Of a DNA stretch of 57,194 bases, positions 1 through 57,194 are shown one piece after another. Both the position numbers and the translations under genes were made by a program. The stretch comes from a virus. Within the stretch, counting starts at the first letter, position 1. Each line of letters opens with the position of its first letter. The stretch spans positions 1-57,194 of IMG/VR virus record IMGVR_UViG_3300046616_000599; one strand, 5' to 3'. The notes beneath the pieces are model-generated. The model did no database searches, had not been told where the DNA came from, and saw only the letters and a list, made by a program, of their open reading frames with translations.

Positions 1-252
1 CGCTACTGGGAGCAGGAGTTTCCTCAACTCAACCCCGTCAAACGCCGCGGAAACCGCCGGTATTATCAGCGCCAGGATGTGCTGATGATCCGGCAGATCC
101 GCGCGCTCCTTTACGATCAAGGGTTCACCATCGGCGGCGCACGCCTGCGCCTGTCCGGCGATGAGGCCAAAGACGACACTACCCAGTACAAGCAGATGAT
201 TCGGCAGATGATTGCCGAATTGGAAGATGTACTGGTGGTTCTCAAGAAATAA
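1..252 (+). CDS. MerR-family regulator, 3' end (host)
   Basis: The frame is open from base 1 and stops at 250..252, giving 83 C-terminal residues that start RYWEQEFPQL. The stretch after it (NRRYYQRQDV, then a helix of IRQIRALLYDQGFTI type) is the winged HTH of a MerR regulator, and the rest is a short C-terminal helix. In Pseudomonas such a gene commonly lies between ihfA and a tRNA-Pro, which is the order seen here. The N-terminus is outside the window, so the effector is unknown. It is chromosomal, not phage. Confidence 0.85.
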   Translation, partial: RYWEQEFPQLNPVKRRGNRRYYQRQDVLMIRQIRALLYDQGFTIGGARLRLSGDEAKDDTTQYKQMIRQMIAELEDVLVVLKK

Positions 253-340
253 AAAGCTGCTTTTGAATACTTCCAGTTTTCAAAAGCTTGCGCTATATTC
301 TTGAGCGCTCTTCGAGATGAAGAGCGGGTTGTAAATCAGT

Positions 341-417
341 CGGGGCGTAGCGCAGTCCGGTAGCGCACTAGCATGGGGTGCTAGGGGTCGAGTGTTCGAA
401 TCACTCCGTCCCGACCA
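341..417 (+). tRNA. tRNA-Pro (GGG anticodon)
   Basis: This is a 77-base cloverleaf with acceptor arms CGGGGCG and CGTCCCG, anticodon stem CTAGC/GCTAG around loop ATGGGGT (anticodon GGG), TTCGAAT in the T loop and an encoded CCA. It is the integration target: bases 370..417 belong to the 50-bp att repeat. The phage copy restores an identical 3' part, so the tRNA remains functional after integration. Confidence 0.97.
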
Positions 418-419
418 TA
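370..419. repeat. attL, 50-bp direct repeat in tRNA-Pro
   Basis: These 50 bases are identical to 56431..56480 and the two copies diverge immediately on both sides. The repeat runs from the anticodon arm of tRNA-Pro to two bases past CCA. An integrase gene begins 67 bases further in, as expected for the attachment site of a tRNA-targeting prophage. The crossover point inside the repeat cannot be located from sequence alone. Confidence 0.95.
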
Positions 420-433
420 TAATTCAATGACTT

Positions 434-463
434 AGCCCAACTCTAGCCAGTTGGGCTTTTTCA
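434..463 (+). terminator. Terminator after tRNA-Pro (phage-supplied)
   Basis: AGCCCAACT and AGTTGGGCT form a 9-bp stem around a 6-base loop, followed by TTTTT. It lies on the phage side of attL, so integration replaces the native terminator, which now lies at 56505..56531. Confidence 0.8.
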
Positions 464-486
464 TTGGTGGGGAGTTTTTCGGGACT

Positions 487-1665
487 TCATCCAATTTTCC
501 TTTTCAAGATCGTCAGCACCGGCCCGCGTGAGTCTGTTGCTGATACCATATTTGCAGCCTCAATCAGATGCCCGAGCTCAGCGCCTGAGTAGTGACTGGT
601 GATGCTGCCGTTCTTGTGTCCCAGCAAGGCCTTTCGATCTTCCTGAGTGACACCAGCCGCACGAAGACGACGGCCAAATGTATGCTTCAAATCGTGCACC
701 CTGATGGATGCGTACCCTGGGTGAGCGGGGCGAAGGTTTTCCTCCTGCCAGAGTTTCGCCGCTCTCACCCGCGCCTTTTTCCAAGCCGAGTCGTTCATGC
801 GATGCAGGGGAGTGCCGTTGTAAGGGAAAACCCATTCCTTGCTCAGGCCTCGCTGCTTGTCGATGACTGACTTGGCCACGGCGTTGAGCACTACCAGTCG
901 CTCATCTCCGTTCTTCACACCTGACCGCTCGTTGCGGCCGCCGAAGTCAGAAGGTATCAGGAACACACTGGCGCCCAGTTCTGGTACCGAAATCTCCCAG
1001 TCCCACCTCAACTTGCAGACCTCTTGCTCGCGACAACCCGTGTTCACTTTGAACAGGGCCATCGTCTGCAGGTGCGCCGGCAACTCTCCAAAAAGGATCG
1101 ACTGCTCTTCCCATGTCATTGGGTAGGGCTCGCGAACCTTTTTCTTCAAGTCCAGCTTGGCCAGCATTGGCACCGAATCAAGCCAGGGCCTGCGCTCCTC
1201 ATCCCGCCACTTCCTTGCGCAAAGCGAAAGAACCCGAATCACCCGCTCGATTGAAATATTGATCGTGCGCGGCGCTACCGGCTTCAACTGTTTCCCGCAA
1301 GGCAACACCATTCCCTTCAAACGATCCTTAATGAACGGCTCAAGTGCCTGGTCATCGATATGCGTCAACGGCAGGTCTTTGAGATAAGGGTGCAAGTGCT
1401 TCAAGTGGTGCGCTGTCAGCTTGATTGACGGCTGATCCTTACTCTCGATCAAAAACTTTGTTGCCGCTTCTTCCCAAGTTCGGATTCGCCGCACGCCGTA
1501 CACCTTTTGCTGCCGAAGCTGCTCAAGGCGATGAATCAGATACTGCTCTGCTTCTTGCCTGTCACCAGTTCCAGTGCTTTCTCGAAGTCGCTCACCTCGG
1601 AAAACCTTGTCGATTTGCCAGATCCCACCTTTCTGGTAGAGACCGGAGATCGCTTTTCTCGCCAT
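487..1665 (-). CDS. int: Tyrosine-recombinase integrase
   Basis: The protein has 392 residues, the usual length for tRNA-targeting phage integrases. The N-terminal 60 residues fit an arm-binding domain, about 70..160 a core-binding domain, and the rest the catalytic domain. Visible catalytic positions are R212 (TGCREQEV), a lysine near 251, H324, H350 (LLGH) and nucleophile Y359 (SHYS). The second box reads HDLKHTF, so lysine 327 replaces the usual arginine. It should carry out attP x attB recombination at tRNA-Pro. Its 5' end overlaps the excisionase gene by 130 bases in another frame. Confidence 0.95.
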   Translation of the reverse strand: MARKAISGLYQKGGIWQIDKVFRGERLRESTGTGDRQEAEQYLIHRLEQLRQQKVYGVRRIRTWEEAATKFLIESKDQPSIKLTAHHLKHLHPYLKDLPLTHIDDQALEPFIKDRLKGMVLPCGKQLKPVAPRTINISIERVIRVLSLCARKWRDEERRPWLDSVPMLAKLDLKKKVREPYPMTWEEQSILFGELPAHLQTMALFKVNTGCREQEVCKLRWDWEISVPELGASVFLIPSDFGGRNERSGVKNGDERLVVLNAVAKSVIDKQRGLSKEWVFPYNGTPLHRMNDSAWKKARVRAAKLWQEENLRPAHPGYASIRVHDLKHTFGRRLRAAGVTQEDRKALLGHKNGSITSHYSGAELGHLIEAANMVSATDSRGPVLTILKRKIG

Positions 1666-1949
1666 GGTTTGCCTCCTTTGGCTTCACCCTGGCGCTCGCT
1701 GCGGGGGTGATTGTTGTCCTGATTTGCCGCCTTTTCAACCGACTTGCTTTCGATGTAGGCGTCAGCCCATTCATCGAGCTCGATTCGGTCGAAGGCCACG
1801 CCCTGTTTCCCGATCGGGAATTCGCGAACGCTCGGGCGCACCGTTTTATTGAATTCGTCCCGGCACATGCCGAGGTAGCCAGGAGCATCGCCAAACCTGA
1901 TGAAGCGCGGTTGAATGCTGCTGGCCTTTGCCGCTGTGGCGTTTGCCAT
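1536..1949 (-). CDS. Excisionase-like DNA-binding protein
   Basis: Start ATG at 1949 is chosen because GGAG sits about 8 bases upstream; an upstream ATG at 1961 has no such site. The 137-residue product has a small winged-helix or AlpA-like core (RFIRFGDAPGYLGMCRDEF, then PIGKQGVAFDRIELDEWADAY) at about 12..65 and a basic, low-complexity tail. Position next to int and size suggest Xis, which directs the integrase toward excision. The tail is encoded in the 130-base overlap with int. Excisionases diverge fast, so the role is inferred mainly from context and fold. Confidence 0.75.
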   Translation of the reverse strand: MANATAAKASSIQPRFIRFGDAPGYLGMCRDEFNKTVRPSVREFPIGKQGVAFDRIELDEWADAYIESKSVEKAANQDNNHPRSERQGEAKGGKPWREKRSPVSTRKVGSGKSTRFSEVSDFEKALELVTGKKQSSI

Positions 1950-1992
1950 GTGATGCTCCATGCCGCGCGTGGCGGCAGAAGGTGGTGATGGG

Positions 1993-2487
1993 TTATGCGC
2001 CGGCCTTCGCCAGCACCGCGTCGGCAACAGCCATTGCGGCCTGCGCATCGTCGACATATGCGGGGTCGAACCCGCCTGCCAGGTGGATGGTGGCTTGACA
2101 GGCGCGCAGGTTCTCGCGGTTGAGTTTCAGCGCGGCGACCAGCTCTTCGTGCAGCCCGCGTTCCTCCCGGCCGATATCCCAGAAGCGCTGGCCCCAGTGT
2201 TCTGCCGGCGGCGGGTTGCTGTTCTGCGCGCCGAGTGCCAGTGCGCCGACCACAGCGTCCAGTAGGTCGCGCTTGTAGGCGTTGTCGCCGTCGATGCTCA
2301 GGCCGCGCCGACGCAGGGTTGAAACGACCTCGTTCAGGTCGAGCCCTTCGTCCTGTAGCACGATGTCGAGTTCTGGTTTTTCCGGGGTGTAAATGGCCAA
2401 GCAGAGTTTGGCGCCGGCCGGCAAGCTGGCGCTGATCTTCTCCAGCGCATCGCTCGCTGTTTCATGAAAGCGGTTCAGTGCGGACAT
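1993..2487 (-). CDS. Hypothetical phage early protein
   Basis: The start at 2487 is supported by GAGGAA 6 bases upstream. The 164-residue acidic protein has no motif that I recognise; it is mainly alpha-helical with conserved-looking segments HWGQRFWDIGREERGLHEELV and a C-terminal alanine-rich helix. It is the last gene of the leftward early operon before xis/int. No function can be assigned. Confidence 0.75.
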   Translation of the reverse strand: MSALNRFHETASDALEKISASLPAGAKLCLAIYTPEKPELDIVLQDEGLDLNEVVSTLRRRGLSIDGDNAYKRDLLDAVVGALALGAQNSNPPPAEHWGQRFWDIGREERGLHEELVAALKLNRENLRACQATIHLAGGFDPAYVDDAQAAMAVADAVLAKAGA

Positions 2488-2588
2488 ACGAATTCCTCGC
2501 CCGCCGTTCACCGGCAGGTGTATTGGGTTATGGAATTGAGAGGCTGTAAGCTGTGGACTTGCGTTTTTAACTTACGAAGGGATGGCGG

Positions 2589-3059
2589 ATGGCAAACGAA
2601 GAAGACTCCGATTTGTATAGGGCGATCGGAATGGCGACTGTGAGCTCGCAGCTATTCGAGAAGGTATTTGTTTTAGCCGCGAGATTTGCGTTTAAACAAC
2701 CAGATGTCAGAACGATAGAAGAGATCGTTCCCGTTAAGACATCTACGGCCTTTAAGCAGCCTGTAAAAGCGTTATTGAAGGAAATATCTGGATCGGTGCC
2801 CTTGCCGGAGCTCGAAGACCGAATATCTGCCCTCATTGAAAAGCGCCATAGGGTCGTTCATCGAATCGTTGAAGAAACAGGCTGGCCAGGCAAAACGAGT
2901 ACTGAAGAGCAACGCCAAGACATTGGCCAGCTTTGTGACGAAGTTATTTCGGAAAGCAAACTCCTTACGGATGTGCTGTATGACTTAATGGTCGAGTGGA
3001 TGGCCAAGATCCCAGAACTACGTGGCGCCCTCGAAGATCAGCGCCACGGCCCCTTGTAG
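2589..3059 (+). CDS. HEPN-like protein, plus-strand cassette
   Basis: This 156-residue protein lies opposite to all its neighbours. It is predicted to be all helical and contains KRHRVVHR at about 82..89, an R-H-x3-H arrangement that fits the Rx4-6H motif of HEPN ribonucleases. HEPN proteins are known as RNase toxins and antiviral effectors; that this one is a nuclease is inference. AGGGA precedes the ATG. Its last ten codons run over a small minus-strand gene. No antitoxin (MNT-type) is adjacent, so it may act alone or be catalytically silent. Confidence 0.7.
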   Translation: MANEEDSDLYRAIGMATVSSQLFEKVFVLAARFAFKQPDVRTIEEIVPVKTSTAFKQPVKALLKEISGSVPLPELEDRISALIEKRHRVVHRIVEETGWPGKTSTEEQRQDIGQLCDEVISESKLLTDVLYDLMVEWMAKIPELRGALEDQRHGPL

Positions 3060-3094
3060 ATGAGGTAGGCCATGTAGAGCGGTGCGAAGATCAT
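3018..3094 (-). pseudogene. Small membrane-peptide gene, probably frameshifted
   Basis: An ATG at 3094 overlaps the stop of the next gene upstream (ATGA), the coupling used throughout this operon. As read it makes an 18-residue peptide starting MIFAPLYMAYLIYKG and stopping at 3038. Adding one base in the G run after AAG restores a hydrophobic continuation AVALIFEGAT with a stop at 3018. A one-base deletion is therefore likely, possibly linked to arrival of the convergent HEPN-like gene. The reconstruction is inference. Confidence 0.4.
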
Positions 3095-3417
3095 GGCGTC
3101 AACTCCTTGCGAACGGCAATCACCGCGTCGGTTTGCTCGTCCAGGTGATGGCCGTTGATCACGATGTTGTCCGGCGTTAGGCCGGCGAACAGGCCGCCGT
3201 TATGGATGGTGTCGACATCAGCTTGGCGAAGTACCAGATAGCGATCGGCGTCTTTACGCAGCGTTTTGTTTTCGCTACGCAATTCGGCATTCCTGACCTG
3301 CAATGAATGGATGGCGTCGACAACATCTTGCGCACTTGCATCAACCTTCAGCCCAAGCTCATGAGCCGCGCAGAGAAAGGTCTCAATCAGATTTTCCAGT
3401 TTTGAATGGTCGCTCAT
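3091..3417 (-). CDS. Phage coiled-coil hypothetical protein
   Basis: The start ATG at 3417 forms an ATGA overlap with the preceding small gene. The 108 residues include a coiled-coil segment (VRNAELRSENKTLRKDADRY, about 47..66) and a C-terminal part ending DEQTDAVIAVRKEL. The LRKDAxRYxxL motif recurs in the rightward early protein at 20929..21321, so the two belong to related phage families. Function unknown; an ATG further upstream was rejected because it would overlap other genes extensively. Confidence 0.75.
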   Translation of the reverse strand: MSDHSKLENLIETFLCAAHELGLKVDASAQDVVDAIHSLQVRNAELRSENKTLRKDADRYLVLRQADVDTIHNGGLFAGLTPDNIVINGHHLDEQTDAVIAVRKELTP

Positions 3418-3494
3418 CCGATCACCGCCTTTATGGTCAGTACCAATGGAAGCCAGAAGAAGAGGGTGCAGCCGGCAATGCACTTGGTGATCAT
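3414..3494 (-). CDS. 26-residue membrane peptide
   Basis: This tiny gene fills exactly the space between two neighbours, with ATGA overlaps at both ends (start 3494 overlaps the stop of the ASCH-like gene; its stop overlaps the start at 3417). The peptide MITKCIAGCTLFFWLPLVLT is one hydrophobic helix with a short charged end. The coupling on both sides is the main evidence that it is translated. Function unknown. Confidence 0.6.
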   Translation of the reverse strand: MITKCIAGCTLFFWLPLVLTIKAVIG

Positions 3495-4267
3495 GGCGTC
3501 ACCCGCTTGAACTCGACGACCCAGACCCATGGGTTGGCGTCCCAGTCGCCGCCGGTTGAGTTCCAGAGGTTGGCGAACGCCCAGCGTGGCGCTCCCAGGC
3601 ATTGTTCATGACTGGTTGTCTTGTCCCACATCCATCCGTCGCGCTGCGGGTGATGCTCCTTCGGCGCCGGGCAGTCGCCGACCTCGGTCCAGCCTTTCCC
3701 TGAGTGACCGCACTTGCGCCCGTAATCGGTGAAGAAGCAGCCTTCAGCCTGGGCCTGCTCATCGCTGATGTCCTGCAACCTCTCGACGCGCACGTCGGTG
3801 ATCTCCAGCAGGATGCGGCTGGCCCAGCGCGGCATGTGGATGCTTGGACGGCCTTTCCCTGTCGTGAGCATTGCGCATCCGGTTTGCCTGACGGCCCCAT
3901 CTGCTGGGTACCAGATCGGTTCGCCTTGGCTCAGATCTCGCGGTGCCACTGCATCGACCTGGGCGTCAGCTGCCCATGCCTCGCGCACCCACAATCGTTC
4001 GCCGCGACGCCCGTATGGGCAAGGCGCGAATTCTTCCAGCTCCTTGGCGCACTCCGCTTCGGTTGCTCCGAACACGCCGAAACCGTAGCGCGGGTCGCGC
4101 TGAGCAATGGCCATCCAGCGATGACGCTCGCCGGCAGCAATTGTGGTGTCTTCAGTGGGAATCTGCCCACCCTTGACCGGCCGCCGCGTGACTGTCTTCC
4201 GGCCATCCAGAATGGCGCGCACCATCGGCGCCGAGAACAGGATCGGCCGTTCCTTGATATCGGTCAT
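3491..4267 (-). CDS. ASCH-like phage protein
   Basis: The start at 4267 makes an ATGA overlap with the stop of the gene before it. The 258-residue protein begins ERPILFSAPMVRAILDGRKTVTRR, the typical opening of phage ASCH-domain proteins, and continues with GERLWVREAWA and RWASRILLEITDVRVERLQDI, also typical of that family. ASCH domains bind RNA or act as amidohydrolases on modified cytidine in YqfB; the role in phages is unproven, and the label morphogenetic protein sometimes used is not supported by sequence. Confidence 0.8.
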   Translation of the reverse strand: MTDIKERPILFSAPMVRAILDGRKTVTRRPVKGGQIPTEDTTIAAGERHRWMAIAQRDPRYGFGVFGATEAECAKELEEFAPCPYGRRGERLWVREAWAADAQVDAVAPRDLSQGEPIWYPADGAVRQTGCAMLTTGKGRPSIHMPRWASRILLEITDVRVERLQDISDEQAQAEGCFFTDYGRKCGHSGKGWTEVGDCPAPKEHHPQRDGWMWDKTTSHEQCLGAPRWAFANLWNSTGGDWDANPWVWVVEFKRVTP

Positions 4268-4869
4268 GGCGTCACCTCGCGGCGTGCCCACCAGCAGACC
4301 GGGCCGTTGTCGGTGTCGTGGATCGACAGACAGAACCAGCCTTCGCCGTCGGGTTTATCCGGATCCCAGTAGCTGCAATCCGAATCGCCAGCGTCGAAGT
4401 AGCGATCGGATATCGCTTGGTCGCTGTGGTACTCGAGCTCGACCATCTTCACTTGCAGGCCTTGCTCGGCGATCCAGGCTTTGCATTTCTCACCGTCGCC
4501 CTCATCAAAATCAGGCAAGTCGGGATGTTGGAACATGCCGTCTTCATCCCGATTTACCGGCCAGTGTTTGATCAGGCCAACGCGATCGACGCGCTCAATC
4601 TCTGCCAGCAGTAGTGCCGCTGCCTTCACAAGGTCGCGGCGCCGATCAGAACTCGGCTTGAACTCACCGATCACACGGGGCCAGGCAGTACTCCGGCTGC
4701 GCGGCATCCCAGCGAGGCTTGCATAGGTGGATGCGGCTTCGGCAAGTTCTCCGTTCACGTAAAGGTCGTCGCGATACAGCGAAAAGCCCTCGGCGGACAC
4801 TTGGCGTTGTCGCTCGGCCATGACATCCCGCGCTGCGCTGTTGAGGCGAGTTTCATTTTCTTCAGGCAT
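4264..4869 (-). CDS. Conserved phage hypothetical protein
   Basis: AAGGA lies 8 bases before the ATG at 4869. The 201-residue protein has an N-terminal module of a common phage family: DVMAERQRQVSAEGF, then GELAEAASTYA, then SSDRRRDLVKAAALLLAEIERVDR (about 15..95). The C-terminal half is acidic and aromatic. It is the upstream member of a coupled block with the ASCH-like gene. No biochemical function is known to me. Confidence 0.75.
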   Translation of the reverse strand: MPEENETRLNSAARDVMAERQRQVSAEGFSLYRDDLYVNGELAEAASTYASLAGMPRSRSTAWPRVIGEFKPSSDRRRDLVKAAALLLAEIERVDRVGLIKHWPVNRDEDGMFQHPDLPDFDEGDGEKCKAWIAEQGLQVKMVELEYHSDQAISDRYFDAGDSDCSYWDPDKPDGEGWFCLSIHDTDNGPVCWWARREVTP

Positions 4870-4915
4870 GACTTCGTCCTTGCCGCTATAGCGGCTGACT
4901 TTGAAGGGGGAGGGG

Positions 4916-5254
4916 TTACAGGTTTTGCGGATGGAGTACGGATGTACTCCTATCGGGTTTTGGCTGGATGGCCTTCACGGCCAGGCCCGATACGGCCTTG
5001 CTGTAGATGAACTTGATCTGATCCTAGGGGATGGTGTGTTTCTGCCCGTACTCGCCGTCGCATATTGAGCAACCTTCGACTGGCTCTTCAAGCTCGCAGC
5101 ATTCAGGGCATTCTTTGGTAACCGGCAACTTGAACTCGCCAAGCAACAGGGCTTTGGCACCATTCTCTGCGGTGAGCCGCTTGGGAATCAGGCAGTAGCC
5201 ATCAGGGATCGATATAGCTGACGCACTCAGCTCTGTGCTGGCTGATAGGAGAGT
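4916..5254 (-). pseudogene. Cys-rich phage protein, amber codon and lost start
   Basis: The minus frame is open from 5254 but contains no ATG or GTG before IPDGYCLIPKRLTAENGAKA. It continues through a probable zinc site CPECCELEEPVEGCSIC to HTIP, then TAG at 5026..5024, and reads on as DQIKFIYSKAV to TAA at 4916. A TGG-to-TAG change (IPWDQIKF) is the simplest explanation. The 5' end is missing exactly where the AT-rich cassette 5288..6543 starts, so the insertion probably removed it. Confidence 0.6.
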
Positions 5255-5287
5255 TTAAAGGTGGCTGTGCTGCATAATTAAGCGCAT

Positions 5288-5316
5288 AAAAAAACCGGCT
5301 TCTCAGCCGGTTTTTT
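5288..5316. terminator. Bidirectional terminator at cassette edge
   Basis: ACCGGCT and AGCCGGT pair around TCTC, flanked by A7 on one side and T6 on the other, so it works on both strands. It ends the leftward membrane-GAF gene pair and insulates it from the early operon. Confidence 0.85.
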
Positions 5317-5317
5317 A

Positions 5318-5539
5318 TTATTCTTTGCTATATATTTCTCTAAGGAAATATGTGCCGCTTTTTTTAATTTCATCTTCGACCCACTGAGTGGAGTATGAGT
5401 TGTTTAGTTGATCGTTTTCAACTAGATAGCTTTCGAAACTCATGTTTATCGAGGTCATGTTTTCACGTATCTCGGCATCGCGTTCGCTGTCGAGGCTAGG
5501 CTTGGAGGCTAGTCCGAGAAAATAATCCTTTAGGCTCAT
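5318..5539 (-). CDS. Small partner protein of the membrane-GAF gene
   Basis: The ATG at 5539 overlaps the stop of the upstream gene (ATGA) and is preceded by a strong GGAGGA site, so the two genes are translationally coupled. The 73-residue product is charged, soluble and unlike any family I recognise (YFLGLASKP, then FESYLVENDQLNNSYSTQWV). Low GC sets the pair apart from the rest of the phage. It may be a regulator, immunity or effector partner; the sequence does not decide. Confidence 0.75.
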   Translation of the reverse strand: MSLKDYFLGLASKPSLDSERDAEIRENMTSINMSFESYLVENDQLNNSYSTQWVEDEIKKSGTYFLREIYSKE

Positions 5540-6486
5540 TGATTTCCTCCTCCGGGAGCGTCCATTGCTGCAATGTTACGCTCAATATATATTGACAAGA
5601 GTTTTGCGGTAGTTAATGCAAAAAACTTATCAAGCTCCCAATCAAATTGATTGGTGTGACTACTCGTGAACACTAGCACTCCTAGCGGTTTTTTACCATT
5701 CGTATTGCAGGTGTCACTCACAGGTATAGACATAAATGAGCGATATTTTGTTTTGTCCATAGGCTCATTTGATGCTGACGTGGCAAGCTCAGAGCTGGTG
5801 AGAATATCATGACAAATTTTTGCCTCTCGTTGAGCAAATGCCAATCCTACGTGGCCTACCCCTGGCTTCCAGCGCCGGTTGGAAGTCGCTAATCTATCAT
5901 CATGCTTCCGCCAGGCGATAAAAAGCTCATCGCTTTTGCCATCATAGAGATAGAGCGCCATATTATAAAGACTGTCGGCCTTATATCCAAAAAGTTGGGT
6001 GCGGTGCTTGGCGATGTGCCAAAGCATTGCTTGAAGGCCCTTTTCCCAATTTTTCCATCGATTTCGTAGTAATCCATTTTCCGGGACGGTGTTCAACTCT
6101 TCAATACGTGCTTCCAGCTCAAGTGTCATCAAATAGATCACACTTTGCTGCGCGGCTGATTTTTCGAATAGTTGCTCTGCTTTGGGAATTATCTCATTTT
6201 TATATTTTTCATTCTTTTCAAGAATTTCATCAACAGCTATTGATAGTGATTTTTTATTCGCCGCTTCAAACATTGACCAAGCAAATTTAAGGTGAATTAG
6301 TGCTGCTACCCCGTACAATACCCATTCTGTATTGTCTATCGGGGTTGTGCCGAATAACTTGCTGGCAAGCAGGCCGATGATTAAAGGGGCGACTAATGTC
6401 ATCCAAGTGTTGGCGCAATACAGCGAAAATGACGCTATCCGTACTTCAATTGCTTTGTTGTAAATGTTGTTAGTTTTGATGTCCAT
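5536..6486 (-). CDS. Membrane protein with coiled coil and GAF-like domain
   Basis: ATG at 6486 is preferred to an upstream TTG. The 316-residue protein has two hydrophobic segments at about 25..75 (LVAPLIIGLLASKLF, then EWVLYGVAALIHLKFAW), a helical charged region to about 140, and a C-terminal GAF-like domain with GVGHVGLAFAQ, YRSFMSIPV and KPLGVLVFTSS. GAF domains bind small ligands, including cyclic nucleotides. Membrane plus sensor plus a coupled small gene resembles accessory or defence cassettes in prophages. That role is inference; no catalytic domain is visible. Confidence 0.75.
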   Translation of the reverse strand: MDIKTNNIYNKAIEVRIASFSLYCANTWMTLVAPLIIGLLASKLFGTTPIDNTEWVLYGVAALIHLKFAWSMFEAANKKSLSIAVDEILEKNEKYKNEIIPKAEQLFEKSAAQQSVIYLMTLELEARIEELNTVPENGLLRNRWKNWEKGLQAMLWHIAKHRTQLFGYKADSLYNMALYLYDGKSDELFIAWRKHDDRLATSNRRWKPGVGHVGLAFAQREAKICHDILTSSELATSASNEPMDKTKYRSFMSIPVSDTCNTNGKKPLGVLVFTSSHTNQFDWELDKFFALTTAKLLSIYIERNIAAMDAPGGGNQ

Positions 6487-6514
6487 CTCGTTGCTTCTCA
6501 ATTACGTACGCACC

Positions 6515-6543
6515 TGTATGCTCTAACGTAGGGCTCACGTCAA
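6515..6543 (-). promoter_or_regulatory. Candidate promoter of the membrane-GAF pair
   Basis: On the minus strand TTGACG (6543..6538) is followed after 17 bases by CATACA (6520..6515), 29 bases before the ATG at 6486. The -35 is good and the -10 weak. A private promoter would allow expression in the lysogen. Confidence 0.4.
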
Positions 6544-8294
6544 GATCCTGGCATCATTCTGGCCAAGGATTCTTGGATTCTTATCCCGATCCACCGAACC
6601 ACGGTGACGGCCTTGCTGTTGCCGATCGCTTTGTAGCGCGGGCCGTCCGGGCATTCGCTCGCATGCTTGCCGCGCCACGGGATCAGCGTGTAATCGTCGA
6701 GCATGCCCTGGAGTCGTTCGCACTCACGAGGGGTCAGGCGTCGAACTGAGGCGCCGACCTGAGCGGAAGGCATTCCTTGACCAGGTTTGCCACCGCCGCA
6801 ACCAAGCGCGCCAGTGATACCGCCGTCACCGTCTTCATAACGAAGCTCCGATCGAGAGTTCTCAGCGAACGCTGCAACAAGCATGCTGGTTTCGGTGACA
6901 GGATTACTGTTGTTGCGCATATTTCCGGAGCGAAGCGTCGGCGATAGCTCCGCAACCATGACGGCGTGTTGGCTGCCTTGGTCGAGCGTATACATCGGAT
7001 CGGTCGCTTCTCCGATACCGATTCCGTTCTGTGATTTGCCCCGTGTTGCGTTTTGGATTGGGGCAACAACAACGTTTGGCCCCAGAGCTGAGTTCGTGTT
7101 GTCCAACTGCTTTCCATAGTTGCTCGTCACTGTTTGGGCGACTTCACGGCAGAACACGGCGTTTTCTTGCCCATTGTTCCGGCCGAGAGTGTGAGCTTGA
7201 TCATTCAGAACGCACGGGTCTTGCGTGCCGTGAACCACCAGGTGGCTGTGGCCGTGATTGGCGTCTTGCCCGGAGCAGCCTTGAAGCCGTCCATAGCTGG
7301 CATCCAGTGTGGCGGCAACGCATGGGACGTCATCGTAGCTGTAGCCTCCGGACTTGCGTGCGCCGTCGGCGAGCGTGGGTGCCACGAAGAACGTCTCGCT
7401 TTCCACATCGAGCCGACTGTCCTTCGCGGTGAGCGTTGCCGACCGCTCGACCGATCCGCCAAGGCTGTGACCGCCGAACGCCGGCACGCCGCAGAACACA
7501 CCAACCGCGGGGCCTTCGTCGCCCTCGCAATTCGGGCAGCCATACTGCCCTAATGACTCGTCGAAGGTGTGTCCGCATCCGCACTGGAGCGCAGGGCCGA
7601 AAGGAGCTGATCCGGTAACGTCTTGCCCCTCGCCTCGGCGCGGCGCAGTATCCCGGCGCACGCCTTCTCGCTCAAAAAGTACCTCGGTGGGATCGAATCC
7701 GTCTCGAGCACTTGCGACAACGAACACACGGCGGCGTCGTTGGGCCAGGCCGAAATATTGGGTGTCCAGGATCCGCCACGCGATTGTTCTTTTGGGTCCA
7801 TACACACAACCAGCGTCCGGCCATTTTTTCCCTGAAGGCTGCAGTTCGCAGTCTTCCCCAGCAAGCGCGCCAAGAAAGCATCCGAAGGCGTTCCCTTTGT
7901 CGCTGAGGACACCGGGGACGTTTTCCCAGACGATGATGCAGGGCGGCTTTCGCTGACCTGCTCGAACATAGTCAACTGCATCTGCGAGCTCCACGTATTT
8001 GATGGTGAGGGCGCCGCGAGGGTCGGTCAGGCCTTCGCGCATCCCGGCCACGCTGAAGGCCTGGCACGGAGTGCCGCCGACAAGGATGTCCGGCGCGGCG
8101 ATCTTGCCGGCCAGTACTTGGGCACCGAGTTTGGTCATGTCGCCGAGGTTCGGCGTGTTCGGGTAGTGGTGGGCCAGCACTGAGCTGGGGAAGGCTTCGA
8201 TCTCAGCGAACCAGGTCGCACGCATGCCCAGCGGCTTCCATGCAAGCGTTGCCGCCTCGATGCCGGAGCAGACCGAACCGTAAGTGATTTCCAT
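6540..8294 (-). CDS. DNA cytosine-5 methyltransferase with large variable region
   Basis: ATG at 8294 has GAGGA upstream and starts directly with motif I (YGSVCSGIEAATLAW). Other motifs: PCQ at 76..78, ENV at 124..126, QRRRRVFV at 185..192, motif IX RRLTPRECERLQG at 518..530 and GNS at 558..560. It transfers methyl groups to C5 of cytosine. The region between motifs VIII and IX is about 300 residues, far longer than usual, with four cysteines (238, 240, 253, 256) and six xxTL boxes. It probably protects phage DNA from restriction; the target sequence cannot be read. No restriction enzyme gene is adjacent. Confidence 0.93.
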   Translation of the reverse strand: MEITYGSVCSGIEAATLAWKPLGMRATWFAEIEAFPSSVLAHHYPNTPNLGDMTKLGAQVLAGKIAAPDILVGGTPCQAFSVAGMREGLTDPRGALTIKYVELADAVDYVRAGQRKPPCIIVWENVPGVLSDKGNAFGCFLGALAGEDCELQPSGKKWPDAGCVYGPKRTIAWRILDTQYFGLAQRRRRVFVVASARDGFDPTEVLFEREGVRRDTAPRRGEGQDVTGSAPFGPALQCGCGHTFDESLGQYGCPNCEGDEGPAVGVFCGVPAFGGHSLGGSVERSATLTAKDSRLDVESETFFVAPTLADGARKSGGYSYDDVPCVAATLDASYGRLQGCSGQDANHGHSHLVVHGTQDPCVLNDQAHTLGRNNGQENAVFCREVAQTVTSNYGKQLDNTNSALGPNVVVAPIQNATRGKSQNGIGIGEATDPMYTLDQGSQHAVMVAELSPTLRSGNMRNNSNPVTETSMLVAAFAENSRSELRYEDGDGGITGALGCGGGKPGQGMPSAQVGASVRRLTPRECERLQGMLDDYTLIPWRGKHASECPDGPRYKAIGNSKAVTVVRWIGIRIQESLARMMPGS

Positions 8295-8379
8295 AGGGGA
8301 TCCTCGCCGGCTGGCGTGATTCGTTGAAGTGGGGTATTTGTGTTCGGCCCGGCATGGAGCCGGATCAAGGGGAAGTGCG

Positions 8380-8637
8380 ATGGTGAAAATTGCTGAAGTA
8401 GTTGCTGAGTTCGCTGCTGAAGGGTTCAGCAACACTGGTAGGCGGACAAGAGGAAGAGTATTGCGCGATTCCCAGGATGGCCGTTACACCGTCCAAGTCG
8501 ATGATGAGGTCCGTGGGCTAAACGAGCCGTCCAACAGTTACGCTACCGAAGCTGAGGCTCGAACGGCGTTATTGGAATACTGGTCTCGCTGCGAAGAAGC
8601 TTTGAAGGCTTCTGGAACGCCAAACTGGAAGCCTTAA
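8380..8637 (+). CDS. Small plus-strand hypothetical protein
   Basis: ATG at 8380 follows AAGGGGAAG. The 85-residue product (MVKIAEVVAEFAAEGFSNTG, then TVQVDDEVRGLNEP) is not recognised. With the next gene it forms a two-gene plus-strand cassette within a leftward operon, which suggests an independently expressed accessory pair. Confidence 0.6.
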   Translation: MVKIAEVVAEFAAEGFSNTGRRTRGRVLRDSQDGRYTVQVDDEVRGLNEPSNSYATEAEARTALLEYWSRCEEALKASGTPNWKP

Positions 8638-8646
8638 GGAGCTGCT

Positions 8647-8904
8647 ATGGATTACTGGGACTCTTATGTCTATCCCGAACACGATCCAAAAGTCACAATC
8701 ATTTTTGGCTCGCAGCGCACCGGCGCTCCGGTTGTCGCCTGGCTCGGACTCTACGGTAAAACGGTCGTTCCGCCGAAAGTAAATGTGGAGGCCGAATATT
8801 CGTTGGATTGCTCCGACGAACTACAAGCGAGAGCGTTGATGAATGCACATGCTGATCAGTTCATCAAAGAACATAATCTTCAATCAGTCTTGCTGAATCC
8901 GTAG
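8647..8904 (+). CDS. Small plus-strand hypothetical protein
   Basis: AAGGAG precedes the ATG and the gene starts 9 bases after the previous stop. The 85-residue protein (MDYWDSYVYPEHDPKVTIIF) is beta-rich in its first half and ends in a helix with DQFIKEHNLQ. No family recognised. Its 3' end overlaps the convergent gene at 8884 by 21 bases. Confidence 0.6.
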   Translation: MDYWDSYVYPEHDPKVTIIFGSQRTGAPVVAWLGLYGKTVVPPKVNVEAEYSLDCSDELQARALMNAHADQFIKEHNLQSVLLNP

Positions 8905-9192
8905 CGCCTCTCGCTGATAGGCCAACTTCAATTTCCGCGACACGTTTTCGGGTATCACGTATTCGTGTCGCGGTGGAGTGAGCAAGGGTAGGGCGCCGCC
9001 CGGGCCAAGGCCGTGCAGGTGGTGAATCATCAGCGTGATGGCCTCGCCCTGTTCCTCGATGCCGCTCCAGGCCATCAGCTCAGCAAGTGCTTGGCGCGTA
9101 CCGGGCAGGCAGTGCAGCCTGATCTCTTCTTCGCCGCGCTCCTTCCTCTTCGACGCGGCTTTCGCTGAGCGATCTGCATTGCTCTTGGCCAT
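8884..9192 (-). CDS. Putative DNA-binding phage protein
   Basis: This 102-residue basic protein begins with a lysine/arginine-rich arm (MAKSNADRSAKAASKRKERG) followed by EIRLHCLPGTRQALAELMAWSG and a helix GEAITLMIHHLHGLG, an arrangement like a ribbon-helix-helix or Arc-type regulator. The target is unknown. Its coding sequence contains an inverted repeat (8935..8973) whose arm recurs in the Rha gene. Confidence 0.65.
   Translation of the reverse strand: MAKSNADRSAKAASKRKERGEEEIRLHCLPGTRQALAELMAWSGIEEQGEAITLMIHHLHGLGPGGALPLLTPPRHEYVIPENVSRKLKLAYQREALRIQQD
8935..8973. repeat. Inverted repeat sharing a 13-mer with the Rha gene
   Basis: CCGCGACACG (8935..8944) and CGTGTCGCGG (8964..8973) are perfect 10-bp arms 19 bases apart. 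The left arm extends to CGCGACACGTTTT, a 13-mer found again in both arms at 18469..18504. It lies in the coding region for PRHEYVIPENVSRKL. Confidence 0.7.
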
Positions 9193-9267
9193 GGTCTACC
9201 TCTTTGATTCCGCTGGCCGGCAAGTCCAGCCAGGTCTGTCGTTTGCGTTGTTGTGGTCTGGAACGTC

Positions 9268-9732
9268 TCACGCTGCGACCTTCACCTGATTCCAAGCGCC
9301 GGTGGCGTAGAACAGCTTCGCGGCTTCGGCTTCGTCCATCGAAACTTCATCCGGAATGGCGATCCAGCCCGAGGCCACCAGATGGGCAGGGTTCGCGCTG
9401 TTGCGCAGCTCAAGGTAGTAATGCTCGATGGCATCAGTCAGATGCTCGACCTTGTAGATGCCCGCGGGCGAGATCTCGACCGACTTGATGTACTCGGCGC
9501 CGCGCTCGTCGCGACACATGGCGCCGATGTAGATCGTCCAGCGGTAGGAGAAATCGAAGATTGCGTTGGCGATCGCCAGACTGCGGATCTGCCGGCAGCT
9601 CTTCCAGTTCGCCATGATCTGGCTTCCGCTGGGGTCGATGTTCACCACCGCGACGTGGTTGGTGCGCAGCAATGCCCGGCAACTGCGTTCTGCCCGGGCG
9701 AAACCGTTGTTGGGTTTGCGTTTCGACTTCAT
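9268..9732 (-). CDS. Hypothetical phage early protein
   Basis: The ATG at 9732 overlaps the stop of the upstream gene by four bases. The 154-residue protein is of mixed fold with a basic start (MKSKRKPNNGFARAERSCRA) and no motif I can name. It is in the leftward early operon near recombination genes. A long plus-strand frame across this region is antisense and was rejected. Confidence 0.7.
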   Translation of the reverse strand: MKSKRKPNNGFARAERSCRALLRTNHVAVVNIDPSGSQIMANWKSCRQIRSLAIANAIFDFSYRWTIYIGAMCRDERGAEYIKSVEISPAGIYKVEHLTDAIEHYYLELRNSANPAHLVASGWIAIPDEVSMDEAEAAKLFYATGAWNQVKVAA

Positions 9733-9971
9733 AGCGAGTCCGCCATTTTGCGCAGAGCTTTGCGGTCGGCGGCCGATATCGGGTTCGGGCGCCGCTTGAG
9801 GACCGTTTCAGGGTCTATTTTCTTCGAGCGGGGCGGAGGAAGCGGATTGCGCGGCGGGCTTTTCAGTTGGTCGATCCGCCCGCCGGCGGCCAAGTACTGC
9901 GCGATTCGTTCAGAGATCGACTCGGCGTCAGGTCGGTGCTGCTCGACGAGGTTGAGGTGGTTGCTGATCAT
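9729..9971 (-). CDS. Hypothetical small phage protein
   Basis: The 80-residue product begins MISNHLNLVEQHRPDAESIS, has a predicted helix and a proline-rich basic linker (SPPRNPLPPPRSKKIDP), and ends ADRKALRKMADSL. It is coupled by a 4-base overlap to the next gene. Some phage proteins of this shape bind DNA through the basic linker, but nothing here proves that. Confidence 0.65.
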   Translation of the reverse strand: MISNHLNLVEQHRPDAESISERIAQYLAAGGRIDQLKSPPRNPLPPPRSKKIDPETVLKRRPNPISAADRKALRKMADSL

Positions 9972-9978
9972 TCTGGCC

Positions 9979-10542
9979 TCACTTTATCCGTATCGAACTG
10001 TCGCCGCGCTCCAAGTGCGCGTAGGCCGGTTCTTCGATCAGTTCATGTTCTGCGTCTTCGCCGGCGGCCATGCGCTTGCGCACAGCTTCGTTGTGCACGC
10101 GAATTTCCTTGAGCTTGACGGCGATCGCATTTTTGTCTGGCGCAATGCTGGTTTTGACGGCGGTCAGTTCGTCGGGCACCGCGTCCTCGTTGTCGACGAT
10201 GACCTTCTCCTTGCCCAGGGCCAAGGTGATGGTGAACAGCGGGCGCTTGATCGACTTGAGGTTGGCGGCTTCCATGTTCCGGCGCAGGTATTCGCTGATC
10301 TGCGCAACGCTGTTGGACTTGATCCGCTTCAGCTCGGTCAGCCGCTCAATTTCAGACTCGATGGCAGTCACGTCGCTTTCAATGTTGCGGCGCAGCATGA
10401 CGATGTTGTCGGCCTTCACCTCGAACTCGCCTTGGATCTCGTCCATGGCGTGCTGCAGGGCCTCTTTCAGGCCCTCATCATCGGTGTCGGCCATTCCCAG
10501 CAGTTCGGCAAGCTTGCCGGTCAGTTCGTAGAGCTGGGTCAT
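9979..10542 (-). CDS. Siphovirus Gp157 family protein
   Basis: The 187-residue protein fits the Gp157 family: helical N-terminal half with ESDVTAIESEIERLTELKR, YLRRNMEA, then a beta segment ITLALGKEKVIVDN and AVKLKEIR near the end. Gp157 proteins are widespread in siphovirus early regions near recombination genes and have been linked to phage resistance in streptococci; molecular role unknown. Its ATG overlaps the stop of the annealing-protein gene (ATGA), supporting co-translation. Confidence 0.8.
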   Translation of the reverse strand: MTQLYELTGKLAELLGMADTDDEGLKEALQHAMDEIQGEFEVKADNIVMLRRNIESDVTAIESEIERLTELKRIKSNSVAQISEYLRRNMEAANLKSIKRPLFTITLALGKEKVIVDNEDAVPDELTAVKTSIAPDKNAIAVKLKEIRVHNEAVRKRMAAGEDAEHELIEEPAYAHLERGDSSIRIK

Positions 10543-11276
10543 GCTGCGTCCTCTTTAGGTGATTCGAGTTGTGCCTTTCGATCTTCGAATGCCCTGGCGA
10601 TACGCTTGATAAAGGCAACCTCGTTTCGGCGAGTTGCTTCGCGGATGTACTGAACGTTGAGCAGATTCAGTTCATGGAGCTTAACGGCCTTGCCAATTGT
10701 TTCGACAGCCGACTCCAGCCAGGCGATGCGCGCCTCTTTCTGGCGCTTGATTTCCGCATCCTTGTCGTCTGCGTTGGTAATTGCCTCTTCTTCCTTGAGC
10801 TGTTGCACATAGCCTTCGTCATCGAACAAACCGAGGAACACGTCCGCGCTAAACCCGAGCATGGAAAGCGCTTTCTTGATCGCGTCAGTCAGCGACTTCT
10901 TCGGGGCCTCGCCATCAGTGGTCATGCCGTAGCTGGTCTTGTACTGGTACCGTGTGCAGCCGTATTGCTCGATCTCTCCGCGCTGACCGTCTTGTGTGAA
11001 CCAGAGGGCAATCTTGAGTGTGTGACCGATTTCGCGACCGATGCAGGAGCGTTTGTCGCCCTCACCAATGTAAATTTCGTGGCCTTCATCGAAGCGCTCT
11101 TCGATGATCTTCCAGCCCCAACCGATGCCGACCGGGCCGAACAGCTCGGTGGCCTTCATCACCATCGCGGTGCCGCTCAGGCTGGTGATGTCTTGGCCGT
11201 TGACCTTGGCTTTTTTGGTGAACCGGGTGTCTGTCTTCTCCACCCGGGCCCAAATCTGCATGTTTTTATCGGACAT
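10539..11276 (-). CDS. Rad52-like single-strand annealing protein
   Basis: ATG at 11276 follows GGAGAACAGTC; an upstream alternative lacks a site. The 245-residue protein has features seen in Rad52/Sak-type annealing proteins: SSLSGTAMVMKATELFGP and WGWKIIEERF in the first 65 residues, and KKSLTDAIKKALSMLGFSAD with FLGLFDDEGY at about 130..165, followed by a charged C-terminal helix. It would pair complementary single strands in phage recombination. No exonuclease gene is adjacent. The family assignment is from motif memory. Confidence 0.7.
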   Translation of the reverse strand: MSDKNMQIWARVEKTDTRFTKKAKVNGQDITSLSGTAMVMKATELFGPVGIGWGWKIIEERFDEGHEIYIGEGDKRSCIGREIGHTLKIALWFTQDGQRGEIEQYGCTRYQYKTSYGMTTDGEAPKKSLTDAIKKALSMLGFSADVFLGLFDDEGYVQQLKEEEAITNADDKDAEIKRQKEARIAWLESAVETIGKAVKLHELNLLNVQYIREATRRNEVAFIKRIARAFEDRKAQLESPKEDAA

Positions 11277-11317
11277 GACTGTTCTCCGCGCCACCGGAGA
11301 GGGGCGCTGTGGGAGGG

Positions 11318-11647
11318 TTATTCGGTGGCTTTGCTGATGGCGGCGCGGAGCTCCAAGATTTCTCTGAACTCCATGTCCTCAGCTCGATCGCCAATGCCCG
11401 GAACGTAGTCAAAAGAGGCAATGAATTTCGCCCAGGCATCTACCGTTTTTTGCGCAGCGGCCAGAAGGTCAGGCGCGGCAGCCATAAGCCGTGCATCAGC
11501 TGTACGGCGCCAATAGTCTGCAAGGTCCAAATCAGTTGCTGACAGGACTATCGATGGCTCAAAAGAGGCGCCGACGATCTTGATAAAGCCGGGGTAATGC
11601 CCATCGACCACTTTCCACGGCCCGGGTGTGTGGCTTGATTCAGGCAT
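11318..11647 (-). CDS. Conserved phage hypothetical protein
   Basis: ATG at 11647 follows AAGGATTTCGTC. The 109-residue protein begins ESSHTPGPWKVVDGHYPGFI and contains TADARLMAAAPDLLAAAQ, both hallmarks of a very common phage family of unknown function. An upstream extension of 87 residues was rejected: it is arginine/proline-rich and runs across two other genes. Confidence 0.8.
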   Translation of the reverse strand: MPESSHTPGPWKVVDGHYPGFIKIVGASFEPSIVLSATDLDLADYWRRTADARLMAAAPDLLAAAQKTVDAWAKFIASFDYVPGIGDRAEDMEFREILELRAAISKATE

Positions 11648-11691
11648 GACGAAATCCTTGCCGCGACGTGCGCAGCGCTTGAAGTTGAAAG

Positions 11692-11808
11692 TCAGGAGGT
11701 GATGCGGTCGGCGAGGGCGCTGAGCAACATCAGGAAGGTGAAAACGCCGATCGCGGAGAACGAGCCTCGCCGGATCAGGATGCGGCGGGCGAGTTGCCGG
11801 GAGGTCAC
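11692..11808 (-). CDS. 38-residue membrane peptide (GTG start)
   Basis: The GTG at 11808 overlaps the stop of the preceding gene (GTGA). The product has a basic start (TSRQLARRILIRRGSF) and one membrane helix (SAIGVFTFLMLLSALA). The coupling and hydrophobic segment make it likely to be real; function unknown. Confidence 0.55.
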   Translation of the reverse strand: MTSRQLARRILIRRGSFSAIGVFTFLMLLSALADRITS

Positions 11809-11930
11809 CGGAACACCCGGTAGGTTGTCGAGTGCGGCACCTGGCAGACACCGGAAGAATCGCGAGCCGCGGTGTAGGCAGCCAGAACCACCAGCAGGCC
11901 GGCGGCAAGACACCAGAACATGATTTTCAT
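11805..11930 (-). CDS. 41-residue signal-anchor peptide
   Basis: The ATG at 11930 overlaps the stop of the gene at 11927 (ATGA). The peptide starts MKIMFWCLAAGLLVVLAAYT, a membrane anchor, then a short polar tail with one cysteine. It is one of a chain of four coupled short genes (12333 to 11692). Confidence 0.6.
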   Translation of the reverse strand: MKIMFWCLAAGLLVVLAAYTAARDSSGVCQVPHSTTYRVFR

Positions 11931-12121
11931 GCTCGAGCCCTCACAGCGATACGTCCGCCTTTCATGGTCACCGACAGGCGCTGCGGGAGGTTGTCTACCA
12001 GATCTTCACGCTTGCGGCCGATCACCTCGTTGAAGGGCAGGCCGAAGCCAAGGATCGCGACGCGGCGCTCGATGTCGTCGAGCTGCTCATCGACCTGCGT
12101 TTTCACCGGATGGGTTGTCAT
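11927..12121 (-). CDS. Small phage protein
   Basis: This 64-residue protein has an N-terminal amphipathic helix (VDEQLDDIERRVAILGFGLP) and a basic C-terminus. Both ends are ATGA overlaps with neighbours, which is strong evidence for translation. No function recognised. Confidence 0.65.
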   Translation of the reverse strand: MTTHPVKTQVDEQLDDIERRVAILGFGLPFNEVIGRKREDLVDNLPQRLSVTMKGGRIAVRARA

Positions 12122-12333
12122 GCCGATACTCCTTTCAGATGCGCGTTGCGTTCGACGAACTTGGCGTCCAGCGCATCGCGGTAACGATTGGCGGTGCGCG
12201 CGTCGATGATCTGGGCGAACTCTGCCATTTCGATCATGCCCATGACGAAGGTGCGATCCGGCACCGGGGTGCAGGACTTGCGCATCTTCGCGATTTCAAG
12301 GCCCAGCCTGGCCAGTGCAACATGGTTGCTCAT
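12118..12333 (-). CDS. Small helical phage protein
   Basis: The 71-residue helical protein (MSNHVALARLGLEIAKMRKS, then GMIEMAEFAQIIDART) is coupled at both ends by ATGA overlaps. Not recognised. Confidence 0.65.
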   Translation of the reverse strand: MSNHVALARLGLEIAKMRKSCTPVPDRTFVMGMIEMAEFAQIIDARTANRYRDALDAKFVERNAHLKGVSA

Positions 12334-12758
12334 AGCGCGTTGTCCTCGGCCTGGGCGATCAGCGCGTCATCGACAAGGTGTCGAAGTAGGCCCTCTGCGA
12401 TTTCGCCGAGCTTGCCCAGTGGGTGATCGCTGGGGCCGAGCAGTTCGTCTGCAGACGCTTTGTCGACGCATCCGCATTGCGCTTCGATCAGCAGGATTCC
12501 CAATGATGGAGACCCGACGTCACAATCGGCGAGGCGGTTATTTGCATGCTCATCAACCGCCAGCGCGAACTGCTTCATCGTTACGCCTTGCGGCGCGCAC
12601 ATCCGCCGCTGGAACTTCACATCAGTGCGGAACCGCGCCAACTGCTCAGCAGCGTTGTACAGCCACTCAGCGCGAGCCACTTCCTGCGCGCTTTCGCTCA
12701 CCATCGGAGGCAACTGCGCGTCGTGCATGGCCTGACAAATCTTCAGTGCTGCGTTCAT
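12330..12758 (-). CDS. Hypothetical phage early protein
   Basis: The 142-residue protein is acidic and helical with several cysteines (about residues 8, 54, 79, 94 and 96). It heads the coupled block running down to 11692. No match to a known function. Confidence 0.65.
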   Translation of the reverse strand: MNAALKICQAMHDAQLPPMVSESAQEVARAEWLYNAAEQLARFRTDVKFQRRMCAPQGVTMKQFALAVDEHANNRLADCDVGSPSLGILLIEAQCGCVDKASADELLGPSDHPLGKLGEIAEGLLRHLVDDALIAQAEDNAL

Positions 12759-12777
12759 GGTTGCCTCAAGGGTGGCG

Positions 12778-12999
12778 TTATTCGGTGGGCGGGGTGATGA
12801 AGGGCTGCCAATGGGTTACGCGATGCTCGAAACGAGAGCCGTCCGGGTAGCGCCAGTCGATGCCGTTCCAGTAGAGGAAGCGTGATCCGTTCGCAAATCG
12901 CTGAGCCTGTCTGGCTGGCGTGTAGGCGATGACGTGGTGCTTGCCCCCGCCTTTCGGCAGATCCGGCAGTCGATCGCTGCATTTGATCCAGCCGCTCAT
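12778..12999 (-). CDS. DUF551-family phage protein
   Basis: AGGAGGT precedes the ATG at 12999. The 73-residue protein shows the DUF551 pattern: MSGWIKCSDRLPDLPKGG at the start, FLYWNGIDWRYPDG in the middle and VTHWQPFITPP at the end. These small phage and plasmid proteins have no known function. A longer frame upstream lacks a ribosome-binding site. Confidence 0.8.
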   Translation of the reverse strand: MSGWIKCSDRLPDLPKGGGKHHVIAYTPARQAQRFANGSRFLYWNGIDWRYPDGSRFEHRVTHWQPFITPPTE

Positions 13000-13019
13000 G
13001 GCGACCTCCTGTGTTTGGG

Positions 13020-13211
13020 TTAGGCGGAGGCGGGTACGGCTTCACGAAAGCGCGAAGGGCTCCAGTCGCACGACTCGTCAGCTGGGATATGGCCGAACAT
13101 CGCGGTGCAGCGCTTGCAGTGCACGCAGTCGCCGCAGGTCTTGCTCTCGGGCAGGTTCATCTGATCAGCGTTGTCCGCCGTCCGTGGATACGGCGCTCGT
13201 TGCTCGGCCAT
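13020..13211 (-). CDS. Small Cys-rich zinc-binding-like protein
   Basis: ATG at 13211 is preferred because GGAG lies 6 bases upstream; an in-frame ATG at 13223 is the alternative. The 63-residue product carries CGDCVHCKRC and a later cysteine in DESCDWSP, suggesting one zinc site. Such small proteins occur in Pseudomonas phage early operons; role unknown. Confidence 0.65.
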   Translation of the reverse strand: MAEQRAPYPRTADNADQMNLPESKTCGDCVHCKRCTAMFGHIPADESCDWSPSRFREAVPASA

Positions 13212-13377
13212 GATTTGCTCCATGTGGTTGATCCAACAAAACTCGGATGCACTCATCCGCTCCGCTGGTTGCCGTTGGGCGCGGAGGGGAGTGCATTCGG
13301 GTGGTGTCGGGGCTGGTGACTAACTTCCCCTGCTGACGTCTACAGATCACACAATGGAAAAGTGATAAGGAAGTTAC

Positions 13378-13587
13378 GTGCTACGGAAGCTCATCTTGAT
13401 GTTGGCCATTTCACAGTTAACTGGCTGCGCCTGGCTTGGCGCGGTTACCAGCCCGGGGTCCTATGACTGCTATGACGGCGTTCATGGTGAATACGATTTA
13501 TGGATGTTTTTCGGCCCGCTCGTGTTCATCGACTTACCATTTACCTTCGTAGCAGACACTGTCTCGCTGCCGTTTTGCGCGCTTTGA
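13378..13587 (+). CDS. YceK/YidQ-like lipoprotein
   Basis: The gene starts with GTG after AAGGAAG. The 69-residue product has a lipoprotein signal (LILMLAISQLTGC, lipobox LTGC) and a YceK/YidQ-like body with SPGSYDCYDGVHGEYD and FIDLPFTFVADTVSLPF. It would be an outer- or inner-membrane lipoprotein. It is on the opposite strand to the early operon, so it is a likely conversion gene expressed in the lysogen. Confidence 0.75.
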   Translation: MLRKLILMLAISQLTGCAWLGAVTSPGSYDCYDGVHGEYDLWMFFGPLVFIDLPFTFVADTVSLPFCAL

Positions 13588-14056
13588 ATTCGACGAGACA
13601 CTGCTCCGTTGTTTTCGCAACTGGCCTGTCGCAAGGTCACTCGGTGAAATCCCGGTCTCGCTGCTGGCGACAGACCGGGCTTGCATCATCAAGTTGTCTT
13701 CGTGCGCTGGGGTGGCCTACCTCATTCGGCCGATGCGCGGTGACATCGACGGCCTACTGTCCGCTGCCTGTATGAGTGATGGGCGCCGGCCTTCAGGCTT
13801 GCCGTGCCGCGCAGGTGAATCGATCACTGTTACATGATGGTCATCCTCCTATTGCACGCTCACTGGGCAGGCAGTGGCCACCTATTGAATGGGGTGATGC
13901 AGATGGCCGGAGCTGATCCCGGCATGACTATTAGCGGCCTTAGTGACACCGGAGTTTCACCGGGGCGAAGGTTTCAGCCGCTTATTCTTGGACTCGCCGT
14001 GGCCATCTGGGCGCTTACTCACTCTACCGGCCACGATTCCCGCGATCCCTCAGGTC
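13588..14056. other. Long stretch without a recognisable gene
   Basis: About 470 bases between the lipoprotein and the candidate gene at 14057 hold no frame with credible composition, ribosome-binding site or family resemblance. The one clear structure is a perfect 8-bp hairpin, CCCGGTCT (13651..13658) with AGACCGGG (13672..13679), without a T run. A basic 20-residue minus-strand frame near 14010..13970 is possible but unsupported. Confidence 0.5.
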
Positions 14057-14227
14057 TTACACTTGCCCGTCAGCCCGGGCATTCATCTGCGTGTTGCGGT
14101 GATGCAGGTGGGCGGTTATAGGCCGCAGTTTCGTCCGCATCGGATTGCGATCTCGCTGAACTTCAATCAGCACCTCCCTCGCGAGCGGGCGCCCTTTCTG
14201 GAAGATCGCAAACCGATGCGCTCTCAT
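14057..14227 (-). CDS. Candidate small basic protein
   Basis: A 56-residue frame begins MRAHRFAIFQKGRPLAREVL and continues with RTKLRPITAHLHHRNTQMNA. The composition looks protein-like and it is in the orientation of the operon, but no good ribosome-binding site precedes the ATG at 14227. It may be real or a remnant. Confidence 0.35.
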   Translation of the reverse strand: MRAHRFAIFQKGRPLAREVLIEVQRDRNPMRTKLRPITAHLHHRNTQMNARADGQV

Positions 14228-14273
14228 AGAGAGGATCGGGCAGTTAACGACAGGCTGTCGTGGCGCTGGTTGG

Positions 14274-15038
14274 TCAGTCGTAGATGCCGTAGCTGAAATC
14301 ATCCTCATCGCAGTCAACGACGATTTTCGAAGATCCGAAATAGAGCGCGGCGACCATTTTTTCGAAGGCTGAACGGAATTTCAGGGTCTGGCTGATCTTC
14401 TCGTTGTCAATTTTGGCGGCGTACACAGAGCCCACCTCATGACCTTTTTCGTTACGGTCTTTCCCGTTACGGTCGAAGCTGATGTGGATCGCATTGTCGA
14501 GCATGTACTCGCTGCGCTCAGTGCTTCTCGAGTAGGTCGAAATCCCGTGATCCTTTGGCTTCTTGTCGAAGTAGATGTGCAGGCCGCCGTAGTCGGATGG
14601 CTGGAAACGGATGTCTGGGGCTTCCCAATGCTCTTCCGCTGCCGACTCTTTGTGGTCTTCGACGAACGCTTCCAGTAGATCCTGCAAACTGATCACTTCG
14701 GGCAGCGCATCTTTGTTCAGCACTTCATCGATCTGCTTCTGCGCGAGGCGCACCATGTCAGCTTCGACGCCGCTGTTTTCCCACTTCTCCTTCAAAGCAG
14801 CAGCGATCATGGCGTTGTAGCGAGTCAGTTCAAAGATTTCGGTCAAATTGGCCGGCAGTGCGGCCTTGATTGCCTCTTCAACCTGCTTGCCCATGTCGCC
14901 GTAACGGCCGAAGCAATTGTCGACCACGCTGGTGAACATCTTCTTTACATGCTCATCGATGATTTCGACTGGCTTGTCGCTGTTTACGAAAGCAGTGACG
15001 CGCTCGGCGAGCAGCGATTGAAGTGTTTGTTCGCTCAT
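14274..15038 (-). CDS. Hypothetical phage early protein
   Basis: ATG at 15038 follows GGAGCATCAT. The 254-residue acidic protein has a helical N-terminal half and a more beta-rich second half (GGLHIYFDKKPKDHGISTYS, then HISFDRNGKD) ending in an acidic tail. It is near the promoter end of the leftward operon and should be expressed early. Not recognised. Confidence 0.7.
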   Translation of the reverse strand: MSEQTLQSLLAERVTAFVNSDKPVEIIDEHVKKMFTSVVDNCFGRYGDMGKQVEEAIKAALPANLTEIFELTRYNAMIAAALKEKWENSGVEADMVRLAQKQIDEVLNKDALPEVISLQDLLEAFVEDHKESAAEEHWEAPDIRFQPSDYGGLHIYFDKKPKDHGISTYSRSTERSEYMLDNAIHISFDRNGKDRNEKGHEVGSVYAAKIDNEKISQTLKFRSAFEKMVAALYFGSSKIVVDCDEDDFSYGIYD

Positions 15039-15108
15039 ATGATGCTCCGTGCTTGATCGGTTGTTTTCCCAATGCACCCGTCACCAGGTGCATCAGTGAA
15101 AAGGCCCG

Positions 15109-15306
15109 TCATGCAGCCGCCAAATCGCGGCGCTCCAACTCTTCGAGGATTGCGGCTTGTGCAATTGGCGCGCTCCACAGCTCGGCTGCAAACTCAAGGT
15201 CGTGAAGCTCAAAGGTCGTCCAGTCGCGAAGCGAATACATTTCATCGCGCTCGATAGCGTTGACCATGCGGCGTTGAAAAGCTTCTTTGGTGGCTGAATA
15301 AGTCAT
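15109..15306 (-). CDS. Small phage protein, first gene after PL
   Basis: ATG at 15306 follows CAGGAGCAAGACGA. The 65-residue product begins TYSATKEAFQRRMVNAIERD and ends with a helix of AQAAILEELERRD type. It is the first plausible coding gene downstream of PL, with about 315 bases of leader before it. Proteins here often modify transcription or host functions, but no motif identifies this one. Confidence 0.65.
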   Translation of the reverse strand: MTYSATKEAFQRRMVNAIERDEMYSLRDWTTFELHDLEFAAELWSAPIAQAAILEELERRDLAAA

Positions 15307-15622
15307 TCGTCTTGCTCCTGCCTGGTTGTCATCCCAAAGCCCGCTCAATGAACGGGCTTCAGTGATGCTTTCCGCCGTAACCCGCTACTGGCGCAGTCAC
15401 CGGCTTGAATCTCAAATTGTTTCTCCGACCGCGACTCTGTCCGCCGGAAAACTGGATTTGGCGCTTTACGCTGCACGCCCGGGTCAGTTGCCAACCCTCT
15501 GAACCGTTGAGGCCGGTTCATCGCTGCCTTCGAATCTGGGCCGGTGGTGATCCGGCAAGGTAATGCGGTATCGCTAAAGAGCGGCGCGGCTTTCGCTGCT
15601 GGGCCGGTATTTGCGTTGGCTT
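15307..15622 (-). other. PL leader region, likely untranslated
   Basis: Transcription from PL would start near 15622 and first reach a gene at 15306. A frame through this stretch has its ATG (15638) inside the operator and upstream of the expected start point, so PL transcripts could not use it. The stretch is GC-rich and may be a structured leader. Confidence 0.4.
15335..15358 (-). terminator. Attenuator-like hairpin in the PL leader
   Basis: On the minus strand AGCCCGTTC and GAGCGGGCT form a 9-bp stem (one G-U pair) with a 3-base loop, then a weak T tract. It lies between PL and the first gene, so leftward transcription may need readthrough or antitermination. Confidence 0.5.
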
Positions 15623-15623
15623 G

Positions 15624-15703
15624 TGGTAAATTTACCATTTGGAAATTGCCTGTCAATGCATATTGGTAAATAAATTGGTAAACAAAATTCCATTTTAGGT
15701 AAA
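15624..15703. promoter_or_regulatory. Operator cluster at PL
   Basis: TGGTAAATTTACCA (15624..15637) is a perfect 14-bp palindrome over the PL -10. Further TGGTAAA half-sites lie at 15664..15670 and 15676..15682, and AGGTAAA at 15697..15703. The same half-site recurs at PR, so these are the predicted CI/Cro operators. Confidence 0.75.
15629..15656 (-). promoter_or_regulatory. Leftward early promoter PL
   Basis: On the minus strand TTGACA (15656..15651) is followed after 16 bases by TAAATT (15634..15629). The same TAAATT and 16-base spacing occur at PR. The -10 lies inside the palindromic operator, so repressor binding would block RNA polymerase. Confidence 0.75.
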
Positions 15704-15735
15704 TGCCTGATGTCATTTGTCTTTTCGCGAGCAAC

Positions 15736-15759
15736 AAAAAGCCCGCACGAGGCGGGCTT
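15736..15759 (-). terminator. Terminator of the repressor operon
   Basis: On the minus strand AAGCCCGC and GCGGGCTT pair around 5 bases and are followed by a T run. It separates the repressor operon from PL. Confidence 0.85.
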
Positions 15760-15778
15760 CGAAAGCGTGGCGCGTTAG

Positions 15779-16228
15779 CTAAAGGGCATCTATTTCAGCG
15801 ATCAGTCTATTCATGGACGATTCGTAAGCATTTTTCTCGGCGCTTTCTTCTAGTCCATCGTGCGGGCTACTGAGCCAGTTCATGTATCCAAGCCAGGCCC
15901 CATAGTAATTAGCAAGGGCGGGCTTGAGTTCGGTTCGTCGCAAAACTTCAGTCTTGTAGAAGTCCCGGCCTTTCGGCTTATTCGTATCCACACAGGACTG
16001 GGATGATTGGCTCGCGGAATCCAGTGCCTTTTCGTATTTTTTGCTTGTCTGTCCGCTGTTACGGCCCACCAGAAAAGCCTCGTTGTAAGTGCTCATACTG
16101 GTAATCCAGCAAGCTGCCTTCAGCGCTTCCATCTGCTCAATAAAGTCGAGTTTTGCGTTTGCGGTGTCTGCTTTAGCTCCATTGCTGAGTAGTGCAAGGG
16201 TAAGCAGGGAGGCGATACCGATTTTCAT
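15779..16228 (-). CDS. Secreted hypothetical protein in the repressor operon
   Basis: The 149-residue protein starts MKIGIASLLTLALLSNGAKA, a signal peptide, followed by a helical mature part with two cysteines (ACWIT and QSCVD). GGGGA precedes the ATG. It is downstream of the repressor and a membrane protein, before a terminator, so it is probably expressed in the lysogen as a periplasmic conversion factor. Function unknown. Confidence 0.7.
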   Translation of the reverse strand: MKIGIASLLTLALLSNGAKADTANAKLDFIEQMEALKAACWITSMSTYNEAFLVGRNSGQTSKKYEKALDSASQSSQSCVDTNKPKGRDFYKTEVLRRTELKPALANYYGAWLGYMNWLSSPHDGLEESAEKNAYESSMNRLIAEIDAL

Positions 16229-16255
16229 GAATTACATCCCCAAAGGTTGCGAACC

Positions 16256-16567
16256 TTACCGATCGTAGTGCTTGCCGCCAGTGGAAATAAGATAAAGAGC
16301 TTCTGAGTAAGGCAGTCGCAGGAGGATTTTCGTGTTGTTTACTACAGATCCGATGGCCACGCCGCGACAAAGGATGCTAACGCCGGCCTCGGCGCGGTCA
16401 CACATTGCGTCTGCACTGTCGATGAATTTGGTCTTGTTCAGTCGCAAGATTATCAGCGTACGACCTTCAGGTACTGCGCCAATTGGCGGTACGGCAAAGA
16501 TTGTGATCTGGGTGTAGATGCCTAATGCAACGACGACTAAGAGTGCAGCGATGACAAATGTTCTCAT
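16256..16567 (-). CDS. Membrane-anchored protein in the repressor operon
   Basis: ATG at 16567 follows AAAGGATTCC. The 103-residue protein has an N-terminal membrane segment (FVIAALLVVVALGIYTQITI), then a periplasmic domain with two cysteines (MCDRAE and ILCRGV). It is between the repressor and the secreted protein and likely shares their expression. A surface-exclusion role is possible but not shown. Confidence 0.7.
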   Translation of the reverse strand: MRTFVIAALLVVVALGIYTQITIFAVPPIGAVPEGRTLIILRLNKTKFIDSADAMCDRAEAGVSILCRGVAIGSVVNNTKILLRLPYSEALYLISTGGKHYDR

Positions 16568-16608
16568 GGAATCCTTTCCTTTATGGGTTGAGCAGTTGCG
16601 GGGAGAAG

Positions 16609-17379
16609 TTATCGAGAATACATCGCCCACCAGAACACATGCCCGAGGATTGAGATCTGCTGCTCCTGGATCTGCTGGAACGTGTAGTCCTCGTCGGGAT
16701 GCTCGTCTCGGTTGAAGCTGCGCAGGCGAATCCCAGTCGGGATGCGGTAGACCTGCTTCACGCGCAATTGACCGTTGTGGTTGATGGCGTACATCTCGCC
16801 ATCGACGATGTCACTCAGGGAGTTTTTCCCCACGTTCACGCCTACCGTGGCGCCATCGCGCAGCACGGGCACCATGCTGTTACCGCCTACTTTCACGCAT
16901 TTCGCGTTGCTGAACTGAACGCCGTTGTGGCGCAGGTCCTTTTTGTTGAAGCGCAGGCGCGAGTTGGCGCTTTCCTCAATCGCGAACCTGCCAGATCCGG
17001 CCGCCAGCTCTACTTCATGAAGGAAAGGTACGTAGACCTCATCGTCATCGAGAGGGGTTTCGTCATCCCAAGTCTCGATGGAGGACAACGGAATTTCTAC
17101 TTGAAGCCGGGGTTTTGCGGCATCAGACACCGACGCTACCGATAGCTCGCCCTCACTCAATGGGCGATCAAGCGAACCAGGTGCAAGCCCGCACTTCAAC
17201 TCGAAGTCGCGCGCCATCTTCTCCCCGATATTTCGGAGATGCTCAGCCTTCTCGGTGAAAAGCCGGGAGATGTATGAAGGCTGCTTATCCACCTTTGCGG
17301 CGAAATCAGCGTCTTTCCCCCCGAAATCACGATCAATGACCTGACGGACTCGGGCTCTGCGTATGTCTTTGATTTCCAT
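16609..17379 (-). CDS. CI-type repressor (HTH plus S24 peptidase)
   Basis: The 256-residue protein has an XRE-type HTH at about 5..60 (DFAAKVDKQPSYISRLFTEK) and a LexA/S24 domain with catalytic Ser168 (GGNSMVPVLRDGA) and Lys208 (LRVKQVYR); the cleavage site is probably Ala127-Gly128 (LAAGSG). It should keep PL and PR off and be inactivated by RecA-stimulated self-cleavage after DNA damage. It is divergent from the Cro-like gene, with TGGTAAA repeats between. The ATG has only a weak ribosome-binding site. Confidence 0.93.
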   Translation of the reverse strand: MEIKDIRRARVRQVIDRDFGGKDADFAAKVDKQPSYISRLFTEKAEHLRNIGEKMARDFELKCGLAPGSLDRPLSEGELSVASVSDAAKPRLQVEIPLSSIETWDDETPLDDDEVYVPFLHEVELAAGSGRFAIEESANSRLRFNKKDLRHNGVQFSNAKCVKVGGNSMVPVLRDGATVGVNVGKNSLSDIVDGEMYAINHNGQLRVKQVYRIPTGIRLRSFNRDEHPDEDYTFQQIQEQQISILGHVFWWAMYSR

Positions 17380-17413
17380 CTCCCCATTAGAACCTTTATT
17401 TCCCTTTGGGGAA

Positions 17414-17473
17414 ATTACCTTTACATGGTAAACATTTATGGTAAATTAATGCATAAATGAACCAGAAGGTAAA
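17414..17473. promoter_or_regulatory. Operator cluster at PR
   Basis: TGGTAAA occurs at 17426..17432 and 17439..17445 and AGGTAAA at 17467..17473. The first is part of TTTAC-ATG-GTAAA. These match the PL half-sites and lie between the divergent repressor and Cro-like genes. Confidence 0.75.
17420..17447 (+). promoter_or_regulatory. Rightward early promoter PR
   Basis: TTTACA (17420..17425), 16 bases, then TAAATT (17442..17447), 31 bases before the Cro-like ATG. The layout matches PL, with an operator half-site covering the -10. Confidence 0.7.
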
Positions 17474-17478
17474 TCCAT

Positions 17479-17691
17479 ATGGACTTCCCCACGTACGCAA
17501 AGCAGCTTCCGCGCGGCGGAAGAAAACGCCTCGCCCTCAGCCTCGGCATTCCGGCGAGCTACCTCTCTCGTTTGATCTCTGGCGACCGCTCCATCACTGC
17601 GGAGCGCGCCATTGAAATTGAACACGCAACAGGCGGAAAGGTGACTCGGCAAGAGTGCCTTCCAGATATCCAGTGGAAGAACGCTTCGTAA
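17479..17691 (+). CDS. Cro-like HTH protein
   Basis: The 70-residue protein contains one HTH (GRKRLALSLGIPASYLSRLI, then ITAERAIEIEHATGG), the form of Cro/YdaS proteins. It is the first gene after PR and faces the CI repressor, so it should bind the same operators and favour lytic growth. Two of the operator half-sites lie just upstream of its ribosome-binding site region. Confidence 0.85.
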   Translation: MDFPTYAKQLPRGGRKRLALSLGIPASYLSRLISGDRSITAERAIEIEHATGGKVTRQECLPDIQWKNAS

Positions 17692-17744
17692 GCTCGACCC
17701 GCCATGCCAATCCGTTGAAGCCAGATTAGAAGAGAGCAGTCCCC

Positions 17745-18362
17745 ATGGAAACGTCCAGTCCAAGACACACCGCACAAACCCGTGATCAGGTTCTGGTCGC
17801 GCACGCTCAAAACCAAATCGCACGCACCAGCTTGAGCCAAGACGATTTCGCCCAGGCGTTGAGCCGGGAGATCTGCCTGCGAGTTCCAACAGCCAAGACC
17901 ATCTTGGCAAAGGTCCCGGACTTTGATGAGTTGGCGCGCCTGAACGACGTTGGCGAATTTGTGAAGGCTACAGGCCGATGGTTGAAGCGCGTGCAGCGCT
18001 GGCTGTCCGGTGATCAGGAAATGCCGTCGTGGCTGGAAGAGTCCTGGGTGAGTGCTCTGGAGCCAGAGTATCGCGACCACTGCATCAACGAGTTGGCCGG
18101 GCGCCACGGTCTGACCGGCGCTCGCCAGATGCAGAGCGACCAATGTGCCAACAAAAGCTTCGGTGCGCTGATCCGCGCCCTGGGCGACGTGATCGATACC
18201 GGCAGCGAAGTATTTGACGACCAGGTGATGTGCGAAGAGGACCTACCGCACCTGCCGGCGTTCGCCGAGCAATGCCGTCAGGTTGAAGCGCGGGCAGGGG
18301 AGCTTGGCCGGAAGGCTGAGGCACTGATCGCAAAACACCGACCGAATTTGAAGCTTGCCTGA
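17745..18362 (+). CDS. Hypothetical protein in the CII position
   Basis: The 205-residue helical protein has no motif that I can name; segments include FDELARLNDVGEFVKATG and GARQMQSDQCANKSFGALI. Its position just after Cro is where lambdoid phages keep CII-type regulators, but it is twice the size of CII and no HTH is obvious. Its 3' end precedes a hairpin. Confidence 0.6.
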   Translation: METSSPRHTAQTRDQVLVAHAQNQIARTSLSQDDFAQALSREICLRVPTAKTILAKVPDFDELARLNDVGEFVKATGRWLKRVQRWLSGDQEMPSWLEESWVSALEPEYRDHCINELAGRHGLTGARQMQSDQCANKSFGALIRALGDVIDTGSEVFDDQVMCEEDLPHLPAFAEQCRQVEARAGELGRKAEALIAKHRPNLKLA

Positions 18363-18374
18363 ATCCCGGGCACA

Positions 18375-18400
18375 AAAAAGCCGGGATTGCGCCCCGGCTA
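18375..18400 (-). terminator. Hairpin, T run on the minus strand
   Basis: AGCCGGG (18380..18386) pairs with CCCGGCT (18394..18400). The A run before it gives six Ts on the minus strand, so it would end leftward, antisense transcription in the early rightward operon rather than stop PR. Confidence 0.55.
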
Positions 18401-18427
18401 ATTCATTAACACTTGATGAGGCCAATT

Positions 18428-19222
18428 ATGCATAGCCAACCTACTTCAAGCAATACCCCCAACAGTGTCGCGACACGTTTTTCGAATTCTGAAAACGTGT
18501 CGCGTACCACCATGTCTTCTCGTGAAATTGCCGAGCTGACCGGAAAGCGCCATGACAACGTCAAGCGGACTATGGATACGCTTGCGGCTTCCAAGGTGAT
18601 CGCTTTTCCTCAAATTGAGGAAAATCCCGGATCATTAGGCCGGCCGGGCACGCGCTATCTCGTTGGTAAGCGCGACAGCTTTGTCGTTGTTGCTCAGCTC
18701 AGCCCTGAGTTCACCGCCGCGCTGGTGGATCGCTGGCAGGAGCTGGAAGGGCAGATCGCCCAGCCGCGCGAACTCTCTCGCATGGACCTCATTCAGCTCG
18801 CCTTCGAGGCTGAGCAGCAGCGCCTGCAACTGACAATCCAGGTCGAAGCGCAGGCCTCGAAAATCCACTCCATGGAGAATCTTTTCAAGGAAGGGATGAC
18901 GCACACCCAATTCTGCAAGGGCCTCAATGGGGTCAACGTCATGCAGGTGGGCAAATTCCTTGAGGGCCGGAGCTGGCTCTACAACGAAAGCAAATCCGGC
19001 ATGCGCTTCCGTGTGGCGTCCTACGCCCGCGACAAGTACATGACCGAGCATCAGACGGAAGTCGCCCTCCACGGTAAAGAGCCATTCATTGCCTTCACGC
19101 CGATCTTGCTCAAAAAGGGAGCAGTGCGCCTATACGACCTGTACCTGGCTGGCGCACTGCCCATGAAGAAGAACTGGGACGGGCTGTTTACTCACGACAA
19201 AGCACTGCGTGGTGCAGCATGA
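18428..19222 (+). CDS. Rha-family antirepressor with KilA-C domain
   Basis: ATG at 18428 has GAGG 7 bases upstream; earlier TTG/ATG codons are less likely. The 264-residue protein carries the phage Rha domain at about 30..110 (SSREIAELTGKRHDNVKRTM, then LSPEFTAALVDRWQELEGQ) and an ANT/KilA-C domain at about 150..260 (MTHTQFCKGLNGVNVMQVGK). Rha/ANT proteins are early phage regulators or antirepressors. The first codons contain a perfect 13-bp inverted repeat that may act as an operator or attenuator. Confidence 0.9.
   Translation: MHSQPTSSNTPNSVATRFSNSENVSRTTMSSREIAELTGKRHDNVKRTMDTLAASKVIAFPQIEENPGSLGRPGTRYLVGKRDSFVVVAQLSPEFTAALVDRWQELEGQIAQPRELSRMDLIQLAFEAEQQRLQLTIQVEAQASKIHSMENLFKEGMTHTQFCKGLNGVNVMQVGKFLEGRSWLYNESKSGMRFRVASYARDKYMTEHQTEVALHGKEPFIAFTPILLKKGAVRLYDLYLAGALPMKKNWDGLFTHDKALRGAA
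18469..18504. repeat. Perfect 13-bp inverted repeat inside the Rha gene
   Basis: CGCGACACGTTTT (18469..18481) and AAAACGTGTCGCG (18492..18504) are separated by 10 bases. The 13-mer also occurs at 8936..8948. It begins 41 bases after the start codon. Confidence 0.85.
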
Positions 19223-20148
19223 GCATGGGCCTGATGGTTGCCGCAATGAAACTTCGCGTCGGCAATCCCCTGCGAAAGCTGGTACTCATCAAACTCGCAG
19301 ACAATGCCAGCGATATCGGTGAGTGCTGGCCGTCCTACCAGCACATCGCTGATCAGTGCGAAATTAGCAAGCGGTCTGTCATGAACCATATCACCGCGCT
19401 GTGTGAGTCGGGATTGCTGCGCAAGGAAATCAGGAAGGGTGGACCGAAGGGCAATTCGTCGAATGTTTACTTCCTGACCCTTGAGGGTGGTGCACCTCCT
19501 GCACCAGGGGTAGTGCAGCAGATTCACCAGGGTGGTGTAGTAGGTTCACCCCCTAGTGAATCTCCTGCACCAGGGGGTAGTGCAGGAGCTGCACCCAGAA
19601 CCAGTCACTCTTCTGAACCAGTCAATGAACCGGTCATTGAACCAATTGCACCCCCGGCTTCCGCCGAGGTTGTGCCGGCTCAGTCTCGCAATCTGGTTCT
19701 GGTGGTTGATCGAACCGATACGCCACGGGTCGAGATCCCTGCCGATATGCCAGGCCCAAAAGACCAGTCCTGCAAAACCTTCAAGGTCTGGGCGAACTAC
19801 GCCATGGCCTACCGCAAGCGCTACCACGGTGCTTGGCCGGTGTGGAACGCCAAGGTCGGTGGCCAGCTTGGCCAACTGGTCGACCGCCTCGGCGCCGATG
19901 TCGCCCACCACGTCGCTGCGCACTACCTGAAAACCAGCGACGCCGCTGTACTGCGGAAGTGCCACAGCCTCAACGAACTGTTGGCCAACGCTGAGAGCTA
20001 CCACACCCAGTGGGTGACCGGTCAGCGCATCAACGGCACGACAGCACGCCAGATGGAACGGACCGAAGCGAACGTCTCCGCCGCCGAGCAGGCCGCGCAA
20101 ATGGTCTTGGCCAAGCGCCAAGCAGGGGAGCGCAATGAATACCTTTGA
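19219..20148 (+). CDS. Replication initiator-like protein (HTH)
   Basis: The start overlaps the Rha stop. The 309-residue protein has a winged-helix domain at about 15..90 (CWPSYQHIADQCEISKRSVM, then ALCESGLLRKEIRKGG), a proline/glycine-rich linker of about 90..160 whose DNA contains four iterons, and a C-terminal helical domain. This is the lambda O arrangement, an initiator that binds an origin within its own gene. The following gene would then be the helicase loader. Biochemical role is inferred from architecture. Confidence 0.8.
   Translation: MSMGLMVAAMKLRVGNPLRKLVLIKLADNASDIGECWPSYQHIADQCEISKRSVMNHITALCESGLLRKEIRKGGPKGNSSNVYFLTLEGGAPPAPGVVQQIHQGGVVGSPPSESPAPGGSAGAAPRTSHSSEPVNEPVIEPIAPPASAEVVPAQSRNLVLVVDRTDTPRVEIPADMPGPKDQSCKTFKVWANYAMAYRKRYHGAWPVWNAKVGGQLGQLVDRLGADVAHHVAAHYLKTSDAAVLRKCHSLNELLANAESYHTQWVTGQRINGTTARQMERTEANVSAAEQAAQMVLAKRQAGERNEYL
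19499..19585. repeat. Four iterons, predicted phage origin
   Basis: Imperfect palindromes of CTGCAC-CAGGGGTA-GTGCAG type start at 19499, 19523, 19545 and 19565, about two helical turns apart. The first and fourth are near identical; the second and third are TTCACCAGGGTGGTGTAG and TTCACCCCCTAGTGAA. They lie in the linker-coding part of the initiator gene. Confidence 0.75.
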
Positions 20149-20932
20149 AATGAACGACCAACAGGTTGCCGGGCTAGCTGCAGCGATCTGCGCCACCGCC
20201 GAGGCCATGGGTCAGGAAATGAACCCAGGCACCGCGGCGATGATGGCGGAAGACCTCTGCGCTTACTCAGTGCCCACCGTGAAAGCCGCGCTGAGGGCCT
20301 GCCGTTTCGAGGTGAAGGGCAAGCTGGCCATGGCTGACATTCTCCAGCGCGTGCAGGCCGCTGACGGTCGCCCGGGCAAAGACGAAGCATGGGCGATCGC
20401 CATGACCACAAACGACGAGTTCGAAACGGTGGTACTGACCGACGAGATCCCGCTCGCGCTGGCTGCCGCAAAACCGATTCTCGATGCCGGCGACAAGGTC
20501 GGTGCGCGCATGGCGTTCAACAGCGCTTATGAGCGTTTGGTGGGGCAGGCTCGGGAGGACAACAAAAACATCAATTGGCATGTGTCGGTTGGATTCGACG
20601 CCAACCGCCGCACCCAGGCGATCAACAAGGCAGTGCAGATGCAACGGATCCCACATGAGCGGGGGCAGTTGTACCTGGCCGACTTGAGTGTCGCGCCAGT
20701 TACCGAAGACGGCCGGGCCGTCGTTGCGCTGCTCACCGGTGATGTAACTCGACCTTCGCCAAAACTGCGCGAGAAGCTCGCCGCGGTGAAGGATTCGATG
20801 CTCGCCATGCGCCAAGCATCGGCCGAGGAAAAAACAGAACTGCGAATTCTGGCAGCCAACGAGCTGGCGGATCGCCGGGCGCTGCTGATTCAACAGGCTG
20901 AACAATTGAAAGCAAGGAGTGCGGCTCAATGA
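20135..20932 (+). CDS. Putative helicase loader / replication protein
   Basis: It overlaps the initiator gene by 14 bases. The 265-residue protein starts MNTFEMNDQQVAGLAAAICA, with AAMMAEDLCAYSVPTVKAAL and KLAMADILQRVQAADGRPG, a pattern seen in replication-region proteins of Pseudomonas phages. No Walker motif is visible, so it is not a DnaC-type ATPase; a P-like loader role is inferred from position only. Confidence 0.6.
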   Translation: MNTFEMNDQQVAGLAAAICATAEAMGQEMNPGTAAMMAEDLCAYSVPTVKAALRACRFEVKGKLAMADILQRVQAADGRPGKDEAWAIAMTTNDEFETVVLTDEIPLALAAAKPILDAGDKVGARMAFNSAYERLVGQAREDNKNINWHVSVGFDANRRTQAINKAVQMQRIPHERGQLYLADLSVAPVTEDGRAVVALLTGDVTRPSPKLREKLAAVKDSMLAMRQASAEEKTELRILAANELADRRALLIQQAEQLKARSAAQ

Positions 20933-21321
20933 GCATCGATAAACAGAAGCTCCAGAAGCTGCTGTGGAGTGAAGTCGCCTCCTGGAAGGCTGACTGCGGG
21001 GAGTGGAAGCAAAACGCTGAGGCACTCGGTGAATTCCTCGGTGAAAAAACCGTGGAGGAGGTAGCGCTGGAACTGCTGGCCGAGAACGAGCGACTTACTG
21101 CATTCGAAGAGGGATATGCAACGGCCTGCAACGTCCGCAATCGGCTGATCGGAGAGAACGAGGCGCTGCGCAAAGATGCCGAGCGCTACCGCTGGCTTCA
21201 GCACGGACACAGCGGCTACATCGAGGTCGTCGAATGGATCGGCCCGCACGCTACGGGAATGACTGGCGAAGACCTTGATGCGCTCGTCGATACCGCGATG
21301 AGTAAGGTGGTGAAGCCATGA
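20929..21321 (+). CDS. Phage coiled-coil hypothetical protein
   Basis: The 130-residue protein overlaps its neighbours by 4 bases at both ends. It contains ENEALRKDAERYRWLQHG, the same motif as the leftward early protein at 3091..3417, and ends GEDLDALVDTAMS. This is a common phage family of unknown function. Confidence 0.75.
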   Translation: MSIDKQKLQKLLWSEVASWKADCGEWKQNAEALGEFLGEKTVEEVALELLAENERLTAFEEGYATACNVRNRLIGENEALRKDAERYRWLQHGHSGYIEVVEWIGPHATGMTGEDLDALVDTAMSKVVKP

Positions 21322-21719
21322 ACCCCGAATACACGATCCGCGACCAGCGTGATGTCAACCGCCTCGCAGGTGTGCTGCACACAATCGACCTGAGCAAGCC
21401 GAAGGTTGTGGTGATTCGCGACGAGAAGCGCCCTGACGTCTGCAACCGCAAGATGTGGGCAATGCTCAAGGACGTATCCGAGCAAGTGATCTGGCACGGC
21501 AAGAAGCTGAGCAGTGAGGACTGGAAGTGCCTTTTCAGTGCCTCGCTGGAGAAGCAGCGCGCGGAGCCTGGTCTCGACGGTGGCTTCGTCGTGATGGCCG
21601 TATCGACCCGCAAGCAGTCGCAGAAGTGGTTCAGCGATCTGTTCGAGCTGATGCATGCCTTCGGCGCCGAGCATGACGTTCGATGGACTGAACAGGACAA
21701 ATGGGGAGGGCGGTACTGA
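21318..21719 (+). CDS. ninB: NinB recombination protein
   Basis: The 133-residue protein matches NinB: VNRLAGVLHTIDLSKPKVVVI, NRKMWAMLKDVSEQV, WHGKKLSSEDWKCLFSASL and STRKQSQKWFSDLFELMHAF. Lambda NinB (Orf) assists recombination with annealing proteins and single-strand-binding protein. Its stop overlaps the ninG start (TGATG). Confidence 0.92.
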   Translation: MNPEYTIRDQRDVNRLAGVLHTIDLSKPKVVVIRDEKRPDVCNRKMWAMLKDVSEQVIWHGKKLSSEDWKCLFSASLEKQRAEPGLDGGFVVMAVSTRKQSQKWFSDLFELMHAFGAEHDVRWTEQDKWGGRY

Positions 21720-22330
21720 TGCGCGTAGCCATCAAGGAATCGAAGGCGCCCAAGCCGAAGAATTGCAAGAACCCAGCGTGCGGGGACTCATTCGTTCCGC
21801 AGCGACTCGGGCAGGCGGTGTGCGGATACAAGTGCGGTCTCGCCATCAAGGACGTCAATCAGGCGAAGGCCGGTAAGGCATTGGCTCAAGTTGGGCGCCG
21901 CGAGATCAGAGTCCGCAAGGAAAAGCTGAAGACCAGGGCTGACCACCTGCGCGAAGCCCAGGCTGCCGTGAACAAATTTGTTCGGCTGCGTGATGCACAC
22001 CTTCCTTGCATCAGCTGCGACTCGATGCCGAACGACAACGACCTAATGACGGGTAGTCGCTGGGACGCTGGGCATTACCGATCGGTTGGCGCCTGCCCAG
22101 AGCTGCGCTTCGAGCCGCTGAACATTCACCGCCAGTGCGTGAAGTGCAACCGCAACCTGTCCGGCAACGCGGTCGAGTACCGCATCCGGTTGGTGCAGCG
22201 GATCGGCGCCGAAACCATCGCTTGGCTGGAAGGGCCTCATGAGCCCCGCAAGTACACCGTCGAAGAAATCAAAAATATCAAGGCCGAATACAGGGCGAAA
22301 ACAAGGGAACTGAAGAGGGCGGCAGCATGA
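21719..22330 (+). CDS. ninG: NinG / Rap recombination endonuclease
   Basis: ATG at 21719 overlaps the ninB stop. The 203-residue protein has a zinc motif at the start (CKNPACGDSF, CGYKCGLAI) and the NinG core LPCISCDSMP, WDAGHYRSVGACPELRF and HRQCVKCNRNLSGN. Lambda Rap is a structure-specific nuclease acting on recombination intermediates. All expected cysteines and histidines appear present. Confidence 0.93.
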   Translation: MRVAIKESKAPKPKNCKNPACGDSFVPQRLGQAVCGYKCGLAIKDVNQAKAGKALAQVGRREIRVRKEKLKTRADHLREAQAAVNKFVRLRDAHLPCISCDSMPNDNDLMTGSRWDAGHYRSVGACPELRFEPLNIHRQCVKCNRNLSGNAVEYRIRLVQRIGAETIAWLEGPHEPRKYTVEEIKNIKAEYRAKTRELKRAAA

Positions 22331-22908
22331 AAATCCATTCCGCGCGCCAAGCTTGGCACGACTGCAACTACAACCCGGCCCCGGGCCAGACTTCTGATGC
22401 TGCCGAATTGGGTGTAGTGGTACAGAGCACTGAGCGAGGCCCGACGGCGAACCCTGCGATGCACTCGGTGCTGGCCGGTCACATTCAGTCGGCTATCGCA
22501 CGGCTTCACTTTCAATTGCGGGCTTTCGGCAATGCAATGTATGCGGCTGAGCCGACGGATGATGATCGGGAGGAGGCCGAAGGCGCGGTATTTAACTTGG
22601 CATGTTCCCGAGTAGCGCGCATGACCGCTAGCAAGCGGGAGCGGGCCGAGTATGTCGCCAAGGGTGTTTTTCGCCGCTATCGCTACATGCATCAGGGTGG
22701 GCAATCGGCCAATGCTGATCCGCTGATCAAGCCTGAGCAGTTCCGAGCCTGGATGAAAGGGGAGTACGGCGTCGAGCTTACATCTGCAGCCTGGGGACGT
22801 GATTGGGAGCCATTCGTGCAGCTTTGTTTCGAAGCCTGCTCCGACATCGACGCCCGAGCATTGAGTCCAATCGGCGGAGTGATTTACAAGATGAAAGAGG
22901 CCGCTTGA
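22327..22908 (+). CDS. Putative late-gene regulator position, unknown family
   Basis: The 193-residue protein overlaps ninG by 4 bases and ends at the late promoter, where lambdoid phages encode antiterminator Q. It contains ARLHFQLRAFGNAMYAAEPT and SRVARMTASKRERAEYVAKG, a basic helical region, but no Q motif that I recognise. A late antitermination role fits the two terminators and further late-operon terminators downstream, yet is inference. Confidence 0.6.
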   Translation: MKIHSARQAWHDCNYNPAPGQTSDAAELGVVVQSTERGPTANPAMHSVLAGHIQSAIARLHFQLRAFGNAMYAAEPTDDDREEAEGAVFNLACSRVARMTASKRERAEYVAKGVFRRYRYMHQGGQSANADPLIKPEQFRAWMKGEYGVELTSAAWGRDWEPFVQLCFEACSDIDARALSPIGGVIYKMKEAA

Positions 22909-22933
22909 CTTCCCGCACGGCTGAGGGCATCAT
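22905..22933 (+). promoter_or_regulatory. Candidate late promoter (pR'-like)
   Basis: TTGACT (22905..22910), 17 bases, CATCAT (22928..22933). It begins inside the last codons of the preceding gene and is followed by two terminators, the arrangement of lambda pR'-tR'. Confidence 0.55.
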
Positions 22934-22974
22934 TTCCCCATAGTTAGTATTTTGCCTTCGGCAAGTTACTTGAA

Positions 22975-22999
22975 AACCGGCCAGCAAGCCGGTTTTTTT
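22975..22999 (+). terminator. First terminator after the late promoter
   Basis: AACCGGC and GCCGGTT pair around CAGCAA and are followed by T5 or more. Confidence 0.9.
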
Positions 23000-23019
23000 A
23001 TGTCCGCCAGAAAGCAAAA

Positions 23020-23045
23020 AGCCCCGATATCTTCGGGGCTTTTTT
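23020..23045 (+). terminator. Second terminator after the late promoter
   Basis: AGCCCCGA and TCGGGGCT pair around TATCT and are followed by T6. With the previous hairpin it should block late transcription unless it is antiterminated. Confidence 0.9.
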
Positions 23046-23195
23046 ATGCGCGCGGAAAAAGAGAGGGCGACTCCAGAGGGTGCGCTAACACCCAAAAGAG
23101 ACGCCGGATCGCAGATAGAGCCTGCAAGCCAGCCAAGGCCCTCACTGCTCGCGCGAGCGGGACGGAGCCTAGCAGAAAATCAAACGGACTTGCAG

Positions 23196-23381
23196 ATGTT
23201 GAAAGAATGCAGATGTGGAAAATGCAACAGACTTCTCGCCCGCGTGGGTGAGTTTACCGAGCTCCAGATCAAATGTTCCCGATGCGGGACGTTGAATCAT
23301 GAGAAGGCCCTGAGCCTCGAGCGATCGCCTTTGAGCGACATGAAAGCGGAGCACTCCGCGACAAATCATTCGACTCTATAG
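23196..23381 (+). CDS. Mu Com-like zinc protein
   Basis: The 61-residue product MLKECRCGKCNRLLARVGEF continues with LQIKCSRCGTLNHEKALSLE. Two Cys pairs (CRCGKC and KCSRC) and the IKCxRCxxxN core match Mu Com, which binds a stem-loop in mom mRNA and switches on its translation. No mom gene is here; three cargo genes follow, each headed by a copy of this gene's last 18 codons. A longer upstream frame was rejected. Whether it regulates the cargo is inference. Confidence 0.85.
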   Translation: MLKECRCGKCNRLLARVGEFTELQIKCSRCGTLNHEKALSLERSPLSDMKAEHSATNHSTL

Positions 23382-23383
23382 GT
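23324..23383 (+). repeat. com-tail leader, copy A
   Basis: Sixty bases starting ATCGCCTTTGAGCGACATG are the com 3' end and also the leader of the gene at 23390. They match 24071..24130 at 55 of 60 positions. They include the hairpin GCGGAG-CA-CTCCGC (23346..23359) and end with TAG and the ribosome-binding site. Confidence 0.9.
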
Positions 23384-23389
23384 ACAAAA

Positions 23390-23971
23390 ATGAAAGCAAT
23401 CAAAAACGGTTTTGCTCCGGTCGCATTGGCTGCTGCTTTGCTCGCATCGGGTAGCGCCGCCTTCGGCGCAGAGCTGGTAGTAAACGGCAGCTTTGAATCC
23501 CCTGGCTGCAGCAACGACTGCATCCTCAATACTCCTGCCCAGGCCGACTTCGTCACTGGCTGGACGACCTTTCTGTCTGGCGTTGAATACATTAACGTCA
23601 ATGCTGCGATCGGCAACTCCGCGGCCGCAGATGGTTCGATGAGCGTTGACCTCGCCAACTACACCTATCTGAATGGCGGCGGCATTCAACAGAACATCAA
23701 CACTGTTGTTGGCGCCCGTTACCGTTTGACCTTCAGCGCCGGTAACTCCACGTATGTGAATCGCAGTGGCAACGGCATCATCAACGTCAAGGTTGCCGGA
23801 CAAACGACCAGCTTCGACACCCCTGTCGCGACCAGTAATGCAACTGTCTGGGAAACCAAGACCTACGACTTCACTGCAACCACGCCTCAAACCACTCTGA
23901 GCTTCTGGAACGATCAAAATCCAAATGCTCACTTTGCCTTTATCGACAAGGTCAGTGTCGCTCCGCTCTAA
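23390..23971 (+). CDS. Secreted beta-sandwich protein (DUF642/anchor-type)
   Basis: The 193-residue protein has a signal peptide (MKAIKNGFAPVALAAALLAS, cleavage near FGA-EL) and a mature part beginning LVVNGSFESPGC, then SVDLANYTYLNGGGIQQNIN, RYRLTFSAGN and NAHFAFIDKVSV. That is the pattern of DUF642 or choice-of-anchor-C beta-sandwich proteins, which bind carbohydrate. One close Cys pair (CSNDC). First cargo gene after com. It would be exported, unlike the two downstream proteins. Function unknown. Confidence 0.8.
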   Translation: MKAIKNGFAPVALAAALLASGSAAFGAELVVNGSFESPGCSNDCILNTPAQADFVTGWTTFLSGVEYINVNAAIGNSAAADGSMSVDLANYTYLNGGGIQQNINTVVGARYRLTFSAGNSTYVNRSGNGIINVKVAGQTTSFDTPVATSNATVWETKTYDFTATTPQTTLSFWNDQNPNAHFAFIDKVSVAPL

Positions 23972-24070
23972 GGGCTAGGCGACTCAATGCGAATTTTGGT
24001 TTAACTGATTTGACTGAGCGAAGGTCCTAATCTGCCTTTTTTCAGGAAGAAAGCCTCGAGCTTCAAAACT

Positions 24071-24130
24071 ATCGCCTTTGAGCGACATGAAAGCGGAATC
24101 CTCCGCGACAATTCATTCGACTCAATAGGT
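24071..24130 (+). repeat. com-tail leader, copy B
   Basis: This copy is 55/60 identical to 23324..23383. In the com frame it is still open for SPLSDMKAESSATIHSTQ and ends in TAG (24126..24128), just before the LlpA start. Its hairpin GCGGA-ATCC-TCCGC keeps the stem while the loop differs. Confidence 0.9.
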
Positions 24131-24137
24131 GAACAAC

Positions 24138-24995
24138 ATGGCTGGACGTACACGTACTCCGTTTCAACGCAGCGGTACTTCGATTCTCCCTGCTTATCAA
24201 ACAATGTCTGCAGGGCAGTTCCTTCTTTCGCCAAACGGCCGTTTCAAGCTGTTGCTTCAAGCCGACGGCAACCTGGCGTTGCAGGACAATGGTGTAGTGG
24301 TTTGGGTCGCCAACGAAGCTACGCCTTACTCCTCCACCGTACCGTTGCGCTACAAGGTGCCGGTGCAACTCTACGTTCAATATGGCGCGTTTCTCGATGA
24401 TCCGACTCGGGGCCGTACCTGGCTGACAAACAACTCGACGTTCACCAGCGAGGATCAGTGGAACCGAACTCATATGTCGTTGCAGGACGACGGTAACATC
24501 GTGCTGATTGATTCTCAGGCGATTTGGAATGGCACTCCGTCCATTCCGCTTGATCCGACTTCCGGTGCAGTTCTGATCGGAGGCCCGGCCGAGCTACAGA
24601 TGGGAATGCCTTACTTCTGTGGCGATGGTGCACTGATCTTTCAAGGTGACGGCAACGTTGTGAACTACGGGCCGAACTGGAGTGTTCGCTGGGCTAGCTA
24701 CACCCAGAATAAGGGTGCAGTTAAGGCCGTTTTTCAGGCGGATGGTAATTTCGTGGTGTACGCGGCGAATGACGTACCGCTCTGGCAGGCAGGTACCGGC
24801 GGCCATCCTGGCGCTACTCTGCGTCTACAGCCAAATGGCAATTTGTCGATTATTCAGGAAAGCCCGGTTTGGGCTCGTTTTGGCTACACGCCGACTGTGC
24901 GTCGACGCAAGGTTTACTACCCCGATACCACCAGTCCTGAACATAACGGTACCGCGCCATACCCAACCTACGGCCATATCGGCTGGGAGTTCTGA
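24138..24995 (+). CDS. llpA: LlpA-type lectin bacteriocin
   Basis: ATG at 24138 (AGGTGA upstream) gives 285 residues starting [20 protein letters not shown], close to putidacin L1/LlpA. Two tandem monocot mannose-binding-lectin domains carry QxDxNxVxY-type motifs at about 41, 116, 169, 200 and 231; those at 169 (QGDGNVVNY) and 200 (QADGNFVVY) are intact. It ends with the short beta extension typical of LlpA. LlpA proteins kill related pseudomonads, binding D-rhamnose LPS and acting at BamA, without a cognate immunity gene. No signal peptide; release by phage lysis is inference. Confidence 0.93.
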
Positions 24996-25063
24996 TCGCT
25001 CCCACACGAGCTGACGGCTTATTGCCAAGGCTCGCCCTGCGCAGATAAGGCAGGAGTAACAAA

Positions 25064-25092
25064 AGGGTCGTGCCTGTCTGGGCGACCCTCTT
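25064..25092 (+). terminator. Hairpin after the LlpA gene
   Basis: AGGGTCG (25064..25070) and CGACCCT (25083..25089) pair around 12 bases, followed by CTCTT. A modest terminator, followed by a second one at 25119. Confidence 0.5.
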
Positions 25093-25118
25093 ATATGCGA
25101 GGAGTCTCGCACTCATTT

Positions 25119-25147
25119 CAAGGCCTCGATATTGATCGGGGCTTTTT
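25119..25147 (+). terminator. Terminator before the muramidase leader
   Basis: AAGGCCTCGAT pairs with ATCGGGGGCTT (one mismatch) around ATTG, followed by a T run. It separates LlpA from the next cargo gene. Confidence 0.75.
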
Positions 25148-25181
25148 CGTTTCAAGATTCTGAAGGTCGAGAACCTCTTTT

Positions 25182-25239
25182 ATCGCCTTTGAGCGAAACG
25201 GAACCAGCAATTACTGCTCGGTTTCACCCATTCGCTTAG
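25182..25239 (+). repeat. com-tail leader, copy C (diverged)
   Basis: It starts with the same ATCGCCTTTGAGCGA and then diverges. In the com frame it stays open for 18 codons (SPLSETEPAITARFHPFA) and ends in TAG (25237..25239), the same length as copies A and B. A different hairpin (AACCAGCA with TGCTCGGTT) replaces the GCGGA stem; CATTCG near the end is shared. Confidence 0.75.
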
Positions 25240-25251
25240 GGGAAATAACGT

Positions 25252-26400
25252 ATGAAACTAATTACCAAGCCGATCAAAAGTACAGATGAAAATATCTGTG
25301 GAGCTAGCTTTTCCTATAGCGGTACGCCGAATGGTGTAGAGGTCGCAATCGGGAGTCAGCCTCTTACTTTCAGTGCATTCCAGGATAGGGATTACGCCAG
25401 CGCCGTAAGCGGCGTGTTTGCCTTGGGTACCAAGGTGGGCAACACCACCATGCAGCTTGATGCGCGTACGGCTATCAACTTCTCGGTTTCTGAGATTTCA
25501 GGCTCTAAAGGGCCGGAGAGTGATAACACAACTGTCGCAGTTGTTTTGCTGCAGGATGCCGCACCGCTCTTCACGAAGTCTTACAGCTTGAGAGTGCAGG
25601 ACGAATCCGGCGCCTACGTCGATACCAAAGAAAGCGGTGTTTACTCTGGTGCTGGTTTTTCCATCACTATGCCTACGCGGCGCCAAGGGTCTTACGTAGC
25701 CGTTCTCAAAAGTACGGTAAATCGTAATCTCGAGTGCCGAATCGAAATTGCGGTGCCGGTTTCGGGAGCAGGTAGGATCGAGGCGATGCTCAAAGTGGAT
25801 TTCCCACTGGAAGACAAGTCAGTGGCATTCACTACCGCCGAGCTTGAGAGCATGCTTCCTGCGCTGAAAAATCATGAAGGCGAAAAGGACTTCATGTATG
25901 TGGACTCAGAGGGAAACGTAACGACGGGGGTAGGCTTTTTACTTCGTAACGAAGACGCCGCGGCCGGATACCCGTTCGTGGACTTGGACGATAATCCTGC
26001 GACCGAGGAGCAGAAGCGTGCTGAATGGCGACTTATCTCCTCGAAGTACGATAAGGACATCAAACACACAGCTGACTGGTACGAAGATTTCACAGAACTC
26101 TATCTTCAGGGCGATTTCATCGACTCGAAACTCCAGTCGCTCGTAGTCAGTGATTTCTCCGGACTTAGTCGAGTATTTCCCGGCTTTGGGGAATTTCCGT
26201 CGGCTGCACGAATTGCAATCCACGATATGTATTACAACTTGGGCGCTAGCAAGCTTCAGCAGAAGTTTCCTTCACTGATGGCGGCGATCGCTCGGCGTGA
26301 TTGGTCTACTGCCGCCGTAGAGTCTCATCGAACCAAGATCGGCGAAGACCGCAACGACTATGTTCGCGACCTGTTTTTGGTCGCCGCAACTAATCAGTAA
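25252..26400 (+). CDS. Pesticin-like muramidase with unknown N-terminal domain
   Basis: The 382-residue protein has a beta-rich N-terminal region (1..190) that I do not recognise and a C-terminal T4-lysozyme/pesticin-type domain. E209, D218 and T224 (HEGEKDFMYVDSEGNVTTG) keep the E-x8-D-x5-T spacing of T4 lysozyme. The domain cleaves peptidoglycan. A separate hydrolase with spanins (54425) looks like the phage lysis enzyme, so this is more likely a bacteriocin whose N-terminal domain binds a receptor. No signal peptide and no visible immunity gene. It could instead be a second endolysin. Confidence 0.8.
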   Translation: MKLITKPIKSTDENICGASFSYSGTPNGVEVAIGSQPLTFSAFQDRDYASAVSGVFALGTKVGNTTMQLDARTAINFSVSEISGSKGPESDNTTVAVVLLQDAAPLFTKSYSLRVQDESGAYVDTKESGVYSGAGFSITMPTRRQGSYVAVLKSTVNRNLECRIEIAVPVSGAGRIEAMLKVDFPLEDKSVAFTTAELESMLPALKNHEGEKDFMYVDSEGNVTTGVGFLLRNEDAAAGYPFVDLDDNPATEEQKRAEWRLISSKYDKDIKHTADWYEDFTELYLQGDFIDSKLQSLVVSDFSGLSRVFPGFGEFPSAARIAIHDMYYNLGASKLQQKFPSLMAAIARRDWSTAAVESHRTKIGEDRNDYVRDLFLVAATNQ

Positions 26401-26430
26401 TCTCTTCGTTTTCTGATTAATTTATCCACG

Positions 26431-26464
26431 AGGTCCCGCAATGATGCGGGACCTTCTCTTTTTT
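26431..26464 (+). terminator. Terminator between cargo island and holins
   Basis: AGGTCCCGCA and TGCGGGACCT form a perfect 10-bp stem with loop ATGA, followed by TCTCTTTTTT. Confidence 0.9.
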
Positions 26465-26474
26465 GGAGTACCCC

Positions 26475-26849
26475 ATGGCCGAACCGAGTACCGGTGCCCT
26501 GGCAGTAGCCGGCGTACTTGGCAGCGTGAGTCTGGGTGCTGCCTTTCCTACAATTGACCTAGCCGCATTGGTTGGGGCTTTTGGTGGGGCTTTTTTCTAT
26601 GTCGTGTTCGCGAAGGACATTACGTCTTGGCGCCGCGTTGGTTATTTGTTTGCAGGCTGGATCGGCGGCTATTTCGGATCTGCTGAAGTCATGGGCTGGG
26701 CTTGGACTAAGACATCAGGCTTCAGCGCATTTCTATGCGGCGCCTTCTGCGTCGTGTTACTGGCGAGTGTTATCGAATGGATGCAGACCGGCGATATGCC
26801 TCGTTGGCTCCAGTGGTTCCTCAGCCGGCTCGCCGGAAAGGAGGGTTAA
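26475..26849 (+). CDS. Putative phage holin
   Basis: ATG at 26475 follows GGAGTACCCC. The 124-residue protein has three or four membrane segments (LAALVGAFGGAFFYVVFA, GYLFAGWIGGYFGSAEV, FSAFLCGAFCVVLLASVI) and a basic amphipathic C-terminus. Size and topology fit phage holins, which permeabilise the inner membrane at lysis. It is followed with no gap by another small membrane protein. Confidence 0.75.
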   Translation: MAEPSTGALAVAGVLGSVSLGAAFPTIDLAALVGAFGGAFFYVVFAKDITSWRRVGYLFAGWIGGYFGSAEVMGWAWTKTSGFSAFLCGAFCVVLLASVIEWMQTGDMPRWLQWFLSRLAGKEG

Positions 26850-27131
26850 ATGTCCGCGATATTTCAAGCTGCGTTTTGCGCGGCAATCTTCTTCATGATT
26901 GGCTTGCGCTACCGGCCGTTCCCAGACACGCGCTACAAGTTTTGCATGTCGCTAATGGCTTGGGCCGCTTGCTCTGTCACCGGTATGCAGTTCGTTAGCC
27001 TGGTTGGTCGCATCATCCTTCGCGGGGAGGTGCCCGACGCATCTTGGTTCAACACCGCATTTTATTTTCTTGCTGCATTATTGGTGTTCAGGGCGAAGGG
27101 AAATGTCGCTCGAATTTTGAAAGTAGATTGA
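26850..27131 (+). CDS. 3TM phage holin-family protein
   Basis: The gene starts at the base after the previous stop. The 93-residue protein has three membrane segments and the family features FMIGLRYRPFPDTRYKFCMS and a C-terminal RAKGNVARIL. It matches the phage 3TM holin family. With the previous gene it would form a holin/antiholin or two-holin pair. Confidence 0.8.
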   Translation: MSAIFQAAFCAAIFFMIGLRYRPFPDTRYKFCMSLMAWAACSVTGMQFVSLVGRIILRGEVPDASWFNTAFYFLAALLVFRAKGNVARILKVD

Positions 27132-27154
27132 TCTGCGACAGGTTTCGGGAATAA

Positions 27155-27418
27155 GCAAATTGCGTCGCGATACGCTACGAGGAGAGCGGCATAGATGACC
27201 AGCCCAAGAAAACCACCGGCTATCCCGACCTGAGTCAGTCTGAAACCAATGGCATGAACTCAATCAAGGCTATGGAAGCTGATGCCTGGGAACTGAGCAA
27301 GAAGATCGGCCAGATTGAAGGCCTTGACCCGCGACTGCTGGCGTTGGCCAAGACCAAACTCCAGCGGAGTTTCATGTAGTTCGCTCGCTCGATGGCACCA
27401 GCTCATCCGTTCGTCTGA
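27155..27418 (+). pseudogene. Acb2/Tad1-like (anti-CBASS sponge) gene, broken
   Basis: The frame reads RYEESGIDDQPKKTTGY, then SQSETNGMNSIKAMEADAWE, GLDPRLLALAKTKLQRSFM, then TAG (27377..27379), then FARSMAPAHPF and TGA. The order GYxxLSQxE, MNxIK, a helix, DxR, LQxxFM, xxRxxAxPxxF is that of the Acb2 family of small cyclic-nucleotide sponges. No ATG or GTG precedes the conserved start, and a Trp codon probably became amber. A 41-residue internal fragment from ATG 27254 could still be made. Family call is from motif memory. Confidence 0.55.
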
Positions 27419-27484
27419 TCCGTCGCGAGTGAGATCTGTAGGAGCGGAAACGACACGCATGTGGCTTTAGGGGTCGATGTATCG

Positions 27485-27808
27485 CTACTGGAAACGGGAG
27501 AGGTATCGGTCAAGAATCTTTGCGCACTGAACCTCAACAGACTTTATCTCAACGAGATTGATCATAATCAACGTGTCTGAGGGGCCGCCGCTTAAAAGAG
27601 CACGGAAGTCTTGCGGCCTAAGCGCCACGGCATTGCCGATCCTGACCCTGCCAGAGAACCCCGCTGCGCTCAATTCTTCCCAGGCCGTCTCATGATCTTT
27701 TTTTGCAAGTTCAAGCTTGAATTCTGAGATTTTGTGTTCTTGGTCAATTGCCAGTTTCGCAGCAACATACGACACGATCAGTCCCTGTATATTTTCATCG
27801 TTCATCAC
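27485..27808 (-). CDS. Leftward hypothetical protein among late genes
   Basis: The 107-residue protein (MMNDENIQGLIVSYVAAKLA, then VRIGNAVALRPQDFRALL) is helical then mixed, and lies opposite to the late operon. The ribosome-binding site is weak, and there are two adjacent ATG codons. It may be expressed in the lysogen. Not recognised. Confidence 0.55.
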   Translation of the reverse strand: MMNDENIQGLIVSYVAAKLAIDQEHKISEFKLELAKKDHETAWEELSAAGFSGRVRIGNAVALRPQDFRALLSGGPSDTLIMINLVEIKSVEVQCAKILDRYLSRFQ

Positions 27809-27881
27809 AGCGGTGCCTGCTTGAGATAGGAGGATTCTTAATGGGGGTAATCCTTAACATTTCAACCGTAAGCGCACAGCT

Positions 27882-28490
27882 ATGAATCGGCCACTCCCGC
27901 CTGCCATCCTGATTGATTCAATTTTCTTGGCCGTTGCCCCAGCGCCAGATGTCTGGGAATGGGTATCCCGCGAGATCATTGCCGATGGTGGCAGCATCCA
28001 CAACGAAGAGCATGCCCATCTGATCGATGCGGACATTCGAGTGATGTGGGCGTCTGCTGCCTTCACGAAGAAGGGGCGCACGGTGGTAGGCCAGGCTGAG
28101 CAGGTCGCGCTCCGTGCGGGTGGCTGGCAGAAGGCTCGGATGGAACAGCAGATGATGGACTGGTTCGGCGACGTGCCAGCCTTCATCATCACCTTGGCTG
28201 CTGACTACTGCGCCCAGTGCTCCGACGCTGATTTCTGCGCCCTCATCGAACATGAGCTGTATCACATAGCTCAAGCGACCGATAAGTATGGCCAGCCAGC
28301 ATTCACCCAGGAAGGATTGCCCAAGCTTGAGATGCGCGGACACGACGTTGAAGAGTTCGTCGGTGTGGTGCGTCGGTACGGTGCAAGCCCGGCGGTTCAA
28401 GAGATGGTGGACGCTGCAAACAATCCTGCTGAGGTAGGGAAAATGAACATATCGAGGGCCTGCGGAACCTGTCTGCTCAAGTCGGCCTGA
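27882..28490 (+). CDS. Phage putative metallopeptidase
   Basis: The 202-residue protein contains HELYH in FCALIEHELYHIAQATDKYG (about 126..145), the HExxH zinc motif, with later acidic residues (RGHDVEEFVG) that may supply the third ligand. It matches the putative phage metallopeptidase family found just upstream of terminase genes. The substrate is unknown. Confidence 0.85.
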   Translation: MNRPLPPAILIDSIFLAVAPAPDVWEWVSREIIADGGSIHNEEHAHLIDADIRVMWASAAFTKKGRTVVGQAEQVALRAGGWQKARMEQQMMDWFGDVPAFIITLAADYCAQCSDADFCALIEHELYHIAQATDKYGQPAFTQEGLPKLEMRGHDVEEFVGVVRRYGASPAVQEMVDAANNPAEVGKMNISRACGTCLLKSA

Positions 28491-28522
28491 TCCTTGACAG
28501 GACCTTGACGGAATAAACCCAT

Positions 28523-28984
28523 ATGGCAGCCCTGAAAGATGAGGTGAAGCGCTTCATTGTGCAGGCGTTGGCCTGCTTTGATACGCCGACTCAGGTAGTG
28601 CAGGCGGTCAAGGAAACATTCGGCGTCGAAGTGTCTCGCCAACAGTGCGAGCAGTACGACCCAACGAAATACGCCGGCCGTGACCTTGGCGTGAAGTGGA
28701 AAGCGGTGTTTGAAGAGACCCGCAAGCGCTTCCGCGAAGAGACCGCCGAAATCCCGATCGCCAATCGAGCATTCCGGCTCCGCGCCATGAATCGGTTCGT
28801 CGAGCGAGCCGAGACGATGAAGAACATCGGCCTCGCGATGCAGATCCTCGAGCAGGCGGCCAAGGAAGTGGGAGATGTCTACGTCAACCGCAACCGGAAG
28901 GACGAGCCCGACGATGAGCCGGCAATCCCGACGCGCATTCAGGTCGACGTAGTGGATGCGAGGAAGCCGAATGCCGAGCCTTAA
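28523..28984 (+). CDS. Terminase small subunit (DUF2280)
   Basis: The 153-residue protein has the DUF2280 pattern: MAALKDEVKRFIVQALACFD, TPTQVVQAVKETFGVEVSRQ, QYDPTKYAGRDL and FREETAEIPIANRAFRLRAM. An N-terminal HTH would recognise the packaging site. It overlaps the large subunit gene by 14 bases. Confidence 0.9.
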   Translation: MAALKDEVKRFIVQALACFDTPTQVVQAVKETFGVEVSRQQCEQYDPTKYAGRDLGVKWKAVFEETRKRFREETAEIPIANRAFRLRAMNRFVERAETMKNIGLAMQILEQAAKEVGDVYVNRNRKDEPDDEPAIPTRIQVDVVDARKPNAEP

Positions 28985-30272
28985 CGTTCCGCAGTCGCAG
29001 TTCCTCCTCTTGCCCCACAAGTTTCGTGCCTTTGTTGCTGGATTCGGCTCCGGGAAGACCTGGGTCGGATGCTCAGCGCTCAGCAAGCATTTCATGGAGT
29101 GGCCCGGCGTCAACGCTGGTTACTTCGCTCCGACTTACCCGCAGATTCGCGACATCTTCTATCCCACGATGGAGGAGGTGGCCTACGACTGGGGGCTGAA
29201 GACCAAGATCAACCAGGCGAACCATGAGGTTCACATCTACAGCGGCCGGCAGTATCGCGGCACTGTGATTTGCCGGTCGATGGAGAAGCCGCAGACCATC
29301 GTCGGCTTCAAGATCGGTCACGCTCTGGTCGACGAACTGGACGTGCTGACGTCGATCAAGGCGCAGCAGGCTTGGCGTAAGATTATTGCCCGGATGCGGT
29401 ACAACATGCCTGGGCTGAAGAACGGCGTGGACGTGACCACAACGCCGGAAGGCTTCAAGTTCGTCTTTCTCCAGTTCGTGAAGCAGTTGCGCGACAAGCC
29501 GGCGCTGAAGGAAATGTATGGCCTGATCCAGGCCAGCACCTTCGACAACGAGCTGAACCTGCCTGATGACTACATTGCATCGCTGATGGAGTCGTACCCC
29601 GAGCAGCTGATCCGCGCGTACCTGAATGGGCAATTCGTCAACCTGACGTCCGGATCTATCTACCACGCTTACGACCGCAAGCTGAACCAGTGCTTCGACA
29701 CTGTGCAGCCCGGTGAGCCGTTGTTCATCGGCATGGACTTCAACGTCGGGAAGATGGCGGCGATCACTCACGTCAAACGAGATCAGGGCCTGCCGCGCGC
29801 CGTGGACGAGTTGATGGATGGCTACGACACGCCAGACATGATCCGCCGGATCAAGGAACGCTACTGGGAACACACCGGCAACGACTTCAGAAAGACCTGC
29901 GAGATTCGGATCTACCCGGACGCCTCCGGCGATTCGCGCAAGTCGGTCAATGCCAGCCTCACCGATATCGCCATGCTGAAGCAGGCAGGCTTCACGGTCA
30001 TCGCGCCGGCGGCCAACCCACCGGTGAAGGACCGAATCAACGCCATGAACGCCATGTTCTGCAACGCGCAGGGCGAGCGCCGTTACCTGGTCAACCCGTT
30101 TACGTGTCCGACCTATGCCGACGGCTTAGAACAGCAAATCTGGGCACCCAACGGCGAGCCGGACAAGAGCCAAGGAAACGACCACGCCAACGACGGCGGC
30201 GGTTACTTCATTCACCGCGAGTACCCGATCATCAAACCGGTCACCGCTATCAAAATGGGATACGCCCGATGA
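28971..30272 (+). CDS. Terminase large subunit
   Basis: ATG at 28971 follows GAGGAAGCCGA. The 433-residue protein has Walker A GFGSGKT at 24..30, an acidic Walker B-like VDELD at about 122, and a nuclease domain starting FIGMDFNVGKMA at about 247, with later acidic positions. It cuts and pumps DNA into proheads with ATP. It appears full length, and its stop overlaps the portal start. Confidence 0.95.
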   Translation: MPSLNVPQSQFLLLPHKFRAFVAGFGSGKTWVGCSALSKHFMEWPGVNAGYFAPTYPQIRDIFYPTMEEVAYDWGLKTKINQANHEVHIYSGRQYRGTVICRSMEKPQTIVGFKIGHALVDELDVLTSIKAQQAWRKIIARMRYNMPGLKNGVDVTTTPEGFKFVFLQFVKQLRDKPALKEMYGLIQASTFDNELNLPDDYIASLMESYPEQLIRAYLNGQFVNLTSGSIYHAYDRKLNQCFDTVQPGEPLFIGMDFNVGKMAAITHVKRDQGLPRAVDELMDGYDTPDMIRRIKERYWEHTGNDFRKTCEIRIYPDASGDSRKSVNASLTDIAMLKQAGFTVIAPAANPPVKDRINAMNAMFCNAQGERRYLVNPFTCPTYADGLEQQIWAPNGEPDKSQGNDHANDGGGYFIHREYPIIKPVTAIKMGYAR

Positions 30273-31687
30273 GCAACGACGTCTCCTTCAAGCGGGCGGA
30301 CTACATCGAAGTGCTGGATCGCTGGGCAACCGTGCGCGACGTTTGCGCTGGTCAGCACAGGGTTGTTGACCGACTGCCGGACATCAACGCTCACGACAAG
30401 TCGCCGGAGAACGTAGACCGAAACAAGGCCTATCGTGAACGGGCGGTTTTCAAGAACGCCACCGGTCACACGCGCAATGGCTTGCTCGGTTTGGCATTTC
30501 ACAAAGACCCGACGTTGACGGTCGCCAAGAAGATGGAGTACTTGCAGGACAACGCCAACGGTTCCGGCGTGAGCATCTACCAGCATTCGCAAGGCACGCT
30601 GGAAAAGGTGCTCGAGGCTGGACGGCATGGTCTGTACGTCGACTATCACCAAGACGCCGGCGCCGGTGGGCACTCGGTGATCCTGTCGTACTGCGCTGAA
30701 GACATCATCAACTGGCGTACGGGCATGGTGAACGGACACTGCGTGCTGACCTTGGTGGTGCTGCGCGAATCGCCGGAAATCGAAGACGGTTTCGGCTTCA
30801 AGGTGGTAGAGCAATACCGGGAACTGGCTCTCGAGGATGATGGCTTTGTCTGCCGCGTTTGGCGCCGATCCGGGCCGAAGGGTGGCGGGCCGCTGGCCGT
30901 TGTGCAGGAATTCAAACCCACCGGCGCCGCCGGCCGCCTGAAGGAGATCCCGTTCACCTTCGTAGGCGCACAGAACAATGACCCGAGCATTGACGAGTCA
31001 CCGCTCTACGATATCGCCATGATCAACCTGGGCCATTATCGGAACAGCGCCGACTATGAGGACAGCGTCTTCTGGTGTGGCCAGGCCCAACCATGGATTT
31101 CCGGTCTGGATGAACAGTGGCGCGACTGGATGGAGAAGAACGGCGTTTACGTCGGCTCCCGCGCCCCGATGATGCTCCCAGCCGGCGGCCAGTTTGGTTA
31201 CGCCCAGCCATTGCCGAACACACTGGTGAAGGAGGCCATGGCCGACAAGAACCAGATGATGATCGAGCTCGGCGCGCGGATGGTCGTGGCCTCTCTCTCG
31301 TCCAAGACGGCGACCGAAGCACGCGGCGATCAGTCCGCATCAACGTCAGTGCTCGCCGGCTGCGTGGCCAACGTCAGCGAGGCCTATACCCGGGCGATCA
31401 TGTGGTGCTGCACCTACATGGGCGTCGACGACGCGAAGGTTGCGTACCAGATCAATCAGGAGTTCGTGGAGCTGACGGCTGATCCACAGATGATCACCGC
31501 ACTGGTTGGCCTCTGGCAGAACGGCGGTTTCGCCAAAGCAGATCTTCGGGCGTATCTGCGTAAGTTGGGCTTGATCGCGCCTGAGCGAACAGACCAGCAA
31601 ATCGATGGCGAGCTGGCAGAGCAGGGCGACGGCCTGGGCCTGGACGACGAGGACAAAGTAGATGGTGGCAAACCAAGCAATCCTTGA
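30269..31687 (+). CDS. Portal protein (DUF4055)
   Basis: ATG at 30269 overlaps the terminase stop (ATGA). The 472-residue protein is a DUF4055 portal, with AYRERAVFKNATGHTRNGLL near the start, LPFTF-like EIPFTFVGAQNNDPSIDESP at about 230 and TEARGDQSASTSVLAG at about 350. It forms the dodecameric ring for DNA passage. An acidic tail ends the protein. Confidence 0.9.
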   Translation: MSNDVSFKRADYIEVLDRWATVRDVCAGQHRVVDRLPDINAHDKSPENVDRNKAYRERAVFKNATGHTRNGLLGLAFHKDPTLTVAKKMEYLQDNANGSGVSIYQHSQGTLEKVLEAGRHGLYVDYHQDAGAGGHSVILSYCAEDIINWRTGMVNGHCVLTLVVLRESPEIEDGFGFKVVEQYRELALEDDGFVCRVWRRSGPKGGGPLAVVQEFKPTGAAGRLKEIPFTFVGAQNNDPSIDESPLYDIAMINLGHYRNSADYEDSVFWCGQAQPWISGLDEQWRDWMEKNGVYVGSRAPMMLPAGGQFGYAQPLPNTLVKEAMADKNQMMIELGARMVVASLSSKTATEARGDQSASTSVLAGCVANVSEAYTRAIMWCCTYMGVDDAKVAYQINQEFVELTADPQMITALVGLWQNGGFAKADLRAYLRKLGLIAPERTDQQIDGELAEQGDGLGLDDEDKVDGGKPSNP

Positions 31688-32747
31688 CGCTACGATTCGG
31701 CACGCGGTCTTCCTCGAAAAGCTGAAGGTCGGGGAGGTCGGCAAGTTTGCCCCCTTTCTGAAGGAGATCGACCGCTCGATACGCGACCGGCTCACCCAGT
31801 CAGATCTGACCGAGTACAACGTGAAGCGGCTGGAGTCGCTGCTGAAAGAGGTCGACAGTCTGCTGCTGGGCATATTCGACCGCTACAGCGCGCAACTGAA
31901 CCTCGATCTGATCGACATCGCCAACTACGAGGCTGAGTTTGAGGCTTCGAGCCTGGGCCGGTCAGCGCCGCTTGGCGTCTTGCTGGATGTGGTCGCGCCG
32001 ACGGCAGCGGCTATCCGCACCGCGGTGCTGACCAATCCCCTCAGCGTGCGCGGCACCGGCGGCGGCAAGCTGCTGAAGTCGTTCATCAAGGGATGGACCA
32101 GTGCCGAGCGCGAGCGCGTCACCGGCACGATACGGCAGGGTTTCTTCGAAGGGCAGACGAACTTCCAGATCATCCGCAACATCCGTGGTACGAAGCTGGC
32201 CGGTTACAAAGACGGCATTCTCGCCACCACCAACCGCAATGCCAGCACTATCGTGCACACCGCGATACAGCATGTGTCGACTCAGGCGCGCATGGAGGTG
32301 GCCAAGGCCAATACGGACATCGTGTCCGAAGTGGAGATGGTCGCCACGCTGGACAGCAAGACCAGCCAGCAATGTCGGTCGATGGACAAACGAAGGTTTC
32401 CCGTAACGTCCGGACCGCGACCGCCGTTTCACCCGAATTGCCGCACTACGTTCATCCTGCTGACCAAGCTCAGCGAGATGTTCGCCAAGGGCGCTACGCG
32501 GGCGTCGGTCGGTGCGGATGGTGCGGGACAGGTCAGTGCGAGCCTCGACTACTACCACTGGCTACAGCAGCAGCCAGCTTCGTTCCAGGACGTTGCCATA
32601 GGCCCGGTACGGGCAAAGCTGTTCCGTGAGGGCGGGCTAAGTGTCCAGCGCTTCGCCGAGCTGCAGCTCGACCGCAACTTTGCGCCGCTGACCCTGGCGC
32701 AGATGAAGGTGCTGGAGCCGTTGGCATTCGAGCGAGCTGGCGTATAG
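31662..32747 (+). CDS. Head morphogenesis protein (Mu gpF / SPP1 gp7 type)
   Basis: The 361-residue protein overlaps the portal gene by 26 bases. Its C-terminal half carries the Mu F-like signature ATLDSKTSQQCRSMDKRRFP followed by PPFHPNCRTTFI. Such minor head proteins bind the portal and may travel with DNA. The N-terminal half is helical. Confidence 0.9.
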   Translation: MVANQAILDATIRHAVFLEKLKVGEVGKFAPFLKEIDRSIRDRLTQSDLTEYNVKRLESLLKEVDSLLLGIFDRYSAQLNLDLIDIANYEAEFEASSLGRSAPLGVLLDVVAPTAAAIRTAVLTNPLSVRGTGGGKLLKSFIKGWTSAERERVTGTIRQGFFEGQTNFQIIRNIRGTKLAGYKDGILATTNRNASTIVHTAIQHVSTQARMEVAKANTDIVSEVEMVATLDSKTSQQCRSMDKRRFPVTSGPRPPFHPNCRTTFILLTKLSEMFAKGATRASVGADGAGQVSASLDYYHWLQQQPASFQDVAIGPVRAKLFREGGLSVQRFAELQLDRNFAPLTLAQMKVLEPLAFERAGV

Positions 32748-32782
32748 TCCAAAGAAATCACTAAAGCGAAAGGACGTGCAAG

Positions 32783-33157
32783 GTGTTGAGTTTCATATCT
32801 GAAAATGAAAGAAAAGAGCTTTCTCAACTGCTGGTTGTCGTGTTCTACCCTGGTTGGCCTGGTGATGTAGCGGAGCGACTTGCCATTCGCAGAAAGGCAA
32901 TATCTTGGATCAGGTCTTATCGTGAAGATCAGTCCTTCGAACACGCCGAGGCTATCAATTTGGTGCTGAATAGCATCCTCACGCAAGGATGGCTAAAGAA
33001 AGAAGTTCGTAATTATGCCATCGGCATCTCTGATCCCAATCGCTCGCTCTCGCAGGTCGCTCAGGCCAGGTCAGATCTTCTATTTCTCACTGATCAGATT
33101 TACCAATTCGTTACTGGCGATGAGGGACTGTGCAGCTTAAAGATGCTCAGGTACTGA
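32783..33157 (+). CDS. Hypothetical accessory protein between head genes
   Basis: The gene starts with GTG after AAGGACGTGCA. The 124-residue helical protein (FISENERKELSQLLVVVFYP, RKAISWIRSYREDQ) is not a known structural family. It stands between head morphogenesis and scaffold genes and is followed by its own terminator, the usual layout of an inserted accessory gene. Confidence 0.65.
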   Translation: MLSFISENERKELSQLLVVVFYPGWPGDVAERLAIRRKAISWIRSYREDQSFEHAEAINLVLNSILTQGWLKKEVRNYAIGISDPNRSLSQVAQARSDLLFLTDQIYQFVTGDEGLCSLKMLRY

Positions 33158-33173
33158 AAACTCACAACCTATC

Positions 33174-33196
33174 AACCCGCTTCGGCGGGTTTTTTT
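33174..33196 (+). terminator. Terminator before the scaffold gene
   Basis: AACCCGC and GCGGGTT pair around TTCG, followed by T7 in total. Late transcription must read through it. Confidence 0.9.
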
Positions 33197-33238
33197 ATGC
33201 CTGCAAAGCGGGCAAACAAACCCAAGGGGTGCATCAAC

Positions 33239-33967
33239 GTGGCAGAAGAAAACGAAATCGACCTGGACAATCCGGCAATCAAGGCCGCTATCGCGACTGC
33301 TGTTGATGCCTCTGTTTCTGGCTTGAAAACCAAGAACACCGAGCTGCTGGGCAAACTGAAAGACACCGCCGGCAAGCTTACTCAGTTCGAAACGCAGTTC
33401 GAAGGCATCGACATTGACGCCGTGAAAGGCTTGCTCAGTCGTGCCGGCCAGGACGAAGAAACCAAGCTGCTGACTGAGGGTAAGGTCGATGAGGTCTTCA
33501 ACCGCCGCACCGAGCGCCTGCGTGGCGACTACGACAAGCAGTTGAAGACCGTCACCGCGCGCGCCGAGAAGGCCGAAGCATTCGCCGCGAAGTTCCAGGG
33601 CAAAGTCCTGGGCGATTCGGTTCGCGGCGCAGCTTTGAAAGCCGGCGCACTGCCGGAAGCAACCGACGACATCATTCTGCGCGCCAAAGGCGTGTTCTCG
33701 CTGAACGAAGAGGGTGAAGCGGTCGCCGTTGATGAATCCGGCCAGGTCATCCTCGGCAAAGACGGCAAGACCCCTTTGACTCCGCTCGAATGGGCGGAAT
33801 CACTGCGCGAAAGCGCACCTCATCTGTGGCCAAGGGCCTCAGGGACACAAGCCCCGGGCGGGGGTGGCGGCCAGGCTGCATTCAAGCGCTCCGAAATGAC
33901 TGCCGAGCAAAAGCGCGACTACCAACGCAAGCACGGCCAAACCGCATATCTGCAATTGCCCAAGTAA
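33239..33967 (+). CDS. Capsid scaffold-like protein
   Basis: The GTG at 33239 (AAGGGG upstream) is preferred to an ATG at 33197, which directly follows a terminator and has no ribosome-binding site. The 242-residue charged helical protein (AVDASVSGLKTKNTELLGKL, coiled coil to about 60, RAEKAEAFAAKF) ends in a basic segment KRSEMTAEQKRDYQRKHGQ that may contact the coat. It should guide capsid assembly. Confidence 0.8.
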   Translation: MAEENEIDLDNPAIKAAIATAVDASVSGLKTKNTELLGKLKDTAGKLTQFETQFEGIDIDAVKGLLSRAGQDEETKLLTEGKVDEVFNRRTERLRGDYDKQLKTVTARAEKAEAFAAKFQGKVLGDSVRGAALKAGALPEATDDIILRAKGVFSLNEEGEAVAVDESGQVILGKDGKTPLTPLEWAESLRESAPHLWPRASGTQAPGGGGGQAAFKRSEMTAEQKRDYQRKHGQTAYLQLPK

Positions 33968-33979
33968 GGGGATTCACCC

Positions 33980-34942
33980 ATGGCAACGACTGTTAACAGC
34001 GACCTGATCATCTACAACGATGAGGCGCAAACCGCATACCTGGAGCGTGTCCAGGACAACCTCGATGTGTTCAACGCATCGTCCAACGGTGCGATCGTGC
34101 TCGACAATGAGCTGATCGAAGGCGACTTCCGCAAGCGCGCGTTCTACAAGATCGGCGGCTCGCTGGAGCATCGCGACGTCAACTCCACCGGTAAGGTGAC
34201 CGCGAAGAAGATCGGCGCAGGCGAAGCCGTTGGCGTCAAGGCACCGTGGAAGTACGGCCCGTACCAGACCACCGAAGAAGCGTTCAAGCGCCGCGGCCGA
34301 CCGGTCGACGAGTTCTCGCAGATCATCGGCGCCGACGTTGCCGACGCCACTCTGGAAGGTTTCATCCAGTACGCCACTGCTGCACTGCGCGCCTCGATCA
34401 GCTCCAACGCTGACATGGTGGTTTCGGCCAACATTGAAACCGACGGCAAGAAGACACTGACCCGCGGCATGCGCAAGTTCGGTGACAAGTTCGGCCGTAT
34501 CGCGCTGTGGGTCATGCACTCCAGTGCTTACTTCGACATTGTCGACGAGGCGATTGCAAACAAGGTCTACGAAGAGGCGGGCGTCGTCATTTACGGCGGC
34601 TTGCCAGGCACTCTCGGCAAGCCCGTGCTGGTCACCGACACCGCCCCGGCCGATGTGATCTTCGGCCTGCTGCCAAACGCCGTGGTGATCACCGAGTCGC
34701 AGGCGCCGGGCTTCCGTTCGTACGCGGTGAATGACGAAGAGAATCTGGGTATCGGCTATCGCGCTGAAGGCACCGTCAACATCGATGTTCTCGGCTACAG
34801 CTGGAAGGAAACCGCTGGCGGTGCGAACCCAACGCTTGCCGCCGTGGGTTCGGCTGCGAACTGGGTCAAGCACTCCAACAGCAATAAGGTGACTGCTGGT
34901 GTGCTGATCACCCTGACCACCACGCCACCCGCCGGCGGCTGA
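33980..34942 (+). CDS. Major capsid protein
   Basis: The 320-residue protein follows the scaffold after 12 bases and matches phage coat proteins with VLDNELIEGDFRKRAFYKIG, GRPVDEFSQIIGADVADATL, RIALWVMHSSAYFDIVDEAI and GKPVLVTDTAPADV. It should adopt the HK97 fold. A 535-codon frame on the opposite strand is a composition artefact. Confidence 0.92.
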   Translation: MATTVNSDLIIYNDEAQTAYLERVQDNLDVFNASSNGAIVLDNELIEGDFRKRAFYKIGGSLEHRDVNSTGKVTAKKIGAGEAVGVKAPWKYGPYQTTEEAFKRRGRPVDEFSQIIGADVADATLEGFIQYATAALRASISSNADMVVSANIETDGKKTLTRGMRKFGDKFGRIALWVMHSSAYFDIVDEAIANKVYEEAGVVIYGGLPGTLGKPVLVTDTAPADVIFGLLPNAVVITESQAPGFRSYAVNDEENLGIGYRAEGTVNIDVLGYSWKETAGGANPTLAAVGSAANWVKHSNSNKVTAGVLITLTTTPPAGG

Positions 34943-34987
34943 TACTGGCCCTGACAGCGGCCAGCGATGGCCGCTACGGAGACTTTT

Positions 34988-35578
34988 ATGGAACTGGTTT
35001 ACTCCACTCAGAACTCGGACTTCGATCCGGAAAAGCGTTACCGCAATCCAGCGCACTTTGATCGGCCTGAAGCGGGTGTGACCCATGCGGTCGTGATTGG
35101 CGACTGGCCGAAGGTGGTCGACGCCTATGAGGCGCAGGGCGTCGAAGTCTCGGTGTTGAAGCCTTTGATCAGCGAATCGGTTAATTCGGATCGTGCCGAC
35201 ACCATCGCAAGCCTGGAGCAGGACAACGACATGCTTCGCGCTGAGCGTGACGGCATCGTGTTGCTGATCGAGGCTGCCGAAGGTCTGTCCGAACTGGAAC
35301 ACCCGGGCGCCGGCGAACTGCCGATCCGATTGTTCGGTGTGCTGAAAGCCATTCATGAGGGTTTCGAAACCCTCACGGGTGAACGTGACAACTTGGCGGG
35401 CGAGGTTGAATTGCTCCGCGCTGAAGTCGAACGTCTCAAGGCGGTAGCAGAGCCGGTCGACAATGCCGAGAAGATCGCCAACCTGAAATCGCAGCTCGAC
35501 GCTGCCAACGTGACGTATCGGACGAATGCTTCGGTAGAATCGCTGGAAAAGGCAGTTGCTGATCTTCAGCAGGCGTAA
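34988..35578 (+). CDS. Structural-region protein with HeH-like C-terminus
   Basis: ATG at 34988 follows GGAGACTTTT. The 196-residue protein starts MELVYSTQNSDFDPEKRYRN, has a central coiled coil (ETLTGERDNLAGEVELLRAE) and ends with NVTYRTNASVESLEKAVADL, the size and pattern of a small HeH/LEM-type DNA-binding fold seen at the ends of phage head proteins. Exact role unknown. Confidence 0.75.
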   Translation: MELVYSTQNSDFDPEKRYRNPAHFDRPEAGVTHAVVIGDWPKVVDAYEAQGVEVSVLKPLISESVNSDRADTIASLEQDNDMLRAERDGIVLLIEAAEGLSELEHPGAGELPIRLFGVLKAIHEGFETLTGERDNLAGEVELLRAEVERLKAVAEPVDNAEKIANLKSQLDAANVTYRTNASVESLEKAVADLQQA

Positions 35579-35635
35579 CAATCCGGGCCGCCGTCAACGC
35601 GGCGCCCGATCCAGAACACCACAGCGAGCTGATTC

Positions 35636-36139
35636 ATGACTCTCATCATCGAGGACGGTACCGGCAAGCCTGACGCCGAAAGCTACGCATCCGCCGAGGA
35701 GTTGGCCATGTACGCCGTAAAGTTCGGCGTGACCATCCCGGCGGAGGCGCCAGCACAGGAAGCGCTGCTGCGGCGGGCCGCGCTGGCAATGGATGGCATG
35801 ATTTGGAAAGGGCGAAAGTCCAACAGCGAGCAGGCCCTGTCCTGGCCGCGCCGCAGCATTGAACTGGATTACGAGATCAAGCCCGACAACTACCTGCCGG
35901 CTCGAATCCAGTATGGCCAGATGGCGCTGGCTGCCGAGATCCACACTGACGACGTCGACCCGATCGAGAAGCGCAAAGGCGCGGTAACGCTGGAGCGTGT
36001 CGAGGGGGCGGTTACTCGCGAGTACGCGACGATCCCGAACACCAGCGGCCGACTTCTACCGGCGGCGCCGGATCGGCCCAGCGCTACGCAGTTTGCGGAT
36101 TATCTGCAAAAGCGAGGGCTGCTCGCAATTCGTGCATAG
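35636..36139 (+). CDS. Head-tail connector (DnaT-like family)
   Basis: The 167-residue protein has IEDGTGKPDAESYASAEELA and then LLRRAALAMDGMIWKGRKS with QALSWPRRS, the signature of the phage family labelled DnaT-like and found in the head-tail connector position (HK97 gp6 type). It probably extends the portal ring. The DnaT label is a family name and does not imply primosome function here. Confidence 0.85.
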   Translation: MTLIIEDGTGKPDAESYASAEELAMYAVKFGVTIPAEAPAQEALLRRAALAMDGMIWKGRKSNSEQALSWPRRSIELDYEIKPDNYLPARIQYGQMALAAEIHTDDVDPIEKRKGAVTLERVEGAVTREYATIPNTSGRLLPAAPDRPSATQFADYLQKRGLLAIRA

Positions 36140-36143
36140 CGAA

Positions 36144-36209
36144 AAGATACTAGGAAGATACTTGTGAAGGTATAAAAAAGCCTATAATCTTCTCGAATAT
36201 TACTCGAGA
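36144..36209 (+). promoter_or_regulatory. Promoter and operator-like repeats before the XRE gene
   Basis: AAGATACT is repeated directly at 36144..36151 and 36155..36162, one helical turn apart. TATAAT is at 36183..36188 with TTGTGA 15 bases upstream. TCTCGA (36191..36196) and TCGAGA (36204..36209) form an inverted repeat just before the ribosome-binding site. The AT-rich block differs from its surroundings. Confidence 0.6.
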
Positions 36210-36219
36210 GGTTAAATAT

Positions 36220-36543
36220 ATGCTTTGTAATCCCAATAATTCGAACTTTCCCAGCGCTTTGCTCAAGGCTCGTAAGAGTGCCGGTCTTACTCAAGAAGAA
36301 CTGGCGCTCAAAGCAGGTATTCACAAAGTGATGCCTGGGCGCTACGAGCGGGGCATCCACGTTCCCGACATGGTCAACTGGACCAAACTCAATCGCGTGC
36401 TATTTCCTGAAACCAAGGCCAGTGACATTGCCGCCGTTGCGAAGGCAGCATCCGGTCCTTCGGTATCTGAGGCGACTATTGAGGAACTGGTCCAAGAGCT
36501 TCAGCGGCGTGGTTTTTCGAAGGTTTCACTCGCTAGCGCTTAG
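36220..36543 (+). CDS. XRE-family regulator within connector genes
   Basis: The 107-residue protein has a clear HTH (ALLKARKSAGLTQEELALKA, then GRYERGIHVPDMVNWTKLNR) and a C-terminal helix ending EELVQELQRRGFSKVSLAS. It has its own promoter-like region. Its position between structural genes marks it as an accessory regulator active in the lysogen. It could control itself through the repeats upstream, or host genes. Confidence 0.85.
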   Translation: MLCNPNNSNFPSALLKARKSAGLTQEELALKAGIHKVMPGRYERGIHVPDMVNWTKLNRVLFPETKASDIAAVAKAASGPSVSEATIEELVQELQRRGFSKVSLASA

Positions 36544-36581
36544 CTGTAAAACCTGAAATTTTTTTCAAACATGGAGCCGCC

Positions 36582-36950
36582 ATGGCCTTCTACGACGAAA
36601 TGGCCGTGATGGCTCAGGAGATGATCACAGAGTTCGGCCAGCCCGTGACTATCCGCGCAACAACCGTCGGCGAGTACGACCCGGGCACGGGTACAGCCCC
36701 ACCCGACAGCACCAAAGAGCAAACCGCCCAAGGCATCCTGCTCGACTTCACCGGCCAAGAATTCCAGAACAACAGCCTCATTAAGCAGGGCGACAAGAAA
36801 CTAAAGATTGCCGCGCAGGGGCTGGAGTGGGCTCCCGATTTGCTGAACAAGGTGATCGTCAACGGGCGCACCTGGTCAATTGTCCCGCCCTTGAAAGAGA
36901 TAAACCCGGCCGGCACACCAATCCTCTACGAACTGCAGGTGCGGTCGTGA
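36582..36950 (+). CDS. Head-tail joining / head closure protein
   Basis: The 122-residue beta-rich protein (MAFYDEMAVMAQEMITEFGQ, YDPGTGTAPP, then IVNGRTWSIVPPLKEINPAG) fits phage head-closure proteins of the gp7/gpFII type, which plug the connector and receive the tail. It overlaps the next gene by GTGA. Confidence 0.75.
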   Translation: MAFYDEMAVMAQEMITEFGQPVTIRATTVGEYDPGTGTAPPDSTKEQTAQGILLDFTGQEFQNNSLIKQGDKKLKIAAQGLEWAPDLLNKVIVNGRTWSIVPPLKEINPAGTPILYELQVRS

Positions 36951-37603
36951 GTCGCGCAGGCGCCGGACAGTCCGGCAGCTTCGCCCTGAGCCTCGCCGAA
37001 TTCGCAGCCAAAGCCACGGAAGCCATCGACGCCAGTCTTCGCGAGATCATCATCGAACTTGGCAACAGCGTCATCCGCATGTCTCCAGTGGGCAATCCAG
37101 AAATCTGGGCTGCAAACGTCGTTCATCGCGAAGCGAACACCCGGGTGGCAGACGATTACGACTTCAAGGTCAACATTCGCAACACGATCATCAATCTCGA
37201 TGAGTCGAACTTCACGAAGGCCGGCAAGCTCCGCAGCGGTGTGAAATACGCCAAGCCGCTGACCAAGGCTGAGCGTGACCAGAACTTCAATGTGAATGGC
37301 TTGGTGGCTGGCAAGGGCTACGTCGGAGGTCGGTTTCGCGGAAACTGGATGTTCAGCATCGGCGCCCCCGATAGCACCACGACAGAAGAAGTCGATCCGG
37401 GCGGTGCCAAATCAACGGCGCGAATCGTTGCCGGTGCCATTGAGTTCAAAGCAGGGGATACCTGCTACATCACCAACAGCCTTGGTTACGCGATTCCGCT
37501 GGAGTTCGGGCATTCCACCCAGGCGCCGGGCGGCATGGTTCGCATCACTGTGGCCCGCTTCCAGCAGATCGTGCTTGAGGCCATCAGGAACAATCAGGTA
37601 TGA
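36947..37603 (+). CDS. HK97 gp10-like neck/tail-completion protein
   Basis: The GTG at 36947 overlaps the previous stop (GTGA), which sets the start; a longer in-frame extension is rejected. The 218-residue protein has VIRMSPVGNPEIWA near the start, RGNWMFSIGAP in the middle and YAIPLEFGHSTQAPGGMVR near the end, the pattern of HK97 gp10-type proteins. It should help join head and tail. Confidence 0.85.
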   Translation: MSRAGAGQSGSFALSLAEFAAKATEAIDASLREIIIELGNSVIRMSPVGNPEIWAANVVHREANTRVADDYDFKVNIRNTIINLDESNFTKAGKLRSGVKYAKPLTKAERDQNFNVNGLVAGKGYVGGRFRGNWMFSIGAPDSTTTEEVDPGGAKSTARIVAGAIEFKAGDTCYITNSLGYAIPLEFGHSTQAPGGMVRITVARFQQIVLEAIRNNQV

Positions 37604-38019
37604 GCCACAACGTCATTGCTTCGATCTACGAAGCCAAGCTGATCGCCTGGGCAAAAGCGTTGCCGAATCCGCTGAAGGTCGTGGTCGAGAACGAGGCCTT
37701 TACTCCCGGCGACGACGCCACTTATCTGCGGGCTTTCACGCTACCGGCCGACACCGCGAGCAACACACTCGGCGGTGACCACAGGCTTTTCACCGGAGTA
37801 TTTCAGGTCAGCATCGTGACGCCCTCGGGCAAGTACCGCGGCGCAGCTGGAGCGCTGGCGGATCAGATCGCAGCACTTTTCCCGCTGTATGAGCGGAGCA
37901 CGAAAGGGGCAATCACCGTTGTGACGTTGACCCCGGTTGATCAGGGGCCGGGCATTCCCAGCGACACAAATTTCATAGTGCCGGTGTCCTTCCAGTACCG
38001 CGCTGATACCACAACTTAA
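37600..38019 (+). CDS. Tail terminator protein (DUF4128)
   Basis: ATGA overlap with the gene upstream. The 139-residue protein begins MSHNVIASIYEAKLIAWAKA and contains YLRAFTLPADTASNTLGGDH and FQVSIVTPSGKYRG, as in DUF4128 tail terminators (lambda gpU type), which cap the tail tube. Confidence 0.85.
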   Translation: MSHNVIASIYEAKLIAWAKALPNPLKVVVENEAFTPGDDATYLRAFTLPADTASNTLGGDHRLFTGVFQVSIVTPSGKYRGAAGALADQIAALFPLYERSTKGAITVVTLTPVDQGPGIPSDTNFIVPVSFQYRADTTT

Positions 38020-38042
38020 TCCGCCCACTGGGCAAACCCGGA

Positions 38043-38066
38043 ACCCGCCATTGAGCGGGTTTTTTC
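38043..38066 (+). terminator. Terminator before the tail tube gene
   Basis: ACCCGC and GCGGGT pair around CATTGA, followed by T6. Confidence 0.85.
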
Positions 38067-38089
38067 ATGTCTGAAAAGAGGAAAATCCC

Positions 38090-38746
38090 ATGGCCGGCAT
38101 TCAAATGCCCAACGGCGCAACCTTTGAGATTGCTTCTGCCTACGGCGCAGCAATTCCATTTACCTCGCTGAGTAACGCCAACCCGGCGGTGGCCACGGCC
38201 GCAGCTCACGGCCTGGCCGAAGGCGACATCATCGCGGTTAATTCCGGCTGGACCCGCCTCGACGGTCGCGCCGTTCGGGTTGCGGACATCGCCAGCGGCA
38301 CTTTCGCACTGGGCGGCGTGAACACCACCAACGTGCAGCAATATCCAGCAGGTTCGGGTGTCGGTTCGGCGCGCGAAGTGACCTCGTTCACCGAGATCTC
38401 GCAGATCACCGAACTGAACTCCACCGGTGGCGATCAGCAGTTCCTCACTTACGGTTTCCTGGCTGACGATGATGATCGGCAGATGCCGACCACCAAGAAC
38501 CCGATCACGCTTTCCATCACGGTCGCCGACGATCCTTCCAAGCCCTATGTCGATGTCTGCGAAGCTGCGGACGATGACAAGCAGCCGCGCGTTCTGCGCC
38601 TGAACCTGCCGGGCGGCAGCAGCATCGTTTACAACGGCTACGTGTCGATCACTTCCACTCCGACCATGTCGCGCAACAACCTGATGGCCCGCGTTATCAG
38701 CGTCGCGTTGACCGGCCGTCCTACCCGTTATGCGGCGGTGGTGTAA
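38090..38746 (+). CDS. Major tail tube protein
   Basis: The 218-residue protein (MAGIQMPNGATFEIASAYGA, TSFTEISQITELNSTGGDQQ, then PGGSSIVYNGYVSITSTPTM) matches siphovirus tail tube proteins. It polymerises around the tape measure. Placed between tail terminator and tail chaperones as expected. Confidence 0.9.
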   Translation: MAGIQMPNGATFEIASAYGAAIPFTSLSNANPAVATAAAHGLAEGDIIAVNSGWTRLDGRAVRVADIASGTFALGGVNTTNVQQYPAGSGVGSAREVTSFTEISQITELNSTGGDQQFLTYGFLADDDDRQMPTTKNPITLSITVADDPSKPYVDVCEAADDDKQPRVLRLNLPGGSSIVYNGYVSITSTPTMSRNNLMARVISVALTGRPTRYAAVV

Positions 38747-38749
38747 CTC

Positions 38750-39139
38750 ATGGCCAAGTTCAAGATTGCTCAAAATCCTACCTTCAAAGCCGACGTTGAT
38801 ATTCCTCGCGTCGGCGGCACCACGATCAAGGTGCCGTTTGAATTCAAGTATCGCGATCGCAAGGAGCTCGCAAAGCTCTTCGCTGGCTGGCAGGAAAGCG
38901 CGAAGGAAGATCAGGAGCGTTTCAAGGCCAAGGGTGACGACCTCACTCTGATCGAGATCACCGACTCTCACGTCGAGCGGCAGGTCGAGCAGGTGACTCA
39001 ATTGGTCACCGGCTGGGGCTTTGAAGACAAGCTGAGCCCCGAATCTATTCGCGCCTTGGTGGAAACCTCGGCCGGCGCCGGTGACGCGATTGTCGATGCT
39101 TACCAAAAGGCCTTCTCGGCGGCCCGGCTGGGAAACTGA
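38750..39139 (+). CDS. Tail assembly chaperone (G-type)
   Basis: The 129-residue protein (MAKFKIAQNPTFKADVDIPR, VPFEFKYRDRKELAKLF) is a tail assembly chaperone that would coat the tape measure protein. Its last codons are GGA AAC TGA, preceded by G, forming the heptamer GGGAAAC. A -1 shift there joins it to the next frame, giving a G-T fusion. Confidence 0.9.
   Translation: MAKFKIAQNPTFKADVDIPRVGGTTIKVPFEFKYRDRKELAKLFAGWQESAKEDQERFKAKGDDLTLIEITDSHVERQVEQVTQLVTGWGFEDKLSPESIRALVETSAGAGDAIVDAYQKAFSAARLGN
39130..39136 (+). promoter_or_regulatory. GGGAAAC -1 frameshift site
   Basis: The heptamer lies in the correct X-XXY-YYZ phase (G GGA AAC) and is followed at once by TGA in frame 0. After a -1 slip the frame continues GGG AAA CTG without a stop into the frame at 39157. 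This is the lambda G/GT arrangement. Confidence 0.85.
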
Positions 39140-39156
39140 CGAAGGTCGCCCGCCTG

Positions 39157-39450
39157 ATGTACGAGCCTGGTCCGTCTGAGGCGGATCTGGCGGCGTTCGG
39201 CTTATCCATCTCTGACATCCCCGAGGAAGAGTGCGAAGTGTTGGCCGAAAACTGGCCGGCCTTCGTGCTCTTCAACGCCATGTCTACTCAGTGGCGCACG
39301 GGCATGGGCGGGGCAACCGGCCTTGATTACACGGCTCTTCGAGACGTATCCGACTTTGTCGGTACATCCAGAAAACAACTCAGAGAGATCTTCCCAGACC
39401 TTCAGGCTATGGAGGTCGAGGCCCTGCTCGTCATGAGCGAATCAAAGTAA
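39157..39450 (+). CDS. DUF1799 tail chaperone extension (T part)
   Basis: The 97 residues from ATG 39157 (MYEPGPSEADLAAFGLSISD, then STQWRTGMGGATGLDYTAL) form the T part of the tail chaperone, DUF1799 family. No ribosome-binding site precedes the ATG and the frame is open back to the slippery site, so it is probably made as a fusion 38750..39450 by -1 frameshifting. Confidence 0.85.
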   Translation: MYEPGPSEADLAAFGLSISDIPEEECEVLAENWPAFVLFNAMSTQWRTGMGGATGLDYTALRDVSDFVGTSRKQLREIFPDLQAMEVEALLVMSESK

Positions 39451-39460
39451 TGGAGCACTC

Positions 39461-40402
39461 ATGTCGGGCACTATCGCGCAGTTAGGCATCGAGGTTGACT
39501 CGGGCGATGCGGTCAAGGCTGCAACCGACCTGGATAAATTGGTCGATGCGGGCAAGGACGCGGAGGAGGCAGCAAAGCGAACTGGCTCAGCCTGGGAGCA
39601 AGCTCTCGCCGGGATGGCAGGTGACACCAAGCAGATCGTGAAAGAGCTGCAGGCTCTGAACGCCAGGCAGGACACCACCGCTCAACTGATGGCGACGGTT
39701 GGCCGATCGCTTGCGGAGGCGACGCAGGGGCTGAAAACCACTACGACGGCAACTACTGAGCTCACTACCGCTGAAGTGAAACTGGGAGAATCTACAGAGG
39801 ATGCGAAAAGTCGCCTTTTGGCGATGGCCAAAGCGTCCTTGGAGTCGAGCGAGTACTACCAGCGCCTGACCACCAGCATGGAGACCAATTCGGCGGCAAT
39901 GGATGCTTCCGGTTCTTCAGCCAGTAGTTTGGCGGCGCTTGCTCGTCGCCTGAAGGCTGATTCGGATGCGCTGGTCGGGTCCACTGACAAAGAGGCAGAC
40001 GCAGCGAAGAGGGCGGCCGCTGCCACCGGCGTTCAAGCAGAAGGACTGCAAGCACTGCTCGGCAAGATCAATCCTGCCATTGCCGCGCTCGACAAGCTGG
40101 ATCAGCAACAGGCGCAGTTGCAGAAGTACAAGGCCGCAGGGCTGATCGACGCTGATACGTTCCGGGAGTACTCCGCTCGTATCGATGCCTCTCGGCAGAA
40201 GCTGGGCGACTTTGATGAAGGTCTGAAAAAAACCGGTGCCAGCTCGAAACAGACCGAAGCGGCGCTTCGCCAACTTCCTTCTCAGTTCACGGACATTTTC
40301 ACCAGCCTGGCCGGCGGACAAAACCCGTTCTTGGTGCTGATCCAGCAGGGTGGGCAGATCAAAGATTCGTTCGGTGGTGTTGGGGCTACCCTTGAGCGCT
40401 GA
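39461..40402 (+). CDS. Tape measure protein, N-terminal fragment (frameshifted)
   Basis: The frame starts MSGTIAQLGIEVDSGDAVKA, typical of lambda H-like tape measures, and breaks off after FLVLIQQGGQIKDSFGGVGA at TGA 40400. The +1 frame continues ALRDKFRSLFTGGAGAAVLG without interruption. ACC CTT GA-GCG CTG suggests loss of one base from GAA GCG. If real, the long tape measure protein is not made and tails cannot assemble. A sequencing error is the alternative. Confidence 0.8.
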   Translation: MSGTIAQLGIEVDSGDAVKAATDLDKLVDAGKDAEEAAKRTGSAWEQALAGMAGDTKQIVKELQALNARQDTTAQLMATVGRSLAEATQGLKTTTTATTELTTAEVKLGESTEDAKSRLLAMAKASLESSEYYQRLTTSMETNSAAMDASGSSASSLAALARRLKADSDALVGSTDKEADAAKRAAAATGVQAEGLQALLGKINPAIAALDKLDQQQAQLQKYKAAGLIDADTFREYSARIDASRQKLGDFDEGLKKTGASSKQTEAALRQLPSQFTDIFTSLAGGQNPFLVLIQQGGQIKDSFGGVGATLER

Positions 40403-40419
40403 GGGACAAATTCCGCTCC

Positions 40420-43065
40420 TTGTTCACCGGTGGCGCGGGCGCGGCAGTGTTGGGTGAGTCGCTCGCAGGTATTGCGACCAATGCCAAAGACGTAGCCGAC
40501 AACGCGGGTGAAGCAGGGGAAAGCCTATCGGATTTGGCCGAGCGCTCGAACACTGCTGCTGAAGCAGCCGAGAACGCACAGAAAGCGTACGGTGCGCTCC
40601 CTCCAAGCGTGACTGGTGCATCAGCGAGCATGGTGGGTATGGCAGCAGCGGTGGCTGTTGCAGCGGCAGCAATCGCAACACTGATCTACGGATACAGCCA
40701 AGGCAGCAAAGAAGCTGATGAATACAGCAAAGCCCTCATCCTGACCGGCAATGCTGCGGGAACATCGGCGGACCAACTCGCCAACTTGGCTCAGCAGGTC
40801 AGTGCCACAAATGGCACGACCGGAGAGGCTGCGGCTTCGCTGACCGCGCTGGCCGCGAGTGGTGTGATTGCTGGCTCCAGCTTCAAGGAAATCGCAGACG
40901 CTGCTGCTGCGATGGAAGACGCTACCGGAAAGTCGGTGGACGCGACCATCGATGAGTTCATCAAGATCGCCAAGGATCCGGTAGCAGCAGCAAAGGAACT
41001 CAACGGCCAGTACCAGTTCCTGACGGCATCCGTGTATTCACAGATCGTCGCGCTCAAAGAGCAGGGTGATACGGTCGGAGCTGCTGACCTTCTCACGAGA
41101 ACCTATGCGGATACCATTCAACAGCGCTCCAGTCAGGTCACTCAAAATCTGGGATTGTGGGAGAAAGCCTGGAAGGGCGTAAAGGACTCGGCGAACGGCG
41201 CCCTTGATTCAATTTTGGACGTCGGCAGGGTGCAGTCGATTGATACCCAAATCGCCAACCTTGAGAAAATTGTCAGCGAGCGCAAGGGCGGGTTTCTGGC
41301 TTCGCTCTTCCCTGAAGATTTGGGGGCTTCCAGTAAGTCGTCCAGATTTCTCGAAGGGCAATTGACTGCCCTCAGGAACCAGAAAGCTCTGCTGACCCAG
41401 AATGCAGCGATCGACGCTGAGAGGGCGAAAGTTCAGAAGGAAGGAATCGAGGCGGAGCAGCGACTCAAGCAGATCAGCGATTCGAACCTGACCAATGCCG
41501 AGAAACGCGACAAGCTGACGAAATCGTACCTGCGCGATGTTGAGGTTCTGAGGAAGGCGAATCCTGACGACCCCAAAGTTCAGGCCGATTTCGTCGCCAA
41601 AACCCTGCAGAACATCAAGGACAAGAACAAAGACCCGAAAGCAGCGTCCGCCGGCGCAGTTGACCTCACCGGTTACAACGCCGCTCAAAATGCCCTGAAG
41701 GAGATCCAGGCCGAATACGCGAACACCCAGAAACAACTGGATGCCGCGCAGAAGGCCGGGCTGATTTCTCAGCAAGAATATCTGCTGAAGCGCGAAGCGT
41801 TGATCGGTAACGAGAGGGACGAGGTTACGACCGCTTATGAGGCTGAGATTGCGGCGCTTGAAGCGGCGAAGGCCAAGGCCAGCACCACGGCCGAGCAGCG
41901 TATTCAGATCGACCAGAAAATCGAAGATGCGCGCGCGGATATGGTTCGGGCACAAAAGGCTGCGGACAGCGAACTGGATGTGCTGGCGAAGAATGAACAA
42001 GGCCGGCTCAGGAAGCAGGAGCAGGCGGTTCAAACCTACACCAACGCATTGCAGCAGCAAGTTGATACCTTGCGCGAACAAGGCCAGCGTGCCGCTGCGG
42101 GACTTGGCCAGGGAGACCGGCAGCGAGGCCTGACGGATCAGCAGAACGCCATCGACGACCGCTTCAACTCGCAGAAGCTCGATCTGGCCAACCAGTATGG
42201 CGATGGCTCGCGCGGCATGAGCCTCGACGAGTACACCCAGAAACTGGCGGCGCTCAAAGCCACGCAGAAGGATCTGCACGACACGGTGCAAGCCAACTAC
42301 GACGAGATGACGGCGGCCCAAGGCGACTGGAGCGCGGGCGCATCGTCGGCGTGGCAGAACTATCTGGAATCGGCCCGAGATGTCGCCGGTCAAACCAAAA
42401 GCCTTTTCACCAACGCCTTCAGTTCGATGGAAGACGCGATCGTCAATTTCGCCATGACCGGGAAACTGTCGTTCGCCGACTTCACCAAATCGATTCTGGC
42501 TGACATGGCGCGGATCGCCACTCGGCAGGCCAGTTCGGCATTGCTGAGCAGCGTAGTGGGTGCCGCGACGAGCTACTTCACTGGTGGAAGCGGCGCTACA
42601 GGTGCCGCAACCGCTGGCGCGGCGGAGTCTGGGGCTCAGAGTTTTGGCAGTCAGTTTGATGCCAGTTCTGCATCGGTGTCTTTCGGTGGCGGTCGCGCTG
42701 TTGGCGGTGCTGTTGAACCGAACACTTTCTACGAAGTGAATGAAAACGGGCCAGAGCTTTTCAATCAGGGCGGCAGGTCATACCTCATGACTGGCGCGAG
42801 TGGCGGTAGTGTCACACCTCTGACTTCCGGTGGCGGGCCAGCGCTTGCCGCAATGTCCGGTACTGGCGGTGGCAACACCTACAACTTCCCTGTAGCGGTC
42901 ACGGTGCAGACAACCGGCGGAGCAGAGTCGCCCGCAACAAGTCAGCAAGCATCGGCCGATCTCGGGAAAGGAGTGCAGCAAGTTGCGCAGTCCGTGGTGG
43001 ATAGAGCGATTGCTAAGGAGCTGCAGCCAGGTGGCGCGATCTGGCAAAAGATCAATCGGAGGTAG
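40420..43065 (+). CDS. Tape measure protein, C-terminal fragment (frameshifted)
   Basis: This 881-residue frame is the remainder of the tape measure. It has the prophage tail-length domain at about 70..210 (SKALILTGNAAGTSADQLAN), a long coiled-coil region, and a lambda H-like C-terminal domain with FTNAFSSMEDAIVNFAMTGK and LSFADFTKSILADMARIATR. Its first possible start is TTG without a ribosome-binding site, so independent translation is doubtful. The repaired protein would have about 1,200 residues. Confidence 0.85.
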   Translation: MFTGGAGAAVLGESLAGIATNAKDVADNAGEAGESLSDLAERSNTAAEAAENAQKAYGALPPSVTGASASMVGMAAAVAVAAAAIATLIYGYSQGSKEADEYSKALILTGNAAGTSADQLANLAQQVSATNGTTGEAAASLTALAASGVIAGSSFKEIADAAAAMEDATGKSVDATIDEFIKIAKDPVAAAKELNGQYQFLTASVYSQIVALKEQGDTVGAADLLTRTYADTIQQRSSQVTQNLGLWEKAWKGVKDSANGALDSILDVGRVQSIDTQIANLEKIVSERKGGFLASLFPEDLGASSKSSRFLEGQLTALRNQKALLTQNAAIDAERAKVQKEGIEAEQRLKQISDSNLTNAEKRDKLTKSYLRDVEVLRKANPDDPKVQADFVAKTLQNIKDKNKDPKAASAGAVDLTGYNAAQNALKEIQAEYANTQKQLDAAQKAGLISQQEYLLKREALIGNERDEVTTAYEAEIAALEAAKAKASTTAEQRIQIDQKIEDARADMVRAQKAADSELDVLAKNEQGRLRKQEQAVQTYTNALQQQVDTLREQGQRAAAGLGQGDRQRGLTDQQNAIDDRFNSQKLDLANQYGDGSRGMSLDEYTQKLAALKATQKDLHDTVQANYDEMTAAQGDWSAGASSAWQNYLESARDVAGQTKSLFTNAFSSMEDAIVNFAMTGKLSFADFTKSILADMARIATRQASSALLSSVVGAATSYFTGGSGATGAATAGAAESGAQSFGSQFDASSASVSFGGGRAVGGAVEPNTFYEVNENGPELFNQGGRSYLMTGASGGSVTPLTSGGGPALAAMSGTGGGNTYNFPVAVTVQTTGGAESPATSQQASADLGKGVQQVAQSVVDRAIAKELQPGGAIWQKINRR

Positions 43066-43067
43066 TA

Positions 43068-43406
43068 ATGGCGATCGAAAAGTTCACTTGGCCAACCGAG
43101 CGCGGAGGCACCCCCGAGATTGGTTATCGGGTGCGCACCGCCCAGTTCGGCGGCGGATATGCGCAGAACGTCGGTGATGGGCCAAACAACAAGGAGGACT
43201 CCTACCCGATCACCTTCACCGGTCAGAAGGCCAAGGTTCTGGAGATCATGGACTTCCTCGATCGACACGCCGGGGCCAAGGCGTTTCTCTGGACAACGCC
43301 CCTCGGCCAACTCGGTCTGTTCACCTGCAAAAATCCCGCTCCCACGCCAATGGGTGGGGGCGTTTTCAAACTCACAGCCACGTTCGAGCGTGCATTTCGA
43401 CCCTAG
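43068..43406 (+). CDS. Minor tail protein M
   Basis: The 112-residue protein contains YRVRTAQFGGGYAQNVGDGP and LDRHAGAKAFLWTTPLGQLG, the lambda gpM pattern. It joins the tail tip complex at the end of the tape measure. Confidence 0.92.
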   Translation: MAIEKFTWPTERGGTPEIGYRVRTAQFGGGYAQNVGDGPNNKEDSYPITFTGQKAKVLEIMDFLDRHAGAKAFLWTTPLGQLGLFTCKNPAPTPMGGGVFKLTATFERAFRP

Positions 43407-43414
43407 GAGCGATC

Positions 43415-44164
43415 ATGTCGCTGATCAGTGATATCCAGGTGCTTGAGCCTGGCAGCGAAGTGCTGCTCTTTGAATTGGACGGCACGGATTACGGCGCAGA
43501 CATTCTGCGCTTCCACGGGCACGCCATTCCGCACACGGCGGCCGAGCTGATCGCCGCCGGTGCCAATGCCGATCAATTGCCGGCGAAAGCGATTTACTGG
43601 CAGGGCAATGAGTACAGCGCCTGGCCAATGCAGATCGATGGCATCGAGGCAAACGGCGACGGCACTGCGGTTCGGCCGACGCTATCGGTCGGGAACGTCA
43701 GCGGGCGCATCACCGCACTCTGTCTGGCCTTCGAGGATCTACTCGAGTTCAAGCTGACGATGCGCCACACGCTCGGCACTTACCTCGACGCGGCGAACTT
43801 TCCCGCCGGCAACCCAACTGCTGACCCCACCCAAGAGACGATTGAAGTCTGGTACATCGACCAGAAGACGAACGAGGACGGCGAGACGGTCAGTTGGGAG
43901 TTGGCCAGCCCGGGCGACGTTGGCAATGAATCCATTGGCCGTCAAGCCACGACCCTTTGCCACTGGTGTCTCACCGGCGGCTATCGCGGGCCGAACTGCG
44001 GCTATACCGGGCCATACGTGACCAAGGACGGCATCGTCACCGACAACCCCGAACTGGACGAGTGTGACGCCACGCTGGGCAAGGGGTGCATCCCGCGTTT
44101 CGGTGAAGGTAACCCGCTGCCGTTCGGTGGCTTCCCGGCTGTTTCCCTGATCGCACGGAGCTGA
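43415..44164 (+). CDS. Minor tail protein L
   Basis: The 249-residue protein matches lambda gpL: MSLISDIQVLEPGSEVLLFE, GNVSGRITALCLAFEDLLEF, and four cysteines in CHWCLTGGYRGPNCGYTG plus DECDATLGKGC, which bind a 4Fe-4S cluster in gpL. It links the tube to the J hub. Confidence 0.93.
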   Translation: MSLISDIQVLEPGSEVLLFELDGTDYGADILRFHGHAIPHTAAELIAAGANADQLPAKAIYWQGNEYSAWPMQIDGIEANGDGTAVRPTLSVGNVSGRITALCLAFEDLLEFKLTMRHTLGTYLDAANFPAGNPTADPTQETIEVWYIDQKTNEDGETVSWELASPGDVGNESIGRQATTLCHWCLTGGYRGPNCGYTGPYVTKDGIVTDNPELDECDATLGKGCIPRFGEGNPLPFGGFPAVSLIARS

Positions 44165-44165
44165 C

Positions 44166-44930
44166 ATGCGAAAGCACATCTTGAACGCGATCCAAGCCCA
44201 TGCGGCAGCCGAGTACCCGAAAGAGTGCTGCGGTCTTCTGCTAGCCGTAGGCCGTAAGCAGCAGTACTTCGCTTGCCGCAATGTCTCGACCGAGCCGAAC
44301 GAAGAATTCCGCATCGATCCGGAGGAATACGCGGAAGCCGAGGACATCGGCGAGGTGATCGGCGTGGTTCATTCGCATCCGGACGCAACCAGCAGGCCGT
44401 CACCGCGCGACCTCGCCATGTGTGAGGCCGCCGCGCTGCCGTGGCACATTCTAAGTTGGCCGGAAGGTGACCTCAGAACGGTCGTGCCCACCGGTGATGT
44501 GCCGCTGCTCAAACGTCCATTCGTTCACGGCGCCTGGGACTGCTGGCAGGTCTGCGCCGATTGGTACAAGCGCGAGTGGGGGCTGGAATTCGAATCCTTC
44601 AAGCGCGCCGACGGCTGGTGGGAGAGCAAAGACAACACCAGTTTGTACGAGGCGAACTATGAGGCCGCTGGCTTCTTCCGGGTCGATCAACCGCAGCGCG
44701 GCGACATGATCGTGATGGAAGTGGGGTGCACGGTTTACCCGAACCATGCTGGGATCTTTCTCGGCACCGATCCGGCGTTGCCGGGTGAGGATGCGGCGAC
44801 GTTCGGCCCCGGGCCGTTCCTGCTCCACCACCTGTACGGCAGGCCATCTGAGGTCATTGTCTTCGGTGGGCCTTGGCTCGATCGGACGCGCCTGATCCTC
44901 AGGCACAGAGACGCACAACTAACTAAATAA
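44166..44930 (+). CDS. Tail tip protein K (JAB/NlpC domains)
   Basis: The 254-residue protein has an N-terminal JAMM metallopeptidase-like domain (ECCGLLLAV, then GVVHSHPDATSRPSPRD) and a C-terminal NlpC/P60 domain with catalytic-type Cys in HGAWDCWQVCADWYKREWG and His in PNHAGIFLG. Lambda gpK acts in tail tip assembly and perhaps in local wall degradation. Confidence 0.92.
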   Translation: MRKHILNAIQAHAAAEYPKECCGLLLAVGRKQQYFACRNVSTEPNEEFRIDPEEYAEAEDIGEVIGVVHSHPDATSRPSPRDLAMCEAAALPWHILSWPEGDLRTVVPTGDVPLLKRPFVHGAWDCWQVCADWYKREWGLEFESFKRADGWWESKDNTSLYEANYEAAGFFRVDQPQRGDMIVMEVGCTVYPNHAGIFLGTDPALPGEDAATFGPGPFLLHHLYGRPSEVIVFGGPWLDRTRLILRHRDAQLTK

Positions 44931-44955
44931 TGCGGCGCTGCCGCTGGAGGAATTC

Positions 44956-45063
44956 ATGAGCAAACAACAAGCAGGAAGCGTGCATGAAGAGGCGAAAATG
45001 AGAGCTGAAGCCGATCAAAAGACCGCAGCCCTCATCAGTCGTCTTATTCGCCCGGGCCTTTGA
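44956..45063 (+). CDS. 35-residue helical peptide
   Basis: A strong GGAGGAATTC site precedes the ATG. The product is a charged helix (MSKQQAGSVHEEAKMRAEAD, ending RLIRPGL). Its end overlaps the convergent gene at 45044 by 20 bases. Function unknown. Confidence 0.5.
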   Translation: MSKQQAGSVHEEAKMRAEADQKTAALISRLIRPGL

Positions 45064-45271
45064 CGCGCTTGATGTCGTCGATATAGCGCTGAAGACTGAG
45101 GTTGAATACTTCCTTATTGTCTGCAAGCGGGTAGTCACCGGAAATATGGGACTCCAGTCGGCTGACATAAAGGTTTTCGTCCAAGACACCAGCGTGCTTC
45201 AGGCTGGCAACGAGACATTGAAAAGCAAGGTCGAGCGCTCTTAGCTCACTTTGAGTTACGTCGTATGCCAC
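45044..45271 (-). CDS. Leftward hypothetical protein of an accessory cassette
   Basis: GTG at 45271 is chosen because GGAGGT lies 4 bases upstream; the longer TTG start at 45358 lacks a comparable site. The 75-residue helical product (AYDVTQSELRALDLAFQCLV) is the downstream member of a leftward pair between tail genes K and I. Not recognised. Confidence 0.6.
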   Translation of the reverse strand: MAYDVTQSELRALDLAFQCLVASLKHAGVLDENLYVSRLESHISGDYPLADNKEVFNLSLQRYIDDIKRVKGPGE

Positions 45272-45354
45272 ATTGACCTCCAGGTCATTAACGCGCCGAC
45301 ATTGGCGCAATCCCAGTCCTTGGGCTTGCAGGCAAAGGACTGGGGAATCCTTTT

Positions 45355-45663
45355 TCAATCGTATTCGTTGCGCTCAATCGTCAGTACCGGCCCACCAGTA
45401 TGGCCTCGCATAAAGAATCTAAAAATTACAATGTGAGTGCCGGAGGTATCGAAATAGCTGATTCTCCCTTGCCATGGATCTTTCCCCGAAAGGCTGTATG
45501 AAGCTGATTTTCCGGGGAACTTGCTTTCTATAGCTTCTTCGAGAGCTCGTTTCTCGTCTGAGGGCATTTGAAACTGTCTGCTCAAAATAAACTTCCTGTC
45601 GTGGGTGGGGTGGCTGAAAGCTACTATTAAATCCTCCCCGCCATCCAGTGTCGTTTCATCCAC
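45355..45663 (-). CDS. Leftward hypothetical protein of an accessory cassette
   Basis: The 102-residue frame starts with GTG at 45663. The protein has a mixed fold (GGEDLIVAFSHPTHDRKFIL, then SYFDTSGTHIVIFRFFM). It is divergent from the gene at 45764. The low GC and orientation suggest an accessory gene. Not recognised. Confidence 0.6.
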   Translation of the reverse strand: MDETTLDGGEDLIVAFSHPTHDRKFILSRQFQMPSDEKRALEEAIESKFPGKSASYSLSGKDPWQGRISYFDTSGTHIVIFRFFMRGHTGGPVLTIERNEYD

Positions 45664-45763
45664 GCTGGATGCCTATACAGAGCAAATATTGTTTTCTCTA
45701 ACCCTTGAAATTTACGGTAAAGCCACAATATCGGTGTGGTCGTTAATTTGGCGTGAGGAAGTC

Positions 45764-46090
45764 ATGAGTACTGAATTCAATAAAGGGTACAGCAGGGGCT
45801 TTGAAGAAGGTGAAGCTGGTAAGGAAATCGACGCTTACGGACTGAGTCCTCACTCTGATCAATACCGAGTTGGGTACGTACTGGGGTTCGGTGAATCAGC
45901 ATTCGTTGGAGTGCCGCCTGATTATCGCTACAACCTCATTGGTGGGATGGCTTCTAAGTCCGGCGTTGCGCTGAATCTGTTTGATCGCCATCACGATCTA
46001 GGTGATGAGGATTGGGAAGATTTCAAGAAAGGTTACGTCGGTGACGAGGATGAAGAAATCTTCGATGATGAAGATGAATTCATCGATTGA
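45764..46090 (+). CDS. Small protein with strongly acidic tail
   Basis: ATG at 45764 follows GAGGAAGTC. The 108-residue protein has glycine/tyrosine-rich repeats (FNKGYSRGFEEGEAGKE, then YRVGYVLGFGESAF) and ends in about 25 residues that are mostly Asp/Glu. It is divergent from the leftward pair and followed by a terminator. Strongly acidic small phage proteins can mimic DNA, but no family match supports that. Confidence 0.65.
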   Translation: MSTEFNKGYSRGFEEGEAGKEIDAYGLSPHSDQYRVGYVLGFGESAFVGVPPDYRYNLIGGMASKSGVALNLFDRHHDLGDEDWEDFKKGYVGDEDEEIFDDEDEFID

Positions 46091-46111
46091 CGATTCTTCA
46101 GCACAAAGATG

Positions 46112-46136
46112 AGCCCGGCCCAGCGCCGGGCTTTTT
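46112..46136 (+). terminator. Terminator after the acidic protein
   Basis: AGCCCGGC and GCCGGGCT form an 8-bp stem, followed by T5. Confidence 0.9.
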
Positions 46137-46190
46137 CATTCCCGCTCGCCCCAGTGATATCGTGCACCCTTTCCCACAGGAGTGACCTGC

Positions 46191-46535
46191 ATGAAATTGA
46201 TCGTAGGAGCGCTGGCGGTAGCGATGTTGGCGGGGTGTGTTTCACCTGGTGACCTGCAGAAGAACGACCCAAGTTTCAAGGCCGTAACCGCGAAAGACCC
46301 CAAGCGTTACGCGCTCTGCGTCTACCCAAAATGGCAAGACGCCCGCAGTGACGCTTCAATGGCGGAGACCGAAAACGGATATCGCTTACTAGTCGCAAGT
46401 AACAACATGGCTGATGAGCTGTTGGATATCCAGAAAACCGGCAAGGGCAGCGCAATTACCCTATATCAGCGGATGGCATGGTCGCCGGGGTACGGCCGCG
46501 GAGAGATGATGCAAGCCATCAACGACTGCCTCTGA
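46191..46535 (+). CDS. Small lipoprotein
   Basis: ATG at 46191 lies 9 bases after GGAG. The 114-residue protein has a lipoprotein signal (MKLIVGALAVAMLAGC, lipobox LAGC) and a short periplasmic domain with two more cysteines (ALCVYPKW and the final NDCL). Terminators flank it, so it is a self-contained cassette. Superinfection exclusion is a possible role for such lipoproteins, not shown here. Confidence 0.75.
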   Translation: MKLIVGALAVAMLAGCVSPGDLQKNDPSFKAVTAKDPKRYALCVYPKWQDARSDASMAETENGYRLLVASNNMADELLDIQKTGKGSAITLYQRMAWSPGYGRGEMMQAINDCL

Positions 46536-46549
46536 TACCAATTCAACGC

Positions 46550-46571
46550 GCCGCCTTCGGGCGGCTTTTTT
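46550..46571 (+). terminator. Terminator before tail gene I
   Basis: GCCGCC and GGCGGC pair around TTCG, followed by T6, then a GGAGGAAA ribosome-binding site. Confidence 0.9.
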
Positions 46572-46587
46572 ATGCCTGGAGGAAACC

Positions 46588-47178
46588 TTGTCAGCAATCA
46601 CAGACAGCCAACCAAACATGACTACTATCCTGCTCTCCGGACCACTTATAAAGCTCTTCGGCCGAGTTCATCACCGCGAACTAGGTAGCAAATCTGTAGC
46701 TGAGGCCTTCAAAGCGATGAAGTGCACGCTGGATGGATTTGAGGCGGCAATTAAGGATCTTGATCGAAAGGGAATGCGCTTCGCAATCTTCCGCAACAAG
46801 AAAAACGTACCTCAGAAAGACTTTGGTCTAGGCGGAACACAGGAAATCCGAATTGTCCCCGTCATCGGCGGGAGCAAGCGAGCCGGTCTGGTGCAGACGA
46901 TCATCGGCGCCGTATTGATTGCAGCGTCGTTCATACCTGGCTTTCAGGCGCTGGCGCCAGTCGGTATCGCGCTCGCTGCCGGCGGCGTCATCCAAATGCT
47001 CAGCCCGCAAGCCTCAGGACTGAAGCAAAGCGCATCCCCAGAAAACTCACCGTCATATGCCTTCGGCAGCGCCAAGAACACCACGGCCAGCGGTAACCCG
47101 GTACCGATCTGCATCGGCGAACGCCGGTGGGGCGGAATGATCATCTCTGCTTCGATCCTGGCTGAAGACAAAGTGTAA
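46588..47178 (+). CDS. Tail assembly protein I
   Basis: TTG at 46588 is preceded by a strong GGAGGAAACC; an ATG at 46618 is the alternative. The 196-residue protein has ILLSGPLIKLFGRVHHRELG at the start, two glycine-rich hydrophobic segments (TIIGAVLIAASFIPGFQALA, GIALAAGGVIQMLSP) and a C-terminal NPVPICIGERRWGG, matching lambda gpI. Confidence 0.88.
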   Translation: MSAITDSQPNMTTILLSGPLIKLFGRVHHRELGSKSVAEAFKAMKCTLDGFEAAIKDLDRKGMRFAIFRNKKNVPQKDFGLGGTQEIRIVPVIGGSKRAGLVQTIIGAVLIAASFIPGFQALAPVGIALAAGGVIQMLSPQASGLKQSASPENSPSYAFGSAKNTTASGNPVPICIGERRWGGMIISASILAEDKV

Positions 47179-47195
47179 TCAGGAAGCAGCACACC

Positions 47196-47219
47196 AACCG
47201 CCCGCGAGGCGGTTTTTTT
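47196..47219 (+). terminator. Terminator before tail gene J
   Basis: AACCGCC and GGCGGTT pair around CGCGA, followed by T7. The GGAGGAAA start signal of J follows. Confidence 0.88.
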
Positions 47220-47235
47220 ATGCCTGGAGGAAAGC

Positions 47236-50200
47236 ATGGGCGCAGCTGCACAGATCGATATCCACGGCGAGAAGGGCGGCAGCAGCAAGCCGAAGTCGCC
47301 AGTCGAAGCCAGCGATAGTCTGCGCTCGACCAACCTGGCAAAACTGCTTATCGCCGTGGGCGAGGGCGAGTTCGACAGCGTCCCGACCGATTACGACATC
47401 TACCTGGACAACACGCCGATCCGCGATGCCAGCGGCAACTACAACTTCCCGAACGTTCGTTGGGATTGGCGTTCAGGCTCGGTCGACCAGACGTATATCC
47501 CGGGCATCCCGGCGGTCGAGAACGAGACCTCGCTGAACGTCGAACTGCGCAGCGATTCGGCGTGGGTGCGCTCGATCACCAACACCCAGCTTTCAGCGGT
47601 ACGCATGCGCCTGGCGTGGCCAGCCCTGCAGCGCGCTGATGACGAAGGGAATATCGGTGGTTACCGCATCGAGTACGCGATCGATGTAGCCACCGACGGC
47701 GGCGCCTATCAGCAGGTGCTGGTGGACGCCGTAGACGGCAAGACCACTACGCGCTACGAGCGCTCGCGCCGAATCGACTTGCCGGACGCCACCACAGGTT
47801 GGCAGATCCGCGTCCGCCGCCTGACGCCCAACCAGAACAGCAACAAAATCGCCGACACGATGCTGATCGCCGGTTACACCGAAGTCATTGACGCCAAGCT
47901 GCGCTACCCGAATACCGCGCTGCTCTACATCGAGTTCGACGCCGAGCAGTTCACCAACATTCCGGCCGTGACTGTGAAGTGCAAGGCGCGCCGCTGGATG
48001 GTGCCGAGCAACTATGATCCGATCCAGCGCACCTATACCGGTACGTGGGATGGCTCGATGAAATCGGCCTGGACCAATAACCCGGCGTGGATCACCTACG
48101 GCGCGTGCACCGAAGACCGGTTCGGCCTGGGCAAGCGCATCAAGCCGTTCATGGTCGACAAGTGGGAGCTCTACCGGATCGCCCAGTACTGTGACCAGAT
48201 GGTGCCGAACGGGTTGGGCGGACTGGAACCGCGTTTTCTTTGCGACATGAACCTGCAGGGCAAGGCTGACGCCTGGTCGTTGCTGCGCGATATCGCCGGC
48301 ATTTACCGGGGCATGACCTACTGGGCTCAGGGCCAGCTGGTTATGCAGGCCGACATGCCGCGCGCGCAAGACTTCGATTATGTCTTCACCCGCGCCAACG
48401 TCATCGACGGCAAATTCTCCTACGGCAGCGCCTCGGCGAAGACTCGCTACACCCGGGCACTGGTCAGTTACGACAACCCGGCGAACAACTACGACACCGA
48501 CGTTATCCCTTTCGCCGATCTGGAATTGCAGCGCCGGTACGGCGATCGGCCGACCGAGCTGAGCGCCATTGGCTGCACCCGGGCGTCGGAGGCGCAGCGT
48601 CGCGGCAAGTGGGCGATCCTCAGCAACAACCAGGATCGCACTGTCTCGTTCAAGACCGGCATGGAAGGCGTGATTCCGCTGCCTGGGCACATCATCCCGG
48701 TGGCGGATTCGCTCTTGGCTGGTCGCGAGGTGGGCGGGCGTATCTCGTCTGCATCGGGCCGCGTGGTCACGCTCGATCGTGAGACTCAGGCCAAGGCCGG
48801 TGATCGTCTGATCATCAACTTGCCCGGCGGACGCGCCGAAGGCCGCACGGTGCAAAGCGTGAATGGCCGCGCCGTGACCGTCACGACGAACTACAGCGAG
48901 CCGCCGATCGCGCAATTACAGTGGGCGCTGGATGCGAATGACTTGGCTATCCCGCTGTATCGCGTGCTACGCACTCGGCGCACCACCGAAGGCGACTTTG
49001 AAATCAGTGCGTTGCAGTACGACCCAAGCAAATTTGCTTACATCGACACTGGCGCGCGCCTTGAAGAGCGTCCGATCAGCGTGATCCCGATTACTATCGT
49101 GCCGGCGCCGGCAAGCGTTACCGTCGTCTCCACCTCGTCGGTTGTGCAGGGTTTGGCCGTGGCCACCATGACCATCAGCTGGCCGGCCGTGGATGGCGCG
49201 GTTGGCTATGACGTTGAGTGGCGCAAGGACAGTGGCAACTGGATCAAGCTGCAGCGCACCGGCATGACCAACGTTGAGGTGGTCGGCATCTACGCTGGCG
49301 CCTACGTGGCCCGCGTCCGCGCGGTGAGTGCGTTCGATATTTCGTCAATCTGGCGCAACTCGATCCTGACCAACCTCAAGGGCAAACAGGGATTGCCGCC
49401 GGCGCTCAGTTATCTGAACGCCACACCGTTGCTGTTCGGCATCTACCTGAAGTGGGGCTTCCCGGCTGGCGCCGAGGATAGTCAGCGCACTGAAATCTGG
49501 TACGGGCCGACGACTCAACTGGACGCGGCCACGAAGCTGACCGACCTGGCTTACCCGCAAAGTGACTTCTCCATGCTCGGCCTGCGTGCCGGCGTGACGT
49601 TTTACTTCTGGGGGCGGATCGTCGACAAGATCGGCAACATCGGGCCTTGGTATCCGATCGGCATGGGTGTGCAGGGCCAGTCGAGTTCAGACGCGGCGGC
49701 AATTCTGGAAATGATCGCAGGGGATATCGGTCGTACTGAGCTCGGCCAGGATATTCTCGACGAGATCGACAAAATCCCCGGACTTCAGGCGCAGATTGAT
49801 GCGCTGGATGGGCTGAAGACTTACAACCCAGACGGCACCTACGAGGAATACGACCTTGTCGTGGTTGGCAAGCGGATCTATCAGGCTACCGGTCCAGTTC
49901 CTATCGACACGCCGCCGCCGAATCCTGCGTATTGGTTGGACGTTGGTCAGACCGTGCAAACGGCGAACGGGTTGGCTCAGCAGGTTGCGACCAATACCGC
50001 CGAGATTACCGAACTCGACGGCGTAGTTACGGCGCAAGCAACGGCCTTCCAGGCTCTTCGTGCATCTTTCCGAGACGACGGCGGGGAGGGTGATCTCGCT
50101 GATGCGCTGCAAGGCTGGAACAGTACCTCCAGCATTGCGACGGAGTCGAAGGTGAGGGCGTCGGAAAACGAAACGACCGCCCGAACCATGACAGAACTGA

Positions 50201-50799
50201 CGTCGACCGTCGGTGAAAATCAGGCGGCTGTTGTTGACCTGCGGCAAACCGTGGCAACCGATAAGGAAGTCACCGCACAGGCAATCACCCAAGTTACCGC
50301 GAAGGTCGGCGAGAACACTGCCGCCATTCAGGAAACTTCGACTGCCTACGCGGACACCAGCGGAAAGCTCACCACGATGTGGTCGGTGAAGATGCAGGTC
50401 ACGCAGGACGGAAAGTACGTCGCGGCGGGTATTGGGCTTGGAATCGAAAATACCGGCGCCGGATTGCAGAGCCAGTTTCTGGTGAGCGCGGATCGATTCG
50501 CCATCGTCAACACCATTGCCGGCGGCGCGATCTCGGTACCGTTCGCGGTGCAGGGCGGCCAAGTGTTCATGAACTCGGCGTTCATCGCTGACGGGACGAT
50601 CACCAACGCCAAGATCGGCAGCTACATCAGCTCCATCAACTATATCGCCGGCCAGCAAGGCTGGATTCTCAATAAAGACGGAACGCTGGAGATCAACGGC
50701 ATCGTGCCTGGACAGGGTCGGCTGGTGATCAACTCGCTGAACGTCTCGGTCTACGACGTCAACAACGTGTTGCGTGTGCGTCTCGGCTATCTGGGGTAA
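47236..50799 (+). CDS. Tail tip attachment protein J
   Basis: The 1,187-residue protein is the central tail hub and host-specificity protein: SLRSTNLAKLLIAVGEGEFD at the start, WITYGACTEDRFGLGKRIKP and DKWELYRIAQYCDQMVPNG in the hub, fibronectin-like domains at about 610..800, a coiled-coil region, and a C-terminal domain that varies between phages (TNAKIGSYISSINYIAGQQG). It appears intact and should recognise the receptor. Confidence 0.94.
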   Translation: MGAAAQIDIHGEKGGSSKPKSPVEASDSLRSTNLAKLLIAVGEGEFDSVPTDYDIYLDNTPIRDASGNYNFPNVRWDWRSGSVDQTYIPGIPAVENETSLNVELRSDSAWVRSITNTQLSAVRMRLAWPALQRADDEGNIGGYRIEYAIDVATDGGAYQQVLVDAVDGKTTTRYERSRRIDLPDATTGWQIRVRRLTPNQNSNKIADTMLIAGYTEVIDAKLRYPNTALLYIEFDAEQFTNIPAVTVKCKARRWMVPSNYDPIQRTYTGTWDGSMKSAWTNNPAWITYGACTEDRFGLGKRIKPFMVDKWELYRIAQYCDQMVPNGLGGLEPRFLCDMNLQGKADAWSLLRDIAGIYRGMTYWAQGQLVMQADMPRAQDFDYVFTRANVIDGKFSYGSASAKTRYTRALVSYDNPANNYDTDVIPFADLELQRRYGDRPTELSAIGCTRASEAQRRGKWAILSNNQDRTVSFKTGMEGVIPLPGHIIPVADSLLAGREVGGRISSASGRVVTLDRETQAKAGDRLIINLPGGRAEGRTVQSVNGRAVTVTTNYSEPPIAQLQWALDANDLAIPLYRVLRTRRTTEGDFEISALQYDPSKFAYIDTGARLEERPISVIPITIVPAPASVTVVSTSSVVQGLAVATMTISWPAVDGAVGYDVEWRKDSGNWIKLQRTGMTNVEVVGIYAGAYVARVRAVSAFDISSIWRNSILTNLKGKQGLPPALSYLNATPLLFGIYLKWGFPAGAEDSQRTEIWYGPTTQLDAATKLTDLAYPQSDFSMLGLRAGVTFYFWGRIVDKIGNIGPWYPIGMGVQGQSSSDAAAILEMIAGDIGRTELGQDILDEIDKIPGLQAQIDALDGLKTYNPDGTYEEYDLVVVGKRIYQATGPVPIDTPPPNPAYWLDVGQTVQTANGLAQQVATNTAEITELDGVVTAQATAFQALRASFRDDGGEGDLADALQGWNSTSSIATESKVRASENETTARTMTELTSTVGENQAAVVDLRQTVATDKEVTAQAITQVTAKVGENTAAIQETSTAYADTSGKLTTMWSVKMQVTQDGKYVAAGIGLGIENTGAGLQSQFLVSADRFAIVNTIAGGAISVPFAVQGGQVFMNSAFIADGTITNAKIGSYISSINYIAGQQGWILNKDGTLEINGIVPGQGRLVINSLNVSVYDVNNVLRVRLGYLG

Positions 50800-50802
50800 T
50801 CA

Positions 50803-51120
50803 ATGGCTCATGGCATGCGGATCTGGGGCGCCGACGGGGCGCTTCAGGTCGATGAGAATTCGTTCACCATCCGGGTGGTGTTTTCGACGCTGGTCACTTT
50901 CAGCAATGCTGCGAAGACCAACCAAGACTTCTCCGTCCCGGGCGTCGGACCAGCAAATGGCGCTGCAATCGTGGTGCCGATTGGGGCTTATACGGATCAG
51001 CAAATGCAGTTCGAAACAGAGCTCATCGACAATGTGGCACGGGTCTATAACCACACGCGTGGTTACGCAAGCACGATCGCGTCCGGGACGATGCGACTGA
51101 TCGTCATGAGGTTCAACTGA
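50803..51120 (+). CDS. Small tail-associated protein
   Basis: The 105-residue beta-rich protein (MAHGMRIWGADGALQVDENS) lies directly behind J and is coupled to the next gene (TGATG). It resembles the N-terminal half of the next protein (both have a MRIWG or MRLWD strand followed by S/DGxL-like turns), so the two may be related tail-tip decorations. Confidence 0.7.
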   Translation: MAHGMRIWGADGALQVDENSFTIRVVFSTLVTFSNAAKTNQDFSVPGVGPANGAAIVVPIGAYTDQQMQFETELIDNVARVYNHTRGYASTIASGTMRLIVMRFN

Positions 51121-51800
51121 TGGCCTATGGACTCGAATTCACCAACAACAGCAACGTGGTCACCATCGACTCGGAGTTTTCAAGGTTGATGGTAATTGCC
51201 AGCGGCAGATACGCCCCGACCGAAGAGGGAGGTATGGGGTCGACTACTTACTTCGCAAGGCCGGTGACTTCGCAAGAGCCACCTCTCGTATTTGTCCGCC
51301 CTGATACCGTCGCGGGCATCGCAGGCTTGAGCAGCATGAGGCTGATCGGATCGGCTGGAAACTGGACTGGCTTCTATATTCGAGCTTACAGCACCGCTAC
51401 GGCCCATCCCAATGGTCGCTATTTTGTTGGTGCTTTCGCCGCTCAAGCAGTGGCTCAGTACGGCATGCGACTGTGGGATGGCACCGGCAAAATGCTCTTC
51501 GATTCAGGAACCCCCAACGCGACTTTCACACGCAGTTTCCAAAACTGGACCTACGTGAAATCCGATATGACGGATCAAGGCCTATACCGGAACTACTACT
51601 CAGTGCCGTTCAGCTTCCCGCAAAACGAATTCATGCTGATCAATAATTTCGGCATGAACATGGTGTCCGGCGGGACGATTCCCAGACAGCTGTATTGCAC
51701 TTGGGATTTTGTAGGAAACACGCTTTACGCCGTAACTGTCGCAGCCAACAACCCCTTCAATTTTTTCCTTCCCGCGGTTTTCGCCAAGCAAGCCGTCTAA
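51120..51800 (+). CDS. Tail-associated protein
   Basis: The 226-residue beta-rich protein begins MAYGLEFTNNSNVVTIDSEF and contains YGMRLWDGTGKMLFDSG. Such proteins follow J in many Pseudomonas siphophages and are probably part of the tail tip or side fibres. No enzyme motif seen. Confidence 0.72.
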   Translation: MAYGLEFTNNSNVVTIDSEFSRLMVIASGRYAPTEEGGMGSTTYFARPVTSQEPPLVFVRPDTVAGIAGLSSMRLIGSAGNWTGFYIRAYSTATAHPNGRYFVGAFAAQAVAQYGMRLWDGTGKMLFDSGTPNATFTRSFQNWTYVKSDMTDQGLYRNYYSVPFSFPQNEFMLINNFGMNMVSGGTIPRQLYCTWDFVGNTLYAVTVAANNPFNFFLPAVFAKQAV

Positions 51801-51824
51801 ATTCGCTTTCTATAGGATGCTGCC

Positions 51825-53042
51825 ATGCCCTGGTACAAATCAGGAACGGTCTCTGTCGCCCAAAATTCCAACGCGGTCATCGGTACCGGCACGGCGTTCA
51901 TTGCCAACAGCCGGGTCGGGGACGCATTCCGTGGGCCTGATGGTGGTTGGTACGAGGTGACGAACATTGCCAGCGACACGGCCATGTCGATCTCACCGAA
52001 CTATCAGGGCGCCACAAACGCTGCCGGCAGTTACGCGGTGGCGCCGATGCAGGGCTATGTCAAGGACTCGGCCGATGCGCTGCGCTCGTTGGTCAATCAG
52101 TGGGGCCAAAAGCTGGCGGCGCTCGGTACGACCGGCAATTATGAAATTCTTCCAATCAGCAAAGGTGGCACGGGCAGCGCAACATCGGACGAGGCACTGA
52201 CGGCGCTCGGGTTTTCCAACTTTGGTAAATCGTTGATAGACGATGCAAACGCCGCCGCCGGGCGTGCGACCCTTGTCGCGGCGAAGAGTGGGCAGAACTC
52301 CGACATTACTGAGATCACAGGGTTGTCGAAGCCGCTGACGATTGCGCAGGGCGGAGTTTCTCCCGGTTACATTGAGGGGCTTCTGCTGTCCTGGAACAGC
52401 GCGAATTCGCTTTCTGTTGGAACCGGGGCGGCATACATCCCCGGTACCGGGAAGGTCGTGCAGGTGGCTGCTGCGCTGACGCTATCCGCATTGAGTTTGG
52501 CGGCCAACACCTGGTATCACATTTACCTGTACGACAATGCCGGTGTCGCCGCGATAGAAGCAGTAACCATCGCGCCAGCCACACCGTATTTCAGCAGGGC
52601 CCGCAATAAAAACAGCGATTCGAGCCGACGCTACCTGGGTTCAATGGTGACGAACTCATCAGCCCAACTTCACAAGATCATCCACCTGCAGAACAGCACA
52701 GTGTTCTATCTGGAATCGCTGAACCTTGCACCTTTCCTCGTGGTTGCGGGGGCGGCGACAGCGTTCACTGCAGTTGATTGCAGCTCGATCGTACCGTTGA
52801 CGTCCAAAGAGGCGAAGACCAACTACCTGCTGACGACCAATGTCGGTAACGCGTTTATTGCCAATTCCGAGGTCAACTTCACGCCCAGCGCCAGCAACTA
52901 TCTGCTGGCGATCACCTTAGGCTCGAGCGGTTCGGCAGATTTGGTGCTGGATGCAAGCCAACGGTTCACTTACGCGCTCGATGCGACCCCGGGCAGCGGC
53001 CTGTTTCGGGTGCGCGTGTCCGGCTATCGATTTGAGAGGTAA
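51825..53042 (+). CDS. Tail fibre protein
   Basis: The 405-residue protein begins MPWYKSGTVSVAQNSNAVIG, has a capsid-proximal domain to about 90, fibre segments PISKGGTGSATSDEALTALG and KPLTIAQGGVSPGYIEGLLL, and a beta-rich C-terminal domain for receptor contact. The GGTGS-type motif is typical of fibre shafts. The next gene would be its small partner. Confidence 0.88.
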   Translation: MPWYKSGTVSVAQNSNAVIGTGTAFIANSRVGDAFRGPDGGWYEVTNIASDTAMSISPNYQGATNAAGSYAVAPMQGYVKDSADALRSLVNQWGQKLAALGTTGNYEILPISKGGTGSATSDEALTALGFSNFGKSLIDDANAAAGRATLVAAKSGQNSDITEITGLSKPLTIAQGGVSPGYIEGLLLSWNSANSLSVGTGAAYIPGTGKVVQVAAALTLSALSLAANTWYHIYLYDNAGVAAIEAVTIAPATPYFSRARNKNSDSSRRYLGSMVTNSSAQLHKIIHLQNSTVFYLESLNLAPFLVVAGAATAFTAVDCSSIVPLTSKEAKTNYLLTTNVGNAFIANSEVNFTPSASNYLLAITLGSSGSADLVLDASQRFTYALDATPGSGLFRVRVSGYRFER

Positions 53043-53044
53043 CC

Positions 53045-53305
53045 ATGCCTTACGCAACTACCGATTACGGCTGGCGCGCGGTCGGCGCCGAATTCACCCA
53101 AGCGGAGTTGGCTCGGGGTGAAAGCCTTGTCGAGGAAATTCCCCAGTCATTAATCGACGCCATCGCTGCTTAAGATTTGTTGCGCGAGACGACGGCTGAC
53201 TTGAACGCCCGCACACGCCAGGCAACAGCGCGGGTAACCGCGTTGCAAGGTCGAGTCGACGCAATCAACGATACCATTGCTGGCGTTACGCTCTGCCCTT
53301 CGTGA
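53045..53305 (+). pseudogene. Small tail-fibre partner gene with ochre codon
   Basis: GAGAGGTAACC precedes ATG 53045. The frame reads MPYATTDYGWRAVGAEFTQA to PQSLIDAIAA, then TAA (53171..53173), and continues in the same frame for 43 codons (DLLRETTADLNARTRQATAR) to TGA at 53303. A CAA-to-TAA change explains this simply. The 42-residue short product may still be made; the coiled-coil tail is lost. Confidence 0.6.
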
Positions 53306-53332
53306 GTTCACGATGCGATTCCCAAGCCTGAT

Positions 53333-54289
53333 TTAGCTTGATGCCTCCCTTGCCCTAATTGCTGTGCCTACGTGATTGCGTCGTTTAAATCTGATGCATG
53401 GTTGCTCAATTAGAAACCAGCTTGCGATGCAGGTCGGAATCAGGACAACTACCAAAATTACGCTAGCGTTTAATATGTCAGTGATTCTTAATTTTTCGGT
53501 TATGAAAAGAAGGATTGGTATGTGGTAAATATATATACCGTAGCTGATGTCGGGCAGTTTCCTGCGAATTAACGGGTATCCGCTAATGCCGACCAATACA
53601 ATAGCTGCAGCCTGAAGTAGCGGGCGCATAGGGAAAGGTGGAGAGACCAATAGTGCAATCAGGAAAACCCAAGGTAGCACCAGACCGAACACCTTAAGCC
53701 TCGCTCTATATAAAAACGCGAGATTCCCCACAAAAAAGGCTTGTGCTAATAGCGCTAGCGTGATGCTTAGTGGGTCGCTTCTGTAAGCAGATAAAGAAAA
53801 AGCGATGACGGTCGTAAGTGCAAGAGCGCCCCAGATTAAGATTGGCTTTTTGTATGCTCCAATAAACCAAAGAAAAGCCAGCATTAAATAGGAAAGTTCT
53901 TCCCAAGCTAGTGACCAGAGGGCTTGATTGGTATAGCCATTTTTTGGTAGATAAATTCCGCCAGTCAGCCATGTTGTAATTGAGTTTTTTGTAACAGTGA
54001 AATCAAATAGAAAATAGGTAAGTAACAGAGAGGCCGTAAGCGCTGGGATGATTCTCAGGATGCGCCGTATAGCAAAATCTTTTAGTGATGTTTTCTCGCT
54101 ATAACTTTTTAAAACGACAACGCCACTTATCGCTAGAAATGCAGGGACGGCCATTATCCAAGCTTGCCAAGATCTGTTTGGAGTGCAGAACAGATAAAGA
54201 TGTGCGACGACTACAATAAAAGCTAAGAATAATCGCAGTACATCAAAGTTTGGGTATCTTTCTGCGCTTGCAGTATCCATTTGTTTCAT
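53333..54289 (-). CDS. Acyltransferase-3 family membrane protein (O-antigen modification)
   Basis: The 318-residue protein has about ten membrane helices and the acyltransferase-3 pattern: YPNFDVLRLFLAFIVVVAHL, an early VPAFLAISGVVVLKSY, RRILRIIPALTASLL and YGIYIYHIPILLF near the end. Such enzymes O-acylate surface polysaccharide; in prophages they change the serotype and block related phages. It is leftward and AT-rich next to the fibre genes, the usual site of seroconversion genes. The host locus beyond attR appears to make O-antigen. Confidence 0.88.
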   Translation of the reverse strand: MKQMDTASAERYPNFDVLRLFLAFIVVVAHLYLFCTPNRSWQAWIMAVPAFLAISGVVVLKSYSEKTSLKDFAIRRILRIIPALTASLLLTYFLFDFTVTKNSITTWLTGGIYLPKNGYTNQALWSLAWEELSYLMLAFLWFIGAYKKPILIWGALALTTVIAFSLSAYRSDPLSITLALLAQAFFVGNLAFLYRARLKVFGLVLPWVFLIALLVSPPFPMRPLLQAAAIVLVGISGYPLIRRKLPDISYGIYIYHIPILLFITEKLRITDILNASVILVVVLIPTCIASWFLIEQPCIRFKRRNHVGTAIRAREASS

Positions 54290-54384
54290 GGGTATTCCAT
54301 TGCAAATTCGGCTAAATAAACCGCGTGATGTTAACCCAAATCCTCTGTAGCAACCATTTGCACTTGCTGCAGGTCCACCAGAAC

Positions 54385-54409
54385 ACCTGCCTCGAGCGGG
54401 TATTTTTTT
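54385..54409 (+). terminator. Terminator before the hydrolase gene
   Basis: ACCTGC and GCGGGT pair (one G-U) around CTCGA, followed by a T7 run, then GGAGAAAA of the next gene. Confidence 0.7.
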
Positions 54410-54424
54410 GCCTGGAGAAAAGTG

Positions 54425-54850
54425 ATGGCAGCAACTGAAAAAGACCGCGACATCCTCGCCCGCACGCTGTGGGGCGAGGCTCGCGGGGAATCACCGGCCG
54501 GGCAGGTGGCCGTGGCCTGGACGATACGAAATCGTGTGTTTGATGGGAAGACTATTTCGTGGTGGGGGGAGGGATACGCCGGTGTGTGCCAGAAGCCGTA
54601 CCAGTTCAGCTGCTGGAACAAAAACGACCCGAACTTCCCCTACCTGAGCGGGGCGAAGCAGATCCCGTTTCGCGAACTGGCGCAGGCGCGGATTGCAGCA
54701 GACCAAGTGATCGACGGAAAGGTGCCTGATCCTACTGGTGGAGCGACGCACTACTACTCGATTGCCATGAAGACGGCCCCAGCATGGTCGGCGAAAGCCA
54801 AGCAGACGCTGAGGCTGGGCGGGCACGTTTTCTTCAAGGATGTGCCGTGA
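54425..54850 (+). CDS. SleB/CwlJ-type cell wall hydrolase (endolysin)
   Basis: ATG at 54425 follows GGAGAAAAGTG. The 141-residue protein matches the Hydrolase_2 family: ILARTLWGEARGESPAGQVA with the catalytic-type Glu, WTIRNRV, YQFSCWN and GATHYYSIAMK. It should cleave peptidoglycan. Coupled (TGATG) to the spanin gene, so it is the likely phage endolysin. It lacks a signal peptide and would need a holin. Confidence 0.9.
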   Translation: MAATEKDRDILARTLWGEARGESPAGQVAVAWTIRNRVFDGKTISWWGEGYAGVCQKPYQFSCWNKNDPNFPYLSGAKQIPFRELAQARIAADQVIDGKVPDPTGGATHYYSIAMKTAPAWSAKAKQTLRLGGHVFFKDVP

Positions 54851-55374
54851 TGACCGTGCCGTGGAAGCTGGTCGGAGTGCTGGCGCTGGTGCTGAGCGGC
54901 GCCGGCAGTGCTTGGCAGTTTCAGGATTGGCGCTACGACAGGCAGCTGGCCGAGCAGGCGCGGCAGCACGCCGACACCATGAATCAACTGACTCAGGCTG
55001 CCGCCACCGCGCAACAGGCCGAGCAGGAAAAGCGGCTGGCGCTCGAGCAGAAGCTGGCAGCCAGCGAGCAAACCCACTTCGAGAAAATGACCAATGCACA
55101 AAAGGATCAGGCTCGCCTGCGCGATCGCCTTGCCACTGCTGATGTCCGGCTGTCAGTCCTCCTCGACGCGGATTCAGCCCGTGGCTGTTCAGTGTCTGCC
55201 GCCCCCGGCGCCGGCGGCGTGGATCATGCAGCCGTACGAGCCCGACTTAACCCAGCGCATGCTCAACGAATTATCGCCATCACCGACACCGGCGACCGGG
55301 GACTGATCGCGCTGCAGGCTTGCCAGGCGTATGTGCGTGGCTTACATACAATTCAGCCCAGTATTCGAAGATAG
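54850..55374 (+). CDS. Rz-like inner-membrane spanin
   Basis: ATG at 54850 overlaps the hydrolase stop. The 174-residue protein has an N-terminal anchor (LVGVLALVLSGAGSAWQFQ) and a long periplasmic coiled coil (LAEQARQHADTMNQLTQAAA). With Rz1, encoded inside it in another frame, it should fuse inner and outer membranes at lysis. Confidence 0.88.
   Translation: MTVPWKLVGVLALVLSGAGSAWQFQDWRYDRQLAEQARQHADTMNQLTQAAATAQQAEQEKRLALEQKLAASEQTHFEKMTNAQKDQARLRDRLATADVRLSVLLDADSARGCSVSAAPGAGGVDHAAVRARLNPAHAQRIIAITDTGDRGLIALQACQAYVRGLHTIQPSIRR
55094..55306 (+). CDS. Rz1-like outer-membrane spanin lipoprotein
   Basis: The 70-residue frame lies fully within Rz. It has a lipoprotein signal (MHKRIRLACAIALPLLMSGC, lipobox LMSGC) and a proline-rich mature part (CLPPPAPAAWIMQPYEP), as expected for Rz1. 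Nested Rz/Rz1 is the lambda arrangement. Confidence 0.85.
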   Translation: MHKRIRLACAIALPLLMSGCQSSSTRIQPVAVQCLPPPAPAAWIMQPYEPDLTQRMLNELSPSPTPATGD

Positions 55375-55724
55375 TCTTGCAAACTCGGATTGGCGAGGAT
55401 GCTCGAAAAGTTCGCAGCAATTGTGGAAATGTCGGCTCCCGCTGCTGTGATCGTGGCAAACAAGCCGCTATTTTCAATTACCTCTCTGGGCTCCAAGTCT
55501 CGTTCCGCTAAAAGACGCTCAAGAACGTCCTTTATCATCTGCGGGTCCGATTCTTTTGGAAGGCCTAACTGCGCGACCAAGGCCTCAACAGTAATGAAGT
55601 TGTAGCCATGTCCCTCGTTGTTATTCGACTGAAAATTGTCCAAGTTCAGATTTACGTCACCGACGACACGTACCCCATCGCCTTTATTGCCGCTTGCGCC
55701 GCACCCCTTCATGTTGATAGGCAT
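55353..55724 (-). CDS. Leftward accessory protein near attR
   Basis: ATG at 55724 follows AAGGAG. The 123-residue protein has a glycine/asparagine-rich start (MPINMKGCGASGNKGDGVRV) and a helical end (ADISTIAANFSSILANPSLQ). It overlaps the end of Rz by 22 bases. Placed next to attR and opposite to the late genes, it is a candidate lysogenic conversion gene. Not recognised. Confidence 0.65.
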   Translation of the reverse strand: MPINMKGCGASGNKGDGVRVVGDVNLNLDNFQSNNNEGHGYNFITVEALVAQLGLPKESDPQMIKDVLERLLAERDLEPREVIENSGLFATITAAGADISTIAANFSSILANPSLQDYLRILG

Positions 55725-55802
55725 TTTTATTCTCCTTGAACTGAATAATGGAAACCACAGCGTAGCTTCTTTCATGGCCGTTGCGTCCGGATTGGTCTTT
55801 GT

Positions 55803-56420
55803 TTATGGGCTTTTTGTCCGGTCAGGGAGGCGATTTGCAAACGGCGTTTCACCTTTGAGGATCCGGATTTTGGTGCACAATTCGGTGATGCGCTTGTCCT
55901 TCGCCATCAGCTCCCAGTTGCTTTTGGTTTCGATATCGGTCGCTCTGCGGCTGGCGTCAGCGGCTGCTGCCGTGGCCTCTCGCAATTGTGAGCGAAGCTG
56001 TTCGCATTCGGTCGATACGTTGGTGTGCAGCTCAACCAGCTTGAATATCTTCTCTCGCTCCTGGCGCAGTCGCAGAGTCAATTCCTGAACTTCGTTCTCG
56101 CACATGCTGAGCTGATGCCGGCAGGTTTCGAGCGGAGTCGGGCAGCCGAGCCAGTCGTCGGTATTTTCGATATCGGAGGGATCCACGTAAGGCGCCTTGC
56201 TGATACTGTTTGGATATACAGTAATCGAGGCGTAGCCGGTGAGCGAGGGTGAGGCGACGAGCTGTAGGGTTTTGGATTGGTGACCGATCGGCAGAACGCC
56301 GGGGATGGCGCCAAAAAGGCGTGGGGACTTTTTCGGGGATTCGTAAGTGTCAGTGAAGGTCAGTGCGGCACCGTTTGCAGCGAGCGCCGATAGAAGACTC
56401 AACAAATACTGTGGTTTCAT
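55803..56420 (-). CDS. Exported coiled-coil protein at attR
   Basis: ATG at 56420 gives 205 residues; an ATG at 56435 inside attR would add five. The first 25 residues (MKPQYLLSLLSALAANGAAL) resemble a signal peptide, residues about 105..185 form a coiled coil (CENEVQELTLRLRQEREKIF), and the C-terminus is basic. It would be transcribed leftward, with any promoter at or beyond attR, so expression may depend on integration. Function unknown. Confidence 0.6.
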   Translation of the reverse strand: MKPQYLLSLLSALAANGAALTFTDTYESPKKSPRLFGAIPGVLPIGHQSKTLQLVASPSLTGYASITVYPNSISKAPYVDPSDIENTDDWLGCPTPLETCRHQLSMCENEVQELTLRLRQEREKIFKLVELHTNVSTECEQLRSQLREATAAAADASRRATDIETKSNWELMAKDKRITELCTKIRILKGETPFANRLPDRTKSP

Positions 56421-56430
56421 CCCATTTTCA

Positions 56431-56480
56431 AGCATGGGGTGCTAGGGGTCGAGTGTTCGAATCACTCCGTCCCGACCATA
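56431..56480. repeat. attR, 50-bp direct repeat
   Basis: Identical to 370..419. It carries the 3' part of tRNA-Pro without the acceptor 5' strand or D arm, so it is not a functional tRNA. Host sequence begins after it. Confidence 0.95.
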
Positions 56481-56504
56481 ATTCCTGGGTAAAATCAGAC
56501 AGTT

Positions 56505-56531
56505 AAGCCGATCAGCCAGATCGGCTTTTTT
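56505..56531 (+). terminator. Original host terminator of tRNA-Pro
   Basis: AAGCCGATC and GATCGGCTT form a 9-bp stem, followed by T4. Before integration it would have followed the tRNA gene. Confidence 0.85.
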
Positions 56532-56573
56532 GTGTCTGCGCAAAACCCGCGCAAAACTAACCTGCGGTTGGCG

Positions 56574-57194
56574 CTAGTACCTCAGAAAATCTCTGGAGGT
56601 ATTTCCGCAGTTGAACAGCACATCCAGAATACTCACGCCATGCGTGAACTCGCCCCACAGTTGCGGGTATTCACGGTATCCAGAGTAATCAAACCACGTC
56701 AGTTTGATTCCGGATTCGGCGAACATATCTTCCTCTAAGTAGTTTTCAGCCGCAGGGCCGGAAACGTATTCTGTCGCCCCCGCTTGCCGGCAAAGATCGA
56801 CGATTCTTTCTGTTTTGCCTTCGCAGAGTGAATAGTCCCAAGAGTTTTTTATTGTGGTGGTTATCTTGAGGTAGGCGCAGATCGTTTCAATCAGCGTTCT
56901 ATTGAGCTCTGAAAGGCTTGTGAATTGTCGATCCAGATACAGTGGTTTCAGCAGTTGAGAAATTTCGCCGAAATATTCTGCCTTGGCATAGTTGGCTTCG
57001 ATGCTGCTCCAGTGCTTGATCTGCCACCTTGGGTCGAGCTCAACGTCTCTGATTCTTCTGTTCAGGTTGGAGCCGGCGGGGACGGTCAGCCATTTAACGC
57101 CTTGCGGAGTTTTTATCTGGTTTCTGTTTCGCCAGTCATTTTTCGTGTATTGCATGTCATCGTAAATGATGAATTCATCAACGGCTGCAATCAT
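56574..57194 (-). CDS. WbqC-family protein, 5' end missing (host)
   Basis: The frame is open to the end of the window. The 206 residues visible (FIIYDDMQYTKNDWRNRNQI, WLTVPAGSNLNRRIRDVELD, YVSGPAAENYLEEDMF, LTWFDYSGYREYPQLWGEF) match WbqC-like proteins of O-antigen gene clusters. Normally about 20 residues with an MQPYFFPY-like start precede the first residue seen, so the methionine at 57194 is probably internal. Chromosomal gene. Confidence 0.88.
   Translation of the reverse strand: MIAAVDEFIIYDDMQYTKNDWRNRNQIKTPQGVKWLTVPAGSNLNRRIRDVELDPRWQIKHWSSIEANYAKAEYFGEISQLLKPLYLDRQFTSLSELNRTLIETICAYLKITTTIKNSWDYSLCEGKTERIVDLCRQAGATEYVSGPAAENYLEEDMFAESGIKLTWFDYSGYREYPQLWGEFTHGVSILDVLFNCGNTSRDFLRY

Follow-up and report, generated by a model that had tools for sequence, protein, structure and literature searches.

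A repeated RNA leader before the cargo genes of a com-headed bacteriocin island: probable target of Com and candidate joint for cargo exchange

Introduction

The closest described counterpart of the locus reported here is the com–mom system of phage Mu, the sole system with published Com binding. As in the present locus, a Com protein of family PF10122 is encoded just upstream of the gene that it controls. The 3′ end of com likewise carries a hairpin with a C-G-closed CC(N)3GAG loop before the controlled start, and the Com-binding motif is given as CC(N)2-3GAG within a loop closed by a C-G pair (PMC6483171). Mu has only the equivalent of the second of the hairpins described below (HP-b) and places its start signals inside an inhibitory stem, whereas each Pseudomonas leader has a tandem pair of Com-type hairpins as well as a third one, and its SD is not part of the latter. 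Unlike in Mu, the Pseudomonas leader is also copied without com before several other genes.

A com-like gene is reported upstream of ~90% of the L-type bacteriocin genes outside P. aeruginosa, and com-like genes also precede other tailocin cargo, lytic enzyme and levansucrase-type genes (Ghequire et al., PMC6240691, section 10). That section calls the role of Com unexplored, and its account of com-linked llpA and tailocin genes contains no RNA element, com-free copies or mechanism. In P. syringae, the ~500-bp phage-associated promoter element (PAPE), described as a promoter element of the levansucrase genes, includes com, lies before lscB/C, a glycosyl hydrolase gene and a bacteriocin gene, and was proposed to be mobile (PMC3899960, PMC3973379). 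Com was reported not to take part in lscB expression, which was unchanged by a premature stop in the plasmid-borne com of strain PG4180.M6 (PMC3899960); other com copies acting in trans could lie behind this result.

An earlier note on the DNA analysed here knew of no described bacteriocin island of this construction. This statement stands only in part: com-like genes before most llpA genes, tailocin cargo and a lytic enzyme are in print (PMC6240691, section 10), so that the linkage of com and bacteriocins is already published, whereas our literature search turned up neither the RNA element nor its com-free copies.

Results and discussion

The window, i.e. the whole stretch of viral DNA that was analysed (57,194 nucleotides), contains an island in which com is followed by three cargo genes; all features described below are on the plus strand. 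The com gene (23196..23381) encodes a 61-aa zinc-ribbon protein with two CxxC pairs, which matches PF10122 with 68 bits against a cut-off of 22.9 (E 4.8e-19) and phrog_6417 ('translational regulator'), in agreement with the Mu Com-like gene that had been placed at the head of the island. Cargo 1 (23390..23971; 193 aa) is a DUF642/choice-of-anchor C type protein (PF04862, E 2.8e-17), and its score against TIGR04362 is below the cut-off of that model. Cargo 2 (24138..24995; 285 aa) is a lectin-like bacteriocin of the putidacin L1 type, scoring 421.7 bits (cut-off 275) against NF033557 (LlpA/putidacin L1 family) and E 3.2e-111 against the solved Putidacin L1 chain 3m7h_A. Pfam reports one B_lectin stretch in it; since it matches Putidacin L1 over the full length (residues 1-264), a putative tandem of B-lectin domains would be expected. 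Cargo 3 (25252..26400; 382 aa) has a lysozyme-like C-terminal half (phrog_7 endolysin, E 2.1e-41); it has no match in Pfam, its T4-lysozyme-like matches among solved structures are weak (best E 0.056), and tblastn against named phages gave no match.

Each cargo gene is preceded by a leader (A, B and C, respectively), and the 3′ end of com doubles as leader A. The features read from the letters by the earlier note were reproduced: the 15-mer ATCGCCTTTGAGCGA is common to the three leaders (at 23324, 24071 and 25182), A and B are identical at 55 of 60 bases (92%), the com frame stays open for 18 codons in each leader and ends in TAG 8, 9 and 12 bases 5′ of the cargo ATG, and a GCGGA hairpin is present in A and B, with a different hairpin at that spot in C. 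The GCGGA hairpin had been regarded as the relevant one, but Com is more likely to recognise the shared 15-mer together with a hairpin upstream of it, and GCGGA is the third element. The 15-mer folds into UCGC-C(NNN)GA-GCGA (HP-b), with the loop-side sequence CUUUGA in leaders A (23325..23338), B (24072..24085) and C (25183..25196), and in all three it contains the motif CC(N)2-3GAG of PMC6483171 in a C-G-closed loop. About 20 nt 5′ of the 15-mer, the sequence and the R2 alignment reveal a second hairpin (HP-a) in each leader: AGGC-CCUGA-GCCU in A (23305..23317), AAGC-CUCGA-GCUU in the com-free copy B (24051..24063) and AGGU-CGAGA-ACCU in the com-free copy C (25164..25176). HP-a carries the Com motif in A and B and is U-A-closed in C; its presence at the same place in C means that this leader has more in common with A and B than the 15-mer. 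A third hairpin and then an SD site follow HP-b in each leader. The hairpin (HP-c) is GCGGA-GCAC-UCCGC in A (23346..23359) and GCGGA-AUCC-UCCGC in B (24093..24106), as folded and aligned in R2, and is predicted from an unrelated sequence in C (GGAACCAGC...GCUCGGUUUC region, 25200..25226). The SD sites are an SD-like AGGU that overlaps the com stop codon (cargo 1, 23380..23383), AGGUGA (cargo 2, 24127..24132) and AGGGGA (cargo 3, 25238..25243).

The R2 model, which was built from leaders of this type, recovered leaders A–C when applied to the window, scoring 97.6, 93.2 and 44.1 bits (E 4e-27 to 4e-11). Scores in the rest of the window did not exceed 9.8 bits (E 0.74); the leader repeat is therefore beyond chance. 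Rfam gave six matches for positions 23000-26500 at E up to 10, and each fell short of its gathering score.

The leader repeat is an RNA element, as the pattern of its conservation indicates. Leaders were split strictly after an HMM test for com remnants, giving a com-free set of 29; an earlier orphan count of 33, which included leaders with degraded com upstream, was dropped, and mixed 'orphan' rows containing com-resident leaders of identical sequence were left out. HP-b belonged to the anchor by which leaders were chosen, whereas HP-a played no part in the choice. A 4-bp HP-a stem is present in 23 of the 29 com-free leaders (the full stem is missing from 6) and in none of 30 sites at which this core occurs by chance. 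Alignment A2 used 53 of 54 leaders, one incomplete row being dropped; its predecessor A1 (45 of 51 leaders) was rejected as too uniform, with double changes at 2 of 9 pairs. The covariation check suggested by the earlier note came out in favour of the hairpins: both-side changes occur at all four HP-a pairs, and the three hairpins together have 40 double-changed cells versus 6.3 in shuffled alignments. RNAalifold predicted the same three hairpins, the third one shortened. HP-b is nearly invariant and draws its pairing support from a few compensatory cases, and the third hairpin is conserved in shape and free in sequence. In the leaders of tailocin lysozyme genes, the HP-a loop is C-NN-GC or C-NN-GU.

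The exact 14/15-mer alone was rejected as a marker on account of its frequency: nine whole genomes each contain 5-11 copies of TCGCCNNNGAGCGA, a number similar to that of the backward control (6-10), and among the matches listed, many viral contigs carry the exact 15-mer by chance. In a negative set of 29 chance 15-mer contigs, several of which are mutually similar and hence not all independent, the best R2 score was 21.4 bits.

The conserved stretch also codes within com, and 28 of the 29 com-free leaders have no stop in the com frame for at least 17 codons, which would suit retention as a peptide, either the 18-codon tail or a leader peptide. However, another frame is equally long in 25 of the 29, and the exact 18-codon frame, which holds in the three leaders of the window as the earlier note described, is found in only 10 of 29, so that it is the RNA structure and not this exact frame that is conserved in general. 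The spacing between HP-a and HP-b shifts by single bases in com-free copies (16/26 at -16), although it is fixed in com (169/169 with a 5-base loop); different com lineages read the same RNA in two frames; and the codons TCG...AGC are nearly invariant around a variable middle codon. Conservation as a peptide is thus highly improbable.

The element lies by the start codon in all 70 loci of five cargo families, at a constant distance from the SD and the start codon. It precedes an uncharacterised family of ~110 aa in 31 of 31 loci and is found 5′ of two plasmid levansucrase genes; in pDC3000A and the large plasmid of 1448A, the com tail of PAPE contains HP-a, HP-b, the third hairpin and the SD. 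The search for the leader before other bacteriocin and cargo genes, which the earlier note had proposed, was thus positive, and com-free copies before cargo occur in many genomes, contrary to the outcome that the note had named as fatal to its idea, i.e. no com-tail copies elsewhere. Among 398 Pseudomonas genomes searched, 104 have the element and 102 of these also have com, and com is present in 11 of the 12 genomes with remote element copies (P 1.5e-5). Three decayed copies, one in a genome lacking com (G086) and two in genomes that have com at another site (G150 and G331), hint that the element may degenerate if com is missing or distant. A search for com outside Pseudomonas covered 274 genomes of the class, of which five had a match and three exceeded the cut-off, one of these three being the Pseudomonas centre G005. 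Adjacency to com was tested with the 150 R2 places listed out of a larger number and with 129 typed com places, the test covering com places near a listed R2 place in the same genome; 'not adjacent' denotes the lack of a nearby PF10122 match, and at least one such place (L401) has a degraded com upstream.

Cargo identity begins at the leader, with recombination breakpoints at HP-b. Four other llpA genes have 87-97% identity to that of the window but are preceded by unrelated DNA. Conversely, the 267 nt upstream of leader B recur (92%) at locus L082, in which the cargo is different. Since cargo identity starts there, the leader also appears to be a recombination joint, and the earlier note's reading of it as such gains support. 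The same comparisons would be expected if the leader were only a leftover com tail, providing homology for stacking cargo, and its copies had no regulatory role. This is unlikely, as it leaves unexplained why HP-a has compensatory changes in com-free copies, why all 70 cargo loci keep the leader at a fixed distance from the SD and the start codon, why the hairpins fit the Com motif and why 11 of the 12 genomes with remote copies have com. Slightly less likely still is translational coupling or transcription alone, in which ribosomes translating com open the next leader and Com does not act on it. The contact between the com stop codon and the SD of cargo 1 and the unchanged lscB expression in the com stop mutant (PMC3899960) are in line with this; yet many com-free leaders have no upstream frame to couple, a com-frame stop lying within 45 nt upstream in 15 of 29, and they keep both Com-type hairpins.

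We therefore favour, with a probability of roughly 0.75, the reading that each cargo gene of the island begins with a Com-responsive translation leader that is also a homology joint. The Com-responsive part, one of two compatible readings given in the earlier note, gains support from the fit to the Com motif, the covariation of HP-a and the presence of com in 102 of 104 genomes with the element. In the leader, a short spacer would separate HP-a (4-bp stem, C-NN-GA loop) from HP-b (UCGC stem, C-NNN-GA loop), which is followed by the third hairpin, the SD site and the start codon; the Com zinc-ribbon protein would probably bind at HP-a and HP-b. When Com is absent, the SD is predicted to be closed by pairing with HP-b sequence; in the manner of Mu mom, binding of Com would keep HP-a and HP-b folded and leave the SD open. 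One Com may thereby stimulate the adjacent gene at the level of translation and also act in trans on all genes behind leader copies, while the similarity of the leaders would make them a joint for the exchange of cargo genes. As folded RNA of the type gripped by Com stands at the start of each gene, this small phage-derived RNA-binding protein probably turns on a number of bacteriocin and cell-lysis genes together. The computations establish how the leader is built, its covariation and distribution, its association with cargo and with com, and the breakpoints; Com binding in Pseudomonas, SD opening and action in trans are what we infer from these data.

In predictions, the SD is unpaired with a probability of 0.10 in the free leader, 0.36 with HP-b held and 0.31 with a shuffled interior, and the energetic cost of holding HP-b is 6-7.5 kcal/mol; in 8 of 177 com leaders, the SD was less open once HP-b was held. 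The long SD-closing helix was rejected as a conserved structure: 86.9% of cells pair (whole structure), yet the alignment has no both-side changes in the helix itself, for which reason we only infer its closing role.

There is about an even chance that Com acts in trans on a distributed Pseudomonas regulon, as a post-transcriptional regulator that reads a portable leader which any gene can acquire by recombination. If so, bacteriocins, tailocin lysozymes and DNA-modification genes, as well as plasmid or chromosomal enzymes such as levansucrase, would be under common phage-timed control, which would explain the joint timing of killing proteins and lysis and offers a candidate answer to the printed question of the role of com before most llpA genes. 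A regulatory RNA would then double as a cargo-exchange joint, and new bacteriocins and effectors could be sought with the leader as a sequence tag.

As a separate observation, Com-like loops were seen in 17 of 207 terminators, compared with 5 with the reverse motif.

Organization of the com-headed island

The 57-kb virus record carries NinG-, holin-, and terminase-like genes, and the window is a prophage of a kind occurring in Pseudomonas. The com gene (23196–23381; PF10122) is followed by genes for a DUF642 protein (cargo 1), a putidacin-L1-type lectin-like bacteriocin (LlpA, cargo 2), a protein of 382 aa, one half of which is endolysin-like (cargo 3), and two holins. The earlier note had described each cargo gene as preceded by a copy of the com 3′ end, i.e. 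leaders A, B, and C with a shared 15-mer at 23324, 24071, and 25182, and this was borne out by sequence comparison and by the fold of the three copies. Pseudomonas sp. GM80 contains a twin, with all three leaders at identical spacing. A terminator-like hairpin (25120–25145) lies immediately 5′ of leader C, and no promoter-like site was found between it and cargo 3 in a sigma-70-type scan. The region 54422–55374, far from the holin genes at 26.5–27.1 kb, contains a second candidate endolysin gene, which we take to be SleB-like, and then an Rz-like gene.

Structure and conservation of the leader

The shared 15-mer, ATCGCCTTTGAGCGA, folds as UCGC-CUUUGA-GCGA (HP-b). According to PMC6483171, a Mu-like Com recognizes CC(N)2-3GAG where a C-G pair closes the loop, the native Mu site is AUGC-CUGCGA-GCAU, and most SELEX products obtained with this Com contain two motif copies. 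HP-b reads CC-UUU-GAG against this motif, and the 15-mer can be assigned on sequence grounds as a Com-type hairpin. Mu has HP-b only, whereas Pseudomonas leaders carry two motif copies, the other (HP-a; typically AGGC-C(NN)GA-GCCU) lying ~20 nt 5′ of HP-b. The HP-a stems in the window are AGGC/GCCU, AAGC/GCUU, and AGGU/ACCU in leaders A, B, and C, respectively; every stem is paired and every loop is C-NN-GA. A third hairpin (HP-c) and the Shine-Dalgarno (SD) sequence follow HP-b.

Among 159 com loci (79 from genomes and 80 from viral contigs), 158 contain a C-NNN-GA-loop hairpin in the com 3′ region; the stem is only 3 bp in nine, the hairpin is absent from one (L056), and the script picked the upstream hairpin in another (L080). 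The codons around HP-b, TCG...AGC, are nearly invariant, with L, V, M, K, S, W, Q, T, or P encoded by the middle codon, and another com lineage reads the same RNA in a different frame (V-x-A-x-E-R). Both hairpins are kept in phages B3, UMP151, Komp_PAO1_1, JD024, PAN70, and Smp131 and in plasmid pF010_1, several of which have altered stems (CAGC/GCUG, GCGC/GCGC, ACGC/GCGU, and CCGC/GCGG); the HP-a loop of DVM-2008 com1 has six bases, not five. The search model built from leaders (R2) matched six of eight named com phages at E < 0.001; JD024 reached only E 0.16, and Mu was unmatched. The leader is conserved as RNA.

Leader copies without com

Twenty-nine distinct contexts with a leader-profile E < 1e-3 showed no com remnant upstream by an HMM test. 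These com-free leaders retain the HP-a loop in 26 and the full HP-a stem in 23 cases, compared with 6 and 0 of 30 chance contexts with the identical core motif. HP-a is an independent test here, because the profile that chose the leaders begins at HP-b. In an alignment of 53 leaders (20 com-free and 33 com-linked), the three hairpins gave 40 double-changed cells, whereas shuffles gave 6.3 and slid versions no more than 11; each HP-a pair showed changes on both sides. HP-b served as the anchor and HP-c pairing entered row selection, so HP-a is the clean covariation evidence. RNAalifold predicted the same three hairpins, the third one shortened. Compared with shuffled sequence, the 36 nt 3′ of HP-b form more stable folds in both kinds of leader (mean z, -2.11 for com-free and -2.01 for com leaders); chance sites show no such difference (-0.46).

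Among 398 Pseudomonas genomes, R2 matched 104 and PF10122 matched 119, with both in 102. Most R2 matches lie inside com, and places away from PF10122 are a fairer test: of 150 places among the matches listed, 39 had no adjoining PF10122, and 38 of these were in com-bearing genomes. Fifteen places in 12 genomes had no com match within 20 kb on the contig (among the matches listed, some contigs being short), and 11 of the 12 carried com elsewhere (P = 1.5e-5 at a 30% base rate). The twelfth, G086, has no com match; its leader has lost both Com-type hairpins, though HP-c and the SD remain. G150 and G331, with com elsewhere, have lost HP-b and kept the third hairpin. In G112, the other R2-matching genome that lacks com, the R2 match was no better than borderline (E 0.0086).

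Cargo genes behind the element

Homologs of the three window cargoes were collected from viral contigs at the protein level, and an R2 search of their loci showed the element preceding the cargo in 21/21 LlpA, 5/5 cargo-3, and 9/9 DUF642 cases. It ended 4–20 nt before the matched start, and the weakest score (23.7 bits, L449) was above that of 29 chance contigs sharing the 15-mer (≤21.4 bits). The element is also directly in front of an unnamed family of ~110 aa (members ~100–120 aa) in 31/31 viral loci (L460–L490; L481 is cut by the contig end and the start in L485 is unresolved), and of colicin-M-like genes in 4/4 loci. Some of the contigs behind these counts were also sources of R2 model rows. 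The ~110-aa family is also represented at L378:787–1131, L381:788–1108, and L382:1748–2089, and the members tested had no Pfam or NCBIfam match. Further cargoes are GH19-type lysozymes and a protein of 213 aa that looks secreted. In six genomes, 11–16 kb separate the lysozymes from the com match; in others (L410–L413), the leader of the lysozyme is com-linked. The full element also precedes levansucrase genes on pDC3000A and on the 1448A large plasmid.

Earlier reports describe com ahead of llpA, of further tailocin cargo, and of a lytic enzyme (PMC6240691) as well as ahead of levansucrase (PMC3899960), and link llpA to prophages (PMC2647930). A literature search, poor in subscription papers, found no published account of the RNA element or of com-free copies.

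Recombination and regulation

The earlier note offered two readings of the leader, a recombination joint for stacking cargo units and a Com-responsive translation leader. The former is supported by matches that break at the leader. The window llpA is 87–97% identical to those of L003, L015, L037, and L091, the identity starting at HP-b with no similarity in the DNA upstream; leader B shares 267 nt of upstream DNA with L082 at 92%, the cargo being different. Among pairs including a com-free leader, the match is confined to the downstream side in 93 and to the upstream side in 11. The two readings are thus compatible. With strong comparative support, the element is real and widespread, and it is probably a regulatory RNA, a variant form of Com-mom control.

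In leaders folded alone, the HP-b sequence pairs with the SD in the minimum-energy structure of 27/27 com-free and 151/177 com leaders. The mean SD-unpaired probability was 0.10–0.11 in free leaders, 0.36 with HP-b held, and 0.31 with the interior shuffled; since shuffling raises SD opening, the interior favours closing. Two results count against this: the SD-closing helix had no double changes, and the cost of holding HP-b is 6–7.5 kcal/mol. In co-transcriptional order, HP-a and HP-b would likely fold first, and Com may trap them so that the SD remains open. For the first cargo, translation of com itself may also open the leader. In PMC3899960, a com-stop test had no effect on lscB expression; an effect could have been masked by other com copies in that strain.

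Terminator-like hairpins with a Com-like loop (CCGC-CNNNGA-GCGG plus a T run) are present at 38045 in the window and in many loci. In 79 loci, the CC(N)2-3GAG loop occurred in 17 of 207 terminator-like hairpins, against 5 with the reverse motif.

Follow-up and report, generated by a model that had tools for sequence, protein, structure and literature searches.

The virus record IMGVR_UViG_3300046616_000599, analysed here over 57,194 nt (the window), is a lambda-like Pseudomonas prophage, in whose open reading frames profile scans identified an integrase, a CI-type repressor, NinG, a terminase, and head and tail genes. Its plus strand carries com, three further genes each preceded by a copy of the same leader, and two holin genes. 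These features are listed below; HP1 and HP2 are the two hairpins of the leader, and R1 is a covariance model of the leader, for which a strong match is one of 30 bits or more.

23196..23381, plus strand: com, encoding a 61-aa zinc-ribbon protein of the Mu Com family (PF10122, E 4.8e-19); its 3' end overlaps leader 1
23300..23383, plus strand: leader 1, before the DUF642 gene (R1 61.3 bits), with HP1 at 23305-23317, HP2 at 23325-23338, a third stem at 23346-23359 and the Shine-Dalgarno sequence AGGT at about 23380
23390..23971, plus strand: DUF642 protein, 193 aa (PF04862, E 2.8e-17; phrog_18458)
24046..24132, plus strand: leader 2, before llpA and without com coding sequence (R1 52.1 bits), with HP1 at 24051-24063, HP2 at 24072-24085, a third stem at 24093-24106 and the Shine-Dalgarno sequence AGGTG at about 24127
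24138..24995, plus strand: llpA, encoding a lectin-like bacteriocin of the putidacin L1 family, 285 aa, ATG at 24138 (NF033557; PDB 3m7h)
25120..25145, plus strand: terminator-like hairpin 3' of llpA (consensus scan only)
25159..25245, plus strand: leader 3, before the muramidase gene and without com coding sequence (R1 46.2 bits), with HP1 at 25164-25176 (closing pair U-A) and HP2 at 25183-25196
25252..26400, plus strand: muramidase, 382 aa, probable endolysin (phrog_7, E 2e-41)
26430..26455, plus strand: terminator-like hairpin 3' of the muramidase gene (consensus scan only)
26475..26849, plus strand: holin, Phage_holin_8 (PF16931, E 1.5e-25)
26850..27131, plus strand: second holin, Phage_holin_3_7 (PF05449, E 5.7e-11)

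The initial annotation placed llpA and the muramidase gene between a late promoter and the holins. Two holin genes indeed follow the muramidase gene, but the late promoter was not borne out: a consensus scan for sigma-70 sites found 2 against 3.2 expected by chance, and an alignment of 41 regions upstream of com yielded no clear −35/−10 consensus. The defect suspected in the tape-measure gene is present in the window sequence, where the gene is split into two frames (39461-40402 and 40420-43065, covering positions 25-300 and 290-1058 of phrog_24), whereas in the close relative Pseudomonas sp. GM80 it forms one open frame of 1205 codons; the split may be a sequencing error instead of a real mutation. 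Related llpA prophages have no enzyme between llpA and the holin-like genes, and the muramidase gene therefore appears to be an insertion into this slot.

Other genes of the prophage deserve mention. Downstream of the second holin gene, a frame at 27194-27376 carries an Acb2/Tad1 hairpin domain (PF24729, E 8e-8) of the counter-CBASS sponge family, with ATA at 27191, where the relative L044 appears to have its start codon. On the minus strand at the right end, 53333-54289 encodes an O-acetyltransferase of the serotype-conversion type (PF01757; phrog O-antigen acetylase), which could alter the LPS used by phages and by lectin bacteriocins. The left prophage arm holds a DNA methyltransferase-like frame (phrog_116) at 6540-8435, also on the minus strand.

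The product of llpA was confirmed as an LlpA lectin bacteriocin, scoring 421.7 bits against NF033557 (cut-off 275) and matching PDB 3m7h with an E value of 3.4e-111 over 264 residues (phmmer). It has tandem B-lectin domains (PF01453, 32.8 bits against a cut-off of 32.4), and the sequence of its C-terminal lectin domain keeps QGDGNVVNY and QADGNFVVY, two sugar-site motifs of the form QxDxNxVxY. As previously noted, the N-termini of LlpA and the muramidase do not read as signal peptides; that of the DUF642 protein does, which points to secretion. Judged by its family and its position, LlpA is well supported as a bacteriocin released by lysis. The carriage of llpA by prophages and tailocins and its 'lysis piggybacking' have already been published (PMC6240691, PMC2647930), and a 2018 review of lectin-like bacteriocins reported com in front of about 90% of the llpA genes of species other than P. 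aeruginosa, stating that the role of Com 'remains to be explored' and posing bacteriocin control and release as questions (PMC6240691).

We found ATCGCCTTTGAGCGA in exactly three copies in the window, each just before a gene (DUF642, llpA and muramidase). The leader consists of HP1 (for example AGGC-CNNGA-GCCT) and HP2 (TCGC-CNNNGA-GCGA), followed by the third stem, and two of the copies share 92% identity across 60 nt. The same leader precedes llpA in related loci, and many viral contigs from Pseudomonas have it in front of other genes. The three genes of the window are thus tied together by a common Com-type RNA leader, which, like com and the DUF642 gene, was absent from the initial annotation.

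SELEX, EMSA and SHAPE experiments on a Mu-type Com have defined its binding site as the loop motif 5'-CC(N)2-3GAG-3' of a hairpin with a closing C-G pair, and an RNA with two such motifs was bound better than an RNA with one (PMC6483171). HP1 and HP2 fit this motif exactly in leaders 1 and 2, as does HP2 in leader 3, while HP1 of leader 3 has its closing pair swapped to U-A; the Mu site, GAAUGC-CUGCGA-GCAUC, is of this type too. A search by protein sequence gave 101 distinct com genes, and 94 of them have at least two such hairpins just downstream of the zinc ribbon, compared with 0.8% of shuffles, a count that is descriptive since the sequences are related. Rfam gave no match in the window, and the leader may therefore represent a new RNA family; the RNA preferences of its presumed protein partner have been determined experimentally in a relative.

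Covariation of the stems was examined, among others, in leader copies that lack com coding sequence and are thus free of protein constraint. In 15 such copies 100% of the cells were paired, with 17 double changes as compared to 4.9 in shuffled data and at most 45% pairing for slid partners, and 31 diverse leaders were 98% paired, with 25 double changes against 3.9; both sets were picked partly by the presence of the stems and their rows are related, so that the shuffle p-values overstate independence. Selecting by HP2 only also recovered an HP1 stem, 4 bp or longer, in the true com-less leaders. The third stem also covaries, and HP2 shows a compensated change in P. aeruginosa phages (GCGC/GCGC). 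The com genes from phages of Burkholderia, Moraxella and Stenotrophomonas have double hairpins of this type as well, but built from other stems (GGGC/GCCC and AGGC/GCCU; GCGU/ACGC and AGUC/GACU; AGGC/GCCU and UCGC/GCGA), each with a shuffle probability of 0.0018 or less.

Across 249 Pseudomonas genomes, R1 matched in 68 and com was present in 75. All 61 genomes with a strong match had com (Fisher p 6e-45, inflated and partly trivial in that most leaders overlap com); weak matches of 27-29 bits in three com-less genomes were treated as chance. Among 100 R1 matches, 71 adjoin com and 15 lie 0.7-16 kb from it, with the remaining 14, eight of them weak, either having no com on the same contig and strand or lying far from it. 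Six strong leaders without a nearby com, from five genomes, head cargo genes, and com is found elsewhere in all five genomes.

The first cargo gene overlaps com and later ones usually have the leader alone, two loci (L220 and L223) having a second com. Cargo is swapped freely behind the same leader. Counted as unique proteins, the leader-headed families comprise 48 proteins of about 110 aa without a Pfam match, 42 lectin bacteriocins, 14 DUF642 proteins, 6 proteins of a 320-aa family, 5 secreted proteins of 213 aa, 5 colicin M-like proteins (PF14859) and 4 muramidases; other leader-headed genes encode GH5 (PF00150) and levansucrase (PF02435), which are the genes of the previously described phage-associated promoter element (PAPE), as well as Dam and tailocin GH19 endolysins. 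The leader could serve as a marker, with the genes downstream of it being candidate new bacteriocins or secreted factors, for example the family of about 110 aa. This largest family (L145:4196-4621 and 47 relatives) begins with sequences like MEPVTVGAKFY. The GH19 endolysin genes, located at tailocin ends (L222:14761, L224:13541, L229:2665, L230:2164 and L231:17739), have HP1/HP2-like leaders 11-16 kb from com. We tentatively raise the possibility of a Com regulon acting in trans and common to Pseudomonas prophages and tailocins, in which leaders would be portable locks, off by default, and one com copy would open leaders of bacteriocin, lysis and secreted-protein genes at other places in the chromosome; induction of one element would then arm the cargo of another.

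Folding of 42 non-redundant leaders predicted a long hairpin in which HP2 supplies the 5' arm and, in most cases, the Shine-Dalgarno sequence is buried. The mean unpaired probability of the Shine-Dalgarno sequence was 0.13, as compared to 0.25 with only the linker shuffled and 0.34 with everything upstream shuffled. When 26 leaders were aligned, 82% of the pairs that make up this masking hairpin could form, as opposed to at most 43% for slid partners. The prediction comes from single-sequence folding and pair counts; RNAalifold, applied to full leaders, preferred the three-hairpin state and did not return the long hairpin as a consensus. Masking was not predicted in the 320-aa, GH19 and some other leaders (it was absent in both GH19 endolysin leaders tested). 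The sealing principle is predicted to recur with other pairs, since it is the 3' arm of HP1, together with the linker, that seals the dam leader of P. aeruginosa phage UMP151. By these models HP2 would be under a double constraint, as a Com-type hairpin and as an arm of the masking hairpin, which would explain its near invariance.

HP1 can coexist with the masking hairpin in the folding models. When HP1 and HP2 were both held, the mean unpaired probability of the Shine-Dalgarno sequence rose to 0.40, with only partial freeing for llpA (0.34) and the muramidase gene (0.36); in the DUF642 leader, holding HP2 alone did not free it, while holding both in a shorter transcript did. The energy cost of holding both (median 7 kcal/mol; 4-16 kcal/mol in the window leaders) suggests that the hairpins would be captured while transcription is under way, ahead of the synthesis of the 3' arm. 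Taken together, the cost and the partial freeing imply that opening would have to be co-transcriptional or to need more than simple binding.

The muramidase has no Pfam match as a whole protein and matches PHROG 'endolysin' (phrog_7, E 2e-41). It is composed of an N-terminal domain of about 190 aa without known relatives and a C-terminal domain of the T4-lysozyme type, in which E209, D218 and T224 align with the T4 lysozyme catalytic residues (phmmer, with a weak overall score). The E/D/T residues are invariant in five homologues, and the N-terminal domain is conserved as well; the score against PF00959 is under the cut-off. AlphaFold models of the full-length protein and of the C-terminal part were of low confidence (mean pLDDT 47 and 53) and gave weak Foldseek matches (best E 1e-3 and 8e-3), and a tblastn search of phage records with the muramidase had no match. 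The term "pesticin-type muramidase" given to this protein earlier holds as far as the T4-lysozyme/pesticin superfamily is concerned, but not for the pesticin type proper, as the pesticin C-terminal domain (PF16754) is unmatched in it. Lysozyme-domain proteins of about 250 aa are also encoded on enterobacterial plasmids (L178:630-2084, L179:3297-4748 and L180:2851-4285), each with a convergent ORF of about 208 aa, an arrangement like that of a bacteriocin/immunity pair.

We consider that the muramidase is more likely the prophage's own endolysin than a second bacteriocin, because it is the sole lysis enzyme found among the prophage ORFs scanned, no immunity gene adjoins it (the next genes being the two holins), and locus L173 has the order com, muramidase, holin-like, Rz-like, terminase; the lysis-cassette position next to a holin is common to the window and L173. 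Of the two adjacent killing proteins described in the initial annotation, LlpA was therefore borne out by family and position, while the case for the muramidase as a killer is weaker, the endolysin being the more economical reading. That it is instead a second released bacteriocin would agree with the plasmid relatives of its catalytic domain, which match PF00959 and weakly PF16754 and stand on small plasmids beside ORFs resembling immunity genes, with a tailocin copy in L175 that lies between baseplate-like genes, away from the holin, and with the orphan N-terminal domain. The leader that the muramidase gene has in common with llpA fits this as well, yet tailocin GH19 endolysins carry leaders of the same kind, and with the adjoining holins, the L173 order and the lack of another endolysin among the scanned ORFs, we find a role as bacteriocin in place of endolysin rather unlikely. 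A muramidase that both lyses the producer and, once released, acts on neighbouring cells through its N-terminal domain would combine the two bodies of evidence and account for a conserved domain of about 190 aa that simple lysozyme action does not need. No receptor-binding or TonB-box-like feature was identified in it and the structure model is too weak, and such a double function seems improbable.

These results suggest that com and the genes behind it form a cargo-and-lysis module, and we think it likely that the module is under a common Com-opened translational switch, the leader having been copied onto cargo and lysis genes. The module would run from com through the DUF642 gene, llpA and the muramidase gene, each with its own leader copy, to the holins. 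In the free leader, the long hairpin would hide the Shine-Dalgarno sequence, with HP2 as its 5' arm and HP1 forming alongside. Once com is expressed, Com would engage first HP1 and then HP2 through their CNN(N)GA loops, probably while the RNA is still being transcribed, and so block the long hairpin, letting ribosomes start on the bacteriocin and the lysis enzyme together. The muramidase would cut the producer's wall as its endolysin, and LlpA would exit on lysis and, as known members do through LPS D-rhamnose and BamA, kill sensitive pseudomonads at their surface. The binding of Com and the translational regulation in pseudomonads are proposed here by analogy with Mu. If true, Com would open the lock on killer and lysis genes together, tying weapon production to lysis, and the leader offers a base-level, directly testable hypothesis for the role of Com before llpA.

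A published experiment counts against this switch: a premature stop in com on plasmid-borne lscB left levan production unchanged (PMC3899960). The host in that experiment was an lscB lscC mutant, which, we infer, may keep genomic com copies that supply Com in trans. The same inactivation, together with the need of lscB for its upstream region (PMC3973379, PMC3899960) and the terminator-like hairpins nearby, could be taken to mean that the leader is mainly a transcriptional device, a promoter or attenuator as proposed for PAPE, to which Com is incidental. However, transcription of lscB has been mapped to a start 339 nt before the start codon, upstream of both com and the leader, so the leader is transcribed; the window has no excess of sigma-70 sites, and the loops match the defined Com RNA motif, all of which makes a transcriptional role very improbable. 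Only a little less doubtful is that the leader is a mere patch of homology at a mosaic boundary, used for the recombination of cargo cassettes and free of any regulatory role, although cargo is indeed exchanged freely behind it, copies in one locus reach the 92% identity seen here, and PAPE has been proposed to be a mobile element (PMC3899960). Recombination homology would keep sequence and not compensated changes, whereas here it is the pairing that is conserved: the tandem copies of one locus vary in their stems, and com genes of other genera have double hairpins with different stems. We therefore favour the Com-opened switch.

The linkage of com to llpA and to other tailocin cargo (PMC6240691), PAPE (PMC3899960, PMC3973379) and the Com-mom system of Mu are already known; in the open-access literature searched, we found no description of the double-hairpin leader, of tandem com-less copies or of the lock. 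With regard to the proteins, the window llpA resembles putidacin L1/LlpA lectin-like bacteriocins in family, sugar-site motifs, com linkage and prophage location, and differs in having its own com-less leader and in following a DUF642 gene with a leader of its own. The muramidase has the E-D-T catalytic arrangement of T4 lysozyme/pesticin muramidases in its C-terminal domain, but has in addition an unrelated N-terminal domain of about 190 aa, lacks PF16754 and occupies an endolysin position.

PAPE was described in Pseudomonas syringae as a promoter element of lscB/lscC and GH5 genes, and com with the same leader lies directly before GH5 and levansucrase genes, the comparison with the window covering com and the leader. 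Here, the conserved core is a folded RNA that lies 3' of the transcription start mapped for lscB and is also present in com-less copies, so that PAPE may be reinterpreted as containing an RNA switch. In phage Mu, Com binds a hairpin beside the translation inhibition structure of mom. Both systems have a zinc-ribbon Com encoded in cis, a target hairpin at the 3' end of com with a C-NN(N)-GA loop, and a Shine-Dalgarno sequence inside an inhibitory stem, the last of these by prediction only in our case. The leader described here differs in having two target hairpins instead of one, in standing in tandem copies before several unrelated cargo genes, and in its targets, which are bacteriocins, secreted proteins and lysis enzymes, whereas the target in Mu is a DNA modifier.
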